In this document: one piece after another, positions 1 to 64,000 of the stretch
How positions within the stretch are numbered: the stretch's first letter is position 1
How the letters are laid out: the number at the start of each line of letters is the position of its first letter
Assembly (NCBI RefSeq): GCF_009711045.1
Contig: NZ_WMJX01000002.1
Location: 124,001 to 188,000 of the forward strand
DNA: 64,000 nucleotides
Direction of reading: 5' to 3'
Source of the DNA: Myroides albus
GTDB taxonomy: Bacteria; Bacteroidota; Bacteroidia; Flavobacteriales; Flavobacteriaceae
Made by a program: the position numbers and the translations under genes
Notes under the pieces: generated by a model
Told to the model about the DNA's origin: nothing
What the model saw: only the letters and a program-made list of their open reading frames with translations
Database searches by the model: none

Positions 1-210
1 AATACGTGTTTTTTTTAAAGTTGATCAAATCCCTTACCCTTTTTAAAAACATCATTCACACAGCAGATTTTCAATTAAGTATTTGCAAATAGCAAAAAGT
101 ACATAATTGCTAACTCTACTGACATTTATTTACCTACTTACCACCTATTGCAGTAAAAAAAACAGAAAAAGCAAATTCAATCTTAAGCAACAAATGACAG
201 CAATACTTTA

Positions 211-1053
211 TCAATTCAAAACCTTTGTGAAGGTGAGCTGTTCTTCTTTTTTATTAAATACAATAGTCTTAATCATCACACCTGCGATTGGTTCGCTAAA
301 AACGAGATTATCTATCCTTCTTTGTTCAAGTATATGCCCTGTTTCATTCATTACTTCTTCTCTGATAGACATTGTATTAATTGATACATTAGAAACAATA
401 TGCCCGTCTTCGGCAACACCCTCTACCTCAATCTCGAAATTCGCTGAATAAGGATAATTAATAACAGCCGTCTTATCGTCAATTGCCACTAAGCGAATAT
501 CCCCAACTTCAGTATTTACCTTCGTTCTATCTTCAACTAAAATATAGGTTTTATAATCTTTCAGCTTAAAGCGAAAAGAAAGTGATACTGAACTCAAAAG
601 CCTTCTATCCATCACTCCAAAGACAAAATAACCCTTTTTCTGTTTATGGAACACCTCTTTTTCTATTCCCCGCAAAGGCAATCTTCCCAAGTCTTCTACT
701 CTAACAACATTATACTTATCACGCAACGAATTTACAGTAATCACCTTGCTATTACTATCCAATGTTGTACCATCAATAAACGCAACACTATTTATCAAAA
801 ATTGAGGATCAAAAATTTCCGTTTGACTCAAGGATTCATCGAGGCTAACTAAACTAAACTGCCCAGTAAAATCACACTCGACCGCCATCGTAGTACACTC
901 ATTCAGAACATCACTAATACGATCACTCAAGTTATCACCTGAAGACATACTTTCAACAACAGCATCGTTGAGCTCTTTATAAATGGCTTTTTGTCCAAAA
1001 CAACTTACTCCAATAAAAAAGAAAACAAACCCCTTAATAAACCTTTTTGCCAT
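211..1053 (-). CDS. Secreted protein of unknown function
   Basis: The 280-residue product begins with a basic stretch and a hydrophobic segment ending in CFGQ at about residue 20, which looks like a Sec signal peptide, so it is probably periplasmic or outer-membrane associated. The rest is a soluble, beta-rich sequence with no motif I recognise. It has two cysteines (in NECTTMAVEC, near residue 50) that could form a disulphide. The ATG start follows a gene-free upstream region, so the gene is probably transcribed alone. No function can be assigned. I am confident it is a real gene because of its length, its signal peptide and the absence of a better overlapping frame. Confidence 0.75.
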   Translation of the reverse strand: MAKRFIKGFVFFFIGVSCFGQKAIYKELNDAVVESMSSGDNLSDRISDVLNECTTMAVECDFTGQFSLVSLDESLSQTEIFDPQFLINSVAFIDGTTLDSNSKVITVNSLRDKYNVVRVEDLGRLPLRGIEKEVFHKQKKGYFVFGVMDRRLLSSVSLSFRFKLKDYKTYILVEDRTKVNTEVGDIRLVAIDDKTAVINYPYSANFEIEVEGVAEDGHIVSNVSINTMSIREEVMNETGHILEQRRIDNLVFSEPIAGVMIKTIVFNKKEEQLTFTKVLN

Positions 1054-1700
1054 AGCATTTATCGAATTAACTCCGTTTACAATTCTACACTAAGCGATAT
1101 CAAACAACTTTCAACTCCACATAGCACACAACATTTCTTCCTCTCATCAATACATCACCAACTAAATCAACTAATAAGAAACAAGTTATTGCAATCGCAA
1201 GAATCTTCCTTACAACTATCCTACCTATAATTCCAGATGTTAACAACCATACTCAACAACGCTTAAAAAGCCAATAACGAATAACTAAAAAACACCTTAA
1301 ATTATAATATATAAATATAATTATATTATTTTAACAATTAAGCATCACGCAAGACAATAGATTAAGATATTAATACTACCTGTTTTGGTATTCATTACCC
1401 TACCGAGAAAACCTCCTTCACTCACAACAAATGACCTATTCAATACCCACTGGCTATTGGCTCTACACCACTTCATACACTACTTGAAAATAAATGGTAC
1501 AATCAAGTATACAGAAATTCTATTCTGAATGGCATAGCCCTGAGCTCTAAGTCATTCCCTACTAAAAAAGCCATCGCCCTACAATCGCTTAACAGACCAA
1601 CCTCATCTCTACTTACTTTACTATCCACAAAAGCGAAGTATTTACTCCTCTACCCTATAAGTATAACCGCAGTGCTTTCATCTTGATCGTAGTTTGATCC

Positions 1701-1763
1701 CATAGTGGTCGCATAATTTTACCTATAAAGTATGCGACCACTATGCGATCACTATGCGACCAC
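1701..1763. repeat. Three tandem 11-bp repeats plus an inverted copy
   Basis: The unit tatgcgaccac occurs at 1731-1741 and 1753-1763, with a one-base variant (tatgcgatcac) at 1742-1752. The reverse complement gtggtcgcata lies at 1705-1715. The inverted pair extends to 15 bp (1701-1715 with 1731-1745) around a 15-nt loop. It is more GC-rich than the surrounding DNA. It could be a protein-binding array or a hairpin, and nothing nearby identifies the partner. Confidence 0.8.
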
Positions 1764-1980
1764 AAGCCGACCACCCCCTAAAATCTCAAAGCGAAAACAT
1801 TGATTTCTAAGCCATTATAACAATTCATTTACTACACATCAACATCCTATTTACAATCCACCTAAAGCACTCCCTGCTTTACCCTTAAAAACTTTACAAA
1901 CAAAAAAGTTTCCTGTAAAAAAATCACGCATCCCTTTAAAAACAAAGGATTACAAAAAACAAGAAACGAACAAACAAGTT

Positions 1981-2028
1981 AAAGTTTCCTTAAATAGATA
2001 GGAAACTTTTTTTACACAAAAGTTTCCT
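1981..2028. promoter_or_regulatory. Candidate TetR operator: repeated aaagtttcct sites
   Basis: The word aaagtttcct lies at 1981-1990, its inverse aggaaacttt at 2000-2009, and a third copy at 2019-2028. A further near copy (aaagtttcctgt) lies around 1905-1914. The first two form an inverted repeat with a 9-nt spacer, and the third abuts the -7 box of the TetR gene. This is the expected geometry for autoregulation by the adjacent repressor. The match of site to protein is inferred. Confidence 0.6.
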
Positions 2029-2031
2029 ACT

Positions 2032-2039
2032 TATCTTTG
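2032..2039 (+). promoter_or_regulatory. -7 promoter box of the efflux operon
   Basis: The sequence tatctttg fits the Bacteroidetes -7 consensus TAnnTTTG and lies 22 nt before the TetR start codon. No clear upstream TTG element is visible. It directly follows the third copy of the candidate operator. Confidence 0.6.
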
Positions 2040-2061
2040 ACTACTCAAAAAATTAAAAGTA

Positions 2062-2661
2062 ATGGAACAACAAATATTAGAAAAAGCAACACAAATGTTT
2101 TTGACACAAGGATTCAAAACTGTGACAATGGATGATATAGCAACTGAGTTGGGAATATCAAAAAAAACGATCTATCAACACTATTCATCCAAACCTGAAC
2201 TAATAGAAAAAAGCCTAACGAACATTAACCACAAGTTTCTGCAACAACTTGAGTCAACACTAAAATTGGATCAAGAAGCTATACCTGAAATTGTAGCCGC
2301 ACACAAAGACATCAATGATATTTTTTTAGTTGATTCATCAGGTTGTTTTTATCAATTAACGAAGTACTATCCAAAACTTGCACAGAAGCAGAAAGTCTTT
2401 CACGAAAAGAAATACGTTAAATTGATAGAGAAAAACTTAGAAAAAGGTATCAAAGAAGGAGTTTACCGCTCAGACATTGACATTGATTTTGTAGCGAGAT
2501 TCCACATTGCTTCTTTAGTGGCAATCGAAGACTTAGACTATTTCCCGGAATCCGAATACACCCATTCAGAAGTACATGCACTGCACTTAGAATACCACAT
2601 AAAAAGTATTGCTACTGAAAAAGGGCTAAAAATATTCAACAAACTATTTAAAGAACTCTAA
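2062..2661 (+). CDS. TetR/AcrR family transcriptional regulator
   Basis: The 199-residue protein has an N-terminal TetR DNA-binding domain. Residues 1-50 carry the typical pattern: a helix ending in FLTQGF, then TVTMDDIATELGISKKTIYQHY, the helix-turn-helix. The C-terminal 140 residues are helical and variable, as expected of the ligand-binding and dimerisation domain. It is the first gene of a four-gene unit with TolC, HlyD and RND genes, starting 15 nt before the next gene, so it probably represses this operon. The repeated aaagtttcct sites overlapping its promoter fit autoregulation. The inducing ligand is not predictable. Confidence 0.93.
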   Translation: MEQQILEKATQMFLTQGFKTVTMDDIATELGISKKTIYQHYSSKPELIEKSLTNINHKFLQQLESTLKLDQEAIPEIVAAHKDINDIFLVDSSGCFYQLTKYYPKLAQKQKVFHEKKYVKLIEKNLEKGIKEGVYRSDIDIDFVARFHIASLVAIEDLDYFPESEYTHSEVHALHLEYHIKSIATEKGLKIFNKLFKEL

Positions 2662-2676
2662 TATCACACCAATAAT

Positions 2677-3999
2677 ATGTATAGATACATACTTACTCTA
2701 CTCCTATCGAGCTTAACTATTCCTCTTTGTGCACAGACAAAAGAGTTAAGTTTAAAAAATGCTATACAATACGCCTTAGAACATAAAGCAGAGTCAAAGA
2801 TAGCTTCATTGGAAATTGAAAACAGTCAATATCAAATCGAAGAAGTTAGAGCGAATGCACTACCACACCTCAATGTAGAGGCCAATGTAGCAAATAACCC
2901 TTTAATACAAGAAATGCCATTGTCCTTAGGTGGTCAAACACAAATGATTCCCTTTAATTTAAAATGGAATTCACAAGCATCTGCCACTGTGACACAAGTC
3001 TTGTTTAACCAAGCAGTATTCATGGGATTAAAAGCGGCTCGTACAGCAAAGGAATTTTACATTATCAATAGAGAGTTATCTGATGAAGATATAATCGAAA
3101 AAGTTGCAACAACTTATTATCAAGTATTTCAATCAAAAGAACTTCAATCTACATTAGAAACAACAATTGCAAGTACTACAAGAATTAAAGACATCATTGA
3201 AGATCTACATAAAAATGGCCTCGCAACTAAAATAGACTTAGATCGAACTAAAGTTGCTCTTAGCAACCTAAAATCACAAAGACAGCAAGTAGTCAATGCG
3301 ATCGAACTACAACAAAATGCACTTAAGTTCTTTATGGGCATGGAATTGAGCTCACCGATTAGCTTAGCAGAGGATACTTTTCAGATTGATGAATCAGTCC
3401 TTCTTGTAGAGCCAAATGTCGAAAAGAGAACTGAACTTCAACTATTAGAAAAGCAAAAAGACTTGCTTCATTATAAAAAGAAAGCAACAATAGCAGATTA
3501 TTATCCGTCCTTAGCTGCATTTGGTACAATGAGTTATCAAGGTTTGGGGGACAAATTTGTTTGGGGAGGAAAGCCGACAGACGGGGTTTACTGGACAAGT
3601 AATGCAGTCATAGGAATAAGCCTAAAAATCCCAGTGTTTAATGGATTTGAGACACGCTCTAAAGTAAGACAAGTAGAGGTTGAACTGAAAAAAATAGACG
3701 TTCAATTAGAAGATACAAGACAAGCGTTAGATCTCTCTTTTAAGAATGCGCAAAAATCAATGGAAAACGCTTTGATAACCATTAATATTCAAAAAGACAA
3801 TGTCTCTTTAGCCAAAAGTATATTAGACAATATCCAAAATAATTACAAACAAGGATTAGCATCCCTTACTGACCTTCTAAATGCCGAAAATGCATTCACA
3901 GAAGCTGAGAACAATTATACAAATTCCCTATTAGAATATAAACTTGCAGAAGTACAGTTAATTAAAGCAAAAGGAGAATTAAAAAGTCTGATCGATTAA
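2677..3999 (+). CDS. TolC-family outer-membrane efflux protein
   Basis: This 440-residue protein has a signal peptide (MYRYILTLLLSSLTIPLCAQ) and two internally similar alpha-helical halves typical of the outer membrane efflux protein family. Hallmarks include the early NAIQYALEHKAE helix and, near the C-terminus, NYKQGLASLTDLLNAENAF, which resembles the conserved YxxGxxSxxDLLxAQ motif of TolC proteins. It would form the outer-membrane channel of the tripartite pump encoded by the next two genes. It lies 15 nt after the TetR gene and 21 nt before the adaptor gene. Family assignment is secure; the exported substrate is unknown. Confidence 0.95.
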   Translation: MYRYILTLLLSSLTIPLCAQTKELSLKNAIQYALEHKAESKIASLEIENSQYQIEEVRANALPHLNVEANVANNPLIQEMPLSLGGQTQMIPFNLKWNSQASATVTQVLFNQAVFMGLKAARTAKEFYIINRELSDEDIIEKVATTYYQVFQSKELQSTLETTIASTTRIKDIIEDLHKNGLATKIDLDRTKVALSNLKSQRQQVVNAIELQQNALKFFMGMELSSPISLAEDTFQIDESVLLVEPNVEKRTELQLLEKQKDLLHYKKKATIADYYPSLAAFGTMSYQGLGDKFVWGGKPTDGVYWTSNAVIGISLKIPVFNGFETRSKVRQVEVELKKIDVQLEDTRQALDLSFKNAQKSMENALITINIQKDNVSLAKSILDNIQNNYKQGLASLTDLLNAENAFTEAENNYTNSLLEYKLAEVQLIKAKGELKSLID

Positions 4000-4020
4000 A
4001 AACTACAACGTAACATTCAA

Positions 4021-5082
4021 ATGAAAAAAATAATAATATCCTTAGTCACTATCACCATCATTGGAGGTATTGTATATATATTGAACACAAATAAAACTAA
4101 AAACGATCAAGAGACAGCAATCGTTTCACAAAAGAGTGCTACTATATCCGTTCGAGCAGAAAAAGCACAGACAAAGAAGATTGATGCAAACTACAAGGCT
4201 AATGGAAACTTTGTCCCTGAACAGGAAGTCATGGTTTCGGCAGAAACTCCAGGTCGCATCATGAAAATATTAGTAGAAGAAGGAAGTAGAGTAAAAAAAG
4301 GTCAAACATTAGCGATAGTCAATGCTGATCAAATAAATATCCAATTGCAAAATGCTGAGTCTGCATATGCCACAGCAAAAGCAGATGCTGCGAGATTCGA
4401 GAGTGCATTTACAACAGGAGGAGTGACACAGCAGCAATTAGATCAAATACGACTTGTATTAAAAAATGCAGAAGCTAACTTAAACTCTGCAAAAATAACA
4501 GCTAATGACGCTAATGTAAAGGCTCCCATAGATGGCATTATAAATAAGAAACACATTGAACAAGGTACTTTTGTAGGTCCAGGTGCTCCGCTATTTGAGC
4601 TGGTAAACGTAAACAAACTAAAATTGCGTGTAAATGTTGATGAGAGCCATGTAGCAAATCTAACGGAAGGCGATAATATCAAAGTCAAAGCAAGTGTATT
4701 GCCAAATGATACCTTTTATGGTAAAATTAGTTTCATTGCGCCTAAAGCAGATGCTGCCTTGAACTTCCCAGTTGACTTAATTATAGAAAACAATAAAAAC
4801 GCCAAACTTAGAGCTGGTATGTATGGTTCTGCTTACTTTCAAGCAGACCAAGACACCAATACCCCTATTTTATTGGTACCGAGAAACGCTTTTGTAGGAA
4901 GTGTGAGTTCAAACCTAATCTACGTAGTACAAGACGAGAAAGCTGTAGGTAAAAAAGTTGTTTCGGGTAGAAACTTCGGAGACTTCGTTGAAGTATTAGA
5001 AGGAATACAAGAAGGTGATCTTGTGATAACGTCAGGTCAAATCAACTTAGTAGATAACAGTCCTGTATCAATCATTAATTAA
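4021..5082 (+). CDS. RND efflux periplasmic adaptor subunit (HlyD/MFP family)
   Basis: The 353-residue protein starts with a membrane anchor or signal segment (residues 4-22), followed by a split biotinyl-lipoyl domain (AETPGRIMKILVEEGSRVKKGQ). A short alpha-helical hairpin, the second lipoyl half (NVKAPIDGIINKKHIEQGTF) and beta-barrel and membrane-proximal domains follow. The C-terminal GDLVITSGQINLVDNSPV segment is typical of the family. It bridges the inner-membrane RND transporter and the TolC channel. The gene sits between those two genes with gaps of 21 and 22 nt, so the three are almost certainly co-transcribed. Confidence 0.95.
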   Translation: MKKIIISLVTITIIGGIVYILNTNKTKNDQETAIVSQKSATISVRAEKAQTKKIDANYKANGNFVPEQEVMVSAETPGRIMKILVEEGSRVKKGQTLAIVNADQINIQLQNAESAYATAKADAARFESAFTTGGVTQQQLDQIRLVLKNAEANLNSAKITANDANVKAPIDGIINKKHIEQGTFVGPGAPLFELVNVNKLKLRVNVDESHVANLTEGDNIKVKASVLPNDTFYGKISFIAPKADAALNFPVDLIIENNKNAKLRAGMYGSAYFQADQDTNTPILLVPRNAFVGSVSSNLIYVVQDEKAVGKKVVSGRNFGDFVEVLEGIQEGDLVITSGQINLVDNSPVSIIN

Positions 5083-5104
5083 CATCCTAAAAAGAGGATA
5101 AAGT

Positions 5105-8100
5105 ATGAAATTAGCAGAAATATCGATAAAACGCCCCAGCATAATAATAGTAATGTTTATTGCTCTATTATTAGGAGGTATATTCAGTTATAAGAACCTA
5201 AGTTATGAGTTAATTCCCAAATTCGAGGTTAATGTCATTACAGTTGCAACAGTTTACCCTGGTGCATCACCTTCTGAAATTGAAAATACAGTAACGAAAA
5301 AAATAGAAGATGCGGTAGCCTCATTAGAGAACGTAAAAAAAGTTGAGGCAATGTCTTTTGAGAGTTTATCCACGATAATGATCTACTTAAATGCTGAAGC
5401 CAATGTAGACTTATCTCTAAACGATGCGCAGCGAAAAATAAACGCAATCTTAAAAGATCTACCCAAAGATGTAGATCCGCCTTCACTACAGAAGTACTCT
5501 TTAAGTGATTTACCCATTATGGCATTAAGTGTAACGAGTAAATTAAACGAAAAAGAATTATACGATTTATTAGATAAAAAGATCCAACCTATCTTTTCAC
5601 GTATCAATGGTGTAGCCAAAGTTGAACTAATAGGAGGAGAAGAAAGACAAATACAAGTACTTTTGGACCCCAAGAAGATTGAAGGTTATGGGTTAAGTGT
5701 ACCAGCAGTACAACAGATGGTATTAGGGTCTAACCTTGACTTCCCTACTGGAAATGTCAAATCCCAAGATAAACAAACGCTAATTCGCTTGGCTGGAAAA
5801 TACAAAGATGTCCAAGAAATGCGAAACTTAGTGATAGCTTCACAAGGAGGAATAGATATTAGACTTCAAGACGTTGCGGATGTACAGGATGGTGTAAAAG
5901 AGATCGAAAAAATAGCTCGATTCAACCAACAGTCCACTATCCTAATGCAAATCATCAAGCAGTCGGACGCTAATGCAGTAACTATCAGTGAGCTAACAAG
6001 AGAGACAATCGATGAAGTTCAAAAGAACTATAGCGACCAGGATCTAAAATTTAAAGTCGCAAATGATACTTCCGAATTTACTTTAGAAGCAGCAGATGGA
6101 GTGATGTTTGATTTATTCCTTGCCATTGTTTTAGTAGCTTTTGTAATGCTATTCTTCTTGCACAGTTTACGAAATGCTGTCATAGTAATGATTGCTATTC
6201 CCCTTTCGTTAATTGCGACCTTCATCGGATTGTATTTATTCGGATATTCCCTCAACCTACTGAGTTTATTAGCACTGTCCTTGGTAGTAGGAATATTAGT
6301 TGACGATGCAATTGTGGTAATTGAAAATATCCACCGCCATATGGAAATGGGTAAAAACAAAGTAAGAGCATCTTATGACGGAGCTAAGGAGATTGGATTT
6401 ACGGTCACTGCCATAACACTTGTTATTGTAGTTGTATTCTTACCTATTGCCATGTCTTCAGGTCTTGTACCAAACATTATTAAGCAGTTCTGTGTAACAG
6501 TAATTATAGCGACAATGCTATCCTTATTGGTTTCGTTTACAATTGTTCCATGGCTATTCTCAAGATATGGTAAAATCGAAATCATCAAGCCAACAACAAT
6601 ATTTGGTAAGGTAATTCACTATTTCGAGAAGGGATTAAACTCCTTTACACATGCGATATCAGATTTATTAGTTTGGTCGCTAAAATCATTCAAGAATACA
6701 ATAATAGTGATGATTGTCGTAGGAATTTCTTTCTTTACAGCGATCGCCCTAATTCCAATGGGATATATTGGATTCGAATTTTTGCCAAAAACAGATAAAG
6801 GAGAATTCCTTGTACAGTTAGAATTAGACAAAGATGCTTCGGTACAACAAACAAATAAGGTTACACAAGAAGTAGAGGAATACTTGCGCACCAAGCCAGA
6901 GATAGTAGATATGATCACCACTGTAGGGCAATCGTCTGAAGGATACGGTGGTATTCAAGCGACAAAGTATAAATCCGAAATTCAAGTTATCCTTACAGAT
7001 AAAAAACTCCGTAAAGAAAACTCATTTATATATGCTGCCAAGCTTAAAAACGAACTTGTACCCTTGGTTGTAAATGCAAAAGTGAAAACAGTACCTATTG
7101 GAATTATTGGTGCCGAAGAAGCTCCAATCTCCTTAACCGTAACTGGCCCAACGCTGAATGAAGCAATGGACTTTGCGATTCAAGCAAAAGAACTCTTGGA
7201 AACAGTACCTGGAGCTATGGAGGTAAAATTAACTGCTGAAACAGGTAGTCCTGAAATCAACGTACAAGTAGACAGAGATAAAATGGCAGCCTTAGGTTTA
7301 GATATGTATACTGTTGGTATGACTATGCAAACGGCATTTAATGGAAATACAGACGGTAAGTTTAGAGCTGGAGAATACGAATATGACATAAATATCAGAT
7401 TTCAAGACTATGCAAGAACAACAATTGATGACGTAAAGGAGATTTCATTTACGAATCAAATGGGTCAACATATTAAACTCAGCCAATTTGCAGACATTAA
7501 TTATAGTTCGGGGCCGTCTGTGTTAGAGCGCAGGGATAAAACACCTTCTGTGACAATTAAATCACAAACGATCGGTCGTGATCCAGGCCAAATTGCAGAT
7601 GAATGGACGGCTCAATTTGACCAATTAGAGAAGAAAGCAGGAGTAAATTATCAATGGTCAGGTACAATGGAAGATCAACAAGAAGGTTTCGGAACATTGG
7701 GAATTGCCTTATTGGCAGCCATCATCTTAGTTTACTTGGTAATGGTCGCTTTATATGATAGCTTTTCTAAGCCCTTTATAGTAATCTTCTCTGTTCCATT
7801 ATCTTTTATTGGCGCTTTATTAGCGATGGCTCTTACTAATATTTCATTGAATATATTTACCATATTGGGAATTATTATGTTGATTGGACTTGTATGTAAA
7901 AATGCGATTCTATTAGTAGACTTTGCAAACCAAAAGGTAAAAGCTGGTGACAGTGTACACGATGCCTTGATAGCAGCAAACCACGCGCGTTTAAGACCTA
8001 TTTTAATGACGACAATTGCCATGGTTATAGGTATGATTCCAATTGCTATGGCAAAAGGAGCGGGTGCCGAAATGAACAACGGTTTAGCTGTAGTAATTAT

Positions 8101-8281
8101 AGGAGGATTACTATCATCACTTTTATTAACACTTGTGATTGTACCCATAGTTTACTCCCTATTTGATAAGATTAGTAATTTCTTTGGTAAAAAAGAAATT
8201 GTTGACTACAACTCTTTAATGACAGAAGACTTTGAATTCAATGAAGACTTCGTTGATGAATTTGCTTCGAAAAACAAATAA
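5105..8281 (+). CDS. RND family efflux transporter, AcrB-like inner-membrane pump
   Basis: At 1058 residues this is a full-length AcrB/MexB-type transporter. It has the expected layout: an N-terminal helix, a large periplasmic domain, a helix bundle, a second periplasmic domain and a second bundle. The proton-relay pair is present as D400-D401 in VGILVDDAIVVIENIHRH, and the partner lysine is K932 in LVCKNAILLVDFANQ. It uses the proton gradient to expel compounds through the adaptor and TolC genes upstream. It is the last gene of the operon, followed 20 nt later by a strong hairpin terminator. The sequence suggests drug or hydrophobic-compound export; metal-exporter (CusA-like) features are not apparent. 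Confidence 0.96.
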   Translation: MKLAEISIKRPSIIIVMFIALLLGGIFSYKNLSYELIPKFEVNVITVATVYPGASPSEIENTVTKKIEDAVASLENVKKVEAMSFESLSTIMIYLNAEANVDLSLNDAQRKINAILKDLPKDVDPPSLQKYSLSDLPIMALSVTSKLNEKELYDLLDKKIQPIFSRINGVAKVELIGGEERQIQVLLDPKKIEGYGLSVPAVQQMVLGSNLDFPTGNVKSQDKQTLIRLAGKYKDVQEMRNLVIASQGGIDIRLQDVADVQDGVKEIEKIARFNQQSTILMQIIKQSDANAVTISELTRETIDEVQKNYSDQDLKFKVANDTSEFTLEAADGVMFDLFLAIVLVAFVMLFFLHSLRNAVIVMIAIPLSLIATFIGLYLFGYSLNLLSLLALSLVVGILVDDAIVVIENIHRHMEMGKNKVRASYDGAKEIGFTVTAITLVIVVVFLPIAMSSGLVPNIIKQFCVTVIIATMLSLLVSFTIVPWLFSRYGKIEIIKPTTIFGKVIHYFEKGLNSFTHAISDLLVWSLKSFKNTIIVMIVVGISFFTAIALIPMGYIGFEFLPKTDKGEFLVQLELDKDASVQQTNKVTQEVEEYLRTKPEIVDMITTVGQSSEGYGGIQATKYKSEIQVILTDKKLRKENSFIYAAKLKNELVPLVVNAKVKTVPIGIIGAEEAPISLTVTGPTLNEAMDFAIQAKELLETVPGAMEVKLTAETGSPEINVQVDRDKMAALGLDMYTVGMTMQTAFNGNTDGKFRAGEYEYDINIRFQDYARTTIDDVKEISFTNQMGQHIKLSQFADINYSSGPSVLERRDKTPSVTIKSQTIGRDPGQIADEWTAQFDQLEKKAGVNYQWSGTMEDQQEGFGTLGIALLAAIILVYLVMVALYDSFSKPFIVIFSVPLSFIGALLAMALTNISLNIFTILGIIMLIGLVCKNAILLVDFANQKVKAGDSVHDALIAANHARLRPILMTTIAMVIGMIPIAMAKGAGAEMNNGLAVVIIGGLLSSLLLTLVIVPIVYSLFDKISNFFGKKEIVDYNSLMTEDFEFNEDFVDEFASKNK

Positions 8282-8301
8282 TCAGTTTACCTTGATGGTT
8301 A

Positions 8302-8340
8302 AAGTGAAGACATACCTAAAAAGTATGTCTTCACTTCTTT
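8302..8340 (+). terminator. Terminator of the RND efflux operon
   Basis: A perfect 14-bp stem (8302-8315 with 8323-8336) surrounds a 7-nt loop and is followed by a T-rich tail. It lies 20 nt after the RND stop codon and separates the operon from the AraC gene. Confidence 0.85.
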
Positions 8341-8408
8341 ATTAATCTATGTTAACTACTATTCATTAGAGAACTCATAAATTTACCATCCATTAAACAA
8401 AAGTCACC

Positions 8409-9305
8409 GTGCCAAGATCTCATATACAAGTATACTCACATAAAGATATCATTAAACGCTACGAGAATGTTTTAACCGATAAACGTTTAGCTGTCTTAGA
8501 CATTGGGCCAAAATACAAACAGTACTTTATTGTAAACAAACCATATCAATTCAATACATTCGGCCTTATTTTAGTTACCGCTGGTCAATGTGAAATTACC
8601 ATTAATTTGGAGCCCCGTGTCATCAAAAAAGACGACCTATTAGTAGTTCTCTCCAATCAGTTTTTTGAAATTAAAGAATTTTCTAAAGAATTTGCGGTAA
8701 AAACAACCTTCATAGATTCAGATCTATTTTTAGAAGCAGGTTTTCACCTTAAAGCTGATACATTGGTCCAATTTCTCTCTTCTGAGTATCCTAAAGTTAT
8801 CTCACTTGATCGAGCTTGCTTAAGAGAAGTTAACTACCACCTACACAAACTAAAGAAACTGGGGTACCTTAGTGATAACTTATTTGCAAAAAATCTTGTA
8901 CTACATCACTTTTCAATACTGATGTATGAAATTGGAAATTTTTATGGCAAATCGATACTTGAAAGAAATAAACCAAAACCCATACGAAAAGAAGAAATAA
9001 CAAAGCAATTCATCTACTTAGTCGCAACACATTTCAAAAAAGAACGCAGTGTACAATTTTATGCAGATCAATTGTATATCAGTAGAAAACACCTAACAAA
9101 GGTAATTGTAGAAGTTTTAAATAAAACGCCTAAACAATTCATATCTGATACCATTATTTTGGAAGCAAAAGTACTCTTAAGAAATCCCAAAACAACAATC
9201 ACTGAAATCGTATCAGAGTTGAATTTTACAGATGTTGCGATGTTCAGTAAATTCTTTAAAACGCATACGAAGATAGCCCCTTCTAAATTCAAAAATTTAT
9301 CATAA
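8409..9305 (+). CDS. AraC family transcriptional regulator
   Basis: The 298-residue protein has an N-terminal cupin-like sensing region and a C-terminal pair of AraC helix-turn-helix motifs (about residues 200-297). These include YADQLYISRKHLTKVI and the signature ITEIVSELNFTDVAMFSKFFKTHTKIAPSKFK. The start is GTG: an in-frame TAA lies 12 nt upstream and no ATG is available until well inside the cupin domain. It stands between the efflux operon terminator and the FabH-like gene, 156 nt before the latter, and might control either. The target is not known from sequence. Confidence 0.9.
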   Translation: MPRSHIQVYSHKDIIKRYENVLTDKRLAVLDIGPKYKQYFIVNKPYQFNTFGLILVTAGQCEITINLEPRVIKKDDLLVVLSNQFFEIKEFSKEFAVKTTFIDSDLFLEAGFHLKADTLVQFLSSEYPKVISLDRACLREVNYHLHKLKKLGYLSDNLFAKNLVLHHFSILMYEIGNFYGKSILERNKPKPIRKEEITKQFIYLVATHFKKERSVQFYADQLYISRKHLTKVIVEVLNKTPKQFISDTIILEAKVLLRNPKTTITEIVSELNFTDVAMFSKFFKTHTKIAPSKFKNLS

Positions 9306-9461
9306 TTTTATAGAAGCACTTGGTATAAAAACGTCTTTTTTACAAATTTAAACGTTTAATTATCTACTTAAAAAACAGAAAAAAGATAGACCTTTGAGGA
9401 GAAAAAGTCAACCCAAATTTGACTTCTTTTTATTGTTATTTGAAATAAAGATGCTATAAAA

Positions 9462-10463
9462 ATGAACAACAATATTACTCACAAACACACATATGCTTCT
9501 ATCACGGCAATTGGAGGTTATGTTCCTACAAACAAACGCACCAATGCTGATTTAGAAAAAATATCCGATACAACGGATGAATGGATTACCAAAAGAACAG
9601 GAATAAAAGAAAGAAGAATATTAGATCAAGGTTTAGCTACTTCTGATATGGCAGTAAAAGCCATCGAAGATCTCTTGACAAACTACAAAAAGGATAAGAG
9701 TAAAATAGACGCACTAATTGTTGCCACCTCAACACCAGATATGCCAATGCCTTCAACAGCTAATATTATTTGTGGAAAACTTGGCATTGAGAACGTTTGG
9801 GCCTTCGATATGAATGCTGCTTGCTCAGGTTTCTTATTTGCTTTAGACATGGGAGCATCTCTTATCGAAACTGGAAGGTACAAAAACGTCTTAGTTGTAG
9901 GAGCCGATAAAATAAGTGCCTATGTAGACATAAAAGACAGAAACACCAATATTTTATTTGGCGATGGAGCTGGCGTGGTATGGTTAGAACCTAATTCGAC
10001 TTCAGGAATCCAAGATGCTTTATTGTTAAGTAATGGACTTGGAAAAGAATACTTAAACATCGAAGGTGGAGGATCTCTCTATCCATTTAATATAGATGGA
10101 TTTGACACTAACAAAACCTATCTAAAACAAGATGGTAAAGTTGTATTCAAAAATGCAGTAAAAGGAATGTCTGAGGTTTGTATGGATTTACTTCATCGAA
10201 ACAATCTATCAGTAGATAATATTTCATGGTTAGTTCCACATCAGGCTAATAAAAGAATTATAGATGCTGTTGGAAAAGAGATTAACCTCGAAGAATACAA
10301 AGCCTTACACAATATTGCTTATTACGGAAATACAATCGCAGCAACAATTCCACTTTGTATCTGGGAAAACAGAGATAAAATACAAAAAGGAGATACTCTG
10401 TTACTAACTGCATTTGGAGCAGGCTTCTCTTGGGGAGCGAGCTTACTAACATGGACTATATAA
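9462..10463 (+). CDS. 3-oxoacyl-ACP synthase III (FabH-like)
   Basis: This 333-residue thiolase-fold enzyme carries the full FabH catalytic triad: C121 in AACSGFLFALDMG, H260 in VPHQANKRIIDA and N290 in YYGNTIAATIPL. FabH condenses acetyl-CoA or branched acyl-CoA primers with malonyl-ACP to start fatty acid synthesis. The gene is alone here, with an AraC regulator upstream and no rpmF, plsX or other fab genes, so it may be a second, accessory FabH rather than the housekeeping copy. The primer specificity cannot be read from the sequence. A perfect palindromic terminator follows immediately. Confidence 0.92.
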   Translation: MNNNITHKHTYASITAIGGYVPTNKRTNADLEKISDTTDEWITKRTGIKERRILDQGLATSDMAVKAIEDLLTNYKKDKSKIDALIVATSTPDMPMPSTANIICGKLGIENVWAFDMNAACSGFLFALDMGASLIETGRYKNVLVVGADKISAYVDIKDRNTNILFGDGAGVVWLEPNSTSGIQDALLLSNGLGKEYLNIEGGGSLYPFNIDGFDTNKTYLKQDGKVVFKNAVKGMSEVCMDLLHRNNLSVDNISWLVPHQANKRIIDAVGKEINLEEYKALHNIAYYGNTIAATIPLCIWENRDKIQKGDTLLLTAFGAGFSWGASLLTWTI

Positions 10464-10491
10464 AAAAGAGGGTGATATCACCCTCTTTTTT
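10462..10491. terminator. Palindromic terminator, probably bidirectional
   Basis: An 18-bp perfect palindrome (10468-10485) is flanked by runs of A and T on either side. It directly follows the FabH stop codon and lies 18 nt downstream of the convergent XRE gene, so it can end transcription in both directions. Confidence 0.85.
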
Positions 10492-10508
10492 ATTCCCTAT
10501 TTACTGTT

Positions 10509-10793
10509 TTACATATATTCTTTTGGAATATCAATACCTTTTTCTACAAGATAACTTACTAAATCACTGTGTTTTCTCTCTAAATCCCTTGTACAGTCAC
10601 AAGAAATAGGACACACCGAATATGGGGAAATCTCCAGAATTACGGCAATTTCATTTAACACTTCTGTCTTTAGCTTAGTCTTTCCACTTTCTATGTCAGA
10701 ATATGCTTTTTGTGAAATACCCAATTTCATAGCAACATACTCTTGAGAGAAACCTAAACTCTTTCTTCTACTCTTAATTTTGTCTGTTTCCAT
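10509..10793 (-). CDS. XRE/Cro-type helix-turn-helix regulator
   Basis: This small 94-residue protein starts with an HTH_3 domain: KIKSRRKSLGFSQEYVAMKLG, then SQKAYSDIESGKTKLKTEVLNEIAVILEI, spanning about residues 4-55. The C-terminal third is polar and contains CPISCDC, a cluster of three cysteines that might bind metal or form disulphides. It is a single-gene unit, convergent with the FabH-like gene, with its own promoter at 10843-10850. It could be an autoregulated sensor-type repressor. No toxin or phage gene is adjacent, so I do not call it an antitoxin. Confidence 0.85.
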   Translation of the reverse strand: METDKIKSRRKSLGFSQEYVAMKLGISQKAYSDIESGKTKLKTEVLNEIAVILEISPYSVCPISCDCTRDLERKHSDLVSYLVEKGIDIPKEYM

Positions 10794-10842
10794 ACTTCCT
10801 TAAACTAAAAAATACTAATTTTTCCTATTACTTTTACTTCTA

Positions 10843-10850
10843 CAAAAATA
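10843..10850 (-). promoter_or_regulatory. -7 promoter box of the XRE regulator
   Basis: On the minus strand the sequence reads tatttttg, matching TAnnTTTG. A TTG trinucleotide (CAA at 10870-10872 on the plus strand) lies 19 nt upstream, within the usual Bacteroidetes spacing. The leader to the ATG is about 45 nt. Confidence 0.6.
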
Positions 10851-11233
10851 AGACATTTCTCCCAACATTCAATACCAAAAAATAAATATATTACAACATT
10901 TAAACGCACTATTTATCAAAATAGCACAAAGCTTCTTAATAGTTCTTTTAATAATTACTAAAAAAGGTTAGTAAACACAATATTTTCAACTTAAAAAAAC
11001 AAATATGAATAAGGAAAGTACAAAATTCATTCTACTGACATAGTTTAACCTTCATTCATAGATTACTTCCACTAAAAATAAAATAACCCTACGTCTACAA
11101 TTCCACTTAACCGCATCCCAAAGCACAATCACCGCAGCTTATAATAAACTTCTCTCATTCATTGCAATAATTGTGACCATTCTGCAAAGAAATGCATATA
11201 AACAATCACATAAAGATAACCCTATACTGATGC

Positions 11234-11279
11234 TATTCTAAAATAGAATACCCTACTAAAACAGCACACGACAGTCGTG
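11234..11279. promoter_or_regulatory. Two adjacent short palindromes, candidate operators
   Basis: A 17-bp element (7-bp arms, 3-nt spacer) and a 13-bp element (6-bp arms, 1-nt spacer) lie 16 nt apart. Neither is followed by a T tract, so they are not terminators. They could bind dimeric regulators of the downstream receptor genes, but no partner is identified. Confidence 0.4.
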
Positions 11280-11576
11280 AATTATAATAAATAAACTACC
11301 TAATAAGTTGGAAGTAAAAAAGTTATTCAAAATAATTAAGTTCATTTAAATACCTTTTTGTGTAACAACGGATCAAGGTGAATTTTTCTCTCAAACGATA
11401 ACTGCTTAGCTAAACTCACTGTATAAGCATGTCCATTTCCGCAAAAAAACTGTTCGAAAATGAACAAAACACAAAACAAACAAAAACATAAAACACTATA
11501 ATCCAATTAATTAACAAACAAATAAAAAGCGGCATACTAATCGTATAGACTAACTGTATTAAACGAATAGACAAAT

Positions 11577-13958
11577 ATGAAATCTACACTACTATTGGCC
11601 ACTGCTTTATTTTTCACAGCAAATATAAATGCTCAAAACTCAATTAAGGGAAACCTACAAACAAAGAGTAACAAAGCGATTGACTTTGCAGAAATATATC
11701 TATTAGATTCAAATGGAGCCTTAATCAACCAAACCTATACAACTGAAAATGGCCTTTTTAGCATTGAAGATGTAAAAGATCGAACTTACACTATTCAGAT
11801 TTACAGCAATGGCTTAAAACAGTATGAAAACACTTTGGAAGTAGATCATTCGATCGACTTAGGTACTATAGTCATCGAGAATGACACCCAATTAGAGGAA
11901 ATTGTCATAAAATCTCCTACGAGGATTTACGAAAAAAAACTTGACCGAACAGTATTCAATATTGAAAATTCAGTGCACGCCACTAACAATGATGCTGTCG
12001 ATTTACTAAAAATAACACCTGGTCTTAAAGTAGACACTCAATCCATAAGTCTAATAGGAAAGAGCAGTGTACGTGTCATGATAAATGATAAGCTTGTACA
12101 GCTTACAGGTGAAGAATTAATGCAATACTTAAAAAGTATCCCCTCTGACAACATCAAAAAAATAGAAGTAATCACAACACCACCCGCAAAATATGATGCA
12201 GAAGGAAACAGTGGATTAATCAATATTGTGCTAAAAGAAAATCAACCCAATGCGTGGAACAATCAAATAAGTACTGGGGTATTTACTGGTCATAAAGCAA
12301 CGTATAGATTCAGTGACGTATTTAGCTATAATCAAGGAAAAATCTCCTTTAAAGCCAATATTAGTGGCTCAAAAGGAATGTCACAAGTCATAGAAAACTC
12401 AACAGTGTTTTATGCGAACGAAACTTGGAACGGAAAGTCAAGACGCTTTAACAACAACGATAGATTATCGGGTAACTTCCAATTTGATTATCAGATCAGT
12501 GAAAAGACATCAATAGGAGTTCAATATATGGGGAGCATTGGCAATCCTAAGTTTGATGATAATGGTCAAATTATTGTTGATAACCATGTGCATAACTATA
12601 TTCAAAACATCTATACAAACGCTAAAAACACAGGAGATATCAACAATCAATCTGCAAATCTACACCTAATACACAACATTGATACTGTGGGTACTAAACT
12701 AACTATGGATGTAGATTACTTCAACTACAACAATTATAAAAACAGGGTTTTCAACACAAAAACACAGGGTGTTAATAACTCTCCTGATAATATGTTCATA
12801 GCTTCGACAAGTGGAGATCAAATCATTGACAACTTCAGCGCAAAGATAGATATGGAACAACCGCTAAAATGGTTTAAACTATCATATGGAGTAAAAGCGA
12901 GCTTTGTAACCACAAGAAACAAATCCGATTTCTTTGACCTTTCTTCAGGCATAGCTATTGAAGATCACAATCAAAAAGACAATTTCAAATATCAAGAAAA
13001 TACACAAGCCGCATACTTCAGTGCTTCTAAAGAATTTAATGACAAGCTATCTATGCAAGTAGGTATGCGAGTAGAAAACACACAAACTACAGGTACTTCA
13101 AAAGTGTACAATACAGAGAATAAAAAAGATTACACGAAACTATTTCCAACCCTTTACCTTACTTATAACTTAAATGACAATAACTCATTCTCTATTAACT
13201 ACAATAGACGTATATACCGACCTGCATTCTGGGAATTAAACCCATTCAAATGGTATATCACTCAATATAGCGTTGCTGGAGGGAACCCAAAAATAACTCC
13301 CGCTTTCACAGATAATATTGAGTTAAGTCATATCTATAAAGGAAAGCTAACAACATCGATATCATATAGCAAAACAAAAGATAGATTCTCACAATACCCT
13401 ATGGTAGAAGAATCGACAAATATGCAGATATACATAAGAGAAAATATAATCGACTCTGAAGGATTTAATGCGAATATCAATTACTCTTTTAATACAATCC
13501 CATGGTTACAATCTCAAATAGGGGGATACTTCTTCTATTCGACATCTAAGCTACTAAAGGATGTAAACTTAGATGTAAGAGATGGTGGTGGAATGTATTT
13601 TACAGCTAATAATACAGTATATCTAAATTCAGATAAAACTCTTAATGCTCAAGTGGATTATTGGTATCAACCTAAAATCAGAGAAAATATGTGGGCAATC
13701 AACCCTTCTCACGCCTTGAGTTTAGGCCTAAAATATGCCATGATGAACAAAAAACTTAATCTATCTATATATGCCAACGACATTTTTAATACGAGTACGC
13801 AAAAAGTTTCGACTAAAACAAATGGGATCAATCAGTCTTATAAGAACAACTATGATAATAGATACGTCAATATAGGTATTAGTTATTCCTTTGGAAATAG
13901 TAAAATCAAAGTTACAGATCACCAAGGGGGAAATACTGATGAGAAAAGTAGAAAATAG
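11577..13958 (+). CDS. Outer-membrane TonB-dependent-receptor-like protein, paralog A
   Basis: The 793-residue protein has a signal peptide ending near NINAQ. A carboxypeptidase-regulatory-like beta-sandwich follows (about residues 22-105), then a plug domain (VDLLKITPGLKVD, IEVITTPPAKYDAEGNSGLINIVLK) and a long beta-barrel. The plug-to-barrel motif and the barrel resemble the outer membrane protein beta-barrel family common in Bacteroidetes. Such receptors import peptides, siderophores or other ligands with TonB energy; no classical N-terminal TonB box is obvious. Its closest relative in the window is the next gene, which has the same domain order. No SusD-like partner is present. The substrate is unknown. 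Confidence 0.9.
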   Translation: MKSTLLLATALFFTANINAQNSIKGNLQTKSNKAIDFAEIYLLDSNGALINQTYTTENGLFSIEDVKDRTYTIQIYSNGLKQYENTLEVDHSIDLGTIVIENDTQLEEIVIKSPTRIYEKKLDRTVFNIENSVHATNNDAVDLLKITPGLKVDTQSISLIGKSSVRVMINDKLVQLTGEELMQYLKSIPSDNIKKIEVITTPPAKYDAEGNSGLINIVLKENQPNAWNNQISTGVFTGHKATYRFSDVFSYNQGKISFKANISGSKGMSQVIENSTVFYANETWNGKSRRFNNNDRLSGNFQFDYQISEKTSIGVQYMGSIGNPKFDDNGQIIVDNHVHNYIQNIYTNAKNTGDINNQSANLHLIHNIDTVGTKLTMDVDYFNYNNYKNRVFNTKTQGVNNSPDNMFIASTSGDQIIDNFSAKIDMEQPLKWFKLSYGVKASFVTTRNKSDFFDLSSGIAIEDHNQKDNFKYQENTQAAYFSASKEFNDKLSMQVGMRVENTQTTGTSKVYNTENKKDYTKLFPTLYLTYNLNDNNSFSINYNRRIYRPAFWELNPFKWYITQYSVAGGNPKITPAFTDNIELSHIYKGKLTTSISYSKTKDRFSQYPMVEESTNMQIYIRENIIDSEGFNANINYSFNTIPWLQSQIGGYFFYSTSKLLKDVNLDVRDGGGMYFTANNTVYLNSDKTLNAQVDYWYQPKIRENMWAINPSHALSLGLKYAMMNKKLNLSIYANDIFNTSTQKVSTKTNGINQSYKNNYDNRYVNIGISYSFGNSKIKVTDHQGGNTDEKSRK

Positions 13959-14307
13959 AAAGTAAAGTGTAATAAAAACTTTTGCTTAATGATGTCAATA
14001 ACTTTGTAGATAACTAAGGATATAACAAGCATAAAAACACTCATAACAGACAATAACCACCTTATTTATCAACAATTAAAAAAATAAAATAATTCAATAT
14101 AAACCAATTAATCACTAACTTATCATTATAAAAAACATACTTAACACACCTATTTCGAATTAACCATTAAGTTATAAACAAATAAAATAAGTACTGTTGA
14201 TAAGTTTAATAATAACTGTTGATAAGTATAAAATAATATAAACAAAGAATACTAAATAGCCGATTCCTTTACAAACACCTTTATAGCGATCACCAAAAAA
14301 ATAAACT
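13959..14307. other. 349-bp spacer between the two receptor genes
   Basis: No gene fits here. The sequence actgttgataagt is repeated exactly at 14193-14205 and 14215-14227, a 22-bp spacing of two helical turns, about 80-115 bp before the second receptor. This suggests the second gene has its own control rather than simple read-through. Confidence 0.6.
14193..14227. repeat. Exact 13-bp direct repeat at 22-bp spacing
   Basis: Two copies of actgttgataagt begin 22 bp apart, so they face the same side of the DNA helix. This is a plausible activator or repressor site for the receptor gene starting at 14308. The regulator is unknown. Confidence 0.55.
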
Positions 14308-16674
14308 ATGAAAAAATTAATAATAATTTTCCTTTCCTTGTTCTGCTACACCTCAATATGGGCACAAAATTCAATTAAAGGTAGAGTCTTACAACAAGAT
14401 CATACTCCACTTGACTATGCGGAGGTACAACTAATTCAGAATGATGATAAGCTAATAAAACAGTCTTTTTCATCCGAAACAGGAACCTTTTCTTTAGAAA
14501 ATATCGCAAAAGGAAAATACATCCTGAAAGTACTCTATTTAGGTGAAGTACTCAATAGTCAACCAATTGATTTAAACCAAGACCTTGTGTTGAAAGACAT
14601 TCTTATTGAAAGCAATAAACAATTAGAGGAGATTGTACTGAAGTCAGAGAAAAAATTAATAGAACGCAAAGTTGATCGATTGGTTTTCAATACAGCAAAT
14701 AGTATCTCTTCTCAAGGGATGGACGCAATAGAAACCTTAGCAAATACTCCAATGATAAAAGTGCAAAATGACAAAATATCTATTGTAGGTAAAAGCAGTG
14801 TTACCATAATGATAAATGAAAAGATTGTTCATTTAAGCGGAGAGGCCTTAGCTAATTACTTAAAGACATTGCGATCAGATGATATAGAAAAAATAGAAGT
14901 AATAACTACTCCTCCAGCCAAATATGAGGCCTCAGGAAATAGTGGACTAATTAATATTGTTTTAAAGAAAAACAGACGACAAGGTCTATATGGGTCAATA
15001 GGCAGTAGTTTTTCCTATAACAACAAGAGAAATATTGGAGCGAATGGAAATATTAACTATCAAAAAAACAAGTGGAACTTATCGTTAAAAGCCAACAATT
15101 ACGATGGGCGAAATAAAAATAAAAATGGCTATAGTTATACAGGTGTTACTAATGGATTAGAAAACAATGGAGAGTTAACGGGCAAGTACAAACAAAAAAG
15201 CGTTGACTTTACAGTAAACTATCAAGTTACAGACTTAGCATTAATAGGTGCATCGTATAATTATACCTCATCGAAAAATGATTATACTAAGTACTCACAA
15301 ATAGAATACTTCACTGTACCCCGAGTAATGAATGACTCAGTGTTAACTTCGTTAAATTACACAGATAACCCAACCTCATATCATACTCTAAATGTATTCT
15401 ATGACCAAAAACTGGATACACTCGGAAACAAATTAGCTTTCGGAGTGAACTACTTTAACAACTCACCTGATAATACAAATTACATTAATGATTACAATGC
15501 TACCAACGCCATACTAAATCAACTGATAAACCAAAGCGCACTAAACTACAATGTTTGGAGTGCTAATATAGATTTAAACTATGACCTCAAATGGATCAAT
15601 CTCGAAACTGGTGCTAAATACACAAACTTTGACAACAAATCAAAAGTGTATTTCTATACCTTCGAAAATGAACAAAAGGTTTATGACCCTACAAAAAGTA
15701 ATAAATTCAATTATAGTGAAGATAACTATGCCGCATATCTAAGTTTAAGCAAGAAACTGAGTGATAAGTGGGAAGTAAAAGCTGGAATGAGATTTGAACA
15801 AACTAAAATTGAAGGCAAACTACAAAATGACAATAGCCAGTTTACCAAATCTTATAACAAATGGTTTCCTACCGCTTACCTAACGTACACACCAAGTGAT
15901 GACCATGCCTTGAGTTTTAACTACTCTAAGCGAATCAATAGACCCAATTCAAGTATCTTAAACCCATTTAAATACTATGGAAATACCTATTCTTATACAA
16001 CAGGTAACCCGAATTTGGCCCCCTCATTTACAGACAACTATGAACTAAGCTATATCTTCAATGGTGCTCTATCATTAACTTTAAACTACTATCATGTATC
16101 TAACTCCTTTGATGTATTAAGCGTATTTGAAAATGGATACTTTACAGAGTCATGGTACAATATGTTAAATAGTGACAACTATGGATTTGATATTTCTTAC
16201 AGCAATAAAATACTACCGTGGTGGGAAACTAACACAGGGGCTGACTATTATTTTTCTTCTCCATATTATTCTAAAGATTCAACACTAAAAGGAATGCAGG
16301 GTTCAACATTTGCCTACTACTCCCAAAACACATTCAATATAAACGAGGCAAAAACAGTCAAAGTATTTCTAAACTGGTATCATATGCTACCAAACAAAGA
16401 AGACAATTCAAGATATAATGCTTATAAAACTTTGTCTACGGGAATGAAACTAAACCTATTAGATAAAAAACTAAACCTTAATCTAACTCTATCGGATATA
16501 TTCAATACAGGTAAGAGCTCTGGAACAATGTATTATACAGATAACACACAAACCTTTTACAATGAGTGGAGTTCACGTAGAGTTTCCATTAGTGCAACTT
16601 ATAACTTTGGAAACAATAAGAATAAAAAGGTAATTCAAGAAGCAAACTTCGAAGATAAAAGTAGAAGTCAATAG
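14308..16674 (+). CDS. Outer-membrane TonB-dependent-receptor-like protein, paralog B
   Basis: The 788-residue protein has the same architecture as the preceding gene. It has a signal peptide ending SIWAQ, a carboxypeptidase-like N-terminal domain starting NSIKGRVLQQDHTPLDYAEV, a plug with IEVITTPPAKYEASGNSGL and a C-terminal barrel. The two proteins are clearly paralogs and share whole phrases in the plug (KSSV, MIN, LSGE or LTGE). They probably arose by tandem duplication followed by divergence of the barrel, where ligand specificity resides. The spacer between them is long and carries a direct repeat, so the genes may be expressed separately. The ligand is unknown. Confidence 0.9.
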   Translation: MKKLIIIFLSLFCYTSIWAQNSIKGRVLQQDHTPLDYAEVQLIQNDDKLIKQSFSSETGTFSLENIAKGKYILKVLYLGEVLNSQPIDLNQDLVLKDILIESNKQLEEIVLKSEKKLIERKVDRLVFNTANSISSQGMDAIETLANTPMIKVQNDKISIVGKSSVTIMINEKIVHLSGEALANYLKTLRSDDIEKIEVITTPPAKYEASGNSGLINIVLKKNRRQGLYGSIGSSFSYNNKRNIGANGNINYQKNKWNLSLKANNYDGRNKNKNGYSYTGVTNGLENNGELTGKYKQKSVDFTVNYQVTDLALIGASYNYTSSKNDYTKYSQIEYFTVPRVMNDSVLTSLNYTDNPTSYHTLNVFYDQKLDTLGNKLAFGVNYFNNSPDNTNYINDYNATNAILNQLINQSALNYNVWSANIDLNYDLKWINLETGAKYTNFDNKSKVYFYTFENEQKVYDPTKSNKFNYSEDNYAAYLSLSKKLSDKWEVKAGMRFEQTKIEGKLQNDNSQFTKSYNKWFPTAYLTYTPSDDHALSFNYSKRINRPNSSILNPFKYYGNTYSYTTGNPNLAPSFTDNYELSYIFNGALSLTLNYYHVSNSFDVLSVFENGYFTESWYNMLNSDNYGFDISYSNKILPWWETNTGADYYFSSPYYSKDSTLKGMQGSTFAYYSQNTFNINEAKTVKVFLNWYHMLPNKEDNSRYNAYKTLSTGMKLNLLDKKLNLNLTLSDIFNTGKSSGTMYYTDNTQTFYNEWSSRRVSISATYNFGNNKNKKVIQEANFEDKSRSQ

Positions 16675-16700
16675 TGCATCTATAAAATTAGTTAGTAAAA

Positions 16701-16736
16701 ATAGGGGAAGCTCTTTTGAGTATTCCCCTATCTTTT
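16701..16736. terminator. Terminator between convergent receptor B and helicase genes
   Basis: A 9-bp stem (16701-16709 with 16723-16731) surrounds a 13-nt loop and has T-rich sequence on the plus-strand side. It lies 26 nt after the receptor stop and just beyond the helicase stop, so it can serve both genes. Confidence 0.7.
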
Positions 16737-19518
16737 ATACCCATATATTTTCATCTACTAAAGGCTCATTATCTAATTTATTAGATAAGCTATTAACCCT
16801 TGCAGACAACAACTTACTTCTTCCCATAACAGTTCGGGTAAAAATTATTCTATTCTCCCCTACAAGTTCTGACCACTTTTGCGAAAAGTAAGATACCATC
16901 TCTTTTCTTACACCTAAACAAGTAGGAACAGCGTGATAATCCCTAAAATTCCCCTTTAAAGCTAGAAACGTTCTTCGCTCTATCACATAGCGGGGATTCT
17001 CAATAGGGCTAAATAATTCCTGTATACAGTCACTAAACAAATTCCCTTCTAAAACGGTACCTCCTTCTAAACTGCAAGAAACCCCTCCATTACTACTCTT
17101 CTTAACTACTATATCTAACTCTGAAAAAGGAGTTAGAATCAACTTATATCGCTCCAATGTTAAAGTTACTGCTTTAGCAATGGCAGCAATATCATCACCA
17201 ATATCTACATACTTCCTTGCTAACGAACTATAGCGTTTTCTCTTTTCTCTAATTTTTAGGAAATAAGCAAACACAATGACTTCTAAAGCGAAGTACAACA
17301 AATGATACAAGGAAAGTTGAAATAAATAATACTGAAGTGCAAAAGCAATACAATTGACTAATGTACCTAATATTAAAACCCGATAAGAATACTTTAGATG
17401 AGCTAATGTTTTATTAGTATAAAAAACTCGAGCATCCTCACTATTTTCAAATACTACTGAATTTACTTGCAATGAACTATTGTACACAGCAAAGGGTATT
17501 CCTATAGCATGAACCAATCTTTGTCCTTTTTGAGTAGCGGAGAGCCAACGATTCATTAGATTACTCCTATCTGATGCTACCGTATAGGTAAAGCTATTCT
17601 GCTCCTTAATATCGTCTTCTGTAAGTAAGGAGTGAGATAGACCTAATCGAGCTGTTCCGTTTGAAATAAAAACATCGTCAATACATTCGTGGTTAGATAC
17701 CCCTACAAAACTCTTAAATCGTCTAATTAGCGTTTTCCTATCACTCCCGCCGTCTTCAAGGTCAGCATTGAAAGTAACTAAATGCCAAATATTTGCTGTC
17801 TTTAAAGGATTATCTCTCTGCGCTCTAATTGCACGCCCTCTCATTTGATTTGAGGAAACATAAGAACCTACAAAACTTGCCAAGATCAAACTATTTATAG
17901 CTGGGGCATCCCACCCTTCGCCTAAAAGAGACTTAGTTCCAATTAAAACTTCAATCTCTCCTTCTTCAAAAAGACGGGTAATAATACTAATGATATCGTT
18001 TTTTATACGATCTACAAGACTTACTTCTACATAACTACCATCATACATCAATGGTTTGAGCATTACCTCATCTACCTTGCGAATATGAAGTAGTTCTGTA
18101 AACCTGTTTTTAGCAGATAATGGCATGATAATCAAAGATCCAGTAAGTACACCAAGGCGATTTGTAGAAGAAACTCTTCGTCTAATTTGTTCAAAAATTG
18201 GAACAACCCCTAATTTCTGATGTACCACATCGTTTACTTCACTACTCACATGATATTCTTTTCGAATAAAATCACTTAAGATAACCATGCGTAAATCTGC
18301 CCCCAAGCAATCTTTCTCAAACTCAACGATATCAACAATGCTATTGAGCTTATTTACACTTGAACTCAACAGTGTATTCTCCTTTAAACTATTGGTGAAA
18401 CGGATTAACTTATTACTCATTGCACCATAACGTCTAAGTCGATTTAGCATATGCTCTACTTTTTCCTCATATTCCTCCACTGTATATCGCTCATCTTCCA
18501 CAAAAAAAGGCTTTGATTTAAAGCAGTAAAATTCCAATAACTTCTGCATCCAATCATAATTCAAAGTAGGTACTTTAGCCGTTCTATTACCTAAGACCAA
18601 CAAATGTTCATCATTTATCTCACTGCGAAACTGATGCACATAGATAACGCAGGCCATATAAAACTCTAAATTATCATATATCCAATACAAGTACTCCTTG
18701 GGGCTCTGCATAAATGACAAACCCTCTATATCCTCTAATAAAGTAATATCACTCTTTAGCTTTTCATATATCTCATTTATCCTTGCTCGATTATCTAATA
18801 TCGTTTTACTTTCTTCTCTTTTGGGAATATTAAAATAAATAAAATCTTGATGAGGACATAAATCACCAGCTAAAACAAGTTCTGGAACAAATATCTCTTC
18901 ATCAATAGGTCCATTGAGTTCACAATATCTGGACCATTCACTTATTGTTACATCATAAGGCGGGGTAGCTGTTAAACCGACAACAGTTGGTTTTATCTCC
19001 TGGACGACATAATTAAGTGCTTTCCACCATTCATTCTTTAAATGGTGTGCTTCATCTACTATTAACGTCTTTACTTCCAATTGCTTTAAAAGTGCAACAA
19101 TTCTTGATGCATCGCGTTTGCTAACTTTAACTTCTTCAATATTGTCTATAGCTAAGTCTTCTGAACTTTCTTCCATTCTACTAAAGGAGGCAAACAGTCC
19201 TTGATAGGTAGATACAGTAACAAATTTAGGATCGAATAAACTATACGAAATCCAATCTGGTACTTGATCTGTATTTAAAAACAACTCACAGAATCTATCA
19301 ACCCATTGATTTCGAATAGCAACTGTCGGAGCTAATATTAATGTTGGACGATTCAATCGAAGCATCACCTCTAACCCTAATACTGTTTTTCCAGAGCCAG
19401 GAGGTGCTACCACATGAAGTTTATTATCAGTTAAGTGTTTTTGTAAATTATCCAATACTCTTTGTTGATAACTACGCCAAGGGTACTTAAACTGAATTTC
19501 TGCAGGAAACCTTTTCAA
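16735..19518 (-). CDS. Large DEAH-box superfamily 2 helicase with predicted membrane helices
   Basis: The 927-residue protein has an XPB-like SF2 helicase core. It shows RSYQQ at residues 15-19, Walker A PPGSGKT with K44, Walker B DEAH at 155-158 followed by HLKNEWW, and motif III VGLTATPPYD. Motifs V/VI appear as GTKSLLGEGWDAPAIN and QMRGRAIRAQRD. Unusually, residues about 705-755 contain two strongly hydrophobic stretches (YRVLILGTLVNCIAFALQYYLF, split here as YRVLILGTLVNCIAFAL then QYYLF, and LYHLLYFALEVIVFAYFL), which predict a membrane hairpin beyond the helicase core. The start is TTG; an in-frame stop lies just upstream and no ATG precedes motif I. The C-terminal 170 residues are unrecognised. 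Role is unknown; DNA or RNA remodelling at the membrane or antiphage defence are possibilities. Confidence 0.85.
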   Translation of the reverse strand: MKRFPAEIQFKYPWRSYQQRVLDNLQKHLTDNKLHVVAPPGSGKTVLGLEVMLRLNRPTLILAPTVAIRNQWVDRFCELFLNTDQVPDWISYSLFDPKFVTVSTYQGLFASFSRMEESSEDLAIDNIEEVKVSKRDASRIVALLKQLEVKTLIVDEAHHLKNEWWKALNYVVQEIKPTVVGLTATPPYDVTISEWSRYCELNGPIDEEIFVPELVLAGDLCPHQDFIYFNIPKREESKTILDNRARINEIYEKLKSDITLLEDIEGLSFMQSPKEYLYWIYDNLEFYMACVIYVHQFRSEINDEHLLVLGNRTAKVPTLNYDWMQKLLEFYCFKSKPFFVEDERYTVEEYEEKVEHMLNRLRRYGAMSNKLIRFTNSLKENTLLSSSVNKLNSIVDIVEFEKDCLGADLRMVILSDFIRKEYHVSSEVNDVVHQKLGVVPIFEQIRRRVSSTNRLGVLTGSLIIMPLSAKNRFTELLHIRKVDEVMLKPLMYDGSYVEVSLVDRIKNDIISIITRLFEEGEIEVLIGTKSLLGEGWDAPAINSLILASFVGSYVSSNQMRGRAIRAQRDNPLKTANIWHLVTFNADLEDGGSDRKTLIRRFKSFVGVSNHECIDDVFISNGTARLGLSHSLLTEDDIKEQNSFTYTVASDRSNLMNRWLSATQKGQRLVHAIGIPFAVYNSSLQVNSVVFENSEDARVFYTNKTLAHLKYSYRVLILGTLVNCIAFALQYYLFQLSLYHLLYFALEVIVFAYFLKIREKRKRYSSLARKYVDIGDDIAAIAKAVTLTLERYKLILTPFSELDIVVKKSSNGGVSCSLEGGTVLEGNLFSDCIQELFSPIENPRYVIERRTFLALKGNFRDYHAVPTCLGVRKEMVSYFSQKWSELVGENRIIFTRTVMGRSKLLSARVNSLSNKLDNEPLVDENIWV

Positions 19519-19573
19519 AATATATCTTATCTAATTAAGCCGTAAGCCTTAATTTATTCTTCAAACTAAAGTA

Positions 19574-19617
19574 ATAAAAAAAGCAAATTGAAATAATAAC
19601 AATTATTCCAATTTGCT
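19574..19617 (-). terminator. Terminator of the D-lactate dehydrogenase gene
   Basis: On the minus strand a 9-bp stem (19609-19617 with 19582-19590) contains an inner aataat/attatt stem and is followed by seven T residues. It lies 33 nt after the stop codon of the dehydrogenase gene and upstream of the helicase, so the two are separate units. Confidence 0.8.
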
Positions 19618-19649
19618 TCAACAAAAAACTATGATAGTTTTACTACCTT

Positions 19650-20648
19650 TTATAATTCAGCATTTCGCCCTTCAATTTTATTTGTAGCTTGTAGTTGTTT
19701 TAAATTGTCTAAAGTTACATAGGCGATTTGAGTTAGTGCTTCGTCTGTAAAGAATGCTTGGTGAGCTGTTACCAATACATTTGGAAAAGAAGTTAACAAT
19801 TGCAATCTCTCATCTTCAAGGATTGTTCCTGATAAATCTCTAAAGAATACATTTTCTTCTTGCTCGTAAACATCGATACCCAATGCTCCAATCTTTTTAG
19901 CTCGCAACCCTTGAATAGTTGCTCGCGTATCAATTAACTTACCTCTACTTGTATTAATCAATATAACTCCCTCTTTCATTTTCTCAATAGACTCTGGATT
20001 AATAACGTGCATTGTTTCAGGAGTCAAAGGACAGTGAAGTGAAATAATATCAGACTTAGCAAATATTTCATCTAACTCAACATATCTAATTCCCTCTGCT
20101 TTTAATTTATCATTAGGATACAAATCATATGCAAGTACTTCTGTTCCCAGCGCTTTCATCATTCGACAGAACACTGCACCAATATTACCAGTACCGATAA
20201 CACCTACAGTCTTCTTGTAAATATTAGTACCTAAAAGTCCATTTAAAGAAAAGTTTTGCTCACGTACACGGTTATAAGCCTTGTGAATTTTTCTATTCAA
20301 TGTAAACAACATTGCTAATGTATGCTCAGCTACTGCTTCTGGTGAATATGCAGGAACTCTACATACCTTAATACCAAATTTATGTGCTGTTTCTAAATCC
20401 ACATTATTAAAACCCGCACAACGCAAAGCAATATACTTTACCTTTTTCTCGCTAAGTTTTTCTATTACTGCGGCATCTACCTTGTCATTTACAAAAACAC
20501 AAACAGTGTCAACATCCTCAGTTATTAAATTCACAGTTTGATCATCTAATCCGATATCAAAATACTCCAATTCAAAATTAAAGTCTTTATTACATTTGTT
20601 GAAAAAAGTAATGTCATAAGGTTGTGAAGAAAAAAATGCAATTTTCAT
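19650..20648 (-). CDS. ldhA: D-lactate dehydrogenase (2-hydroxyacid dehydrogenase family)
   Basis: The 332-residue enzyme reduces pyruvate to D-lactate with NADH. It has the D-isomer 2-hydroxyacid dehydrogenase layout. The Rossmann motif VGVIGTGNIG lies at about 148-157, the substrate arginine in LINTSRGKLIDT, the acid in GIDVYEQEENVFF and the catalytic histidine in VTAHQAF. The YEQEENVFFRDLSG segment is characteristic of fermentative D-LDH rather than phosphoglycerate dehydrogenase. It is a single-gene unit with its own -7 box and terminator, consistent with independent control, for example under oxygen limitation. The gene symbol follows the E. coli ortholog. Confidence 0.93.
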   Translation of the reverse strand: MKIAFFSSQPYDITFFNKCNKDFNFELEYFDIGLDDQTVNLITEDVDTVCVFVNDKVDAAVIEKLSEKKVKYIALRCAGFNNVDLETAHKFGIKVCRVPAYSPEAVAEHTLAMLFTLNRKIHKAYNRVREQNFSLNGLLGTNIYKKTVGVIGTGNIGAVFCRMMKALGTEVLAYDLYPNDKLKAEGIRYVELDEIFAKSDIISLHCPLTPETMHVINPESIEKMKEGVILINTSRGKLIDTRATIQGLRAKKIGALGIDVYEQEENVFFRDLSGTILEDERLQLLTSFPNVLVTAHQAFFTDEALTQIAYVTLDNLKQLQATNKIEGRNAEL

Positions 20649-21107
20649 AGCCTAATCCTTTAAGTATTAATATTTATAAATTAAATCAATAATACACCAA
20701 ACATAAAAATTCATATTCAGTGCTCCCTTTTTATTGCTTCATAAAGTTACTTAATATAATTCACATAATACTTTGATATTTTTATATTTTTCACATTAAT
20801 TATACTCAAATACTCTATCTATGCAAATTTATGCCCCTCTTATAAAACATTTGTTAACTAAAAGGACATTTGTCTTAAAACAAAAGCAATTTCACCTTTT
20901 TAAAGCTGGATAATTTCAGAAATTCCACATACTCTTTTCACAAATAAAAAAGAGTAGAAATAAGCTTTCTCTCTCTAATTGTCAACTGATAAATACCAGA
21001 CTTAATCACTGATAATTTCTACGGCTTTTAAATAGTTCTTCCAATATTTTTTCATTATTTTGTGCTTCCCATTTTCTATGTAAAACAAGCTTTTTCAATA
21101 CGCAACA
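20649..21107. other. Divergent intergenic region between ldhA and the acidic protein gene
   Basis: It contains the ldhA promoter on the minus strand. The word acatttgt occurs twice, at 20847-20854 and 20866-20873, 19 bp apart. A near-consensus -7 box (tattttg, one base short) lies shortly before the downstream gene. No coding frame is credible. Confidence 0.5.
20698..20705 (-). promoter_or_regulatory. -7 promoter box of ldhA
   Basis: The minus strand reads tatgtttg, matching TAnnTTTG, and lies 50 nt before the ATG. No TTG element is visible at the expected distance. Confidence 0.55.
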
Positions 21108-22319
21108 ATGATCGCAAAAATTCAACTCAAACTTAATAATGATGTTCTTCTGACTGTTATCAAAATGATAAAACAAACAGACGACTATGTCGTTGAGAAT
21201 GTTACAGATGCACTTCTTATAAGTGTAAAAGAAGACCTAATAACTAAGTTAGAGGACAAGGCAAAAAATATTCAGAAGCAAGTTTCGATACTGGATCACA
21301 ACAAAAAACATTCATTAGTTTTAAAGTATCACGAAGCCTACTCTCTATATAAATTAGTAGAATCAGTAGAAGAAAAAGGAATCTTTAACGATAGTCCACA
21401 CATAAAAAAAATAAAAAAGCTCATCAATGAGCTTCATAGTAAGGTCGACATCTTTGCCAAAGAAGATGATTTTAATGAAGAGGAAGAAGAAACTATAGAC
21501 TTACATATCAATAGCCACCAACAAGCGAAAAATGTAATATTCCCAGAGTTATTTACTTTTAATGATGTTGTGACTAATACTGAGGAAAACTCTCAAAAGA
21601 AATTCAAACCTACAAAAGAAAAAACATCATCAGATTTAGCTACTGAAATAACAGATATACAAGAAGATTGTGAACCCGACCAAGATAGAAGCTCAGATCA
21701 TTTCTTACCAGAAATTGATATACAATCCAATGTAATACAGTTTAGACTCGATGGCTCTTATGATGAAATTACTCCAACAAGAGAAGTAGAACACAGCAAT
21801 AGTGAGGATGATGTTGTTACTAAAGAAGAAGACATAAAAGTTGATGTTGATCAAACGATTGTCAATACAGTTGAAGAAACAACGATTGTTTCAATTAATA
21901 ATGATAACAGCAATCATACTGATCCAAAATCGATTGCGTATCAAGAGTCGTTAGACGATGACAACAATCTTATTTTAGAACTCACTGTCGATTCAGATAC
22001 AAATAGTTGCACGAATAAGGAATCTATTTCTAAAAGTGAATTAGATCCATTCTCTGCCTATTTTGACATTCAAAAGAAAGGATTGAGTAATGAGAAACGA
22101 GATGATTTAAAGGCAGCTGTTGAAATACCAACAATAAATTTGCAGCATGAGGCAAATCAATCAGACGAGAGCGAATTAGATCTGCAGATTGAAGTCTTTA
22201 ACACATCACAAGACAGTCTAAATGATAGTGAAGGTGAAAACACAACAAAACCCGAAAGAAAAAAGAAAGAGAAAAAGAACAACTCTACTTCTTCTGAAGG
22301 ACAGATAAGCTTATTTTAA
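21108..22319 (+). CDS. Acidic protein of unknown function with C-terminal clamp-binding-like motif
   Basis: The 403-residue protein has a helical N-terminal domain of about 115 residues (MIAKIQLKLNNDVLLTV to INELHSKVD). A long, low-complexity, Asp/Glu-rich and probably disordered region follows, then a basic patch (KPERKKKEKKNN). The last residues are GQISLF. QISLF closely fits the bacterial sliding-clamp (DnaN)-binding consensus QL(S/D)LF, and the C-terminal position after a disordered linker is typical of such motifs. No catalytic domain is seen. I infer a clamp-tethered accessory or regulatory protein of replication or repair, but this rests on a five-residue motif. It is monocistronic, bounded by a palindromic terminator. 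Confidence 0.75.
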   Translation: MIAKIQLKLNNDVLLTVIKMIKQTDDYVVENVTDALLISVKEDLITKLEDKAKNIQKQVSILDHNKKHSLVLKYHEAYSLYKLVESVEEKGIFNDSPHIKKIKKLINELHSKVDIFAKEDDFNEEEEETIDLHINSHQQAKNVIFPELFTFNDVVTNTEENSQKKFKPTKEKTSSDLATEITDIQEDCEPDQDRSSDHFLPEIDIQSNVIQFRLDGSYDEITPTREVEHSNSEDDVVTKEEDIKVDVDQTIVNTVEETTIVSINNDNSNHTDPKSIAYQESLDDDNNLILELTVDSDTNSCTNKESISKSELDPFSAYFDIQKKGLSNEKRDDLKAAVEIPTINLQHEANQSDESELDLQIEVFNTSQDSLNDSEGENTTKPERKKKEKKNNSTSSEGQISLF

Positions 22320-22320
22320 A

Positions 22321-22354
22321 ATAGAAAAAAGAGGATATATCCTCTTTTTTCTAT
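22321..22354. terminator. 34-bp perfect palindromic terminator shared by convergent genes
   Basis: The whole 34 bp is its own reverse complement, with a GC-richer core (gaggatatatcctc) flanked by A and T runs. It directly follows the acidic protein gene. The TAG stop of the convergent helical-repeat gene (22351-22353) lies inside it. Confidence 0.85.
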
Positions 22355-23445
22355 TCTACATATTTATTAACTAAAAGACGTTCAAACTCATCCCTTTGCC
22401 AATTGTTTTCGTTTCTTATGTCAAATTTATCTGCCAGTTCGAATGCTTTATTTTTGTAAAACTCGTGTAGAACAGCGAAGTCGTAATTGTCATCTTCACG
22501 GTACACTGAGAGTCTTGGAGATAAACTTAACTTACCTTTACCGCCATCTCTAAAGATCACTGCAGCAAACTTGCTAAAGTAAAACAGTGAGAAATCTTCT
22601 ATTTCTTCACCCCATGAACTTAACTCTTCATAAAGTTCAAGATATCCTTCTTTACCATAAATATAAAGGAGGTACATATACATGGCTTTGGTAGTTGTTA
22701 TACTATTTGTTTTATACAAACCATCGTGATCATACAGCTCTATACCCTTTTCTAAGTGTTCTAATGCATTCTCATGATCATTTATTTTAGAATAGTAAAA
22801 AGCAATTTCTAAATACGCACAAAATGCCGTGATATTGTGTTTATCTCTAACAAAGAAGAACTCTCTTATCTCAGACAAAGCTTCGTCTATACGATCTAAT
22901 GCTAATAGGTTCCCTATTTTAATCTCCTTTTCCCATACAATATTACTTCCGCCACTCAGAGAGTCAATTACTTCGCCTTTACCTAATTCCAAAAACTCTA
23001 AAGACTTTTCAAAGTCCTTAGTTCTAATATAAAATAAAACAAGTAAATGATAATATGACCTTAAACTAAAACTAGCCTTAATGAGTTTATTTTTATAATC
23101 CTCTGCTATATCGAGCATTTGTTGTTTACTAATTGAGGCATTTGCCGTACAGGAAGTAAACATCATATTGTAAAACCACAAGAAATCCTCGTCGTCGAAA
23201 TAACCAGGGTTAGCATCATACACCTCTAACAACCACGAAAAAGCAGGAAAACTCTCTTGACATTCAAAAAGATCTGCTTCCTCATTCATCAATCGCAATC
23301 GCAAATCAAATCCCCAATCAATATCTTGATGAGCATCTGCTATCTGAATAGCTTGCTTTAAGATTTTAATCCCTGCTCGAATATCATCTACCTGTTTTCG
23401 CTGTAATAAGAGTTTCTGAATCTCTAAATTGTGATTTATCCCCAT
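22351..23445 (-). CDS. Helical-repeat (TPR-like) protein of the HSP90 cluster, paralog 1
   Basis: This 364-residue cytosolic protein is one of four paralogs downstream of the HSP90-family gene. Shared landmarks include an N-terminal LEIQKLLL helix, IADAHQDIDWGFDLRLRL, SFPAFSWLLE, a central helical repeat region with TPR-like spacing (HENALEHLEKGIELY), FRDGG near residue 300 and KFDIRN near the end. No catalytic residues or export signal are visible. TPR-type proteins are scaffolds, and in eukaryotes TPR proteins act as HSP90 co-chaperones, so a partner role is plausible but inferred. It lies 48 nt after paralog 2 with no terminator between. Confidence 0.85.
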   Translation of the reverse strand: MGINHNLEIQKLLLQRKQVDDIRAGIKILKQAIQIADAHQDIDWGFDLRLRLMNEEADLFECQESFPAFSWLLEVYDANPGYFDDEDFLWFYNMMFTSCTANASISKQQMLDIAEDYKNKLIKASFSLRSYYHLLVLFYIRTKDFEKSLEFLELGKGEVIDSLSGGSNIVWEKEIKIGNLLALDRIDEALSEIREFFFVRDKHNITAFCAYLEIAFYYSKINDHENALEHLEKGIELYDHDGLYKTNSITTTKAMYMYLLYIYGKEGYLELYEELSSWGEEIEDFSLFYFSKFAAVIFRDGGKGKLSLSPRLSVYREDDNYDFAVLHEFYKNKAFELADKFDIRNENNWQRDEFERLLVNKYVE

Positions 23446-23493
23446 AGCTTAAAAAAATTGTATTTCTTTTATATCGTTATCGTATAGTAATAC

Positions 23494-24567
23494 TTAATTA
23501 CTTTCAAAAAGTCGAACTGTTTCATTGACGAAATTACAGTTGCCATTTCGCTCATCAAATTGTTTTGCATACCCTATTGTTCGCTCTTTAAAGATACTTA
23601 ACATTTCAGACAAATCATAAATCCCATCCTCTTTATAATAAGGTAAATAAGTTGGAAAATTAAAACTTCTTATCCCCCCGTCTTTAAGTAAACAAATAGC
23701 GTATTTCAAGAAAAAGAAACTGTAAAAATCATCTGCCTCATGCTCCCAGATACATACTTGTTCAAAATGTTCCCAACACGATTCATGACCGTATTGATGC
23801 AATAAATACATATACAATATCTTCGCTCTTATGTAGGTAATACAATCATGAGCATTAAACTCAGGTAAATTAGCCTTAGCTAACTCAAAGTATTTATCCT
23901 TTCTATCGTCATTTATTCTATAAAATTCGAAAGCAAATACACAATACGCTTCAAAAGCTGTATTAATATACGAAAAGCGATTATTAAATAAATCCTGAGC
24001 AACGATTAAGGCAGCATCATAATCTTCTAACCCCAAATAGTTATATGCTTCAAGAGATAGTTCAAATGGCATATTATCCGAAAGGTCATCTAAAGGCGAC
24101 TCTTTTATGAGGTCTATCACCTCGCGTGCTTCAACAAATTTTCTAAGCTGCTGAAGCCCTAAAGCTTTCAAATGATGATAACTCCTTAAGCTAAAGCCAT
24201 TCCTTACTAATCTCTTTTTAAAATCCTCAGTAATATGCTCAAGAACCTCTTTTGAAAGACTTGCAATACCGTATGAAGTAGCTGCTAACCACTTATACTC
24301 TCCCATGATCTCTTTTTCATCAAAAGGACTATCGCTTTGGTCTACTTTTTCTAAGATCCAGACAAAAGCAGGATAACTCAATTTTGAACTTGGCGTAAAA
24401 TTCTCTGTGTTAATCAATAACAACCTCGTCTCAAATCCCCAAACTGAATCATTGTGCTTATCTGCGATGCCAATTGCAGTATTCAGTAATTTTAATCTAT
24501 CCTTTGGATTGGGTAGATCTTGACTTTCTAATAAAAGTTTGTGTATCTCTAAAATATAATTTCCCAT
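23494..24567 (-). CDS. Helical-repeat (TPR-like) protein of the HSP90 cluster, paralog 2
   Basis: At 357 residues this is the most diverged of the four paralogs. It keeps the landmarks LEIHKLLLE, IADKHNDSVWGFETRLLLI, SYPAFVWILEKVD, LKDGG, YYKEDGIYDL and QFDERN. It is all-helical, cytosolic and without catalytic motifs. A terminator at 24693-24726 separates it from paralog 3, and a -7 box at 24622-24629 precedes it, so it probably heads its own two-gene unit with paralog 1. The function is unknown; see the HSP90 gene for the inferred link. Confidence 0.85.
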   Translation of the reverse strand: MGNYILEIHKLLLESQDLPNPKDRLKLLNTAIGIADKHNDSVWGFETRLLLINTENFTPSSKLSYPAFVWILEKVDQSDSPFDEKEIMGEYKWLAATSYGIASLSKEVLEHITEDFKKRLVRNGFSLRSYHHLKALGLQQLRKFVEAREVIDLIKESPLDDLSDNMPFELSLEAYNYLGLEDYDAALIVAQDLFNNRFSYINTAFEAYCVFAFEFYRINDDRKDKYFELAKANLPEFNAHDCITYIRAKILYMYLLHQYGHESCWEHFEQVCIWEHEADDFYSFFFLKYAICLLKDGGIRSFNFPTYLPYYKEDGIYDLSEMLSIFKERTIGYAKQFDERNGNCNFVNETVRLFESN

Positions 24568-24621
24568 TCAACTATACCTAATAATAGCTAAAGCAACATA
24601 TTGTTTTTCTTATCGAAAAAA

Positions 24622-24629
24622 CAAATTTA
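24622..24629 (-). promoter_or_regulatory. -7 promoter box before paralog 2
   Basis: The minus strand reads taaatttg (TAnnTTTG) about 55 nt before the ATG of paralog 2 and downstream of the terminator that ends the first part of the cluster. This suggests separate expression of paralogs 2 and 1. Confidence 0.5.
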
Positions 24630-24692
24630 AATACTGCTTTTAAATATACGAAAGTACTTTACTAATGCCGTACTTCTCCAAAATTTCAATAC

Positions 24693-24726
24693 AAAAAAAC
24701 GAAAAGATAAATCTTTTCGTTTTTTT
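24693..24726 (-). terminator. Internal terminator of the HSP90 cluster
   Basis: A stem of up to 16 bp (24693-24708 with 24711-24726) with A and T runs at its ends lies directly after the stop codon of paralog 3. It should end most transcripts of the Sel1-HSP90-paralog 4-paralog 3 unit. Confidence 0.8.
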
Positions 24727-24728
24727 CT

Positions 24729-25793
24729 TTATTGTAATATTTCATCAACTTCTTTGCGGTAAACACCTTTTAAGTCATTGCGTCGATCAAACTGATCTGC
24801 ATAGCTATAAGCTATTTGCTTAAAATGAGTGTACAAATCGAACAAGTCATATATACCGTCACTGCGATAATATGGCAACTGAGATGATAGAGTCAATGCT
24901 TGAGTTCCTCCATCTTTCAACATTGAAGCCATATATTTAGAGAAATTATACACGTGAATATCTTCTGCTCCAATCTGCCATTCACAAACGCGACTAAAGA
25001 ACTCCCAAGTATCAGGATGCTTCTTTTCGTACATATAGCATATCAATTGAGACATAGAGTACCCAACTGAACTGTCATAAGAATCATGAGCGTAATATTC
25101 TTCTAATGCCTTATCAAAATACAATTCAGCTCTTTCATCTCCAATCTTATTCAACTTATAAGCAAAGTGACAAAATGTTTGAAAAGGCATTGAATAACAA
25201 GTTAATTTCTTACTGATTAAGTCTTTAGCCTTCACCAATGATTCTTCTACCCTGCCCGTATCCATAAGTACCTCTACTTTTGTATCTAACTCACAAGCTG
25301 GGCAATTAGTCATATCATCTATTACCTCTCCATCTGCTAAGTCAATATACTCTTGTGCTTTCGCATAATCTCTCAAATGTAAATAATAGCCTGTCATTAC
25401 ATTGTAGTAAGCTCGTAAGCTATATCCATTCTTGACTAATCTACTCTTTAGATCTTCTCCTATCTGCATGATCTGTTCTGTAGAAATAGATGCATTTCGG
25501 TAAGCAGAACAAAACATCCATTTATACTCCCACAAGAAATCAGACTCATCAAAATAATCAGCATTGGTATCACTTGCATTTAAAATCCATGCAAAAGCAG
25601 GGAAACTCTCCTCGCATTTGGATGTATTTCTCTCTTTGCGAATAAGGTCTAAACGCAAATCAAAACCCCAATCAATATCATTGTGCTGATCCGCCAATTG
25701 TATCGCTTCTTTTAACGCTACAACCTTATCGCTAAACTTTTCCATTTGTTCTACTTTAAGTAGAATCTTTTGTATTTCTAAGTTGTAATTCAT
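24729..25793 (-). CDS. Helical-repeat (TPR-like) protein of the HSP90 cluster, paralog 3
   Basis: The 354-residue protein shares with its neighbours the LEIQKILLK start, LADQHNDIDWGFDLRLDL, ESFPAFAWILNASD, FDESDFLWEYKWMF, LKDGG, LPYYRSDGIYDL and QFDRRN. It contains no signal peptide, membrane segment or catalytic motif. Its start lies only 3 nt after the stop of paralog 4, indicating translational coupling. It closes the upstream part of the operon, as a strong terminator follows at once. A protein-interaction role with the HSP90-like ATPase is inferred from context only. Confidence 0.87.
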   Translation of the reverse strand: MNYNLEIQKILLKVEQMEKFSDKVVALKEAIQLADQHNDIDWGFDLRLDLIRKERNTSKCEESFPAFAWILNASDTNADYFDESDFLWEYKWMFCSAYRNASISTEQIMQIGEDLKSRLVKNGYSLRAYYNVMTGYYLHLRDYAKAQEYIDLADGEVIDDMTNCPACELDTKVEVLMDTGRVEESLVKAKDLISKKLTCYSMPFQTFCHFAYKLNKIGDERAELYFDKALEEYYAHDSYDSSVGYSMSQLICYMYEKKHPDTWEFFSRVCEWQIGAEDIHVYNFSKYMASMLKDGGTQALTLSSQLPYYRSDGIYDLFDLYTHFKQIAYSYADQFDRRNDLKGVYRKEVDEILQ

Positions 25794-25796
25794 TAC

Positions 25797-26873
25797 TTAT
25801 ATTTTATAATCGCGCTCTAATAGCAACTCTTTATACTCATTTGTAGCAAAGTCACTATCATTGCGTTGATCAAATTTTTCCCCAAGATCTTTAGCTATTG
25901 CTTCATAGTATGTCGAAACATGCTTCAAGTCATAAATATCACTCGACTGATAAAAAGCTAACTTAGATGACAAAGCCAACCTCTGCTCTCCCCCATCATA
26001 GAACATCACAGCTACGTGTCTACTTAGCATAAACAATAAATCATCTTCTGCACCGATTTCCCACTCAGCAATCTTTTCATACATTGTCAAATAATATGAA
26101 TCTCCTAACAAAAACATAGCATAAGTATATCTAACCATACTATACAACATAGAGCTATTGACCTCTCTTAGTTTCTCATATGACTCCTTAGCTTTATTCA
26201 AATAAACTATCGCACGTTCATCCTTTGCACGAGCCATCGTATAAGCCATCGCACAATAAGTTTCAAAGGGCAGTGCAAAAGCGGATAGCTTCTTTATTTC
26301 CATTTGATCCATAACAGCTACTGCTTCATCAAATCGCTGCATTAAACACAAATGCTCTATGCGATAATCATATTCGCTTGCTTCAGTATTCTCCTCATCG
26401 TATGGCTCTAACATCCCCTTGTTGATATAAGATTCGCTCATCTCATAATCTCCAAGATTATGCGCATACTCAGCCATCGTAAAATAATATCCTCGCTTTG
26501 ATAAATTATTTCGATCTAATCTGCGATACAAGTCATCGCCTATTGTCATTACTTGCTCTTTACTCAAAGAAGAATTACTATAAGCTGAACAAAGCATCCA
26601 TTGATATTCTAACATAAAATCAGCTTCATCAAACTGATCGGGATACTGATCACAAACGTTTAATATCCAGGCAAAGGCCGATATACTTTCACTACAAGAA
26701 GAAGTTGCTCTCTCCTCGTGAATGAGATCATATCTCAAATCGACTCCCCATTCTAAATCCTGGTGTTTATCCGCAATTTGAATGGCTTGCTTTATCAAAG
26801 CCATGCAATACTCTGCATCACTAAAATGCTCGTCAATAGCTAATAGTATTTTCTGTATTTCTAAACGATACAC
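25797..26873 (-). CDS. Helical-repeat (TPR-like) protein of the HSP90 cluster, paralog 4
   Basis: The 358-residue protein is the paralog directly adjacent to the HSP90-family gene, starting 6 nt after its stop. It carries LEIQKILLAIDEHF, IADKHQDLEWGVDLRYDLI, SAFAWILNVCD, FDEADFMLEYQWML, FYDGG, LAFYQSSDIYDL and KFDQRN. The central part shows TPR-like helix pairs (LGDYEMSESYINKG). The tight spacing implies co-translation with the HSP90 gene and makes it the best candidate for a direct partner. Function is otherwise unknown. Confidence 0.87.
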   Translation of the reverse strand: MYRLEIQKILLAIDEHFSDAEYCMALIKQAIQIADKHQDLEWGVDLRYDLIHEERATSSCSESISAFAWILNVCDQYPDQFDEADFMLEYQWMLCSAYSNSSLSKEQVMTIGDDLYRRLDRNNLSKRGYYFTMAEYAHNLGDYEMSESYINKGMLEPYDEENTEASEYDYRIEHLCLMQRFDEAVAVMDQMEIKKLSAFALPFETYCAMAYTMARAKDERAIVYLNKAKESYEKLREVNSSMLYSMVRYTYAMFLLGDSYYLTMYEKIAEWEIGAEDDLLFMLSRHVAVMFYDGGEQRLALSSKLAFYQSSDIYDLKHVSTYYEAIAKDLGEKFDQRNDSDFATNEYKELLLERDYKI

Positions 26874-26879
26874 TAATCT

Positions 26880-28661
26880 CTAAAATTTAGGTAAAAAACT
26901 TGACATCCCTAAAATCATAAACTGATATAAAGCATCATTAAACGTATCCATTTCGCGCTTGTTAATAGTATAGCCACCTAACATCAAAGATTGTACATAC
27001 AACACATTTATCAACGCTTCAAATAATTCCTTATCATCGATAACCATCACTTTTTCAATCAACTCATTCTGCTGGTTAAAACACAAAGTAGGAATCACTT
27101 CCTCCTGCTTTTTAAAGTGTTTCAACGTCGATGCAAAAGGATTTGAAGAAGTGGACAAACTCTGAATGTTTTTACTTGACAATGCATCTTCATTAGCAAT
27201 GTAAATCGCTGTAGTGTCTTTTGGCTCAAAGCGCTTTACTTCAGCTTTACAATAGTGCTTTTTCAATATTGCATTAGCACGAGTCACAAACTCATCAATT
27301 GTATCGTCTTTAACTATAGCAGCTTCAAACTCTTGTAAGATATCATTGGGAGCAATCTTCTCAATGCTTAAATCTGGCCTTTGACGTTTAATCTTATCTA
27401 TTAAATCCGTCTCATAACTATACGCTGCATTAATAACTAATTTTTTCTGTGAACCAGCAATACGGCGTATTTGTCTATAATCATCCAAAGAAGGAGTATA
27501 GTAAATATTCTTATACGATTCTTTGATTAACCCAAATGACATCATTCCCTGATTTGTTTCAAAAGGCAAGTAGTCTTCAAACAAATTCATAATTTCAGTA
27601 TCTGAGGCTGCTAATGATTTAATGAACATATGGTGAATCGTAATAATCTGTTCCAACACTTCGATATTTGTTAACGAAAGTGTCTTTAGGTAATTCTTAA
27701 AGCAGTCGCTGAGTTCTTTCTTCGTTTCTTGTAGAACTGTATTATTCATCAAAGATTCACGAGATGCAGTAGGTTGCAATGCATTCGAGTTAATAATACA
27801 ACGTACAAATGACGTCCACTCAGGAAGTAAATTAGTAGCTTGATCACATAAATACATTCGCTTCAAGAATATCTTGTGCTCTTTAGTAGCTGTTGTATTA
27901 ACTTTATTCGGAATAATGAAAGCGACTCCTTGTAATTCCCCTGCCTCTGATTCTAATCTAAATACATCTAAAAATCGAGTCTTAAACACTTCCTTTCCGT
28001 ATGCCAATAGATCTTCTTTTGTACTTTCTGGATCTAACCAAACGGGATTACCATTTAAAAGTTGCTCTGTTTCTCCATTTTCAATGAGATTTACCGCAAT
28101 AGGCAAAGCACTACCATAGAACAAGATATTCTCTTTTACGTCCTCTTTTCTAAACAGAGTTCTCCAAGATCTCTTTGCCTTTAGAATAACTTTTGTTCCT
28201 ACCTCAGGCAGTAAATCTATTATCTCTACTTCATAAGTTCCATCTGCTCGACCAGTCCATCTAACAGATTCTTCCTTATAGAGTGAGCGTGTTTCCACAA
28301 CGATTGCCTCACTTACAACCAAGCAAGACAACAATCCGATACCAAACTTTCCAATTAAATCCTTGTCAGCTAAATCACCTCTTTTGGAACTTTGACCAAT
28401 AACTGATAAGAATTGATGAACATCATCTTGGGTCAACCCAATACCATTATCTTGAAAAGTCATTTGGTCACCGTCAAAAGTAACGTCTATTCTACCTTGA
28501 AAAGAAGAATCTATGCCCTTACGCATCGTAACGGCATCCATTCCATTTTGTAATAATTCTCTGATAAAAACCGTTGGAGAGCTATAAATATGCTCTGACA
28601 ACAGTTCTATCATTCCTTTCATATTTACCTGAAACTGGTATTGTTTCTGATTCTCATCCAT
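26880..28661 (-). CDS. Divergent HSP90-family ATPase (HtpG-like)
   Basis: The 593-residue protein has the complete GHKL ATPase set of HSP90. The N-box RELLQNGMDA carries E35, N39 and D42. The G1 box is DNGIGL (71-76), followed by FLSVIGQSSKRGD, and the G2 box is GKFGIGLLS (104-112). The middle-domain arginine that reaches the ATP gamma-phosphate is present in LQPTASRESLMNN. It should therefore bind and hydrolyse ATP as a chaperone. It is shorter and more divergent than classical HtpG (about 620-630 residues), mainly in the middle and C-terminal domains, and lacks a C-terminal MEEVD-like tail. Its ATG overlaps the upstream Sel1 stop by one base (TAATG), and a TPR-like paralog follows after 6 nt. 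It is probably not the housekeeping htpG but a specialised HSP90. Confidence 0.92.
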   Translation of the reverse strand: MDENQKQYQFQVNMKGMIELLSEHIYSSPTVFIRELLQNGMDAVTMRKGIDSSFQGRIDVTFDGDQMTFQDNGIGLTQDDVHQFLSVIGQSSKRGDLADKDLIGKFGIGLLSCLVVSEAIVVETRSLYKEESVRWTGRADGTYEVEIIDLLPEVGTKVILKAKRSWRTLFRKEDVKENILFYGSALPIAVNLIENGETEQLLNGNPVWLDPESTKEDLLAYGKEVFKTRFLDVFRLESEAGELQGVAFIIPNKVNTTATKEHKIFLKRMYLCDQATNLLPEWTSFVRCIINSNALQPTASRESLMNNTVLQETKKELSDCFKNYLKTLSLTNIEVLEQIITIHHMFIKSLAASDTEIMNLFEDYLPFETNQGMMSFGLIKESYKNIYYTPSLDDYRQIRRIAGSQKKLVINAAYSYETDLIDKIKRQRPDLSIEKIAPNDILQEFEAAIVKDDTIDEFVTRANAILKKHYCKAEVKRFEPKDTTAIYIANEDALSSKNIQSLSTSSNPFASTLKHFKKQEEVIPTLCFNQQNELIEKVMVIDDKELFEALINVLYVQSLMLGGYTINKREMDTFNDALYQFMILGMSSFLPKF

Positions 28662-31189
28662 TATCTTCTGCGTTTACGTGGACCTCCTATAATTTTTTGT
28701 GCATCTTCATTTCCATTTTCAGCTGCCTTACTATACCACTCCATAGCCAAATCATCACTTTGTTCGACTCCATCTCCTTTTAAATAGCAGTTTCCAAGTT
28801 CATATTGTGCATAGTCATTATCAGCCTCTGCTGCTTGAATTAAGTAACTCACGCCATACTCTTGATCTACCTCTGCTCCATCTCCTTTTACTAACATAAT
28901 TCCAATATAACCAGCCGCATCCATATTTCCACGATCTGCTACTTGTTTAAGGTAATGAAATGCTTCAACTCTATCTTTATCAGTACCAATACCGAAATAA
29001 TAGGCTTGACCTAATCGATAAATAGCTGAATCATATCCTCGTTCTGCTGCCATTTTATAGCAATTGAAAGCCATTTTCTCATCTTTCTCTGTACCAATAC
29101 CAAATTGATAACAAATACCTAATCCTTCTGAGATATACCCTCTTTCTTCTGCAACTTTATAAAATTCGAAAGCAGGATCATAAGCTTCTCCTTCTTCATA
29201 ACCATATAAGTAGTAATCTCCCATAGTTAACATTGCCAAAGGAGAACCATTGTCAACGGCAGCCATTAACCACTTCTTCCCTTCTGCAAGATTTACATCC
29301 ATGCCATATCCATAAGTGTAATAACAACCTAATTTATACTGTGCATAGCCAATACCTGCTTCTGCCGCAGCTGTCATATATTCAATTGCTTTTTCTGGAT
29401 TAGCTTCTTTTCCACATGTTCCTTCTTCATAAGCTAAAGCCATATCAACGTTCGAATCCATAAAGCCTAACTCTAAAGCCTTTTCAAACAGTTCAAATGC
29501 TTTTGCGTGATCTTCCTCTCCTCCAATACCATATCTATAGCAACGTCCCAAATGGTATACTGACTCTGCTACTGGATTATCTCCATCTGCTGCAATCGCA
29601 TAATACTCTCTTGCTTTTTCTGGATAAGCTTCTCCTAAATAACCATCTTCATAAATCAATCCCAAACGCATTGCTGCATAAATGTATCCATTGTCTAACG
29701 CTTCTAAGTACAGTTTTTCTGCCTCTGCTGCATTTGCCTCAGTTCCCTCTCCGTTAGTTAACATCATCGCTAACTCTACGCGACAATAGTCTGATCCAAA
29801 TTCTTCTACACCACGACGGTAATGAGCTAATGCTTTTTCTGGATAAGCTTCTCCTGTGTACCCGTAGCGGTTATAACGACCAGCCATTTCAATACCAGAT
29901 AAATTACCGCGCTCTGCTGCTAACTCATATAAATACAATGCTTTCTCGTAATCAGATTCTTCTTCAAACTCGGCATTTTGATATCCAAGACCTAATCGAT
30001 AAGGAGCATAGTCATTCCCTTTTTCCATTGCTAATTCTAACAATCTCTTTCCTTCTTCTACATTGCGCTCAACTTGATCGTAATCTAATAACACATAAGC
30101 TTTCTCTGCCAATGCTTTGACAAAGTCTTCTGATATAGCTCTATCTAAATAAGAGATACCCTTTTCAATATCTTTATAGTCATTGTGATATAAATACAAC
30201 ATTGCCAATTCTAATAAAGCCTCTGGTGAGTTGTATTTTGCAGCAAACTCAAGTTGTGGAATAGCTTTCTCAAAATCATTATCTCCTCCATTAACAGGAT
30301 ATAAGTAGTAATACCCTTGAATAAAACCAGCATAGATTACACCATAATCAAAAGCTGTTGCTAAATACTGACGACCTTGTTCTTCTGTTTGACCGTGTTC
30401 TGCAAAGCGACCATTCACAGTTAACAACCCCATTAAGTAGTTACAAAAAGGACTGTCATTAGCTATTCCTTCAGATAACGTATCCATCGCCTTCTTATCT
30501 TCACCCTCTCTTAGGTAATAATCAGCCAATACATACATCGCTTTTTTCTTGCCATTAATCAACTCATCATTCTTCTGAATCACTGCCCACATTTCCTCAG
30601 CCGACTCACTTGCTCTACTCTCTAAGTTCAACAAGAATATCTTAGACAAATCAGATCCTGTTTTATCGACAATCTCCTTAATCAGACGATACCCTTCTTC
30701 TTTATTTTCTTCATAACCGAAAAGTCCATAGTACTTACAGTTACCCATATATATTTGGCAATAGTCATCTCCCGCTGCAGTTCCTTTATCAAGCAATTCT
30801 TTACAGAACTCAGTATCCTTAAATCCATAACGACCTCTTTCAAACAGCTCATATTGGTATCCGTATGCACGAGCATACCCCTTATCTATAAATAATCGAT
30901 TTAATTCCTTTACATCATCAAACCACAAAGCGTAATCTGCATCATTCAAACGCATTGCACTGTGAATACAATTTGACTCTTCAAATAACTGATCGTATAA
31001 TCTAACGATTGTGTCGTTATCCTTACCGATCTGTTCTGCCAACATACACACTGCGTGTGCCTTATACCAAGTATGTGGGTCACTATAGTCATTCTTATTA
31101 ATAAATTCTTCTGCATGTTCTGTCAACGACATTGAATCATTTGCAATCTGGCTCACGTAATTTAAGTACTCTACGTTAAATGTTCCCAT
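28661..31189 (-). CDS. Large Sel1-repeat protein
   Basis: The protein consists of an N-terminal helical region of about 120 residues followed by some twenty Sel1-like repeats, seen as recurring phrases such as AMRLGLIYEDGYLGEAYPEKA, AQYKLGCYYTYGYG and AIYRLGQAYYFGIG. Sel1 repeats form alpha-solenoid scaffolds for protein complexes. It is cytosolic with no signal peptide and ends in a basic tail (GGPRKRRR). I place the start at the ATG at 31189 (842 residues), not at the longer frame start at 31285. A -7 box at 31237-31244 lies inside that extension, and MGTFNVEYL is preceded by an AGAGAAAAG sequence. It heads the cluster and overlaps the HSP90 start by one base, which argues for a joint function. 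Confidence 0.9.
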   Translation of the reverse strand: MGTFNVEYLNYVSQIANDSMSLTEHAEEFINKNDYSDPHTWYKAHAVCMLAEQIGKDNDTIVRLYDQLFEESNCIHSAMRLNDADYALWFDDVKELNRLFIDKGYARAYGYQYELFERGRYGFKDTEFCKELLDKGTAAGDDYCQIYMGNCKYYGLFGYEENKEEGYRLIKEIVDKTGSDLSKIFLLNLESRASESAEEMWAVIQKNDELINGKKKAMYVLADYYLREGEDKKAMDTLSEGIANDSPFCNYLMGLLTVNGRFAEHGQTEEQGRQYLATAFDYGVIYAGFIQGYYYLYPVNGGDNDFEKAIPQLEFAAKYNSPEALLELAMLYLYHNDYKDIEKGISYLDRAISEDFVKALAEKAYVLLDYDQVERNVEEGKRLLELAMEKGNDYAPYRLGLGYQNAEFEEESDYEKALYLYELAAERGNLSGIEMAGRYNRYGYTGEAYPEKALAHYRRGVEEFGSDYCRVELAMMLTNGEGTEANAAEAEKLYLEALDNGYIYAAMRLGLIYEDGYLGEAYPEKAREYYAIAADGDNPVAESVYHLGRCYRYGIGGEEDHAKAFELFEKALELGFMDSNVDMALAYEEGTCGKEANPEKAIEYMTAAAEAGIGYAQYKLGCYYTYGYGMDVNLAEGKKWLMAAVDNGSPLAMLTMGDYYLYGYEEGEAYDPAFEFYKVAEERGYISEGLGICYQFGIGTEKDEKMAFNCYKMAAERGYDSAIYRLGQAYYFGIGTDKDRVEAFHYLKQVADRGNMDAAGYIGIMLVKGDGAEVDQEYGVSYLIQAAEADNDYAQYELGNCYLKGDGVEQSDDLAMEWYSKAAENGNEDAQKIIGGPRKRRR

Positions 31190-31516
31190 AAACTTTTCTC
31201 TTTTTACAATACTATTTTTTAAAAATATTCCTTTCACAAATGTAGGCAAATGACATTGAATAAACTTATACGAAACAAGCAACATCGAAATAACACAACA
31301 CTTTTATTTTGCGATAACTATCAAAAAAACTGTGAAATAGGTAAAATTTAATTAACTAATCTAATTGCTAAAAATACAAAAAATCCAAGACATGATTATC
31401 TAATTAAAAATAAGATAATTCGAACACAGCTAAAAAAAGTAAATAAAAACGCACTTTTGATAAAAAATGCCATAAAGAAAATAGAAAATAACTAAAGGTT
31501 AAAAGCTAACTCCTTG
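31190..31516. other. Promoter region of the HSP90 cluster and AT-rich spacer
   Basis: The right part lies beyond the 3' end of the LolC-like gene's upstream neighbour, and the left part carries the -7 box of the Sel1 gene. The middle is very AT-rich and holds no coding frame or clear hairpin. Confidence 0.5.
31237..31244 (-). promoter_or_regulatory. -7 promoter box of the Sel1-HSP90 operon
   Basis: The minus strand reads tacatttg (TAnnTTTG). Transcription from here would start near 31231, giving a leader of about 42 nt to the ATG at 31189. This excludes the longer Sel1 start. No TTG element is seen at the usual distance. Confidence 0.6.
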
Positions 31517-32728
31517 TTATTTTGGAATATTCAGATAATCTCGATTCACTCGAGCAGAAGCTATATAAGAAGCCACATATCCCAACACTGCGATTGATAC
31601 AAAGACAATCAAAACATTCATCAAATCAAATTCGACAGGATACGCCAAACCTTCTCTGATAAGAATAAGAGAAAACTGCTCTTGCAACAAGACCAGTAAA
31701 GCGCCAAATAATATCCCAACTATACTACCAATTATAGTAATAATCAAACCTTGATACAAGAAAATACTCTTGAGATTTCTCTGTTCTACTCCAAGGTTAA
31801 ACAACGTGCGAATATTCGGCTGTTTTTCTAAAATAATCATAATCAAGGCTCCTATCAAAGTAAACAAAGCCATAATAACAACTAAGACAAAAATAAGATA
31901 AACTACAAAGTTCTCTGTATTCAACATACGATAAAGACCGTCGTTTAATTGGATCTTATTTTTAACTACAACACTGTCTCCAAAAACTTGATTCACCAAA
32001 GCTAAACCTTGTTTCTCAGAAACACCTGCTGCTAATTTCAATTCTATATTGGTTATTTCCCCATGGGGAATACTCAAAACTTTTCGGACTTCATCAATCT
32101 CGGCAAAAATATATTTATCGTCGAGCTCCTCATTAGCTACATAGTAAACTCCAACAGGGTAAAAACCCTTTTTGACAAACCCCTCCTCAGGGCTTTCAAT
32201 AACACCTTCTCCCGGTTTAATAGCTACCGCTTCGAAAGGATGTTCATTGTCGAACAATCCCAAAGTAAGCATACGAGCAATTCCTAATCCAACAACACAT
32301 TCATTGGTGTCGTATTCAAACCAATTGCCATACTCTACTTTTTCGTCATAATCACTCACATAACTATAATCAGAGTCAACTCCCTTCACATAAGCAACAA
32401 CCTGTTTTTCTTTAAAGGTAAACAGCAATCGATCTTCAATCACTCTACTTACCCCTTGAAACAATCCTGACTCCCAAAGCGTTTGAATTTGAGCATCTTC
32501 AGCCAAGAAACTCTTTCCTTTGGTTGAAAACACTTTTAGGTCCGGATCTAAGTCATTGACAAATGAAAGCGAAAAAGTACGCAACCCACTAAACACAGAC
32601 AATACGACAAACATAGCGATAGCGCTCACTATTATACCTGCAGAAGCAATAGCAGTTATAACATTGATCGCTTTATTCTTACTTTTACTAAAAGCGTATC
32701 GCTTGGCTATGTAGTAGGAGAAATTCAA
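31517..32728 (-). CDS. FtsX/LolC-like ABC transporter permease
   Basis: The 403-residue inner-membrane protein has one N-terminal membrane helix (residues 22-50), a periplasmic domain of about 210 residues and three C-terminal helices (about 270-395), the LolC/LolE and MacB permease topology. The opening YYIAKRYAFSKSKNKAINVIT is typical of LolC/E-like permeases, which release lipoproteins from the inner membrane toward the outer membrane. The ATPase partner is not in the window. It starts directly after rbfA with no gap, so the two are co-transcribed. Lipoprotein export is the most likely role, but other FtsX-type functions cannot be excluded. Confidence 0.88.
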   Translation of the reverse strand: MNFSYYIAKRYAFSKSKNKAINVITAIASAGIIVSAIAMFVVLSVFSGLRTFSLSFVNDLDPDLKVFSTKGKSFLAEDAQIQTLWESGLFQGVSRVIEDRLLFTFKEKQVVAYVKGVDSDYSYVSDYDEKVEYGNWFEYDTNECVVGLGIARMLTLGLFDNEHPFEAVAIKPGEGVIESPEEGFVKKGFYPVGVYYVANEELDDKYIFAEIDEVRKVLSIPHGEITNIELKLAAGVSEKQGLALVNQVFGDSVVVKNKIQLNDGLYRMLNTENFVVYLIFVLVVIMALFTLIGALIMIILEKQPNIRTLFNLGVEQRNLKSIFLYQGLIITIIGSIVGILFGALLVLLQEQFSLILIREGLAYPVEFDLMNVLIVFVSIAVLGYVASYIASARVNRDYLNIPK

Positions 32729-33121
32729 TTACTTTTTCTTTCTTTTTACTAATAATTCTGGATTGCCGATTGGATTCTCATCGCCTTTTAGCGCTTTGTC
32801 GATTTGATCGATATACTCTAAACTATCGTCTATGTAAAAGTTCAAATCTGGCACTTTGCGCAATTGATGTCTTACTCGTTGAGCTAATTCATGCTTAATC
32901 AAAGGAGAGTTCGATTGAATTGCCTTTAACAACTCAGGTCCCTTCTCGGCAGGAAATATACTCAAATATACTTTAGCTATAGATAAATCACTTGTAATAT
33001 TCACTTTAGAAACTGAGATTATCAAATTTGTAATCCCGTTCTTGCGCACTTCTCCTTGCAAAATATCTACGATATCATTTTGCAAAAGTGCTCCCATTTT
33101 TTTCTGTCTATTCGTTTCCAT
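32729..33121 (-). CDS. rbfA: Ribosome-binding factor A
   Basis: The 130-residue protein matches RbfA, a KH-fold factor that binds the 30S subunit during 16S rRNA 5' end maturation and cold adaptation. Visible family features are METNRQKKMGALLQNDIVDIL at the start, ISVSKVNITSDLSIAKVYLSIF in the middle and LRKVPDLNFYIDDSLEY near the end. The start is the ATG at 33121 rather than a non-ATG codon 30 nt upstream, since the METNRQ start aligns with the family. A tatttttg box ends just 5 nt before it, so the transcript may be leaderless or start further up. It precedes the permease gene with no gap. Confidence 0.93.
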   Translation of the reverse strand: METNRQKKMGALLQNDIVDILQGEVRKNGITNLIISVSKVNITSDLSIAKVYLSIFPAEKGPELLKAIQSNSPLIKHELAQRVRHQLRKVPDLNFYIDDSLEYIDQIDKALKGDENPIGNPELLVKRKKK

Positions 33122-33158
33122 AGTGCAAAAATACAATTTTTTAAATAGCAATCTTTGT

Positions 33159-33166
33159 TATATTTG
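33159..33166 (+). promoter_or_regulatory. -7 promoter box of the epimerase gene
   Basis: The sequence tatatttg fits TAnnTTTG and ends 21 nt before the ATG at 33188. It also shows that the longer TTG-initiated frame (33155) would begin upstream of the promoter, supporting the ATG start. Confidence 0.6.
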
Positions 33167-33187
33167 TATATCAACCAAATTAAAAGA

Positions 33188-33589
33188 ATGAAAAAAATTG
33201 AACACATTGGAATTGCAGTCAAAGATCTGCAAGACTCCAATATACTTTTCTCGAAATTACTGAATACCATGCCTTACAAACAAGAGACTGTAGAAAGTGA
33301 AGGAGTGACTACTTCTTTTTTTCAAACAGGCCCAAATAAAATAGAGCTACTTGAAGCTACAAACCCAGACAGCCCTATAGCGAAATTCATTGAGAAAAAA
33401 GGAGAGGGAATACATCACATCGCTTTCGAAGTAGATAATATTGAAGAAGAAATTATTCGTCTAAAAGCCGAGGGGTTCACGGTTTTAAACGAAACTCCCA
33501 AAAAAGGTGCTGACAATAAGCTAGTTGCTTTTCTTCATCCTAAATCAAGCAATGGCGTCCTAATTGAACTCTGCCAAGAAATTAGATAA
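33188..33589 (+). CDS. mce: Methylmalonyl-CoA epimerase
   Basis: The 133-residue protein belongs to the vicinal oxygen chelate superfamily and interconverts (R)- and (S)-methylmalonyl-CoA in propionate and branched-chain metabolism. Both beta-alpha-beta modules and the metal ligands are visible: His in KKIEHIGIAVKD, Glu in NKIELLEA, His in GIHHIAFEVD and Glu in VLIELCQE. The ATG at 33188 gives the usual family length. It is divergent from rbfA and followed by the tRNA pair. Methylmalonyl-CoA mutase is not in the window. Confidence 0.94.
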   Translation: MKKIEHIGIAVKDLQDSNILFSKLLNTMPYKQETVESEGVTTSFFQTGPNKIELLEATNPDSPIAKFIEKKGEGIHHIAFEVDNIEEEIIRLKAEGFTVLNETPKKGADNKLVAFLHPKSSNGVLIELCQEIR

Positions 33590-33627
33590 TTTTAATCTTT
33601 TCACTTGCATAAACCAATAAAACGCAG

Positions 33628-33635
33628 TAATATTG
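33628..33635 (+). promoter_or_regulatory. Near-consensus -7 box of the tandem tRNA genes
   Basis: The sequence taatattg differs from TAnnTTTG by one base and lies 25 nt before the first tRNA. It is followed by gcaccc, resembling the tRNA-Trp promoter (tatatttg then caccac). Confidence 0.45.
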
Positions 33636-33660
33636 CACCCGTTAAACATGTTTTGACACT

Positions 33661-33734
33661 GGTCTAATAGCTCAGTTGGTTAGAGCACCTGACTCATAAT
33701 CAGGTGGTCCCTGGTTCGAGCCCAGGTTAGACCA
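33661..33734 (+). tRNA. tRNA with CAT anticodon (Met type)
   Basis: The 74-nt gene folds into a full cloverleaf: acceptor GGTCTAA with TTAGACC, a D loop AGTTGGTTA, an anticodon loop CTCATAA and a T arm GGTTCGAGCC. The discriminator is A and CCA is not encoded. Acceptor pair 5-68 is U-A, unlike the second copy. CAT anticodons can be elongator Met or lysidine-modified Ile; I favour Met here. Confidence 0.92.
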
Positions 33735-33760
33735 CAATTACAATCTTAGGTCACACGACC

Positions 33761-33834
33761 GGTCCTATAACTCAGCTGGTTAGAGTAGCTGACTCATAAT
33801 CAGCAAGTCCCTGGTTCGAGCCCAGGTGGGACCA
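33761..33834 (+). tRNA. tRNA with CAT anticodon (Met or Ile2 type)
   Basis: The 74-nt gene has acceptor GGTCCTA with TGGGACC (one G-T pair), anticodon stem GCTGA/TCAGC with loop CTCATAA, and the same T arm as the previous tRNA 26 nt upstream. The C4-G69 and C5-G68 acceptor pairs resemble those of TilS-modified tRNA-Ile2 of other bacteria, so this copy may read AUA rather than AUG. The identity is not settled by eye. Confidence 0.9.
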
Positions 33835-33839
33835 CAAAA

Positions 33840-33873
33840 AAAAGCATCTATTCTCCAATAGGTGCTTTTTTTA
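33840..33873 (+). terminator. Terminator of the tandem tRNA unit
   Basis: An 11-bp stem (33842-33852 with 33857-33867, one G-U pair) with a 4-nt loop and a T run follows the second tRNA by 6 nt. Confidence 0.8.
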
Positions 33874-33935
33874 TATCAACTAATTGTTTTACTTAACCAT
33901 AAAACAATGCGAAGTAGCAGTTAAGTATCCCTAAT

Positions 33936-34376
33936 CTAATAATCACGTAAATTTTCTCCTTCGTAACTTTCTTCTTTATCTATAAGCTCACCCTTTCCAT
34001 TATAGTACAATTTGATGTTATACATATTATTCAGCGTACGCGGATAGTACTTATCCCCATTGCTCTCTTGCCTAATAACAGTTTCTGAAGTATAGAATAA
34101 CTTTCTATCTGTGTCAACCTTATAAATAAAAGTTCGCTTATCTTTATTGAAAACAACTGTCTTTACACAGCCAACAGAAATAGAGACATCTTGGGACTGA
34201 CCTTCTCTGCGAATTATCTCATAGAGTACTCCATCTCTATTGGGATCAAGGACAAGCCAGGTAGCAGTCCCTTGTATCAACATCAAACACTCCTTGTGCT
34301 CATCAAATAGAAAATTTAACTTCTTCCCAGAGAGAACCATAAAAATAGAGCGAAACCTCCAAGCATTCATCCGCAT
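33936..34376 (-). CDS. Small protein of unknown function, possibly 5'-truncated
   Basis: The frame encodes about 146 residues from the ATG at 34376; other starts at 34370 and 34340 are possible, and a TTG at 34394 extends it slightly. The sequence is beta-rich (TATWLVLDPNRDGVLYEIIRR, then KTVVFNKDKRTFIYKVDTD and NIKLYYNGKGELIDKEE) and lacks a signal peptide. Many similar Bacteroidetes proteins with YNGKGELID-type ends are secreted. The missing export signal and the long degenerate upstream region make a truncated gene possible. No function is assigned. Confidence 0.55.
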   Translation of the reverse strand: MRMNAWRFRSIFMVLSGKKLNFLFDEHKECLMLIQGTATWLVLDPNRDGVLYEIIRREGQSQDVSISVGCVKTVVFNKDKRTFIYKVDTDRKLFYTSETVIRQESNGDKYYPRTLNNMYNIKLYYNGKGELIDKEESYEGENLRDY

Positions 34377-34922
34377 CCCAATTTTATAAAACAATATGGC
34401 TTTCCAACACTAATAACAATAGTGCTTTCGTTGGACTTTCTTGCGCTTTTCTTGGGGTATCCTTCGAGTTTTACCCCCAAAAAGGCCTGTTTCAGCAAGG
34501 AAACCCCTAGAAAACCCGAAGAAACCCCAAAGGAACTCCAAAGAAACCACCGCTAACATCGCATAGATATTTCTCTAAATAAAAAATCTTTAAACTAAAT
34601 CATATACCGATTTACGATAGAAACAGGTTTTCTATCCGGACGTAAACACCCTTAATCACGTCAGCTCCAAAGCAAAAATGAAGTTTGCCCTCCTACTATT
34701 ATAGACAAGTACTATTGAAATATTGTGCAAAGTATACCGCTGGGATGAAACTAAGGCAAAAATAACTATGCCCCATAGAGCTAAGATCTTCCACTCCAGA
34801 TCTATTCTAAACCTTTGACATAGATCCAAAACAATTGTACTGGCTTTCAAATCTCATAATCGAGAACTAAATCAGCATGAGGAAATTAAAACAGGAAAAG
34901 CTACGCTAAAGAGAAATCGACT
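34377..34922. other. Intergenic region with an imperfect inverted repeat
   Basis: No convincing gene is present. The left half (34430-34550) is rich in C and A runs and contains arms at 34452-34472 and 34511-34530 that are roughly complementary. The right half is featureless. The short minus frame around 34656-34850 lacks any recognisable feature. Confidence 0.55.
34430..34550. repeat. Imperfect long inverted repeat
   Basis: The arm ttggggtatccttcgagttt (from 34452) pairs with aaaacccgaagaaaccccaa (34511-34530) with a few mismatches and one bulge. Weaker complementarity continues outward on both sides. The element is GC-richer than its surroundings and has a marked A/C strand bias in the right arm. 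It may be a dispersed intergenic repeat or a mobile-element relic. Confidence 0.5.
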
Positions 34923-35501
34923 TTACTCATACTTGTCTCGACCGTTAATCATACGGGACACGATACCGCGCTCATATGTGAACTCCGCAATAAGAATACC
35001 CAAAAAGTGTAAGACTAAAAAGCCGACAAAATAGTAAATAGAAGCTTTGTGAAGGCTCTTAATTAACGTAACGTACTTGGTAATACCAAACTCCAACATC
35101 AATCCCGTTACCAAAGAACCAAATATACAGAGATAGAAAACGATATAAACAAAGCGTTGAAAGCGAACCTTTGGAGTGATATTATTGCTAAATGGATTCT
35201 GAAATTGAATAATAGTAAAAACACCTGCCAATATACGTACAACAAAAAGCCCTAAAAGAGTATATCCAAAATAGATATGCCATATCCACATCGGCTCGCG
35301 TATCTCTCTGGCCAGATTAACCACTTCTCCTTTGCTCATCTCAATGTGGTTACTCGCAGCATAACTTGTTATGATCTCACTCATGTTTGCTTTATTCAAC
35401 CAAGTCATACGCAATACAATAGTCAACAATAGCAAGAGCATTGTGATAGCAATCAACCAGTGAATTAATCTGTAAAAACTACTGTATACTTTCTTTCCCA
35501 T
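34923..35501 (-). CDS. Cytochrome b561/b6-type membrane protein
   Basis: The 192-residue protein has four membrane helices and the histidine pattern of the bacterial cytochrome b561 superfamily. Histidine lies in YRLIHWLIAITMLLLL (helix 1), WHIYFGYTLLGLF (helix 2), and SLHKASIYYFVGFLVLHFLGI (helix 4). These would bind two b-haems and move electrons from quinol across the inner membrane, often to a partner such as a dehydrogenase or thiosulphate reductase. No partner gene is adjacent. It is a single-gene unit, divergent from the secreted protein gene at 35807. Confidence 0.85.
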   Translation of the reverse strand: MGKKVYSSFYRLIHWLIAITMLLLLLTIVLRMTWLNKANMSEIITSYAASNHIEMSKGEVVNLAREIREPMWIWHIYFGYTLLGLFVVRILAGVFTIIQFQNPFSNNITPKVRFQRFVYIVFYLCIFGSLVTGLMLEFGITKYVTLIKSLHKASIYYFVGFLVLHFLGILIAEFTYERGIVSRMINGRDKYE

Positions 35502-35613
35502 TACAACGGCGATTTAATAAATTAATTTTCTATATAAAGTTAAAAAATATAGTATTAATTTAGCAATTAACAAAATTACAAATATATAATGTATAATCAC
35601 TATGTTTTTTAAC

Positions 35614-35630
35614 TATTGTGCGGCACAATA
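35614..35630. promoter_or_regulatory. 17-bp palindrome, candidate operator
   Basis: The sequence TATTGTGCGGCACAATA is a perfect palindrome around one central base. It lies between two divergent genes, 113 nt before the cytochrome gene start and 123 nt before the -7 box of the other gene. No T tract follows, so it is not a terminator. The cognate regulator is unknown. Confidence 0.5.
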
Positions 35631-35731
35631 AAATAGCTTCTTAATCGTTATTGTTGATACAGGAGTAAAACACCTTACTAGGGAGGACAGCCATTTGCAT
35701 TTGCCCCCTTAGAAAAAGAATCAAAAGCAAA

Positions 35732-35760
35732 TTGACTTACCATTATTTATTATAAATTTG
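35732..35760 (+). promoter_or_regulatory. Promoter of the secreted acidic protein gene
   Basis: A TTG (35732-35734) and a taaatttg -7 box (35753-35760) are separated by 18 nt, a good match to the Bacteroidetes promoter TTG-N17-23-TAnnTTTG. The leader to the ATG is about 40 nt. Confidence 0.7.
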
Positions 35761-35806
35761 TAGTATTAAAATAAAAAGGTAAAAGAAATTTTTTAAAAAA
35801 ATTGGA

Positions 35807-36592
35807 ATGAAAAAAATCTTAGTATTATTTCTAATAGTTTCTACAATAACAACAACTTCTTTTGCTCAAAGCAAATCGAAAAAGCAAGAAGAGGAGTCTG
35901 CTAAAAAAGTGGAATATGTAGATATCAAATTAATTCTTGAAAATCAAGAAACATTAAAGCTGACACCTCAACAGGCTACTGCTTTCAAAATCAAAAACGA
36001 ATATATTAAAAGAGATCTACAAAAATTGAACTCCAAAAAATCGATGTCTGATATTGAAAGAAATATGCATGAAAGAGAATTAAAAGCTTCATATCTAACT
36101 TTTATAAACAGAAACCTGAATCAAGAGCAAATTGACCAATGGGCTATTTTGAAAAAAGATTTAACTGTTGTTGAGGAAGAAAAAGACTTGAAAACTGTTC
36201 TAAAAAAATTAGATCAAGACTACAAACTTGAAACAAAAGAAATCTACAGAGTGTACAAACACGATCGCAAATTATATTACGCTCAAAGAAATATAGCTAA
36301 AAAAGCGTATGAAACTAAAAAGCGTAACTTAATAGAATACTACGAAAACAAAGAAAAAGGTATTGATGAGGATCAAGAAGAAATCTTAACATTAGAGGAG
36401 ATTGCTAACTTGTATAAAGAATACGATGATTACTACGGAAAACAAGAAGGTCGTAGTGCATTGGATTATTTAGACATCAAAGAGGAATATCAAGAAGAAG
36501 AAGAATATGACGAATACGGAAACTTGATTAAACCGGAGCAAAGTACAACTACAGAAGAAGAATATGATGAATACGGTAATCTTATCAATTAA
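35807..36592 (+). CDS. Secreted charged protein with C-terminal duplicated motif
   Basis: The 261-residue protein has a signal peptide (cleavage after TTSFAQ) and a mature region dominated by charged helices, probably coiled coil, with many Lys and Glu. The C-terminus becomes very acidic and repeats EEEYDEYGNLI twice, separated by KPEQSTTT. No catalytic motif is present. The helical part, with paired LxxxQxxxF/W segments (LTPQQATAFKIKNEYI and LNQEQIDQWAILKK), recalls periplasmic adaptor-like proteins of Bacteroidetes that resemble Spy-type chaperones, but this is a weak suggestion. A strong promoter and terminator make it monocistronic. Confidence 0.8.
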   Translation: MKKILVLFLIVSTITTTSFAQSKSKKQEEESAKKVEYVDIKLILENQETLKLTPQQATAFKIKNEYIKRDLQKLNSKKSMSDIERNMHERELKASYLTFINRNLNQEQIDQWAILKKDLTVVEEEKDLKTVLKKLDQDYKLETKEIYRVYKHDRKLYYAQRNIAKKAYETKKRNLIEYYENKEKGIDEDQEEILTLEEIANLYKEYDDYYGKQEGRSALDYLDIKEEYQEEEEYDEYGNLIKPEQSTTTEEEYDEYGNLIN

Positions 36593-36621
36593 GATACCAG
36601 TTTAAGATATCAATCGCAAGG

Positions 36622-36651
36622 AAAAAAGGAGGCTAATTAGCCTCCTTTTTT
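36622..36651 (+). terminator. Terminator of the secreted acidic protein gene
   Basis: A perfect hairpin with stem aaaaaaggaggct and its complement around a 4-nt loop ends in a T run, 29 nt after the stop codon. Confidence 0.85.
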
Positions 36652-36774
36652 TGGTTATATTCAATACTGTTAAAGTACTATTTAGCTAAAAATGTCCGTT
36701 TAATACAAAAAAGCAAGTATATTAATCATGTACATTATTGTTTTTTTACCGAACTTTGCCAAAAAAGAATAACT

Positions 36775-37149
36775 ATGTCTTATATTAATAAAGTTTTAAG
36801 CGGTAAATGTCCAAACTGCGGTAAAGAGAAATTATTTCACGACAAGGGAAATCCAATTACATTTCGCATGCCTAAAATGACTAAAGAATGCGGTTCTTGT
36901 GGATATAACTTCCACAGAGAAACAGGTTTTTACTTTGGAGCGATGTATGTAAGTTATGCATTAACTGTTGCAGAAATGGTTACAGTAATGGTTCTTCGTT
37001 TACTTTTAAATGAGTTATTTGGCACTAACATATCTATGCTTCAAGCATTTATAGCAATCGTCGTTGTAGTCTTTGTTTTATGGACTTTCAACTACCGAGT
37101 GGCAAGGATTATGTGGCTAAATATGTTTTATAAAAAAGATGAAGAATAG
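36775..37149 (+). CDS. DUF983 family membrane protein
   Basis: The 124-residue protein has an N-terminal zinc-ribbon-like pair of CxxC motifs (KCPNCGKEKLF and KECGSCGYNFHRE) followed by two membrane helices (about residues 58-80 and 88-108). The layout, with GFYFGAMYVSYALTV after the ribbon, is that of DUF983 proteins, which are of unknown function and sometimes lie near cytochrome oxidase genes. It is directly upstream of tRNA-Trp. A family call is secure; a role is not known. Confidence 0.88.
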   Translation: MSYINKVLSGKCPNCGKEKLFHDKGNPITFRMPKMTKECGSCGYNFHRETGFYFGAMYVSYALTVAEMVTVMVLRLLLNELFGTNISMLQAFIAIVVVVFVLWTFNYRVARIMWLNMFYKKDEE

Positions 37150-37175
37150 TGTAGGTTTATTCGAAAACATTTATT

Positions 37176-37183
37176 TATATTTG
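37176..37183 (+). promoter_or_regulatory. -7 promoter box of tRNA-Trp
   Basis: The sequence tatatttg matches TAnnTTTG and lies 17 nt before the mature tRNA 5' end. Confidence 0.6.
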
Positions 37184-37200
37184 CACCACGAAACACAGAA

Positions 37201-37271
37201 ACGGGTGTAGTTCAAGGGTAGAATAGCGGTCTCCAAAACCGTTGATGGGGGTTCGAATCCCTCCACCCGTG
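37201..37271 (+). tRNA. tRNA-Trp (CCA anticodon)
   Basis: The 71-nt gene has acceptor ACGGGTG with CACCCGT, a D arm with AAGGGTA, the anticodon loop CTCCAAA and a GGTTCGAATCC T arm. The G discriminator base is the usual tryptophan identity element. CCA is not encoded. Confidence 0.95.
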
Positions 37272-37280
37272 CATCAAATA

Positions 37281-37316
37281 AAAAACTCCTTAATTTGCAT
37301 TAAGGAGTTTTTTTTA
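37281..37316. terminator. Terminator shared by tRNA-Trp and the AraC gene
   Basis: A 12-bp stem (aaactccttaat with attaaggagttt) around a 4-nt loop has A and T runs on both sides. The stop codon of the convergent AraC gene (37314) lies at its edge. Confidence 0.8.
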
Positions 37317-38189
37317 TTCATATCGTTTCTGAAATTCTTTTGGAGTACAATCCGCTCTCTTTTTAAATACTTTTGAGAAATAAGAATAATCCTCATAACC
37401 TAAATCAAGTGCAATTTCATTAAAGCTCTTTCCTGTATACATCAGCATACGCTTGGCTTCCAAAATAACGCGATCTAAGATAATATCGGTTGTAGTTTGA
37501 TTAACCAGAGTCTTGCAAATGCGATTAAGGTGCTTTTGAGTCATATTTAGCTTATTTGCATACACCGCTGCTGACTTTTCTATCATAAAAAACTTCTCTA
37601 ACAACCCCTCGAAAGCCTGAAAGTGATTGTAATAAGACGAACTATACTGCACCTTAAAAGATTGATCAGTCAATAACATTCTATTGGTCTCGATGTAAAA
37701 AAGAGAAACAATATTCAATAAGACCTGGTTTTTCTTCCACAGATCACCTTCTACTTCTTGAACCATCTTCTTAAACAGATGCTCTATCTCCTCCCTCTCC
37801 TGCCCAGAAATATAAAACCCATTAGGAGAAAATACAGAGCGGAACACAGGATACTCGCGTATCGACTCCCGAACGTAATACAAGTCAAAAAACTCTTGGG
37901 TGTGAAAGAATATATACCCATCGATATCCTCTGACAACACCCAGCTATGTGTCTGCCCAGGCGCTACCATGAACACACTTCCTGGTACCACATCATAAGT
38001 ATTAAAGTCAATTTCGTGCTTACCTGAACCTTTAGTAAAAATCATACACACGTAAAAATTGTGTTTGTGGGGCTTCTCTACATGGGCGTGATTTGTCTTT
38101 AAGTGATTGGGAATTGTATTGGCATAAAAGTCGTTCCTAACTTGATCATGAGTCAAATCCCCCATCTGTAACACAGTGATATTAGTCAT
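37314..38189 (-). CDS. AraC family transcriptional regulator
   Basis: The 291-residue protein has an N-terminal cupin sensing domain with the HKHNFYVCMIFTKGSGKHEIDF core and a C-terminal AraC DNA-binding domain (about residues 190-291). The second helix-turn-helix is FNEIALDLGYEDYSYFSKVFKKRADCTPKEFQKRY. The cupin histidines suggest binding of a small molecule. It stands alone between tRNA-Trp and a gene-free region, so its target may lie elsewhere. Confidence 0.92.
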   Translation of the reverse strand: MTNITVLQMGDLTHDQVRNDFYANTIPNHLKTNHAHVEKPHKHNFYVCMIFTKGSGKHEIDFNTYDVVPGSVFMVAPGQTHSWVLSEDIDGYIFFHTQEFFDLYYVRESIREYPVFRSVFSPNGFYISGQEREEIEHLFKKMVQEVEGDLWKKNQVLLNIVSLFYIETNRMLLTDQSFKVQYSSSYYNHFQAFEGLLEKFFMIEKSAAVYANKLNMTQKHLNRICKTLVNQTTTDIILDRVILEAKRMLMYTGKSFNEIALDLGYEDYSYFSKVFKKRADCTPKEFQKRYE

Positions 38190-38758
38190 TTGAAGTGGTA
38201 TTAAATTAAAAAGTGGTCACTACTGTATCATATTCAAATTCACTGCGACTTAAACTTTGTCACAGCTACGATCAAATACAATACGAGCTAAAGTGAATCC
38301 CCCTACAGTTATACTTCGACTGTAACGCAATTCAGCACACAAATTAACCTATAATCTTAACTTATGGAATAACTTTAATCATATTTTAGCATATACCTCC
38401 CAAAAACCAGCAGGTTAATTCAGATCTTACAAACCCCATTCTACAACAGAGTTATCGTTAGTTCTAAAAAGAAGAAAAAGCAATTATGCCCTAAACATCC
38501 TTCGCGATTAAAGCTGAACAACTAATTTCTTGTAATCACACCTCTTGTGAAACGTACTCAGTCATTGAGAATCGCTCAACACAAACAAGGATCAAATCTA
38601 CAAATACTCCAATCGAACAACATACACAAGCAGGGTACTCACAATCCCAAATAAACACATAGCAGAGTACAAATCATGCCAAACTTAAAGAAATCAATTT
38701 CACAACACCTTTCTGTTTTTATCAAACTTTACTATCTTTAACCCTAAATCAAATCTCG
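38190..38758. other. 569-bp intergenic region without genes
   Basis: It separates the divergent AraC gene and lipoprotein operon. A near-consensus -7 box (tatcttta) lies about 20 nt before the lipoprotein start. I see no gene, hairpin or repeat that stands out. Confidence 0.5.
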
Positions 38759-39067
38759 ATGAAAAAGACATATAAATTAGCTGCTCTATTAACAATTGTA
38801 ATCACATTTGTTTCTTGTACAAATAGTCAACAACAAAATGCTAACAACTTAGCGACATTAGACAAAAAATCATCTCGTGAAGTATCGCTAAAATCAACTG
38901 TTGTAGGCGATAGTATCTATCACATTACTTCGCAGAAGGTATGGGCTAATGGTCAGTTAATCATTGAGAAAACAGATACAATCAAAACAGTAAAAGAAGT
39001 ACCTGGTTGGAATGGAGAAGCTCCAACTACATTAGAGAAAGCACCAATATACGTAACAGTTGAATAA
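38759..39067 (+). CDS. Small lipoprotein of unknown function
   Basis: The 102-residue protein has a lipoprotein signal peptide with a VSC lipobox (lipidated C20). The mature part is polar and beta-rich, with VGDSIYHITSQKVWANGQLIIEKTDT, and has no recognised domain. Its stop TAA is directly followed by the ATG of the next gene, and that gene is followed after 9 nt by a YgiC-like enzyme, so the three form an operon. The function is probably tied to the YgiB-like protein and the ATP-grasp enzyme. Confidence 0.82.
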   Translation: MKKTYKLAALLTIVITFVSCTNSQQQNANNLATLDKKSSREVSLKSTVVGDSIYHITSQKVWANGQLIIEKTDTIKTVKEVPGWNGEAPTTLEKAPIYVTVE

Positions 39068-39451
39068 ATGATGAAAAGAAAAAGTAGTAAAGCAGTCAGC
39101 TTAGTTTTAATCACAGCAGCTTTAGCTTCTTGTTCTAAAGTAGAAGAACAAAAAGGAGATGTTCAACGTGTTTATATGCGTGCTGATAGTTCAGCTCCTT
39201 ATACTGAGGTAACTGAACAATATGAAAATCAACGTAGCCATGGAGGTGGAATGGGGAGCGCCTTACTTTGGTATATGGCATTTCGTCCAATGATGGGAGG
39301 CGGTGGCCTTGGTTATACAAGTCCAGGCTTACACCAACAATCCAATGTTGGAACAAATACTGCAAAAGCAAATGCTGTAAAAAAGACACAAACGACAAGA
39401 GGAGGCTTTGGAAATACATCTAAAGTTAAATCCAGTGGTGCAACATCTTAA
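39068..39451 (+). CDS. Gly-rich lipoprotein resembling YgiB
   Basis: The 127-residue protein has a lipoprotein signal (ALASC, lipidated C22), a middle with ALLWYMAFRPMMGGGGLGYTSPG and a Gly/Ser/Thr-rich tail ending GGFGNTSKVKSSGATS. The organisation (lipobox, WY segment, Gly-rich region, GFG near the end) is like E. coli YgiB (DUF1190), which is encoded next to ygiC as here. The start choice between two adjacent ATGs is open. Its role is unknown, though ygiB-ygiC neighbours suggest a joint envelope function. Confidence 0.75.
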   Translation: MMKRKSSKAVSLVLITAALASCSKVEEQKGDVQRVYMRADSSAPYTEVTEQYENQRSHGGGMGSALLWYMAFRPMMGGGGLGYTSPGLHQQSNVGTNTAKANAVKKTQTTRGGFGNTSKVKSSGATS

Positions 39452-39460
39452 TGAACTTAA

Positions 39461-40603
39461 ATGAAAATTAAATATTTAACGACTGACCGTGATTGGCAAA
39501 AGAGATTAGAGGATAATGGCTTTGGCTTTCACACAGACGATAACAACATTCCTTATTGGATTGAAGAATATTATTACAGTATATCTGAAGATTTTGCCAA
39601 TCAAATATTTGAGGCTACCGCAGACTTGTGGACCATGTGCCTTGAAGCAGTAGAATATGTAATCAGCCATAAGTTATACGATCATTTTCAAATTCCACTT
39701 TTCATGCAAGAGCACATTGAGAAAAGTTGGGAAAATGATGTTCCGAGCTTATATGGCCGTTTTGACTTTGCCTACGACAAGGAGACAAATCGATTAAAAG
39801 TATTGGAGTTTAATGCAGATACACCTACTTCCCTTTTCGAAACAGGTGTTATCCAATGGCAGTGGATGCAACACTACTTTGGAAATAGAGTAGATCAATT
39901 TAATTCTGTACACGACCAATTAATACAAACGTGGAAAGACCTTAAACCATACTTAAAAGGAAACACCCTCCACTTTAGTTGTATAAAAGAACACTTAGAA
40001 GATCTTACAAATGTAGAGTATCTAAGAGATTGTGCCATACAAGCAGGTATTAATACCAAGCTGATATTCGTAGAAGACATCGGATGGGATGGAGAAACTT
40101 TTACAGACTTAGAGGATGAAGTAATTACTGATATTTTCAAACTTTATCCTTGGGAGTGGTTAATCTATGAGCAATTTGCCTTACATATTCCAAATGATAT
40201 GGCTGAAGCAAACTGGATTGAGCCTTCGTGGAAAATGCTGTTGTCGAATAAGGCTATAATGCCTATTCTATGGAAGCTATATCCGAATCACCCCCTTTTA
40301 TTGGAGGCTTACTTTGACGAGCCAAATGGTATGTTAGATTATGTAAAAAAACCGCTATTGTCAAGAGAAGGTGCAAATGTTACCCTCTATCAAAATGGAA
40401 AGATTACAGAGGCTACACCAGGTGAATATGGTGAGGAAGGATACATCTGCCAAGCATTAGCAAAACTACATCGAGAAAATACAGGATACTCTATCATCGG
40501 AAGCTGGATCATCGGACAAGAACCATGTGGCATCACCTTTAGAGAGAGTAATCGACTAATTACAACAGACAAAAGTAGGTTTATCCCTCATATCATAGAA
40601 TAA
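39461..40603 (+). CDS. Glutathionylspermidine synthase family protein (YgiC-like)
   Basis: The 380-residue protein matches the ATP-grasp glutathionylspermidine synthase-like domain seen in YgiC and YjfC. The GRFDFAYDKETNRLKVLEFNADTPTSLFETG segment and the later LLSREGANVTLYQNG and STIIGSW-like GYSIIGSWIIGQEPCGITFRE segments carry nucleotide and metal-binding residues. Family members ligate an amine to a carboxyl group of a peptide using ATP. The stand-alone enzymes do not make glutathionylspermidine; their peptide substrate is not firmly known. It ends the operon with two lipoproteins and is followed by a terminator. Confidence 0.9.
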   Translation: MKIKYLTTDRDWQKRLEDNGFGFHTDDNNIPYWIEEYYYSISEDFANQIFEATADLWTMCLEAVEYVISHKLYDHFQIPLFMQEHIEKSWENDVPSLYGRFDFAYDKETNRLKVLEFNADTPTSLFETGVIQWQWMQHYFGNRVDQFNSVHDQLIQTWKDLKPYLKGNTLHFSCIKEHLEDLTNVEYLRDCAIQAGINTKLIFVEDIGWDGETFTDLEDEVITDIFKLYPWEWLIYEQFALHIPNDMAEANWIEPSWKMLLSNKAIMPILWKLYPNHPLLLEAYFDEPNGMLDYVKKPLLSREGANVTLYQNGKITEATPGEYGEEGYICQALAKLHRENTGYSIIGSWIIGQEPCGITFRESNRLITTDKSRFIPHIIE

Positions 40604-40610
40604 TTTATTA

Positions 40611-40641
40611 AAGCTGATAACAACGATATCAGCTTTTTTTA
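40611..40641 (+). terminator. Terminator of the YgiB/YgiC-like operon
   Basis: A 9-bp stem (aagctgata with tatcagctt) around a 7-nt loop is followed by a run of T, 8 nt after the stop codon. Confidence 0.8.
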
Positions 40642-40690
40642 TCAACCCAAATGTTTCTTGACGAAACACATACTTACTAATCCATAAACC

Positions 40691-41263
40691 ATGACATCAG
40701 AATTTATTTACGACAAGACTTATGAGAATGTAGTCTTTAATCCTCACGATATTTCCTTCAAAGAGTTTGAAAACTGTCAATTTATCAATTGCGATTTTAC
40801 GCAATGTTCTTTCCTTGCTACTATATTTATGGATTGCAACTTTAGACATTGCAATTTTAAAGATGCGCAAATAGGTCATATTGGCTTCAGAACTTGTCAT
40901 TTTTTCAATACCAATTTTACAAGGGTAAACTTTTCCATGATGGATCAAACGATCTTTGACTTTACCTTTACAGATTGCAATTTAGAGTTCACGCAATTCT
41001 ATGGTCTTAAACTAAAGAATCAGATGTTTACCAACTGTAGTATGATTAGTGTTGATTTTTCAGATGCTGATTTGACTATGGCTATGTTTGACAATTGCAA
41101 TTTATATCGCGCTGTCTTCCACAAAGCAAACGCTGAACGCGCAGATTTCTACACAAGTTACAATTACGATATTGACCCACAGTTTACCAAAATCAAAAAA
41201 GCAATTTTCTCTAAAGATGGTTTGGCAGGTTTATTGATAAAATACCAATTAGTACTAAAATAA
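40691..41263 (+). CDS. Pentapeptide-repeat protein
   Basis: The 190-residue protein is made of A(N/D)LXX-type pentapeptide repeats with aromatic or Leu centres, for example CQFINCDFTQCSF, CNFRHCNFKDA and CNLYRAVFHKANAERADF. It should form a right-handed quadrilateral beta-helix. It contains a non-repeat interruption (DQTIFDFTFTDC region) and a C-terminal helix (FSKDGLAGLLIKYQL), the layout of two-domain proteins such as Qnr and similar cytosolic PRPs. Qnr-type proteins protect gyrase from quinolones, but the repeats alone do not show this. It is monocistronic. The function is unassigned. Confidence 0.88.
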   Translation: MTSEFIYDKTYENVVFNPHDISFKEFENCQFINCDFTQCSFLATIFMDCNFRHCNFKDAQIGHIGFRTCHFFNTNFTRVNFSMMDQTIFDFTFTDCNLEFTQFYGLKLKNQMFTNCSMISVDFSDADLTMAMFDNCNLYRAVFHKANAERADFYTSYNYDIDPQFTKIKKAIFSKDGLAGLLIKYQLVLK

Positions 41264-41318
41264 TAGAATATCTCTATTATTTCTATTACTTTAGTTATCA
41301 GTAAATACCAATAAGTTC

Positions 41319-43607
41319 ATGAGAGTAATAAAAAAATCATATAAGTATCTCCTAATTGTCGCCATTTTATTCGTTTTATACGCAGTAGGACAGAACTATG
41401 TGAACCATTTTATTCACACTGAACTTCCAAAGATAATCACCGAAAAGAACAATACTCCCTATAACCTAAAGTACGGCAAAGTAGAATACTCACTTGCACT
41501 TCGAAAACTTACGATTAAAGACATTGAGCTAACACCTCATCAAATTTTAAAAGACAAGCAAGCAACGCGTATTGAAGGAAATATATCCTCTATTTTCATA
41601 CAGGGAGTAGAAATCTGGACGCTGCTGAAACAGCACAATTTAATAGCTAATCGCATCGAACTTGATCGGCCTTATATCACCGTATGGAAAAGCGAAAGTG
41701 ACAGTATACAAGAGAATCAATCTACTAAACTAACTGCAGGTATAGATATTTCTAAAATCAAAGTAAACCATGCTGATGTAGTTATCAAAAGTCTTAAAGG
41801 TGGACATATCATCAATCAAATCTACAATTTTTCGAGTAAAGTAGAAGGTGTACATTTTGGACAAGAAACGAAAGACAAACCTATCCCCTTTACCTATACC
41901 TCTTATAGCATGAGTAGTGACTCTGTATACAATCGACTAAATGACAGACACAGTTTAACTATCGGTAAAGTAAATATCACTACAACGGACATTCAAGCAG
42001 ATAGTATCCGCATTAAGCCCTTGCAAAAGAGTCACGAACATATTGACGCGATTAACGAAAACATCCTCTTGTTAAAAATACCAACGCTACACTTATCCAA
42101 AGTCGATTGGGGATATAAGAACATGGATGAGTTCTATGTCACTATAGACGAAATCAACACTAAATCAGCAAAGTTTGGGCTACTTAATAAAAAGCAAAAA
42201 ACGGACAAAAAAGAGCAAACAGAATTAGAAACAGCCCTACCCAAGCTCGTCCCTTTTGATCTAAGTATAAACAAAATTGCAATAGAGGACTTTGCATTTA
42301 ACTCTTTGGATGCTTGGAAATCTGAACACACGAATATAAAAATTAAGAGCATTGTCAACAAAGTAAACGATACATTGCATATCGGTTCAATAGCAGTCGA
42401 TAATGCTGAAGTAACACATATACCACAACGTAAATTAATCACTCCAAAAGCAAAGGGAAAAAAGATCTTAGATATAGTCAAAATAGATTCTCTGACCGTT
42501 AGCAATACAAACTTTGTAATAAAAGAAAACAACAACAAACAAAATAAACTATCTGTAGATAGTGTTAGTGCGGTTATTAAAGACATCTATATCACTCCGC
42601 TAACAGCTGTTAACAAATTGCCATTTGCCTATGGAGAAACGCAGTTCAAAACACGTAAAGTAAATTTTGACTCTGGTAAGTATTACCAAATAGAAATGGA
42701 TAATATAGCCATTTCCAATCATACGATGTCCTTTAATAACTTTGTGATGAACCCTAAAATGTCTCGCAAGCAAATGGTCAAAACATTCAAGTACGCCGAT
42801 GATATTTTCAGGTTAAAAGCGAAAGAAATTTCTTTGACAGACTACGAATGGGGATTTGACGAGAAAGGAGTTGTTTTTTTTAATACAAAACTCTTGCAGT
42901 TAGACCAACTAAATGCAAACATCTATAGAGATAAAATACCTCCTCATAACATGAGTAATAAGTCGATGTTTAGCAAAAAGCTACGCGACATCAACTTTGG
43001 GTTAAGAATAGATGAAGTACGCATAAGAAAATCGCATTTGGTATATGAAGAAAGCGATGCTAAAGCAGTAGCACCGGGTAAAATTACACTTGGTAATTTC
43101 ACTGCAAATATTAAGAACTTAGCCAGTGGATACAACAAGAAAAAACTACCACTAACAACTATATCCGTAGATGCCAACTTTATGAATGCAGCACCTCTAC
43201 ATGTAGATTGGTCATTTAATATTCTGAATAGAGCTGATAAATTTAATATTAAGGGAACTGTAAAAAATTTCCCTGCTACTGCGATGCAGCCCTTCCTACA
43301 ACCTTATGTCAAAGCCTCCACAGATGGAAAACTTGAACTTGTGCAGTTTAATTTCTCAGGAGATGCCAAAGTCGCTACAGGTACATTCGGTATGAAATAC
43401 CAAAACTTAAGAGTAACTATTTACCGTAAAGATGGCAAAGCAAAGAAAAAAGTACTCTCTGCATTAGGTAACCTAATCATTCGCGATAACTCTAAAGGAG
43501 AGCTAAAAACGGTAAATATCAAAAAGGTTCAAAAAGTTGAAGAAAAGTCTTTCTTTAACTACCTTTGGTTATGTATTCTACAAGGTTTAAAGCAAACCAT
43601 ATTATAA
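41319..43607 (+). CDS. AsmA-like/DUF748-like membrane-anchored protein
   Basis: The 762-residue protein has a single N-terminal membrane helix (about residues 9-25) and a long, beta-rich periplasmic part with repeated alternations such as KLTIKDIELT, SLKGGHIINQI and GNFTANIKNLA. This is typical of AsmA/DUF748 proteins, thought to act as lipid-transfer bridges or assembly aids in the cell envelope. The C-terminal region (KFNIKGTVKNFPATAMQPFLQP, then GDAKVATGTFGMKYQNL) is most family-like. It is followed after 18 nt by the dehydrogenase gene. The assignment is by overall character rather than a diagnostic motif. Confidence 0.72.
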   Translation: MRVIKKSYKYLLIVAILFVLYAVGQNYVNHFIHTELPKIITEKNNTPYNLKYGKVEYSLALRKLTIKDIELTPHQILKDKQATRIEGNISSIFIQGVEIWTLLKQHNLIANRIELDRPYITVWKSESDSIQENQSTKLTAGIDISKIKVNHADVVIKSLKGGHIINQIYNFSSKVEGVHFGQETKDKPIPFTYTSYSMSSDSVYNRLNDRHSLTIGKVNITTTDIQADSIRIKPLQKSHEHIDAINENILLLKIPTLHLSKVDWGYKNMDEFYVTIDEINTKSAKFGLLNKKQKTDKKEQTELETALPKLVPFDLSINKIAIEDFAFNSLDAWKSEHTNIKIKSIVNKVNDTLHIGSIAVDNAEVTHIPQRKLITPKAKGKKILDIVKIDSLTVSNTNFVIKENNNKQNKLSVDSVSAVIKDIYITPLTAVNKLPFAYGETQFKTRKVNFDSGKYYQIEMDNIAISNHTMSFNNFVMNPKMSRKQMVKTFKYADDIFRLKAKEISLTDYEWGFDEKGVVFFNTKLLQLDQLNANIYRDKIPPHNMSNKSMFSKKLRDINFGLRIDEVRIRKSHLVYEESDAKAVAPGKITLGNFTANIKNLASGYNKKKLPLTTISVDANFMNAAPLHVDWSFNILNRADKFNIKGTVKNFPATAMQPFLQPYVKASTDGKLELVQFNFSGDAKVATGTFGMKYQNLRVTIYRKDGKAKKKVLSALGNLIIRDNSKGELKTVNIKKVQKVEEKSFFNYLWLCILQGLKQTIL

Positions 43608-43625
43608 CCACTAAAAAAGACTATT

Positions 43626-44372
43626 ATGAAAACAGCCTTCATTACTGGTGCTACTTCTGGCATAGGAAAAGCAACAGCTATTGCATTAGCTAACAATTAC
43701 AGACTAATATTGTGCGGAAGAAGATCAGATAAATTAGAGGAATTGAAAAGAGAACTTTCTTCTCAAACAGAAGTTCAAACACTGACTTTCGACGTTAGCG
43801 ATAAGCGACAAGTAAATGAGGCAATCCAATCTTTGCCAAAAGAATGGCAAAAGATCGATGTTTTAATCAATAATGCAGGGAATGCACATGGCCTATCGAC
43901 TTTCCAAGATGCTGAACTCGATGACCTGGAAGCGATGATTGACATTAATGTCAAAGGTCTTATTTACGTAACGAAAGCAATTCTCCCTTTAATGCTATTG
44001 GGACAAAGTGGACACATCATCAACCTATCCTCTATTGCTGGTAAAGAAACCTATCAAAATGGGACTGTGTATTGTGCTTCTAAATCAGCTGTAGAATCTA
44101 TTTCGAAAGGTCTGCGTTTAGACTTAGTCAATACCGGCATTAAAGTTACGAATGTTGCCCCTGGAGCTGTTGAAACAGAGTTTTCTCTCATTCGATTTAA
44201 AGGAGATAAAGATAGAGCCTCAAAAGTTTACGAAGGATATACTCCCCTTTTGGCAGAAGACATTGCCCATGCAATCGCCTACGCAGTTAATGCGCCAGAG
44301 CACGTTCAAATAGCAGATATGACTATATTTCCAAAAGCACAAGCTGGACCAACTGTATTTAATAAAAAGTAA
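43626..44372 (+). CDS. Short-chain dehydrogenase/reductase (YdfG-like)
   Basis: The 248-residue enzyme has the classical SDR layout: the NAD(P)-binding TGATSGIGKATA at residues 8-19, NNAGNAHG, the catalytic Ser in INLSSIAGKE, YxxxK as YCASK and a PGAVETEF segment. The combination GRRSDKLEEL and DVSDKRQV after strand 2 points to NADP use, as in YdfG (3-hydroxy acid dehydrogenase acting on serine and related compounds). The substrate is not certain. It probably shares a transcript with the preceding AsmA-like gene. Confidence 0.93.
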   Translation: MKTAFITGATSGIGKATAIALANNYRLILCGRRSDKLEELKRELSSQTEVQTLTFDVSDKRQVNEAIQSLPKEWQKIDVLINNAGNAHGLSTFQDAELDDLEAMIDINVKGLIYVTKAILPLMLLGQSGHIINLSSIAGKETYQNGTVYCASKSAVESISKGLRLDLVNTGIKVTNVAPGAVETEFSLIRFKGDKDRASKVYEGYTPLLAEDIAHAIAYAVNAPEHVQIADMTIFPKAQAGPTVFNKK

Positions 44373-44437
44373 AAAAAATACTGGGAAATCACATAACTTT
44401 ACAGCAATAAAACTCACTGTAATTCAATTTTTATAGA

Positions 44438-45085
44438 ATGAAAAAAATAATAGCCATAGGACTTTTTATAGGGCTATATTGCAATGTTAGTTGGGCTGAA
44501 ACAATTCATGCACAATTAGATATTAAATCGGAAATAACAGTAAAAGTAGATACTGTTTTTATTGATTTAAAGAATGATCCTGATTTTAAATTCAAAAATA
44601 ACTTACGTTGGTTTCAAGATTCCGACTTAGCTCTTTTTGGCATAAAGAAAAAGACTGGAGAACTATTTATGGAGCCGATGTTCTCACAAATTGAATCATT
44701 TGTAGATAATCTATCTATTGTCACCTTTGATGACCTTCAAGGTGCTATAAATAATAAAGGAGAAATAATTATTCCCTTTCAATATGAAGAATTACAAACA
44801 AGCAGTGAAGGGATGATTGCTTTCTATGAAAATGGCTTATGGGGCTTTTTCAACACATTAGGTGAAGTGGTTATAGAGCCATCTTTTGAATACGTCGGAA
44901 GTTTTTCTGATGGTCTGGTCTTGGCATCCAAAGACAATTTGTTTGGATACATCAACAAAAAAGGCAAAATCGCCATTCCATTTCAATACGATTACGCAAG
45001 TAATTTTGAAGATGGACAAGCACAGGTAGAAGTGAGATTTCAATCGTTTATTATCAATAAAAAAGGAGTAAAAATAGCGGATTGA
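44438..45085 (+). CDS. Secreted WG-repeat protein
   Basis: The 215-residue protein has a signal peptide (cleavage near NVSWA) and two to three WG beta-repeats: NGLWGFFNTLGEVVIEPSFEYVG and DNLFGYINKKGKIAIPFQYDYAS, plus a degenerate earlier copy around GAINNKGEIIIPFQYEE. WG repeats are common in Bacteroidetes surface and periplasmic proteins and are likely structural. A -7-like box (taacttta) lies about 50 nt upstream. Nothing links it to a pathway. Confidence 0.87.
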   Translation: MKKIIAIGLFIGLYCNVSWAETIHAQLDIKSEITVKVDTVFIDLKNDPDFKFKNNLRWFQDSDLALFGIKKKTGELFMEPMFSQIESFVDNLSIVTFDDLQGAINNKGEIIIPFQYEELQTSSEGMIAFYENGLWGFFNTLGEVVIEPSFEYVGSFSDGLVLASKDNLFGYINKKGKIAIPFQYDYASNFEDGQAQVEVRFQSFIINKKGVKIAD

Positions 45086-45091
45086 TGGGTA

Positions 45092-45126
45092 TAAAAAAAC
45101 GGGAACTTACTATTCCCGTTTTTTTA
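45092..45126. terminator. Bidirectional terminator between WG-repeat and receptor genes
   Basis: A stem acgggaa/ttcccgt with a 7-nt loop is flanked by long A and T runs. It lies just after the WG-repeat gene stop and just beyond the convergent receptor gene. Confidence 0.82.
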
Positions 45127-45139
45127 TAGCCCTGGTCTA

Positions 45140-47020
45140 TTAAAGCCCATTAAACTTGACTCCTACTGAAAACCATCTACCTGGCATAGGGACAGCTCCT
45201 GCTTCAATATAAGTGGTATCAAATATATTTTGTGCATCTAAGTAAAAGCTGTAATTCTTTACATTGTAATTTAGTCGAATATCATTAATCCAATAGCTCT
45301 TATAACTAATGCGTTCACTGTAGCGATTTACCAATGTCGCACTAAAGTTTTTATAACTGTAATTAACTGAAGCTACAAATTGGTTGCGCAAACTCTCAAT
45401 AGCGTACTTAGATAACTTTTCACTATCCTTGTTCTCAACTTTTGGATCTAAATAGGTGTAGGACATCCCTATATTCCATTTAGAAACTCCTTTACCGATA
45501 AGATAGTTTGCTCTAGTATTAAATCCTTTTGTCTTATTCTTCATTGCATTATATGGCTGATAAGGATTTGAAACATCTACTCTCACCCAGTCAATAAAGT
45601 CGTTGATATCTCGGTAGAAAGCAAATGCTTCAACACTCAACCTATTCTTTTGAAACTTACCTCCTAACTCAATCTGATAAGCTTTTTCTGGTTCTAAATC
45701 AGGATTTCCAATATTACCCGGTCTTTGATCTAAATACAAATCCGTAAAGCTCGGTATTCTACTTGCTGTACCTGCATTAAACAAAGCTTTCCAATTCTCG
45801 TTGATAGTATAACTTGCATCTACACCTGGAAAGAATTCCCAACCATACTTCGTATTGTAATTGACATAAGCTCCTACATTGATGTCTAAACGATCAAAAA
45901 ACTCTCGTTGTAATTCCGCATACATTCCATAATTTGTCTTACTGTGATCGCCAATATTCGTAGAGTTTATCTCTTCATATCTCATCTCTCCTCCAAATGA
46001 AATCTTAGCGAAATCAGCAAGATATTCCCCTCGTAGATTAGATGTTATTGCATGCGAGTAATGTCTACTTCTCGCTACATCTAAATTATGTCTAAAATAC
46101 TGATAATCATCAAAATTATAGCGATAAGCCACACTTGGCATAAGTGTAAAACGATCACTCAAATAATGTCTTGAACTAATATTAAACATTGTCGTTGATA
46201 CAATTTCTTTTGACTCTTTATCACCTGGGGCAGCATAAAAACCATTAGCTCCAAAAGAGCTTCTCGCATATCCTCCTAACACCATTATACTGTTATTCTC
46301 GTTAGGTACAAAGTTACCTTGATAAAAGGCTTTGTTATTGTGATAAGCAGTATTGTAGCGATAGCCATTTCCCGAATCATGACTACCAAACAACATATGG
46401 TTGCTCTTCTCTTTCAGCAAAGTACCGCCTACTTGAACTCCTCTCCCATTAAAAACCTCACCGTGATCATCCTCTTTGTCCTTCTTAAAGTTTGTACCGC
46501 CATATACATGAGCAAATAAACCATCTTTCTTTGGGTTCTTAGTTACGATATTAACTACTCCTGTCAAGCTATTGATACCATACAAGCGAGCAGATGGTCC
46601 ACGCACAATCTCGATGCGTTCAATCGCCTCTAAAGGTATAGGTATATTTAAGCTATTGTGTCCTGTTTGTGGATCAGAAATTTTTTGTCCATTTAACAAC
46701 AATACATTTTGTTCGAAACTACCTCCGTCTATGCTCAAATCCGCTTGAGTACCAAATGGACCACGTTGACGAATATCAACCCCAGCACTATAACTTAATA
46801 GCTCATTGACAGAAGAAACAGGAAGTTGTTTAATTTCCTCTTGACCTATAATGGTAATATTCCTATTCTTTAAGGTACTTGGCAGCTGAAGGCGCTGATT
46901 ATAAATAACTATTTCCTCAATCTTTGTAGAATCGTCTATTCTATCTTCTCTTTCTTGTACTTGTGCATTTGCAGCCAAATAACTAAATACAATCACCGAA
47001 GTAATTAGAAATCTTTTCAT
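45140..47020 (-). CDS. TonB-dependent outer-membrane receptor (BtuB/CirA-like)
   Basis: The 626-residue protein has a signal peptide ending LAANAQ, a TonB-box-like stretch (KIEEIVIYNQR), a plug domain (SVNELLSYSAGVDIRQRGPFGTQADLSIDGG, EAIERIEIVRGPSARLYGINSLTGVVNIVTK) and a 22-strand barrel ending with an aromatic residue-containing GVKFNGL. It is of the compact receptor class that includes vitamin B12 and siderophore receptors. I looked for a cobalamin riboswitch upstream and did not find one, so the B12 assignment is not supported. It is divergent from the L,D-transpeptidase gene. Confidence 0.9.
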   Translation of the reverse strand: MKRFLITSVIVFSYLAANAQVQEREDRIDDSTKIEEIVIYNQRLQLPSTLKNRNITIIGQEEIKQLPVSSVNELLSYSAGVDIRQRGPFGTQADLSIDGGSFEQNVLLLNGQKISDPQTGHNSLNIPIPLEAIERIEIVRGPSARLYGINSLTGVVNIVTKNPKKDGLFAHVYGGTNFKKDKEDDHGEVFNGRGVQVGGTLLKEKSNHMLFGSHDSGNGYRYNTAYHNNKAFYQGNFVPNENNSIMVLGGYARSSFGANGFYAAPGDKESKEIVSTTMFNISSRHYLSDRFTLMPSVAYRYNFDDYQYFRHNLDVARSRHYSHAITSNLRGEYLADFAKISFGGEMRYEEINSTNIGDHSKTNYGMYAELQREFFDRLDINVGAYVNYNTKYGWEFFPGVDASYTINENWKALFNAGTASRIPSFTDLYLDQRPGNIGNPDLEPEKAYQIELGGKFQKNRLSVEAFAFYRDINDFIDWVRVDVSNPYQPYNAMKNKTKGFNTRANYLIGKGVSKWNIGMSYTYLDPKVENKDSEKLSKYAIESLRNQFVASVNYSYKNFSATLVNRYSERISYKSYWINDIRLNYNVKNYSFYLDAQNIFDTTYIEAGAVPMPGRWFSVGVKFNGL

Positions 47021-47280
47021 TTTGTATTTATTTCAATCGTTAGTTTATCCTGTTGATCTTCACAATGAATCACAGTGCAAACTTACAGGGAGAACAGCTA
47101 AAGCGAATAGTCCGGTTTTTAATTTTAGCATAGTCCACTTTGTATCCCTAAAATTCTAATAATGTAAACAAACGGATAACCCTCATGGCGAAAATTGCTA
47201 AACTGCACAATTTCAGACTATAATAAAATAAATCATTTAAAATTAAAAATTATTACTAATTTTAGTATTATTTTCTTAAA

Positions 47281-48873
47281 ATGAAAAACTTATACTATCT
47301 AATACCCTTGCTGATTTTCTATACTGCGTGCAAGAAACCAGTGGCTCAGCAAATGCAAATTGTCTACAACGACAGCATTAAAGTTCAACCTTTAGACTAT
47401 AAGGCTGCTATTGTTATGGACAGTATTATCCTATCTAAACAGAGCGAAAATGTGCAGTCGTTTTATGCACTAAATGACAATAAATCAGCTTGGTTTGACA
47501 AAGACAACAGAGCTCAGTTAATTCAGATTATAAATGATAATTACAAAGAAGGTATCATTCAGAATAAGAACTTGCAAATTGATAGCTTGAAATACTATCA
47601 TGCGAATTACGCTGACTTAGATGATCAAGCAAAAACAAGAGCGGATATTCTTTTCAGTAAGAGCTTTGTTTTGAATGCCAATAATTTCTTCAATGGCGTA
47701 CTGAACCCAAAGCGCCTATCTAAAGATTGGGATTTAGATCGAAAAGAGTTAAATGCTGAGGCCACTATGCTACTCGCTCTTGACAATAGAGCTATTGTTA
47801 CAACCTTTGATAGTCTGCGCCCTGTACATAAAGAATATACTTATCTGAAACAAAAGTTGGAAGATTTGTATCATTTACAAAAAGATACTTTGCACCCTAT
47901 CACCCAAAACGTGAATGTCAATGATACAGTACAGGGAATAGAAACAATCAAGAAACACTTGTCATTTCTGTCTTTATATGCAGACTCTTTGAAAATAGAC
48001 AACGTATACGATCAAGGTTTAGAAACTACTGTAAAGCAGCTTCAAACAGCTAAGAAATTGCCAGTTTCGAACAAGCTTGATGTAAATCTTATTAAGGCCA
48101 TTGACAATGAAGAAAATAGAATAAAAGAAAAGCTAATCGTAAACCTTGAAAGATGGCGTTGGTTTCCAAGAACTTTTGGTGATCATTATATCTTGGTAAA
48201 TATAGCTGGGTTTAATTTGGTTACTGTTTCTAATAAGGACACAATAAAAGAACATAAAGTAATTGTGGGAACTACAGCGCGTAAAACACCAATTCTTACC
48301 TCCACATTGACTAATATCTCAATGAACCCAACTTGGACAGTGCCACCAACTATTTTAAAAAATGATATGGCACCCAAAGCAGCCACAGACTCAACTTATT
48401 TTGGCAAAAGAAACTTTACAATCTACGATAAATCAACAGGAAAAGCAGTAGATCCAAAAGAGTGGAATGCGGACAAATACGGTTCATATCGATATGTGCA
48501 AAAAGGAGGTCCAGGAAATACATTGGGCCGCATCAAGTTTATGTTCAATAACAATCATGCCGTATATTTACACGATACGCCAAATCACGCTTATTTTAAC
48601 CGAGAAAATAGAAATATGAGTTCAGGTTGCGTTCGAGTACAAGACCCATTTGATTTGGCCGAATTTATATTTCAAGTACAAGAGAATGATATATCAAAAG
48701 AAAAAGTAGACGAAATCATAAAATCGCACAAAACGACTAACTTTAAAGTATCGGAAATACCAGTTCATGTACATCAATTGTATTGGACAATACAAGTGGA
48801 TAAGAAAGGAAATATTAAAGAGTACAGAGATGTATACAACTTTGACTCTGATTTATATAAAAAATTACAATAG
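47281..48873 (+). CDS. L,D-transpeptidase lipoprotein, YcbB/LdtD-like
   Basis: The 530-residue protein has a lipobox (YTAC, C17), a peptidoglycan-binding-like middle region (about residues 190-265, with LPVSNKLDVNLIKAIDNEENR) and a C-terminal YkuD domain. The catalytic motif is complete: H431 in YLHDTPNHAYF and C450 in SSGCVRVQDPFDLAEFI. It forms 3-3 cross-links or attaches groups to meso-diaminopimelate in peptidoglycan, acting in the periplasm. It is preceded by a receptor on the other strand and followed by a second YkuD-type gene in the convergent orientation. Confidence 0.92.
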   Translation: MKNLYYLIPLLIFYTACKKPVAQQMQIVYNDSIKVQPLDYKAAIVMDSIILSKQSENVQSFYALNDNKSAWFDKDNRAQLIQIINDNYKEGIIQNKNLQIDSLKYYHANYADLDDQAKTRADILFSKSFVLNANNFFNGVLNPKRLSKDWDLDRKELNAEATMLLALDNRAIVTTFDSLRPVHKEYTYLKQKLEDLYHLQKDTLHPITQNVNVNDTVQGIETIKKHLSFLSLYADSLKIDNVYDQGLETTVKQLQTAKKLPVSNKLDVNLIKAIDNEENRIKEKLIVNLERWRWFPRTFGDHYILVNIAGFNLVTVSNKDTIKEHKVIVGTTARKTPILTSTLTNISMNPTWTVPPTILKNDMAPKAATDSTYFGKRNFTIYDKSTGKAVDPKEWNADKYGSYRYVQKGGPGNTLGRIKFMFNNNHAVYLHDTPNHAYFNRENRNMSSGCVRVQDPFDLAEFIFQVQENDISKEKVDEIIKSHKTTNFKVSEIPVHVHQLYWTIQVDKKGNIKEYRDVYNFDSDLYKKLQ

Positions 48874-48880
48874 CCCAATA

Positions 48881-48912
48881 AAAAAGCAGTTCACGATGAA
48901 CTGCTTTTTATA
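48881..48912. terminator. Terminator between two YkuD genes
   Basis: A 13-bp stem (48881-48893 with 48897-48909) with a 3-nt loop and A and T flanks lies between the two convergent genes. Confidence 0.85.
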
Positions 48913-48935
48913 TATAAACGTTTTACACTAAAAAA

Positions 48936-49697
48936 CTAAACTATTCTTGACTTTACTTGATAGTCTTTATTAGGATGGTAAATAAAAAGACATGATTTAC
49001 CTTTAATTAACTCTATCAAAGTATCATTCACTTCTACTGGAACTGCAGGGCAACCATAACTTCTACCCAATTTTCCTTGCGCTCTTACAAGGTCTTCAGA
49101 AGCATAGTCTGCTCCGTGAACAACAATTGCTCTTGCTCTTGCATTGTCATTAATCCCTCTTTCTACTCCATCCAATCGCAATGAAAACCCATTGCGACCT
49201 GTATATGTTTCACCTGTTTTGTAGAACCCTAAACTACTCATATGTGAATTTATTCGGTTAGAAAAAGCAGTAGCATATTCATCACCCGTCTTTTTGCCAT
49301 GTGCAACGTACGACTGTAGAACAACCTCATTCGAATCCATATCAATAACCCATAAGCGCTGTTGTGAGGAAGATAAACTAAAATCGACGATTGTCAACTT
49401 AGTGTTTAATATTTCACCATTCTCAACCATCTTATAATAGCCGCGCAAAGCCGTACTAAAAACCTTTAAAGAAGGAGCTTCATATGAATTTAAAGTAAGG
49501 GAGTTATACGTTGAAGTTGCCAAACTTTCAAAACTATCCTCACTTTTGATCTCTTCTAATTCTCTTGTATTCGCAACATCAACTTCATTCACTAAGTTAA
49601 TTGTCTCTACATTTGTCCAATTTCTCTCATAATTTGTACGACCAGCTCCAACAATAGAAAACGTCAATACAAATAAAGCAATAAACTTTGTTCTCAT
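48936..49697 (-). CDS. YkuD_2-type murein L,D-transpeptidase catalytic domain protein
   Basis: The 253-residue protein has a signal peptide and a C-terminal domain of the YkuD_2 type: LTIVDFSLSSSQQRLWVIDM, then VVHGADYASED and GRSYGCPAVPVEVND with catalytic C216 and the preceding histidine. These enzymes or homologs are thought to modify peptidoglycan cross-links. The first 85 residues of the mature protein are polar and unassigned. It lies convergent to the other L,D-transpeptidase, so the two act on the same polymer, but they are not an operon. Confidence 0.9.
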   Translation of the reverse strand: MRTKFIALFVLTFSIVGAGRTNYERNWTNVETINLVNEVDVANTRELEEIKSEDSFESLATSTYNSLTLNSYEAPSLKVFSTALRGYYKMVENGEILNTKLTIVDFSLSSSQQRLWVIDMDSNEVVLQSYVAHGKKTGDEYATAFSNRINSHMSSLGFYKTGETYTGRNGFSLRLDGVERGINDNARARAIVVHGADYASEDLVRAQGKLGRSYGCPAVPVEVNDTLIELIKGKSCLFIYHPNKDYQVKSRIV

Positions 49698-50010
49698 TAA
49701 TTCATTATTCTTTTTTAGGGTTAAAATTTTTATAGAAACGTAAATTTATAAAATATCTTTTAAACTTTCCTACAATTTTATAAATGTGTTACTAAATAAC
49801 TACTACTAAAACGCAACACTTCCAACTATATTTCAACAACTTAGAAAATATCGGGCCATTTTTGGTTAATAAAAATAGAATTAAGCAATATCAGTTACAG
49901 ATTCGAAAAAAATAAAAGTCTAACAGAATTAAGGAGGAAACAATCTACTAATTTGATAACTATACGTAACTTTGTATAACACAATGAAGTTATAATTAAA
50001 TTTTAAGGCT
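49698..50010. other. 313-bp divergent promoter region
   Basis: The gpmI promoter lies at the right end. The rest is AT-rich sequence without genes or clear repeats. Confidence 0.5.
49967..49974 (+). promoter_or_regulatory. -7 promoter box of gpmI
   Basis: The sequence taactttg fits TAnnTTTG and ends 36 nt before the ATG. Confidence 0.6.
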
Positions 50011-51528
50011 ATGAATAAAAAAGTAATCTTAATGATTTTGGATGGATGGGGACAAACACAAGATCCAAAAGTATCTGCTATAGAATTTGCTAAAACACCT
50101 TTTATAGATTCATTATACACAAAATATCCTAATACATTCGTTCTTACTGATGGACTAAATGTGGGACTACCAAAAGGGCAAATGGGGAACTCTGAAGTAG
50201 GACACATGAACTTAGGAGCTGGGCGAATTGTTTACCAAGACCTTGTAAAAATCAACATGGCAGTAGAAAACAATGAAATTGCCAAAGAACCAGAATTAGT
50301 TAAAGCATTTGAATATGCTAAGAAAAATAATAAGAAAGTTCACTTTTTAGGACTGCTTTCTGATGGTGGAGTACACTCGCATGAACAACATCTTTACGGT
50401 CTAGTAAATGCCGCTTCAGATGCTGGAGTAAAAGATGTATTTGTACACGCTTTTACAGATGGACGTGACGTAGATCCAAAATCAGGTGTAAAACACGTAA
50501 CAAACTTAGAGAAGAACCTTGAGGGAACCTCTGGTAAACTTGCTTCAATCATAGGCCGTTATTATGCAATGGATAGAGATAAACGATGGGAAAGAGTTGC
50601 CTTAGCTTATCACCTTATCGTAAACGGTCAGGGAGAACATTCAACAAATGCTATTGAAAGCATAAAAGCAAGTTATGCAAATGACATTACAGATGAGTTT
50701 ATAAAACCAATTGTAATGGTAGATCAAAACGATAAACCGATTGGCAATGTGGAAGCAGACGACGTAGTTATCTTCTTTAACTTCCGTACAGATAGAGGTC
50801 GTGAGTTATCTCAAGTATTATCTCAAGTAGATCATCCTGAGCACGACATGAAAAAACTGCCATTGTACTTTGTTACTTTAACTAATTATGATGATACCTT
50901 TAAAAATGTAAAAGTGGTTTACGACAAAGAAAACCTTCACAATACATTAGGAGAAATCCTTGAAAAACACGGTAAAAAGCAGATTCGTATCGCTGAAACA
51001 GAGAAATACCCACACGTAACATTCTTCTTCTCTGGTGGTAGAGAGTTGCCTTTTGAGGGAGAGCAACGTATCCTATGTCCTTCTCCTAAAGTTGCAACAT
51101 ATGACCTCAAACCAGAAATGAGTGCTTTTGATTTAAAAGATGCACTTGTACCAGAACTTAAAAAAGGAGAGGTTGACTTTGTTTGTTTGAACTTTGCCAA
51201 TGGAGATATGGTTGGACATACTGGCGTAATGTCTGCTGCTATTAAAGCTTGTGAGGCTGTTGATAAATGTGTTGAAGAGGTTGTTACAACAGCAGTTGAC
51301 AATGATTACACTGTGATTATATTAGCAGACCACGGAAATTGTGAGGTTATGATTAACCCAGATGGAACTCCTAATACAGCACACACAACTAATCCTGTTC
51401 CTATTATCATAGTTGATAAAGACATTAAAGAAGTAAAAGACGGTGTTCTTGGTGACTTAGCCCCTACTATTTTAAAATTAATGGGCGTACCTCAACCAAA
51501 AGAAATGACAAGACATTCTTTGGTATAA
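50011..51528 (+). CDS. gpmI: 2,3-bisphosphoglycerate-independent phosphoglycerate mutase
   Basis: The 505-residue enzyme interconverts 3- and 2-phosphoglycerate in glycolysis using two manganese ions. Diagnostic segments are MILDGWG at the N-terminus, the phosphorylated serine in GNSEVGHMNLGAGRIV, DGRDVDPKSG and NFRTDRGRELSQ, and the C-terminal metal ligands in LADHGNCEVM and TAHTTNPVPI. The length is normal and all metal-binding motifs look intact. It is monocistronic with a good promoter and terminator. Confidence 0.97.
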   Translation: MNKKVILMILDGWGQTQDPKVSAIEFAKTPFIDSLYTKYPNTFVLTDGLNVGLPKGQMGNSEVGHMNLGAGRIVYQDLVKINMAVENNEIAKEPELVKAFEYAKKNNKKVHFLGLLSDGGVHSHEQHLYGLVNAASDAGVKDVFVHAFTDGRDVDPKSGVKHVTNLEKNLEGTSGKLASIIGRYYAMDRDKRWERVALAYHLIVNGQGEHSTNAIESIKASYANDITDEFIKPIVMVDQNDKPIGNVEADDVVIFFNFRTDRGRELSQVLSQVDHPEHDMKKLPLYFVTLTNYDDTFKNVKVVYDKENLHNTLGEILEKHGKKQIRIAETEKYPHVTFFFSGGRELPFEGEQRILCPSPKVATYDLKPEMSAFDLKDALVPELKKGEVDFVCLNFANGDMVGHTGVMSAAIKACEAVDKCVEEVVTTAVDNDYTVIILADHGNCEVMINPDGTPNTAHTTNPVPIIIVDKDIKEVKDGVLGDLAPTILKLMGVPQPKEMTRHSLV

Positions 51529-51544
51529 AAGATTACAACATACG

Positions 51545-51580
51545 AAAAAGACCATGCAATAACTTGCATGGTCTTTTTAC
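51545..51580 (+). terminator. Terminator of gpmI
   Basis: A perfect 15-bp stem (51545-51559 with 51564-51578) with a 4-nt loop and a T run lies 16 nt after the stop codon. The convergent Crp-like gene ends 27 nt further on. Confidence 0.88.
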
Positions 51581-51606
51581 TTATATACATCAAAAAATTG
51601 ACTAAT

Positions 51607-52185
51607 TTACTTACCCTGTAACATTCTCTTTTTCATTTTACTAAAGAACTCAGGTGTGATTCCCAAATAAGAAGCAATTTGCTTTTGAGGAAGACAGAAT
51701 TTAATAGTAGGAAAACGCTCACAGAAACGCTCGTATCGAACTTCAGCAGATAAAGACATATTATCCATTAAGCGCTGTTGATTAGCTACTAAAGAACGCT
51801 CTATCAATATGCGAAAATAACGTTCCATTTTGGGAACACGATCAAAAAGCGATAATTGGTGATCTCTTGTCAAGGTCATTACGATAGCATCTTCTACGAC
51901 TTCAATATAGGACTGGCCAGGCTCTTGAGATAAGAAGCTATACATATCTGCCATCCACCAACCTGTTGTTGCAAAACTCATCGTATGCTCAACTGTTTGA
52001 TCATCCATACAGTAATTTCGCAAAATCCCCGAAATCACAAATGATGAATTAATGCAAACTTCTCCAGCATTTAGCAGTTTTGTTTTGGCGGGATATCTTG
52101 TTATGGTAAAAGATTCTAAAACTATTTGCTCTTCCTCCTTTGTTAGTTTAACATGATTGGCAATGCTCTTTAATAATAAATCCAC
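51607..52185 (-). CDS. Crp/Fnr family transcriptional regulator
   Basis: The 192-residue protein has a cyclic-nucleotide-binding-like beta-barrel (residues about 20-115, with YPAKTKLLNAGEVCINSSFVISGILRNY) and a C-terminal helix-turn-helix (PQKQIASYLGITPEFFSKMKKRML). It lacks the conserved cAMP-contacting Arg-Ser/Thr motif (RTA/RSA) of Crp and the four N-terminal cysteines of Fnr, so neither ligand is indicated. This subgroup is common in Bacteroidetes and usually controls stress or metabolic genes. It is between gpmI and the aminotransferase gene on the minus strand. Confidence 0.9.
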   Translation of the reverse strand: MDLLLKSIANHVKLTKEEEQIVLESFTITRYPAKTKLLNAGEVCINSSFVISGILRNYCMDDQTVEHTMSFATTGWWMADMYSFLSQEPGQSYIEVVEDAIVMTLTRDHQLSLFDRVPKMERYFRILIERSLVANQQRLMDNMSLSAEVRYERFCERFPTIKFCLPQKQIASYLGITPEFFSKMKKRMLQGK

Positions 52186-52240
52186 AACTTATAAATTTTA
52201 CTTCTCTAAAAATAAAAAATAAATACTATATACATATAAG

Positions 52241-52267
52241 AAAAGCCCCACTTTAGTGAGGCTTTAA
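52241..52267 (-). terminator. Terminator of the aminotransferase gene
   Basis: An imperfect stem (agcctcact with agtggggct, one G-T pair) and a T-rich tail on the minus strand follow the aminotransferase stop by about 22 nt. Confidence 0.6.
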
Positions 52268-52288
52268 CATAAAGATTATATCTCTTTG

Positions 52289-53479
52289 TTATTTTAGAGC
52301 TTCTTTAATTCGTCTAAAAGCTTCTTTCAATTGATCTTCACTTGTTGCATAAGACATACGTATACAGTTTGGATTACCAAAAGCTTCACCTGTTACAGTG
52401 GCAACGTTTGCCTTTTCTAATAAGTACATAGAAAGGTCGTCGGCATTATTTATCTTAACGCCATGCAATGTTTTCCCAAAAAACGAAGAAACATCTGGGA
52501 ACACATAAAAAGCTCCCTCAGGTACGTTAATTTTAACTCCTGGTATTTCGTTTAATAGTCCAACTACTAAATCTCTTCTTTTCTTAAAAGCACTTACCAT
52601 ATCCTTCAGAACACTTGGATCAGCCTCCACAGCAGTTATAGTAGCACGTTGAGCAATACTATTAGCTCCAGAAGTAACTTGACCTTGCATTTTAGTACAT
52701 GCTTTAGCAATAAATTCAGGTGCTCCAATATATCCTATGCGGTATCCAGTCATTGCAAATGCCTTTGCAATACCATTCACTGTAATTGTACGCTCAATTA
52801 AGTTACCAATAGTACCAATACTACAGTGTGATCCAGTAAAGTTAATGTGCTCGTAAATCTCATCAGATAAGATAAAAATATTCGGATACTTATCTAAAAC
52901 TTTAGCAAGTGCTTCGAACTCCTCTTTACTATACACAGAACCACTTGGATTACAAGGAGAACAAAACCAGATCATCTTTGTCTTAGGTGTAATAGCTTGT
53001 TCTAATTGATCAGGTGTGATCTTAAAATCGCTCTCGATTGATGTTGGAACTTCCACTGGAATACCTCCAGCCATTTTCACTATCTCTGCATAACTTACCC
53101 AATACGGTGCAGGAATAACGACTTCCTCTCCTGGGTTGATCATCACATGAGCTACATTATATAATGATTGCTTAGCTCCAGTTGACACAACAATTTGATT
53201 CGGAGCATACGTTAAGTTATTATCTCTTTTAAACTTTTTGCTGATAGCTTCTCTTAACTCAAGATATCCATCTACCGGGGGATATTTACTGTAGTTGTCT
53301 TTAATTGCTTGTATTGCTGCTTCTTTAATAAATTCAGGAGCATTAAAATCAGGTTCACCAAGGCTTAAACTAATCACGTCTATCCCTTGTGCTTTTAACT
53401 CACGAGCTTTAGCTGCCATAGCCAAAGTCTGAGATGTTGTTAGATTATTAATTCTATCAGATAAAAATTTACTATTCAT
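52289..53479 (-). CDS. aspC: Pyridoxal-phosphate-dependent aspartate aminotransferase
   Basis: The 396-residue enzyme is a class I aminotransferase that moves the amino group between aspartate and 2-oxoglutarate. Visible motifs are SLSLGEPDFNAPEFIKEAA, the VVSTGAKQSLYN cofactor-binding loop, NPSGSVYSKEEF, the pyridoxal aspartate in ILSDEIYEHINF, and the Schiff-base lysine in TVNGIAKAFAMTGYRIGY. The arrangement of these is that of the aspartate aminotransferase 1-gamma branch. The gene symbol is by similarity; some members prefer other amino acids. It is divergent from rsmG, with promoters of the two facing away from each other. Confidence 0.92.
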   Translation of the reverse strand: MNSKFLSDRINNLTTSQTLAMAAKARELKAQGIDVISLSLGEPDFNAPEFIKEAAIQAIKDNYSKYPPVDGYLELREAISKKFKRDNNLTYAPNQIVVSTGAKQSLYNVAHVMINPGEEVVIPAPYWVSYAEIVKMAGGIPVEVPTSIESDFKITPDQLEQAITPKTKMIWFCSPCNPSGSVYSKEEFEALAKVLDKYPNIFILSDEIYEHINFTGSHCSIGTIGNLIERTITVNGIAKAFAMTGYRIGYIGAPEFIAKACTKMQGQVTSGANSIAQRATITAVEADPSVLKDMVSAFKKRRDLVVGLLNEIPGVKINVPEGAFYVFPDVSSFFGKTLHGVKINNADDLSMYLLEKANVATVTGEAFGNPNCIRMSYATSEDQLKEAFRRIKEALK

Positions 53480-53512
53480 ATCTCTACTATTGTTTTTCGA
53501 TATTCAATATAC

Positions 53513-53520
53513 CAAAGGTA
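53513..53520 (-). promoter_or_regulatory. -7 promoter box of the aminotransferase gene
   Basis: The minus strand reads tacctttg, matching TAnnTTTG, 34 nt before the ATG. Confidence 0.6.
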
Positions 53521-53573
53521 ATTATAATAACTCATAAATAGTTTAACTCAGCTAATTTTACCAATAAAAAGCC

Positions 53574-53581
53574 TATTTTTG
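53574..53581 (+). promoter_or_regulatory. -7 promoter box of rsmG
   Basis: The sequence tatttttg fits TAnnTTTG and ends 14 nt before the ATG, giving a very short leader of about 8 nt. Confidence 0.6.
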
Positions 53582-53595
53582 CCAAAAATATAGTC

Positions 53596-54225
53596 ATGGA
53601 AGAAATTTTAAAATATTTCCCTAATCTTACTCCCGAGCAAATCGAACAGTTTGAAAAGTTAGAAGAAGTCTATACGGACTGGAATGCTAAAATCAATGTC
53701 ATCTCAAGAAAAGATATACACGAATTGTATACCAAACATATCTTACATTCTTTAGGAATTGCCAAAGTAATGGAGTTTAAACCAGGGGCTTCTATTTTAG
53801 ATGTAGGTACTGGTGGAGGATTTCCTGGAATACCTTTAGCTATCTTATATCCAGAAACTAATTTTTACTTAATCGACATCATTGCTAAGAAAATACGCGT
53901 TGTCAATGAAGTGGTAAAAGCACTTGGTCTTCAAAATGTAAAAGCTGAACAGAAAAGAGCTGAAAATATTGACGAAAAGTTTGACTTCATTGTCAGTAGA
54001 GCTGTTACAAATATGCCTGATTTTGTAAGTTGGATAAGACACAAAACCAAAAAAGAAAACATACACGAATTTGATAATGGTATCTTATACCTAAAAGGAG
54101 GGGACTTAACAGAGGAACTCCAAAACTTCCCTAAAGCAGTGCAATTTGACTTAAAGAATATTTTTGACAACGAATTCTTTGATACAAAAAAAGTAGTTTA
54201 TCTACCTCTTAAATATAAAGGATAA
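53596..54225 (+). CDS. rsmG: 16S rRNA (guanine-527-N7)-methyltransferase
   Basis: The 209-residue SAM-dependent methyltransferase has the GidB fold. The start (MEEILKYFPNLTPEQIEQFEKL) is typical of the family. Motif I is ILDVGTGGGFPGIPLAI (about residues 73-89), followed by the acidic residue in YLIDIIAKKIRVVNEVVKALGL, and KGG in YLKGGDL near the end. It methylates G527 in 16S rRNA; loss causes low-level streptomycin resistance in other bacteria. It is monocistronic with a strong terminator. Confidence 0.96.
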   Translation: MEEILKYFPNLTPEQIEQFEKLEEVYTDWNAKINVISRKDIHELYTKHILHSLGIAKVMEFKPGASILDVGTGGGFPGIPLAILYPETNFYLIDIIAKKIRVVNEVVKALGLQNVKAEQKRAENIDEKFDFIVSRAVTNMPDFVSWIRHKTKKENIHEFDNGILYLKGGDLTEELQNFPKAVQFDLKNIFDNEFFDTKKVVYLPLKYKG

Positions 54226-54226
54226 T

Positions 54227-54256
54227 AAAAAACCGATCATCTGATCGGTTTTTTTA
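54227..54256 (+). terminator. Terminator of rsmG
   Basis: A 13-bp stem (54227-54239 with 54242-54254) around a 2-nt centre carries A and T ends and directly follows the stop codon. Confidence 0.87.
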
Positions 54257-54353
54257 ATGTCTAAAATAGAGAATAGAACAATAAGTAATACTTGTTCTCT
54301 TTGAGTCAGCAAGTACCTCGCATAAAATGCCATACCTTACCTCAATCAAATAA

Positions 54354-55229
54354 TTAAGCCTTTGGAGCTTTTACAAATAGCAGACAGGTATTCGTCGGTC
54401 TGTGCAACAAATGGTTTGCAACACTTCCCAAGAAGATCTCCTTAATACCAGTAGATCCCTTCACTCCTAAGATCATCAAATCTGCTTTCTTTCTTCTTGC
54501 GTACTGAATAAGTGAGGCTGATATATTTTTGTCCTCTGCAGGCACAATCTCAATATCAGAATAGTTTGCATACTTCTTATTCCATTTATCTTGTTTCTCC
54601 TTTATATCTTCTCTCGTTGCCTTCTCCCATTCTTTTTCAGTCATCGTAGGATAGAATCCCCAATAAAACTTAGAAACGTGTACTGCTGAATGCACAATCT
54701 TTTGTCCTTTAGAATTATTCTTGAAGCGATCTGCCCACCCCATAATCAATGATGTATAACGCGAAAAGTCAATAGCATCAATAATAGTAGTTACAGGCGT
54801 TTGATATGTCTCTGGCACAAGAAGCGTTGCTGCAGGAATAATGCGCACCAACTTATCTGCTAATCCACCATTCCCTTCTAACTCTTGCTTATTACCCAAC
54901 ACCAACAAATCAAAAGGATGCTTCTTGGTGATATTCATAAAAGCTACTTCCGAATAACTTTCACAGTGAACTTGTACTTCATATTCATAAGTCGCACTTG
55001 TACTTCCTATCATGCGTTTCACTTTCTCTGCAATACGAGTTTTAAGTAACTCTATTCTTTCTGGTTGCACAAGTTCTTTTGGCAACTCTCCTAATTTTAA
55101 ATTGTGTATAAACGTAATTTTCTCAATATTCAAAATATGATCTAAAACACCCATATAGTCAATCAAGTGCTGATCCATTTCTGACAAGTCGATTCCGACC
55201 AAAATATGTAAAGCTTTATCTGTCGTCAT
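54354..55229 (-). CDS. Universal stress protein with two UspA domains
   Basis: The 291-residue protein has two tandem UspA domains. The C-terminal one carries the ATP-binding signature in LMILGVKGSTGIKEIFLGSVANHLL (G-2x-G-9x-G-S pattern); the N-terminal one (ILVGIDLSEMDQHLIDYMGV) has lost it. Usp proteins help survive starvation and stress. It begins 2 nt after the BCCT transporter gene, so the two are one operon, implying a link to osmotic or membrane stress. The partner transporter is the better functional guide. Confidence 0.92.
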   Translation of the reverse strand: MTTDKALHILVGIDLSEMDQHLIDYMGVLDHILNIEKITFIHNLKLGELPKELVQPERIELLKTRIAEKVKRMIGSTSATYEYEVQVHCESYSEVAFMNITKKHPFDLLVLGNKQELEGNGGLADKLVRIIPAATLLVPETYQTPVTTIIDAIDFSRYTSLIMGWADRFKNNSKGQKIVHSAVHVSKFYWGFYPTMTEKEWEKATREDIKEKQDKWNKKYANYSDIEIVPAEDKNISASLIQYARRKKADLMILGVKGSTGIKEIFLGSVANHLLHRPTNTCLLFVKAPKA

Positions 55230-55231
55230 AA

Positions 55232-56821
55232 TTAGTTATTTTGTTGTTCATCTAATAAGTCAGAGATAATATCCTTATAACTCTTTTCTTGTTTAGATTT
55301 TAATTTCTTATCTCTCTTATTCATCTCCTCTTTTAAACCTTTCTGTAAACTATAACACATCACTATCAAAATTACAGCAAAAGGTAATCCCGTAATAATA
55401 ACAGCAGTTTGTAAGGCATCTAATCCTCCACCCCATAGTAGGACAATCGCTATGAATCCTTGAGCAAAAGACCAGAATACTCTTTGCCATACAGGTGATT
55501 TTCCATAGCTACCTGAAGTAATATTATCTACTACTAAAGAACCTGAATCTGAAGATGTAATGAAAAAAGAGAATATTAGAATAATTGCTATAATTGACAA
55601 AAACTTAGTCATTGGGAAATTCTCTAAAAACACAAACAAAGCAGTAGAGATATCTTCCTTAACAGCAGTAACCATAGTTAAATCTCCCGACAATATAGTA
55701 TCTAAAGCACTTCCTCCAAAAACGTTCATCCACAATAGCGTAATCAACCCTGGCACAATTAAGACACCGAGAATAAACTCTTTAATTGTACGCCCTTTTG
55801 AGATTCTAGCAATAAAACTACCTACGAATGGAGACCAAGCAATCCACCATGCCCAATAAAATATGGTCCATGAATTCTGCCAACCTGATCCTTGATAAGT
55901 GTCATTCCAAGTACTAATGTCAATAAAATTAGCCAAATATGCTCCTGTATTTTGTACATATCCTTTCAGAATAAACAAAGTAGGCCCCAAAATGAAAATC
56001 AATAGCATAAAACCTGATGCTATATACATATTGGCGTTACTCAACAATTTAACCCCCTTATCCAATCCAGAGAATACGGATATAGTAGCAATACCAATTA
56101 CTCCGATGATAATAATAGCTTGGATACCTGGCGTGATTTCCCATCCGTACAAATAGCTAAGACCAGCTGAGATCTGTGTTACACCTAAACCTAAAGAAGT
56201 AGACAATCCAAAAACAGTAGCTAAAGCCGATAAGATATCAATAATATGTCCCCACCAACCGTGTATCTTTTCTCCCCAGAAAGGATAAAATAAAGAACGG
56301 AAAGTCATTGGAAGTTTTCTATTGAAACCAAAAAAAGCTAATGCAAGACCCACCATTGCATAAATAGCCCAAGCGTGCAATCCCCAGTGAAGCCCCGTAA
56401 ATTCCATAGCTTGAGTTGCAGCTTCAATATCACCATCAACTGCTCTTGGTGGATTAAAGAAATGGGAAACAGGCTCTGCAATACTAAAGAACATAATTCC
56501 AATTCCCATACCTGTACTAAATAGCATAGCAAACCACGAAGGACGACTAAACTCTGGTTCAGCCTCATCTCCTCCAAGGCGAATACTTCCAAACTTACTA
56601 AAGGCTAAATACAGCGCGAAAATCAAAATTATATTTACAGTGATTACAAAAAACCATCCGAAATTCTCGGTAACAGCTAATTGAGCCACGTGAAACCATC
56701 CACCTACCTTATTTGGAAAAATCAAACAAACCGCTATTAGAGATATAATCAATAAAATAGAGGTTATAAATACAGGTGGATTAATGACTAATTGTTTATT
56801 GTCAATTAATTTTTTAAACAT
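55232..56821 (-). CDS. BCCT family transporter (betaine/choline/carnitine)
   Basis: The 529-residue protein has 12 membrane helices and the BCCT signatures: [19 protein letters not shown] in helix 3 and the aromatic-rich [27 protein letters not shown] in helix 8, which forms the trimethylammonium-binding cage. These proteins import osmoprotectants or carnitine-type compounds with sodium or protons. The GMGIGIM form (rather than GMGIGLL or similar) makes the driving ion uncertain. It forms an operon with a universal stress protein 2 nt downstream, supporting an osmotic-stress role. An upstream tandem repeat region may control it. Confidence 0.95.
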
Positions 56822-56866
56822 GAGTTATACTATTTTTAATTAATAATTATAACCCAGTACTTTAAA

Positions 56867-57063
56867 ATAAAAAGGATCATTTTTCAGTATTCGAAAAATA
56901 ATAAAAGCAAAATAGATGATATATTTTTACTCAGTCGTTTAATAAGTGGTTATGGTTTAATAGTCTCTTAAAAAACGATCCTAATAAAAAGGGACTTTTC
57001 TCTATTGTCGAAAAAAGATAAAAGCAAAATAGTTAGTGTATTCTTACTTAAGTAGTATAATAA
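56867..57063. repeat. Imperfect direct repeat of about 80 bp upstream of the BCCT gene
   Basis: Copy one spans about 56867-56945 and copy two about 56983-57063, a spacing of roughly 117 bp. The best conserved part is ataaaagcaaaatag (56900-56914 and 57019-57033), preceded in both copies by tcgaaaaa and followed by a T-rich stretch and a run ending in ataa. On the minus strand, near-consensus -7 boxes (tattttg) occur in each copy. It may be a duplicated promoter or regulator site. Confidence 0.65.
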
Positions 57064-57113
57064 CAATAATTATACATTCCCAATAAAAAGCACTGAATTG
57101 AATCTAAGTGTTA

Positions 57114-57150
57114 ATAAAAAAAGGCGGTTAGCAACAGTTGCAACCGCCTT
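57114..57150 (-). terminator. Terminator of pruA
   Basis: A stem aaggcggtt/aaccgcctt (57121-57129 with 57142-57150) holds an inner gcaac/gttgc stem. On the minus strand a T run follows, 12 nt beyond the pruA stop. Confidence 0.85.
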
Positions 57151-57162
57151 TTATATATTATA

Positions 57163-58788
57163 TTATCCTAAGAAAGGATATTTATAATCAGTTGCAGGAA
57201 CAAAAGTTTCCTTAATTGTTCTTGGAGAAACCCAACGTAATAAGTTCAATACTGAACCAGCTTTATCGTTAGTTCCTGAAGCTCTTGCTCCACCAAAAGG
57301 TTGTTGACCAACCACAGCTCCAGTTGGTTTATCGTTAATGTAGAAGTTACCAGCAGAGTTTACTAATGCTTCAGTAGCCTCAACGATTGCATAACGGCAT
57401 TTAGAGAAAATTGCTCCTGTTAATGCGTAAGCAGAAGTTTCGTCTACTAATTTCAATGTTTCTGTCCATTTAGCATCTTCATACACATAGATAGTTAATA
57501 CAGGTCCGAATAATTCAGTCTGCATTGTATCGTACTTAGGATTTGAAGTCAAAATTACAGTTGGTTCAATGAAATAACCAACCGATTTGTCATATTTACC
57601 ACCTAAGATTACTTCAGCATCACTTGCCGCTTTTGCTTGGTCTATTGCTTTTGCTAACTTATCAAAAGAGCTTTCAGAGATAACTGAAGAAACATAATTT
57701 GTTGGATCTTCTGGTGATCCCATTTTAATAGTAGCTAAATCAGCTGCCATAAAATCTTTTACTTTATCCCATAATGAAGCAGGAATGTAAGCTCTTGATG
57801 CAGCAGAACACTTTTGTCCTTGGTATTCAAAAGCACCTCTTGTAAGAGCAACAGCTACTTCTTTTGGACAAGCAGATGGATGCGCTAAAACGTAATCCTT
57901 TCCTCCTGTTTCTCCTACGATACGAGGGTATGTTTTATAGTTATTGATATTTTGACCAATTTTATTCCACATACTGTTAAACACACCTGTTGATCCAGTA
58001 AAGTGAATACCAGCAAAATCAGGGCTTGCTAACAAAGTATCAGTAATCATAGCTGAGTCTCCATAAACAACATTGATTACACCATCAGGTAAACCAGCTT
58101 GTTTGAATACCTCAACAATTACTCTTGCAGAGTAAATTTGAGTAGCAGAAGGTTTCCATACAACTACGTTCCCCATCATTGCAACTGAAGACGGTAAGTT
58201 ACCCGAAATTGCAGTAAAGTTAAATGGTGTAATTGCATAAACAAATCCCTCTAATGGTCTGTGCTCTAATCTATTCCAAACACCATCTGTTGAAGTTGGT
58301 TGTTCAGCATAGATCTGAGTCATATATTCTACATTGAATCTCAAGAAGTCAATAAACTCACATGCAGAGTCAATTTCAGCTTGATGTAATGTTTTCGCTT
58401 GAGCGATCATTGTAGCAGCATTAATCTTAGCACGGTAAGGACCTGCTAATAATTCAGCAGCTTTTAAGAAAATCGAAGCTCGGTGCTCCCATGGCATAGC
58501 AGCCCATTTCTTCTTTGCTTCTAAAGCTGTAGCAATAGCTTTTTCTACTAATGCTTTATCTGCTTGGTGATAAACACCTAATTTATGTTTGTGATCAAAA
58601 GGAGGAAATAAATCTTTTGTATTTCCAGTTCTGATTTCTTCTCCACCAATATATAATGGGATATCAACTTGAGAATTGTATTGCTCTTTAAAAGAGTTCA
58701 ACGTCAACTCTCTCTCTGTAGTTCCAGGAGCGTATGATTTTACAGGCTCATTTACAGCTTTTGGAACATTATAGATTCCTTTTGGCAT
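57163..58788 (-). CDS. pruA: L-glutamate gamma-semialdehyde dehydrogenase (P5C dehydrogenase)
   Basis: The 541-residue aldehyde dehydrogenase oxidises glutamate semialdehyde (from proline) to glutamate. The P5CDH group features are visible: ITPFNFTAISGNLPSSVAMMGN, the VGETGGKDYVLAH glutamate, the catalytic cysteine in YQGQKCSAASRAY and FGGARASGTNDKAGS near the end. The long N-terminus and the length of about 540 residues match the single-function (non-fused) form. Proline dehydrogenase is not adjacent. It has its own promoter and terminator. Confidence 0.96.
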   Translation of the reverse strand: MPKGIYNVPKAVNEPVKSYAPGTTERELTLNSFKEQYNSQVDIPLYIGGEEIRTGNTKDLFPPFDHKHKLGVYHQADKALVEKAIATALEAKKKWAAMPWEHRASIFLKAAELLAGPYRAKINAATMIAQAKTLHQAEIDSACEFIDFLRFNVEYMTQIYAEQPTSTDGVWNRLEHRPLEGFVYAITPFNFTAISGNLPSSVAMMGNVVVWKPSATQIYSARVIVEVFKQAGLPDGVINVVYGDSAMITDTLLASPDFAGIHFTGSTGVFNSMWNKIGQNINNYKTYPRIVGETGGKDYVLAHPSACPKEVAVALTRGAFEYQGQKCSAASRAYIPASLWDKVKDFMAADLATIKMGSPEDPTNYVSSVISESSFDKLAKAIDQAKAASDAEVILGGKYDKSVGYFIEPTVILTSNPKYDTMQTELFGPVLTIYVYEDAKWTETLKLVDETSAYALTGAIFSKCRYAIVEATEALVNSAGNFYINDKPTGAVVGQQPFGGARASGTNDKAGSVLNLLRWVSPRTIKETFVPATDYKYPFLG

Positions 58789-58829
58789 ATTTGTTATGTT
58801 TAAGTAGTTTATTAAAAATTGAATGATTA

Positions 58830-58837
58830 CAAATATA
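58830..58837 (-). promoter_or_regulatory. -7 promoter box of pruA
   Basis: The minus strand reads tatatttg, a TAnnTTTG match, 41 nt before the ATG. Confidence 0.6.
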
Positions 58838-58888
58838 AATAAAAATAAAGGAAGATATTTCGCTTATCTCCTTTAAAAGCAACAGTAT

Positions 58889-59275
58889 TTAGTTCATACT
58901 GAATGGTGCTATTAATTGAAAACGCGGAATTAAAACTTTAAATGTAGAATTATCCAATAAGTTATTTACGGTATAATTTCCCTCCATAGTTCCCATAGTA
59001 GACTCCAGAACACACCCACTTCGATAGGTATGTGAATCATCAGGATACAATATAGGTTGCTGTCCAACTATCCCTTCTCCTTGCACAAACTCAAATCCGT
59101 TAGTAGAGTCAAAAATCTTCCAAAAACGAGAGTCTATCTGTATGATTGCATCAGAGTGATTTTCAATAGTTATTTCATAAGTAAAAGCATAACTAAGCTT
59201 CTTTTTTCTATAAAAACTACCTTCATAAGCCGTTTTTATAGATATCTTCACACCTTTGGTTACCTTCGTAATCAT
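58889..59275 (-). CDS. apaG: ApaG family protein
   Basis: The 128-residue protein is an ApaG beta-sandwich: VTKGVKISIKTAYEGSFYRKKKLSYAFTYEITIENHS, then LESRFWKIFDS-type (IDSRFWKIFDSTNGFEFVQGEGIVGQQPILYPDDSHTYRSGC) and MEGNYTV. I chose the ATG at 59275 because the family starts with M-x-x-x-V-T-x-G-V-x-I; the longer frame adds eight unaligned residues. ApaG has been linked to cobalt and magnesium efflux and binds pyrophosphate-type groups, but its exact role is unclear. It lies 172 nt downstream of the DUF5103 gene on the same strand. Confidence 0.94.
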   Translation of the reverse strand: MITKVTKGVKISIKTAYEGSFYRKKKLSYAFTYEITIENHSDAIIQIDSRFWKIFDSTNGFEFVQGEGIVGQQPILYPDDSHTYRSGCVLESTMGTMEGNYTVNNLLDNSTFKVLIPRFQLIAPFSMN

Positions 59276-59447
59276 AATTATTGCTAATTGATACATCAAA
59301 ACTAATCATTTTATAGCAGAATCCCCAATTTTTAGAGTTAAAAAGCTTTAAAAGTAAATTATATTAAACATATACGCTTTTTTAATAACAATATCACAAT
59401 TTTAATCACTGCAAATTATCAGAAAACCATTCGCATTTTGCACATTG

Positions 59448-60698
59448 TTAGTTTGTAATATCTTGTGCATTGATAAATCCGTAGCCTATTGCACGATCAT
59501 ATAGATCGATACTTCCTCTGTAATACACTATTACTTGGTAAGTATTGGTTGTCAATGCAAAATTACCATCTGCATTCCACTCTGGAGCAACCTTTCGATC
59601 AACAGTTGCTGTGTAATTGAAGTTAGTGAACCCTTGCTTAATTAATATCGCCTTCTCATAGACATCTTTCTCCTCATTATACACCAACTTATTACTTGAT
59701 GTCAACTCGTAATCATTAAACATTCCCGTAACGTAGTAATCGGTATTCTCAGGCATATCTAACTCTGGACTATACGAAAAATAAACCCAGCTATACTCTC
59801 CCTCCGTCGAAACCTTCTTATACTGGTTAATCATACGAGGATAAAAGTGACCATTCAAATCGGGAAAATACGTATACACCTTTGCCCTTCTACTCTCATT
59901 GATATGCAAATATGTATTATAAATACCATTCGTTACATTTGTCGCTCCAATCATATTGTTCACTTGTCGAATATCGCTGTTGTCGAAATTCAAATACTGA
60001 TTACCTCCCCAGAACTGTGTTTCCTCATCATATTTGTAAACCAAGTCTGTTCCAATAATATACTGAGGTGCAATATTGTGTAAAAAGCTATCCCATCTGC
60101 CATTCTGAAAGATTGCAACTTTAATATTTTTCATGGGGTTCTGATACTCAGCTTCTCCCATAGGGACACTGAACTCCAAGCGCTGTTTCGAATCGTAAAA
60201 GTCCAAGTTTCTTGTCCTTTTTACTTGTAAAGACACCTTGGCATTATCCTCATACAAGACAAACTTTCTTCGGATGACAACCTCATTTTGATCGTCGTAA
60301 ATCTCTAAGGCATAATTACCACTCTTGGTGATCTTATATTGGGAATTAGGCAAAGTCAAACTGTAATGCGTATAATCTTGTAAGGTATTAAACGAGTTTT
60401 CATAACTGCGTATACGCTGATTATCCATTCCATCGATATACTCAATCGTCCTCAACTTAGAAGGGGTCCAATCGTAATTATAAGCTTTTACTCTATAATA
60501 ATAGTTGCTTTCATCTCCGTATAAGTCATCAAATTCTAATGTAAAACTCTCTCCTAATCTAAAATGGGGAAATGTAGATTGATTTCCCCTCATAAACGAA
60601 GCCGACTTAATATAATCTACAGTAATATTTTGAGGAACTTGTCCCATGGATACCACCGTAAACAAAGTACACAAGAGAATAGAGATTTTTGAAAGCAT
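59448..60698 (-). CDS. DUF5103 protein, type IX secretion plug
   Basis: The 416-residue protein has a signal peptide (cleavage after VVSMGQ) and the DUF5103 sequence pattern, with an early DYIKSASFMRGNQSTFPHFRLGE and a C-terminal YYVTGMFNDYELTSSNKLVYNEEKD segment. Proteins of this family plug the SprA translocon of the type IX secretion system in Flavobacterium, closing its lateral or periplasmic opening. No other T9SS gene is in the window. It ends 26 nt after the HAD phosphatase gene, which may share its transcript. Confidence 0.88.
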   Translation of the reverse strand: MLSKISILLCTLFTVVSMGQVPQNITVDYIKSASFMRGNQSTFPHFRLGESFTLEFDDLYGDESNYYYRVKAYNYDWTPSKLRTIEYIDGMDNQRIRSYENSFNTLQDYTHYSLTLPNSQYKITKSGNYALEIYDDQNEVVIRRKFVLYEDNAKVSLQVKRTRNLDFYDSKQRLEFSVPMGEAEYQNPMKNIKVAIFQNGRWDSFLHNIAPQYIIGTDLVYKYDEETQFWGGNQYLNFDNSDIRQVNNMIGATNVTNGIYNTYLHINESRRAKVYTYFPDLNGHFYPRMINQYKKVSTEGEYSWVYFSYSPELDMPENTDYYVTGMFNDYELTSSNKLVYNEEKDVYEKAILIKQGFTNFNYTATVDRKVAPEWNADGNFALTTNTYQVIVYYRGSIDLYDRAIGYGFINAQDITN

Positions 60699-60724
60699 GA
60701 TAATCTATTTAAAACCCTAAGATA

Positions 60725-61384
60725 CTATTTTTTTAAAATAGGACTGATTACTTTTTCGAAATCCAACATACTGTGTAACTTATAATCTACAAAGTCAAAT
60801 CGCTCATCGTCGTATGGAAGGTTATCTGGAATAGTAATAACAGTCATTCCAGCATTACGACCAGATTGAGATCCCGTAATTGAATCTTCAACAGCAGCGC
60901 AATGAATAGGCAAAGAACCTAAATTTGCAGCAGCTTTTAAGTACACATCTGGAGCGGGTTTACCATTAGGTACCTCAAAAGCAGAAACCAATGTTTCAAA
61001 GTAACTTCTAATATTAAGTTTATCTACAGCAACATCAATTAACCCCACAGTTGAGTTAGTTGCTAATCCTATCTTGATCCCATTCTGTTTCAAGAATTTC
61101 AACGTTTCAACTACGCCTACTTTTGCTTCTCCTTGTTCCTGTATTAACTCCCCCACACGATCAATAACAGCCTTTTCAACCTCCTCAAATGTCTTACCTT
61201 CCCATGGGTACATACTATACCATAATTCCGTTACTTCACGAACAGTTTTACCAGTCGTTTGATGTGCAATTTCTTCTTCCCAGACAGCACCAAGTTCAGT
61301 AAACACCTCCCTTTCTGCTTGTTGCCAGAATTTCTCAGAGTCAATTAACGTACCATCCATGTCAAATATTACTGTATCTATCAT
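60725..61384 (-). CDS. HAD-superfamily sugar phosphatase (HxpB/YniC-like)
   Basis: The 219-residue protein has the HAD catalytic motifs: DMDGTLIDSE (nucleophile D8 and acid D10), the ATNSTVG serine/threonine motif II, the lysine in KPAPDVYLKAA and VEDSITGSQSG motif IV. The cap domain is the helical type of beta-phosphoglucomutase and 2-deoxyglucose-6-phosphatase; LWYSMYPWEG after the cap start resembles hexitol phosphatase B. It would dephosphorylate sugar or hexitol phosphates. The substrate is not certain. It lies upstream of the T9SS plug gene in the same orientation. Confidence 0.9.
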   Translation of the reverse strand: MIDTVIFDMDGTLIDSEKFWQQAEREVFTELGAVWEEEIAHQTTGKTVREVTELWYSMYPWEGKTFEEVEKAVIDRVGELIQEQGEAKVGVVETLKFLKQNGIKIGLATNSTVGLIDVAVDKLNIRSYFETLVSAFEVPNGKPAPDVYLKAAANLGSLPIHCAAVEDSITGSQSGRNAGMTVITIPDNLPYDDERFDFVDYKLHSMLDFEKVISPILKK

Positions 61385-61541
61385 CGTATCTCTTTTTTAT
61401 TATTCGCAAACGAAGATACTGAAATATCAAAGGAATCGAAAAGACATTGGTCCTAAGCTAACAACTATACATAAGGAGATGATGCAAACTAGTACTATTG
61501 AATAAAAAAAGGTTGTAAAATTACCTTTACAATTAGAGGAC

Positions 61542-62312
61542 TTAGACCGTTTTATAACACACTGGAATGATCTCTCCAGCCGCTAAACAATACCTGTCGA
61601 TTTGCTCAGCAGTTAGCTTATCTGTGTAATATACTTCTTCAACTTGAAAACCTATAGCTCTAAGTTTGTCAAAGTAATCACGCCCATAAACCCTAACGTG
61701 ATCATACTGTCCAAAAATACGTGTACGCTCTTTTGGGTCTGTAATAGAGTCGTCTTGAAAAGTCACTTCACGTGATAAGTCTTGAGGTATTTGAAAAATC
61801 CCCATACCACCAGGTTTTAAAATGCGATATAATTCTTGCATCGCCTTAGTATCATCAGGTATATGTTCTAATACATGATTACAAAGGATGACATCAAAAC
61901 TATCATCTTCAAAGGGAAGATTACATATATCAGCCTTTACATCGGCCAAAGGAGATTCTAAATCAGTTGTAGTATACGACAGATTAGCCTGTTTCTTAAA
62001 TCTTTTGTAGAAAGCTTGCTCAGGAGCAAAATGAAGTACAGTTTTTGAAGCAGTAAAAAAATCTGTTTCACTCTTTAAATAAAGCCATAAAAGGCGGTGT
62101 CTTTCTAAAGAAAGTGTACTTGGAGAAAGTACGTTATGACGTTGTGTAGCATAACCATAAGGCAAAAACGAACGAAAGCTTTTACCATCTATTGGGTCAG
62201 TATAACGACTGCCTTTAAGATATAAAGCCAAAACAGGGCGAACAATATAACTCAGCCGAATTAAAATCGGCCGAGGTACAATGTTCAATATCGTTTTGAA
62301 TAATTTCTTCAT
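61542..62312 (-). CDS. Class I SAM-dependent methyltransferase
   Basis: The 256-residue protein has an N-terminal hydrophobic stretch and a methyltransferase core of the type-11 kind. It shows TVLHFAPEQAFYKRFKK (motif I is atypical, HFAPE rather than DxGxG), the acidic post-I residue in YTTTDLES, ADICNLPFEDDSFDVILCNHVLEHIPDD and LYRILKPGGMGIFQIPQD. The substrate is unknown. It lies 17 nt downstream of map and is probably co-transcribed with it. Its link to map is a frequent neighbour pair in related genomes, as I recall, but not proven here. Confidence 0.88.
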   Translation of the reverse strand: MKKLFKTILNIVPRPILIRLSYIVRPVLALYLKGSRYTDPIDGKSFRSFLPYGYATQRHNVLSPSTLSLERHRLLWLYLKSETDFFTASKTVLHFAPEQAFYKRFKKQANLSYTTTDLESPLADVKADICNLPFEDDSFDVILCNHVLEHIPDDTKAMQELYRILKPGGMGIFQIPQDLSREVTFQDDSITDPKERTRIFGQYDHVRVYGRDYFDKLRAIGFQVEEVYYTDKLTAEQIDRYCLAAGEIIPVCYKTV

Positions 62313-62329
62313 AAAAGAATTAAGGAGAA

Positions 62330-63148
62330 TTAAAGCACTAAAGGTTTAGCTCTAAACTCATCCTCTTCGTTACTCACAATACCCAATGCTTGATAGATAT
62401 ACTGGAAAGTAGATAACAATTCAGGCTTTCCATTAACCATAGCTACATCGTGTTCAAAATGCGCAGAAGGCTTTCCATCACGAGTAACGATAGTCCAGCC
62501 ATCGTTTAATTGCTTGATGTTGCGAGTACCTAAATTAATCATAGGTTCAATTGCAACTACTTGTCCTTCGATAAATTTCTTCCCTCTACCAGGCTTACCG
62601 TAGTTTGGCATTTCAGGATCTTCGTGCATTTTTCTACCCAGTCCGTGACCTACTAACTCGCGAACAACAGTATATCCTTCAGCCTCGCAATATCTTTGAA
62701 TAGCACTACCTACATCTTCCACGCGATTTCCAATTCGGAACTCACGAATACCCACGTATAGAGATTCTTTTGTGATTTGTAATAACTTCTTTACTTCTGG
62801 TGCAACTTCACCAACTTCAAATGTATATGCATGATCTCCATAAAAACCATTCATAACAGTACCACAGTCAATAGAAACGATATCCCCTTCTACAATAGGT
62901 TTATCGGTAGGTAATCCGTGTACGATTTGTTCATTTACACTTGTCAAAATAGAAGATGGACAACCATAAAGTCCTTTAAATCCAGGCACAGCACCGTGAT
63001 CTCTAATAAATTCTTCCGCTTTTCTATCTAATTCTAAAGTCGTTACTCCTGGCTTTAGTTCCGTTGCGAGCATCCCTAATGTTTTTGAAACTAATAGGGC
63101 ACTTTGTCTCATCAACTCAATTTCTTCTGGAGTTTTTGGAATAATCAT
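62330..63148 (-). CDS. map: Type I methionine aminopeptidase
   Basis: The 272-residue enzyme removes the initiator methionine from new proteins. Its five metal ligands are visible in order: SIDCGTVMNGFYGDHAYTF (two Asp), VGHGLGRKMHED (His), AIEPMI (Glu) and SAHFEHDVAM (Glu and His context). The length and the absence of an N-terminal extension are typical of bacterial type Ia enzymes. It is followed by a methyltransferase gene after 17 nt and has its own -7 box, so it heads a two-gene unit. Confidence 0.97.
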   Translation of the reverse strand: MIIPKTPEEIELMRQSALLVSKTLGMLATELKPGVTTLELDRKAEEFIRDHGAVPGFKGLYGCPSSILTSVNEQIVHGLPTDKPIVEGDIVSIDCGTVMNGFYGDHAYTFEVGEVAPEVKKLLQITKESLYVGIREFRIGNRVEDVGSAIQRYCEAEGYTVVRELVGHGLGRKMHEDPEMPNYGKPGRGKKFIEGQVVAIEPMINLGTRNIKQLNDGWTIVTRDGKPSAHFEHDVAMVNGKPELLSTFQYIYQALGIVSNEEDEFRAKPLVL

Positions 63149-63170
63149 ACCTTGTATTTTTTTAGTGTTA

Positions 63171-63178
63171 CAAAATTA
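63171..63178 (-). promoter_or_regulatory. -7 promoter box of map
   Basis: The minus strand reads taattttg, matching TAnnTTTG, 22 nt before the ATG. No TTG element is visible at the usual distance. Confidence 0.6.
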
Positions 63179-63306
63179 CGTTTTTAGATTCAATGAAAAA
63201 AATGAATAGATATAGTTTTTGCTTTGGCTATCAAAAGCAAAAGCGTAATTTAGTCCAGCTAATCTATTAACCGCTACAACAGTATTAACATTATTAAAAC
63301 ACTACA

Positions 63307-64000
63307 ATGAAACACCTGACAGCAGTAGAAGCAGCCAAATTGATAAAATCAAATGACCGAATATACTTACACTCGGTAGCCTCTACTCCCAATCACTTAA
63401 TAGATGCAATTGTTGCGAGAGCTGACGAGTTAAAAAACGTTGAATTTTCTCATATACACACGCTGGGATCAGCACCATATGCTGACCCCAAATACAAAGA
63501 GAGCTTTAAGGTAAATTCCTTTTTCATTGGTGGAAATGTAAGACATACAATCAAAGCAGGCAATGGCAGTTATACACCAGTGTTTTTGAGTGAACTACCA
63601 AAGCTATTTAGAAGTGGATTAGTTCCTTTAGATGTCGTACTCCTTCAAGTATCAACGCCTGATGCTAATGGTTTTTGTTCATTAGGACCATCAGTTGTAG
63701 CTGAACCTGCAGCAATAGAAACAGCTAAGTTAGTTATTGCACAAGTAAACAACTACTTACCGCGTACTTTTGGTGATGCTACTTTACACCTATCTCAAAT
63801 TGACGTTTTAGTACATCATGACACCCCTATTCTTACAGAGTATAGTTCAACTATTAGTGACGCTGAAGATAAGATAGGCAGTTTTATCGCTGAAATGATT
63901 GACGACGGCAGTACATTACAAATGGGAATTGGCTCAATTCCCGAAGCAGTTTTACTTAAACTTAGAAATCACAAACACTTAGGACTACATACCGAAATGT
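63307..64000 (+). CDS. Acetyl-CoA hydrolase/transferase (partial, runs off the window)
   Basis: The frame begins with MKHLTAVEAAKLIKSNDRIYLHS and stays open to the last base, giving 231 residues of a protein normally around 430. The visible part matches the N-terminal acetyl-CoA hydrolase/transferase domain, also seen in 4-hydroxybutyrate CoA-transferases: GNVRHTIKAGNGSYTPVFLSELP, DVVLLQVSTPDANGFCSLGPSV and GDGSTLQMGIG-type (DDGSTLQMGIGSIPEAVL). These enzymes transfer or hydrolyse CoA from acetyl- or related acyl-CoA. The catalytic glutamate lies beyond the window. The 3' end is missing, so this is a truncation by the window only. Confidence 0.9.
   Translation, partial: MKHLTAVEAAKLIKSNDRIYLHSVASTPNHLIDAIVARADELKNVEFSHIHTLGSAPYADPKYKESFKVNSFFIGGNVRHTIKAGNGSYTPVFLSELPKLFRSGLVPLDVVLLQVSTPDANGFCSLGPSVVAEPAAIETAKLVIAQVNNYLPRTFGDATLHLSQIDVLVHHDTPILTEYSSTISDAEDKIGSFIAEMIDDGSTLQMGIGSIPEAVLLKLRNHKHLGLHTEM

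Follow-up and report, generated by a model that had tools for sequence, protein, structure and literature searches.

Across seven bacterial phyla, an ATPase of the HSP90 family that belongs to the NF010683 branch and a protein with a TPR-type helical solenoid, called here TPRx, mostly adjoin, co-occur in genomes and have a common evolutionary history. TPRx is the conserved partner of this HSP90, while the Sel1-repeat protein encoded beside them in Myroides is not. The pair, with interchangeable second parts, is read here as a dedicated HSP90 adaptor or co-chaperone module, to which a probability of about 0.6 is given, and points to dedicated HSP90 helpers in some bacteria, a kind of protein described so far chiefly in eukaryotes. 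Research on bacterial HSP90 has mostly been research on HtpG, and the second version of the protein has been little studied.

The window, i.e., the whole analysed stretch of 64,000 nucleotides from Myroides albus, carries on its minus strand a Sel1-repeat gene, the HSP90 gene and four mutually homologous genes for proteins of about 360 residues in tight spacing (Table 1). This six-gene arrangement was recovered as the sequence-only reading had described it, including the one-base overlap (TAATG) of the Sel1 and HSP90 genes and the 6 nt between HSP90 and the first paralog; the longest frame of the Sel1 gene starts at 31285. Since a perfect 15-bp hairpin lies in the gap between paralogs 2 and 3, with hairpin-like sequence discernible by eye in the matching gaps of loci L040 and L044, paralogs 3 and 4 may form a separate or attenuated transcription unit. 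Scanning of the region yielded three terminator-like sites against a mean of 4.5 in shuffled sequence, and 35 promoter-like sites against a mean of 42.1, i.e., no excess of either. In comparison with the orthologues of Myroides pelagicus, dN/dS was 0.07-0.12 for Sel1 and the four paralogs, values that are rough because dS is high (1.5-3.1), and for HSP90, with saturated dS, pN was 0.07 and pS 0.77. The upstream neighbours, rbfA and a lolCE-like permease (assigned with a score under the cut-off of its family), are constant in Myroides and its relative UBA1682 (five loci and the window).

Table 1. Features of the HSP90-TPRx locus, in coordinates of the window
Feature	Position	Strand	Basis and remarks
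Sel1-repeat protein, 842 aa	28661..31189	-	PF08238, E 2.3e-57, 10 stretches; lineage-specific third component
HSP90-family ATPase, 593 aa	26880..28661	-	NF010683/PRK14083 score; full-length model matching solved HSP90s
TPRx paralog 1, 358 aa, GTG start	25797..26873	-	TPRx profile match; without the three-cysteine site
TPRx paralog 2, 354 aa, core copy, C164/C167/C199	24729..25793	-	Best family-profile match of the four
TPRx paralog 3, 357 aa	23494..24567	-	TPRx profile match; without the three cysteines
TPRx paralog 4, 364 aa	22351..23445	-	TPRx profile match; without the three cysteines
Perfect 15-bp hairpin with A/T runs, candidate terminator	24693..24726	undefined (listed as + by the scan)	Between paralogs 2 and 3, which lie 161 nt apart
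Hairpin directly 3' of paralog 4, which may terminate the unit	22325..22350 (counted by hand)	undefined	Read in the sequence; absent from the terminator scan

The HSP90 of the window is a member of the NCBI "HSP90 family protein" (PRK14083/NF010683) other than the HtpG type: it scored 625.8 bits with NF010683 (curated cut-off 455) and 184.8 bits with the HtpG model NF003555 (cut-off 371), with a Pfam HSP90 match at E 3.4e-10, and stood on a long branch apart from 29 flavobacterial HtpG proteins with a support of 1.0. That it might be the only htpG of the organism, which would have undone its proposed distinctness, is rejected by a second, HtpG-type gene elsewhere in the same genome (G000:C100). 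The branch probably corresponds to HTPG group C, or hsp90C, of the literature, where the groups have characteristic lengths in four alignment regions, and the length of 593 aa is consistent with HTPG2 of B. fragilis (588 aa) and of S. coelicolor (615 aa), as listed in Table 2 of PMC1525184, whose accessible passages do not name their group. The expectation of intact GHKL and middle-domain catalytic residues was borne out for the GHKL site and for Arg301 of the catalytic loop, and failed for the Gln four residues further on, which is replaced by Met305. Among the family members, E35 and N39 are kept in 77/78 (one gap), D71 and the Arg in all 78, and the Gly loops in 30/30, whereas the Gln is found in 3 of the 78 and in 29/29 flavobacterial HtpG. 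The structural model (pLDDT 83.0) has the three-domain HSP90 architecture and gave full-length Foldseek matches to Hsp90 and HtpG (best E 1.3e-36, TM 0.68; rmsd of 7-17 A among the top matches), and a sequence search of the PDB returned HtpG, TRAP1 and other HSP90s. None of 86 HSP90 frames has EEVD within its final 15 residues, and the tails of the 84 inspected by eye are unconserved.

The four paralogs constitute one TPR-fold family, in agreement with the suggestion that they were related helical-repeat proteins, as follows from their homology, the TPRx profile and the AlphaFold2 model of paralog 2 (pLDDT 96.9), an all-helical repeat solenoid of 18 helices. No model of Pfam or NCBIfam names the family, and weak matches to TPR families were obtained for some members; the C-terminal motif is FDxRN. 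The best PDB matches of the fold were helical-repeat proteins with Z up to 21.6, such high-scoring ones as APC/C chain O, MalT domain III, Rap and NprR being found without a specific relative, and the PDB sequence search gave mainly designed PPR/TPR proteins. A site of three cysteines is nearly all-or-none, as 94 of the 112 distinct TPRx sequences have all three, 16 none and 2 one. It is dispensable for the pairing with HSP90, since the genomes that carry L087 and L095 yielded a single TPRx each, which is devoid of it. TPRx numbers 1 to 4 copies among Myroides and its relative, and in various lineages it is fused to second modules, namely Sel1, TPR, DUF4026 or YbjN domains. An apparent fusion to an SNF transporter in L102 was discounted, with undetermined residues in a sequence that may be an assembly artefact, and no TPRx domain was detected in the long HSP90 frames (L056, L076, L077, L092, L115, L119) that could represent a natural HSP90-TPRx fusion.

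The pairing was followed in 80 named loci, which are the best-scoring loci of the HSP90 scan. In 74/80 of them, from seven phyla, a TPRx begins directly downstream of HSP90, no more than 222 nt past the HSP90 domain. In two of the six remaining loci the contig ends in less than 200 nt, and for L084, L085, L092 and L095 a TPRx is located on a different contig of the genome; the one belonging to L085 (genome G560) is matched only in part and sits on a 4-kb contig from a metagenome assembly. TPRx was found in all 44 HSP90-bearing genomes searched, these being taken from the best-scoring 80. Samples of four phyla (898 genomes, with only a few best candidates scored per genome) contained 15 genomes with both proteins past the thresholds and none with only one (Fisher p 7e-33, or 1e-23 minus five genomes known beforehand, in a statistic that ignores kinship). 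The trees of HSP90 and TPRx over 78 loci were correlated with a Mantel r of 0.866, equalled in 0/999 permutations, and the three plasmid records with TPRx all had HSP90 matches as well. Thus, by adjacency, the 44/44 genomes and the paired searches, chance neighbourhood is rejected for HSP90 and TPRx, and an HSP90 of this branch was never without a TPR partner in the genomes searched for both.

Other neighbours recur too, such as ABC ATPases (10 loci), histidine kinases (9), beta-lactamase-like proteins (9) and AraC-type regulators (8). By eye they look like large common families of varying position and strand, or like synteny within Paenibacillus and Myroides, and on these grounds they were not accepted as parts of the module. 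The genes 3' of the last TPRx vary between lineages.

According to the preferred reading of an adaptor module, TPRx would bind dimeric HSP90 through some site that is not the C-terminal MEEVD tail of the eukaryotic type, which is absent here, and would bring clients to HSP90 and/or gate its altered ATPase cycle. Client specificity may be given by the second module, either a separate Sel1 solenoid (Myroides, Bernardetia) or the domains fused to TPRx elsewhere, while the three-cysteine site could serve for metal binding or redox sensing and the additional Myroides copies lacking it could be specialised adaptors. A more far-reaching version, held only tentatively and at odds clearly below even, is that of an ancient and near-obligate HSP90C-TPRx co-chaperone system of seven phyla, in which the adaptor has a head for HSP90 binding, three cysteines that form a metal or redox switch, and an exchangeable second part (Sel1, TPR, DUF4026, YbjN) for client selection; the partnership of HSP90 with TPR proteins would then have separately arisen in bacteria and not be a eukaryotic invention.

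Adjacency is equally compatible with TPRx being a client of HSP90. In this rather unlikely alternative, TPRx would be a dedicated folding substrate and the output would come from TPRx as a signalling or scaffold protein, which HSP90 only matures. The same adjacency and co-occurrence data fit it, the YbjN and DUF4026 fusions of some TPRx resemble output domains, and the fold matches include regulators of the Rap/NprR and MalT types among other helical-repeat proteins. However, several divergent TPRx copies accompany a single HSP90, and the compact, confidently predicted TPRx model might be taken as a slight indication that no chaperone is needed.

An obligate complex of Sel1, HSP90 and all four paralogs is improbable. 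The one-base overlap of the Sel1 and HSP90 genes recurs in L040, L041, L042 and L044, homologues of Sel1 are found at this position in L040-L044 (48-76% identity) as well as in L046 of Bernardetia (34%), and L110 (Paenibacillaceae) has a TPRx with fused Sel1 repeats. However, in BLAST with the window Sel1 a homologue was found upstream of HSP90 in 6/80 best-scoring loci and in none of the other 74 (six loci have less than 2.6 kb upstream); the hairpin separates paralogs 2 and 3, and the TPRx copy number varies within Myroides and its relative. Sel1 is accordingly rejected as a conserved core part and is a lineage-specific third part. Of the dedicated chaperone-adaptor machine proposed by the sequence-only reading, the HSP90 with its paralogs of about 360 residues is well supported, and Sel1 falls outside the core.

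A cyanobacterial gene for a more remote HSP90-like protein has a Thoeris-like TIR gene and a TPR gene in its vicinity. Phage collections gave, over most of HSP90, short unannotated or HtpG-like records, along with one unverified faecal 'Bacteriophage sp.' record with both HSP90 and TPRx, which is probably of bacterial origin. The antiphage function once raised for the locus, or another conflict system with HSP90, TPR and Sel1 as a sensor-effector complex, is very improbable: the patchy distribution (15/898 genomes), the cyanobacterial case and the likeness of the ATPase domain to PADLOC models of TmtA (best E 1.1e-12, only 101/1302 positions) speak for it, but neither TPRx nor Sel1 had a PADLOC match, Pfam and NCBIfam searches revealed no effector domain in the core genes, the stable rbfA and lolCE-like neighbours are unlike a defence island, the pattern scan of viral contigs gave just two partial and distant matches, and a phage-borne or defence module gains little support from PADLOC and from the phage-collection and viral-contig scans.

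Chen et al. 2006 (PMC1525184) describe genomes that carry two copies of HTPG and place Bacteroidetes proteins in their groups B and C, and the co-evolution analysis of Press et al. 2013 was limited to hsp90A, with other paralogs left aside (PMC3708813, section 6), stating for bacteria 'no identified obligate Hsp90 co-chaperones'. In the accessible parts of these two papers on group C, or hsp90C, a TPR partner is unmentioned, whereas one is present at this locus; a description of the HSP90-TPRx pairing was likewise not found in the open-access literature searched (including PMC1525184, PMC3534079, PMC11687934 and PMC3708813, as far as accessible), subscription papers being mostly outside its scope. 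Whether bacteria possess dedicated HSP90 co-chaperones thereby becomes a testable question, for which many hosts provide the same two-protein system, and the clients of a neglected HSP90 paralog could be approached through the second modules that TPRx carries as fusions.

Among the known systems, the nearest family is NF010683/PRK14083 itself, whose cut-off the window HSP90 exceeds and whose branch is separate from flavobacterial HtpG. With the HtpG of the E. coli type it has in common the three-domain fold, the GHKL residues and the catalytic-loop Arg, but it remains under the NF003555 cut-off and lacks the catalytic-loop Gln. The Sel1 protein resembles other Sel1-repeat proteins (PF08238) in its ten stretches, and differs in its place in an HSP90 operon and in the TPRx fusion of L110. 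The TPR co-chaperones of eukaryotic HSP90 include Hop/Sti1, PP5 and the immunophilins. TPRx has no family match to such proteins, shows 18 helices with FDxRN, and accompanies HSP90 frames without EEVD; the likeness lies in an HSP90 paired with a TPR solenoid, here as a pairing of genes.

In the window, the minus-strand arrangement described by the sequence-only reading, with a Sel1-repeat gene, an HSP90 gene and four related genes encoding TPR-fold proteins of about 360 residues (the TPRx family, paralogs 1-4), was borne out in its coordinates, in the 1-base overlap between the Sel1 and HSP90 genes and in the 6-nt gap before paralog 1. At the protein level, HSP90 shares 89% identity with its Myroides pelagicus counterpart (locus L040), which suggests that the window derives from Myroides or a close relative. 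In this comparison dS is saturated for HSP90 (pN 0.07, pS 0.77), while the Sel1 gene and the four paralogs have a dN/dS of 0.07-0.12, rough values given the dS of 1.5-3.1. Hairpin-like sequences were seen by eye between paralogs 2 and 3 in L040 and L044 also, in the gap matching that of the palindrome in the window. Two tandem tRNA-Met genes lie at 33661-33835, past the upstream neighbours of the operon.

Features of the HSP90-TPRx cluster in the window
Feature	Position (nt)	Strand	Remark
Sel1-repeat gene	28661-31189	minus	
HSP90 gene	26880-28661	minus	
TPRx paralog 1 gene	25797-26873	minus	
TPRx paralog 2 gene	24729-25793	minus	
TPRx paralog 3 gene	23494-24567	minus	
TPRx paralog 4 gene	22351-23445	minus	
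Perfect 15-bp palindrome with A and T runs	24693-24726		between paralogs 2 and 3

The window HSP90 scores 625.8 bits with the NCBIfam model NF010683, 'HSP90 family protein' (cut-off 455), and 184.8 bits with the HtpG model, under the cut-off of 371. It is not the only htpG of the organism, as a separate HtpG-type gene with the usual SRxxLQ loop is located on contig C100 of the same genome. When 30 family members were placed in one tree with 29 HtpG proteins of flavobacteria, the NF010683 family stood apart on a long branch with support 1.0. The GHKL and middle-domain catalytic residues had been regarded as intact, which is true of the GHKL residues and the catalytic-loop Arg, retained in the family, but not of the Gln four residues after this Arg, which is found in 29/29 HtpG and in just 3 of 78 family members (59 have Tyr and 6 Met). 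By their motifs and the alignment, we take positions 301 and 305 of the window HSP90 to be the equivalents of human HSP90 R400 and Q404. Both human residues serve the ATPase activity according to a figure legend in Chen et al. 2006 (PMC1525184). The same paper sets out the HTPG groups A, B and C, places Bacteroidetes proteins in groups B and C, and gives two HTPG copies each for S. coelicolor and B. fragilis; group C is probably the NF010683 branch.

A scan of GTDB contigs confirmed at least 498 relatives of the HSP90, and in 74 of the best 80, kept as named loci, TPRx is encoded directly downstream, the domains being at most 222 nt apart (including L073, with TPRx cut at the contig end, and L076, with TPRx broken by a stop). 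The 74 loci belong to seven phyla: Bacteroidota, Bacillota, Planctomycetota, Actinomycetota, Acidobacteriota, Pseudomonadota, and Thermodesulfobacteriota. TPRx is the next called frame in 70 loci, and in 64 of these its distance from HSP90 ranges from an overlap of 60 nt to a gap of 30 nt, the overlaps being upper bounds because frames begin at the first start codon. Among the misses, 163 and 2 nt of contig remain after HSP90 in L060 and L071, while L084, L085, L092 and L095 have room downstream yet no TPRx neighbour; all four of their genomes carry TPRx on another contig (for L085, the match is partial and the contig measures 4 kb). TPRx was present in 44/44 HSP90-bearing genomes searched, representing 44 of the 80 named loci, and the tree distances of the two proteins are correlated over 78 loci (r 0.866; 0/999 permutations as high). 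Myroides is not alone in having TPRx genes in tandem; they are also seen, e.g., in a Lachnospiraceae genome (G577). This genome has nine TPRx matches and two HSP90 genes of the NF010683 branch (L168, L169), each flanked on both sides by TPRx copies.

When both proteins were sought in identical genome samples (HSP90 at E 1e-40 with a single protein query and TPRx at E 1e-12 in Bacteroidota; HSP90 at E 1e-80 with an alignment in the other three samples), HSP90 was found in 2/395 Bacteroidota genomes and in 4/249, 3/127 and 6/127 genomes of the phyla of a Paenibacillus, a Dactylosporangium and a planctomycete, respectively, and TPRx in the identical 2, 4, 3 and 6. Thus, among 898 genomes 15 had both genes, 883 neither and 0 one alone at the thresholds used, though weak relatives could be missed, since several searches limited scoring to a few top candidates in each genome. 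The Fisher p, uncorrected for kinship, is 7e-33, or 1e-23 without the five genomes known to carry HSP90 beforehand (G000, that of the window, G548, G570, G546 and G565); in G565 and G1059 both genes are present though not adjacent. At the family level, 146/149 genomes match NF010683 at E 0.001, nearly all under the cut-off and taken as HtpG; two exceed it, the second of which (G123) also carries the pair (L033).

The sequence-only reading had proposed conserved co-occurrence of both neighbours with HSP90 as a check, and such co-occurrence holds for the ~360-residue paralogs but not for Sel1, whose homologue lies upstream of HSP90 in 6 of the best 80 loci (L040-L044 and L046 of Bernardetia) and was not found at four other Bacteroidota loci (L033, L035, L094, L095). 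In a Paenibacillaceae contig (L110), TPRx itself carries fused Sel1 repeats, the contig ending inside. Fusions of TPRx to further TPRs are found in actinobacteria (L099, L116) and to DUF4026 at two loci from clostridia (L090, L104), and one actinobacterial copy that has no HSP90 in its vicinity is fused to YbjN (L163). The remaining recurrent clusters of neighbours look, by eye, like large, widespread families whose position varies, or reflect synteny within one genus.

The four paralogs gave no match to named families and at most weak TPR hits. A TPRx profile built on ten seed sequences, all from outside the 80 named loci, matched 99 of 4143 reading frames at E < 1e-5, the ten seeds included. 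The AlphaFold2 model of paralog 2 (pLDDT 96.9) is a solenoid of 18 helices, and the PDB entries that it matches, among them APC/C chain O, MalT domain III and Rap/NprR, are all-helical repeat proteins. A C-terminal FDxRN motif and C164, C167 and C199 (paralog 2 numbering) are conserved: among 112 distinct sequences, all three cysteines occur in 94, none in 16, one in 2 and exactly two in 0. In Myroides, they are kept by the core copy, paralog 2, and missing from the extra copies.

The pairing, common history, predicted folds and residue patterns established here are most simply read as those of an HSP90 that has a dedicated TPR adaptor. TPRx would bind HSP90, may deliver clients to it and could control its ATPase, and its cysteines may play a metal or redox role. 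The chief alternative would make TPRx the client of HSP90. An antiphage role, also raised by the sequence-only reading, has little support.

A neighbourhood of HSP90, TPR and TIR genes that has no TPRx match lies on a Pseudanabaena plasmid (NZ_AP017561.1; L039, 7225-12807). Its HSP90-like protein (877 aa) is more distant, is extended considerably at the C terminus and scores 382.9 bits with NF010683, below the cut-off. The TPR protein is encoded two genes further on, while the gene upstream is a divergent, Thoeris-like ThsB TIR gene. The unverified faecal 'Bacteriophage sp.' record MT837560.1 (L198), with an HSP90 of the NF010683 branch and TPRx, is probably bacterial DNA. Prevotella Lak megaphage records (e.g., MK250019-MK250029) hold a stretch matching residues 20-376 of the window HSP90 at ~24% identity. 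The Listeria monocytogenes 'plasmids' NZ_CP030101.1 (2.9 Mb) and NZ_LR134399.1 (with such genes as queG and fri) in PLSDB resemble a chromosome or its parts, and therefore plasmid counts including them mislead.

In eukaryotes HSP90-TPR binding follows the MEEVD mode, whereas EEVD occurs in the last 15 residues of 0/86 HSP90 frames, and any binding of TPRx therefore cannot follow that mode. According to Press et al. 2013 (PMC3708813), no obligate HSP90 co-chaperones have been identified in bacteria, the analysis being confined to hsp90A (section 6). No earlier account of the pair was found in searches of open-access literature; the HSP90 branch is already known, while its partnership with TPRx, the cysteine site and the modular TPRx fusions appear to be new.
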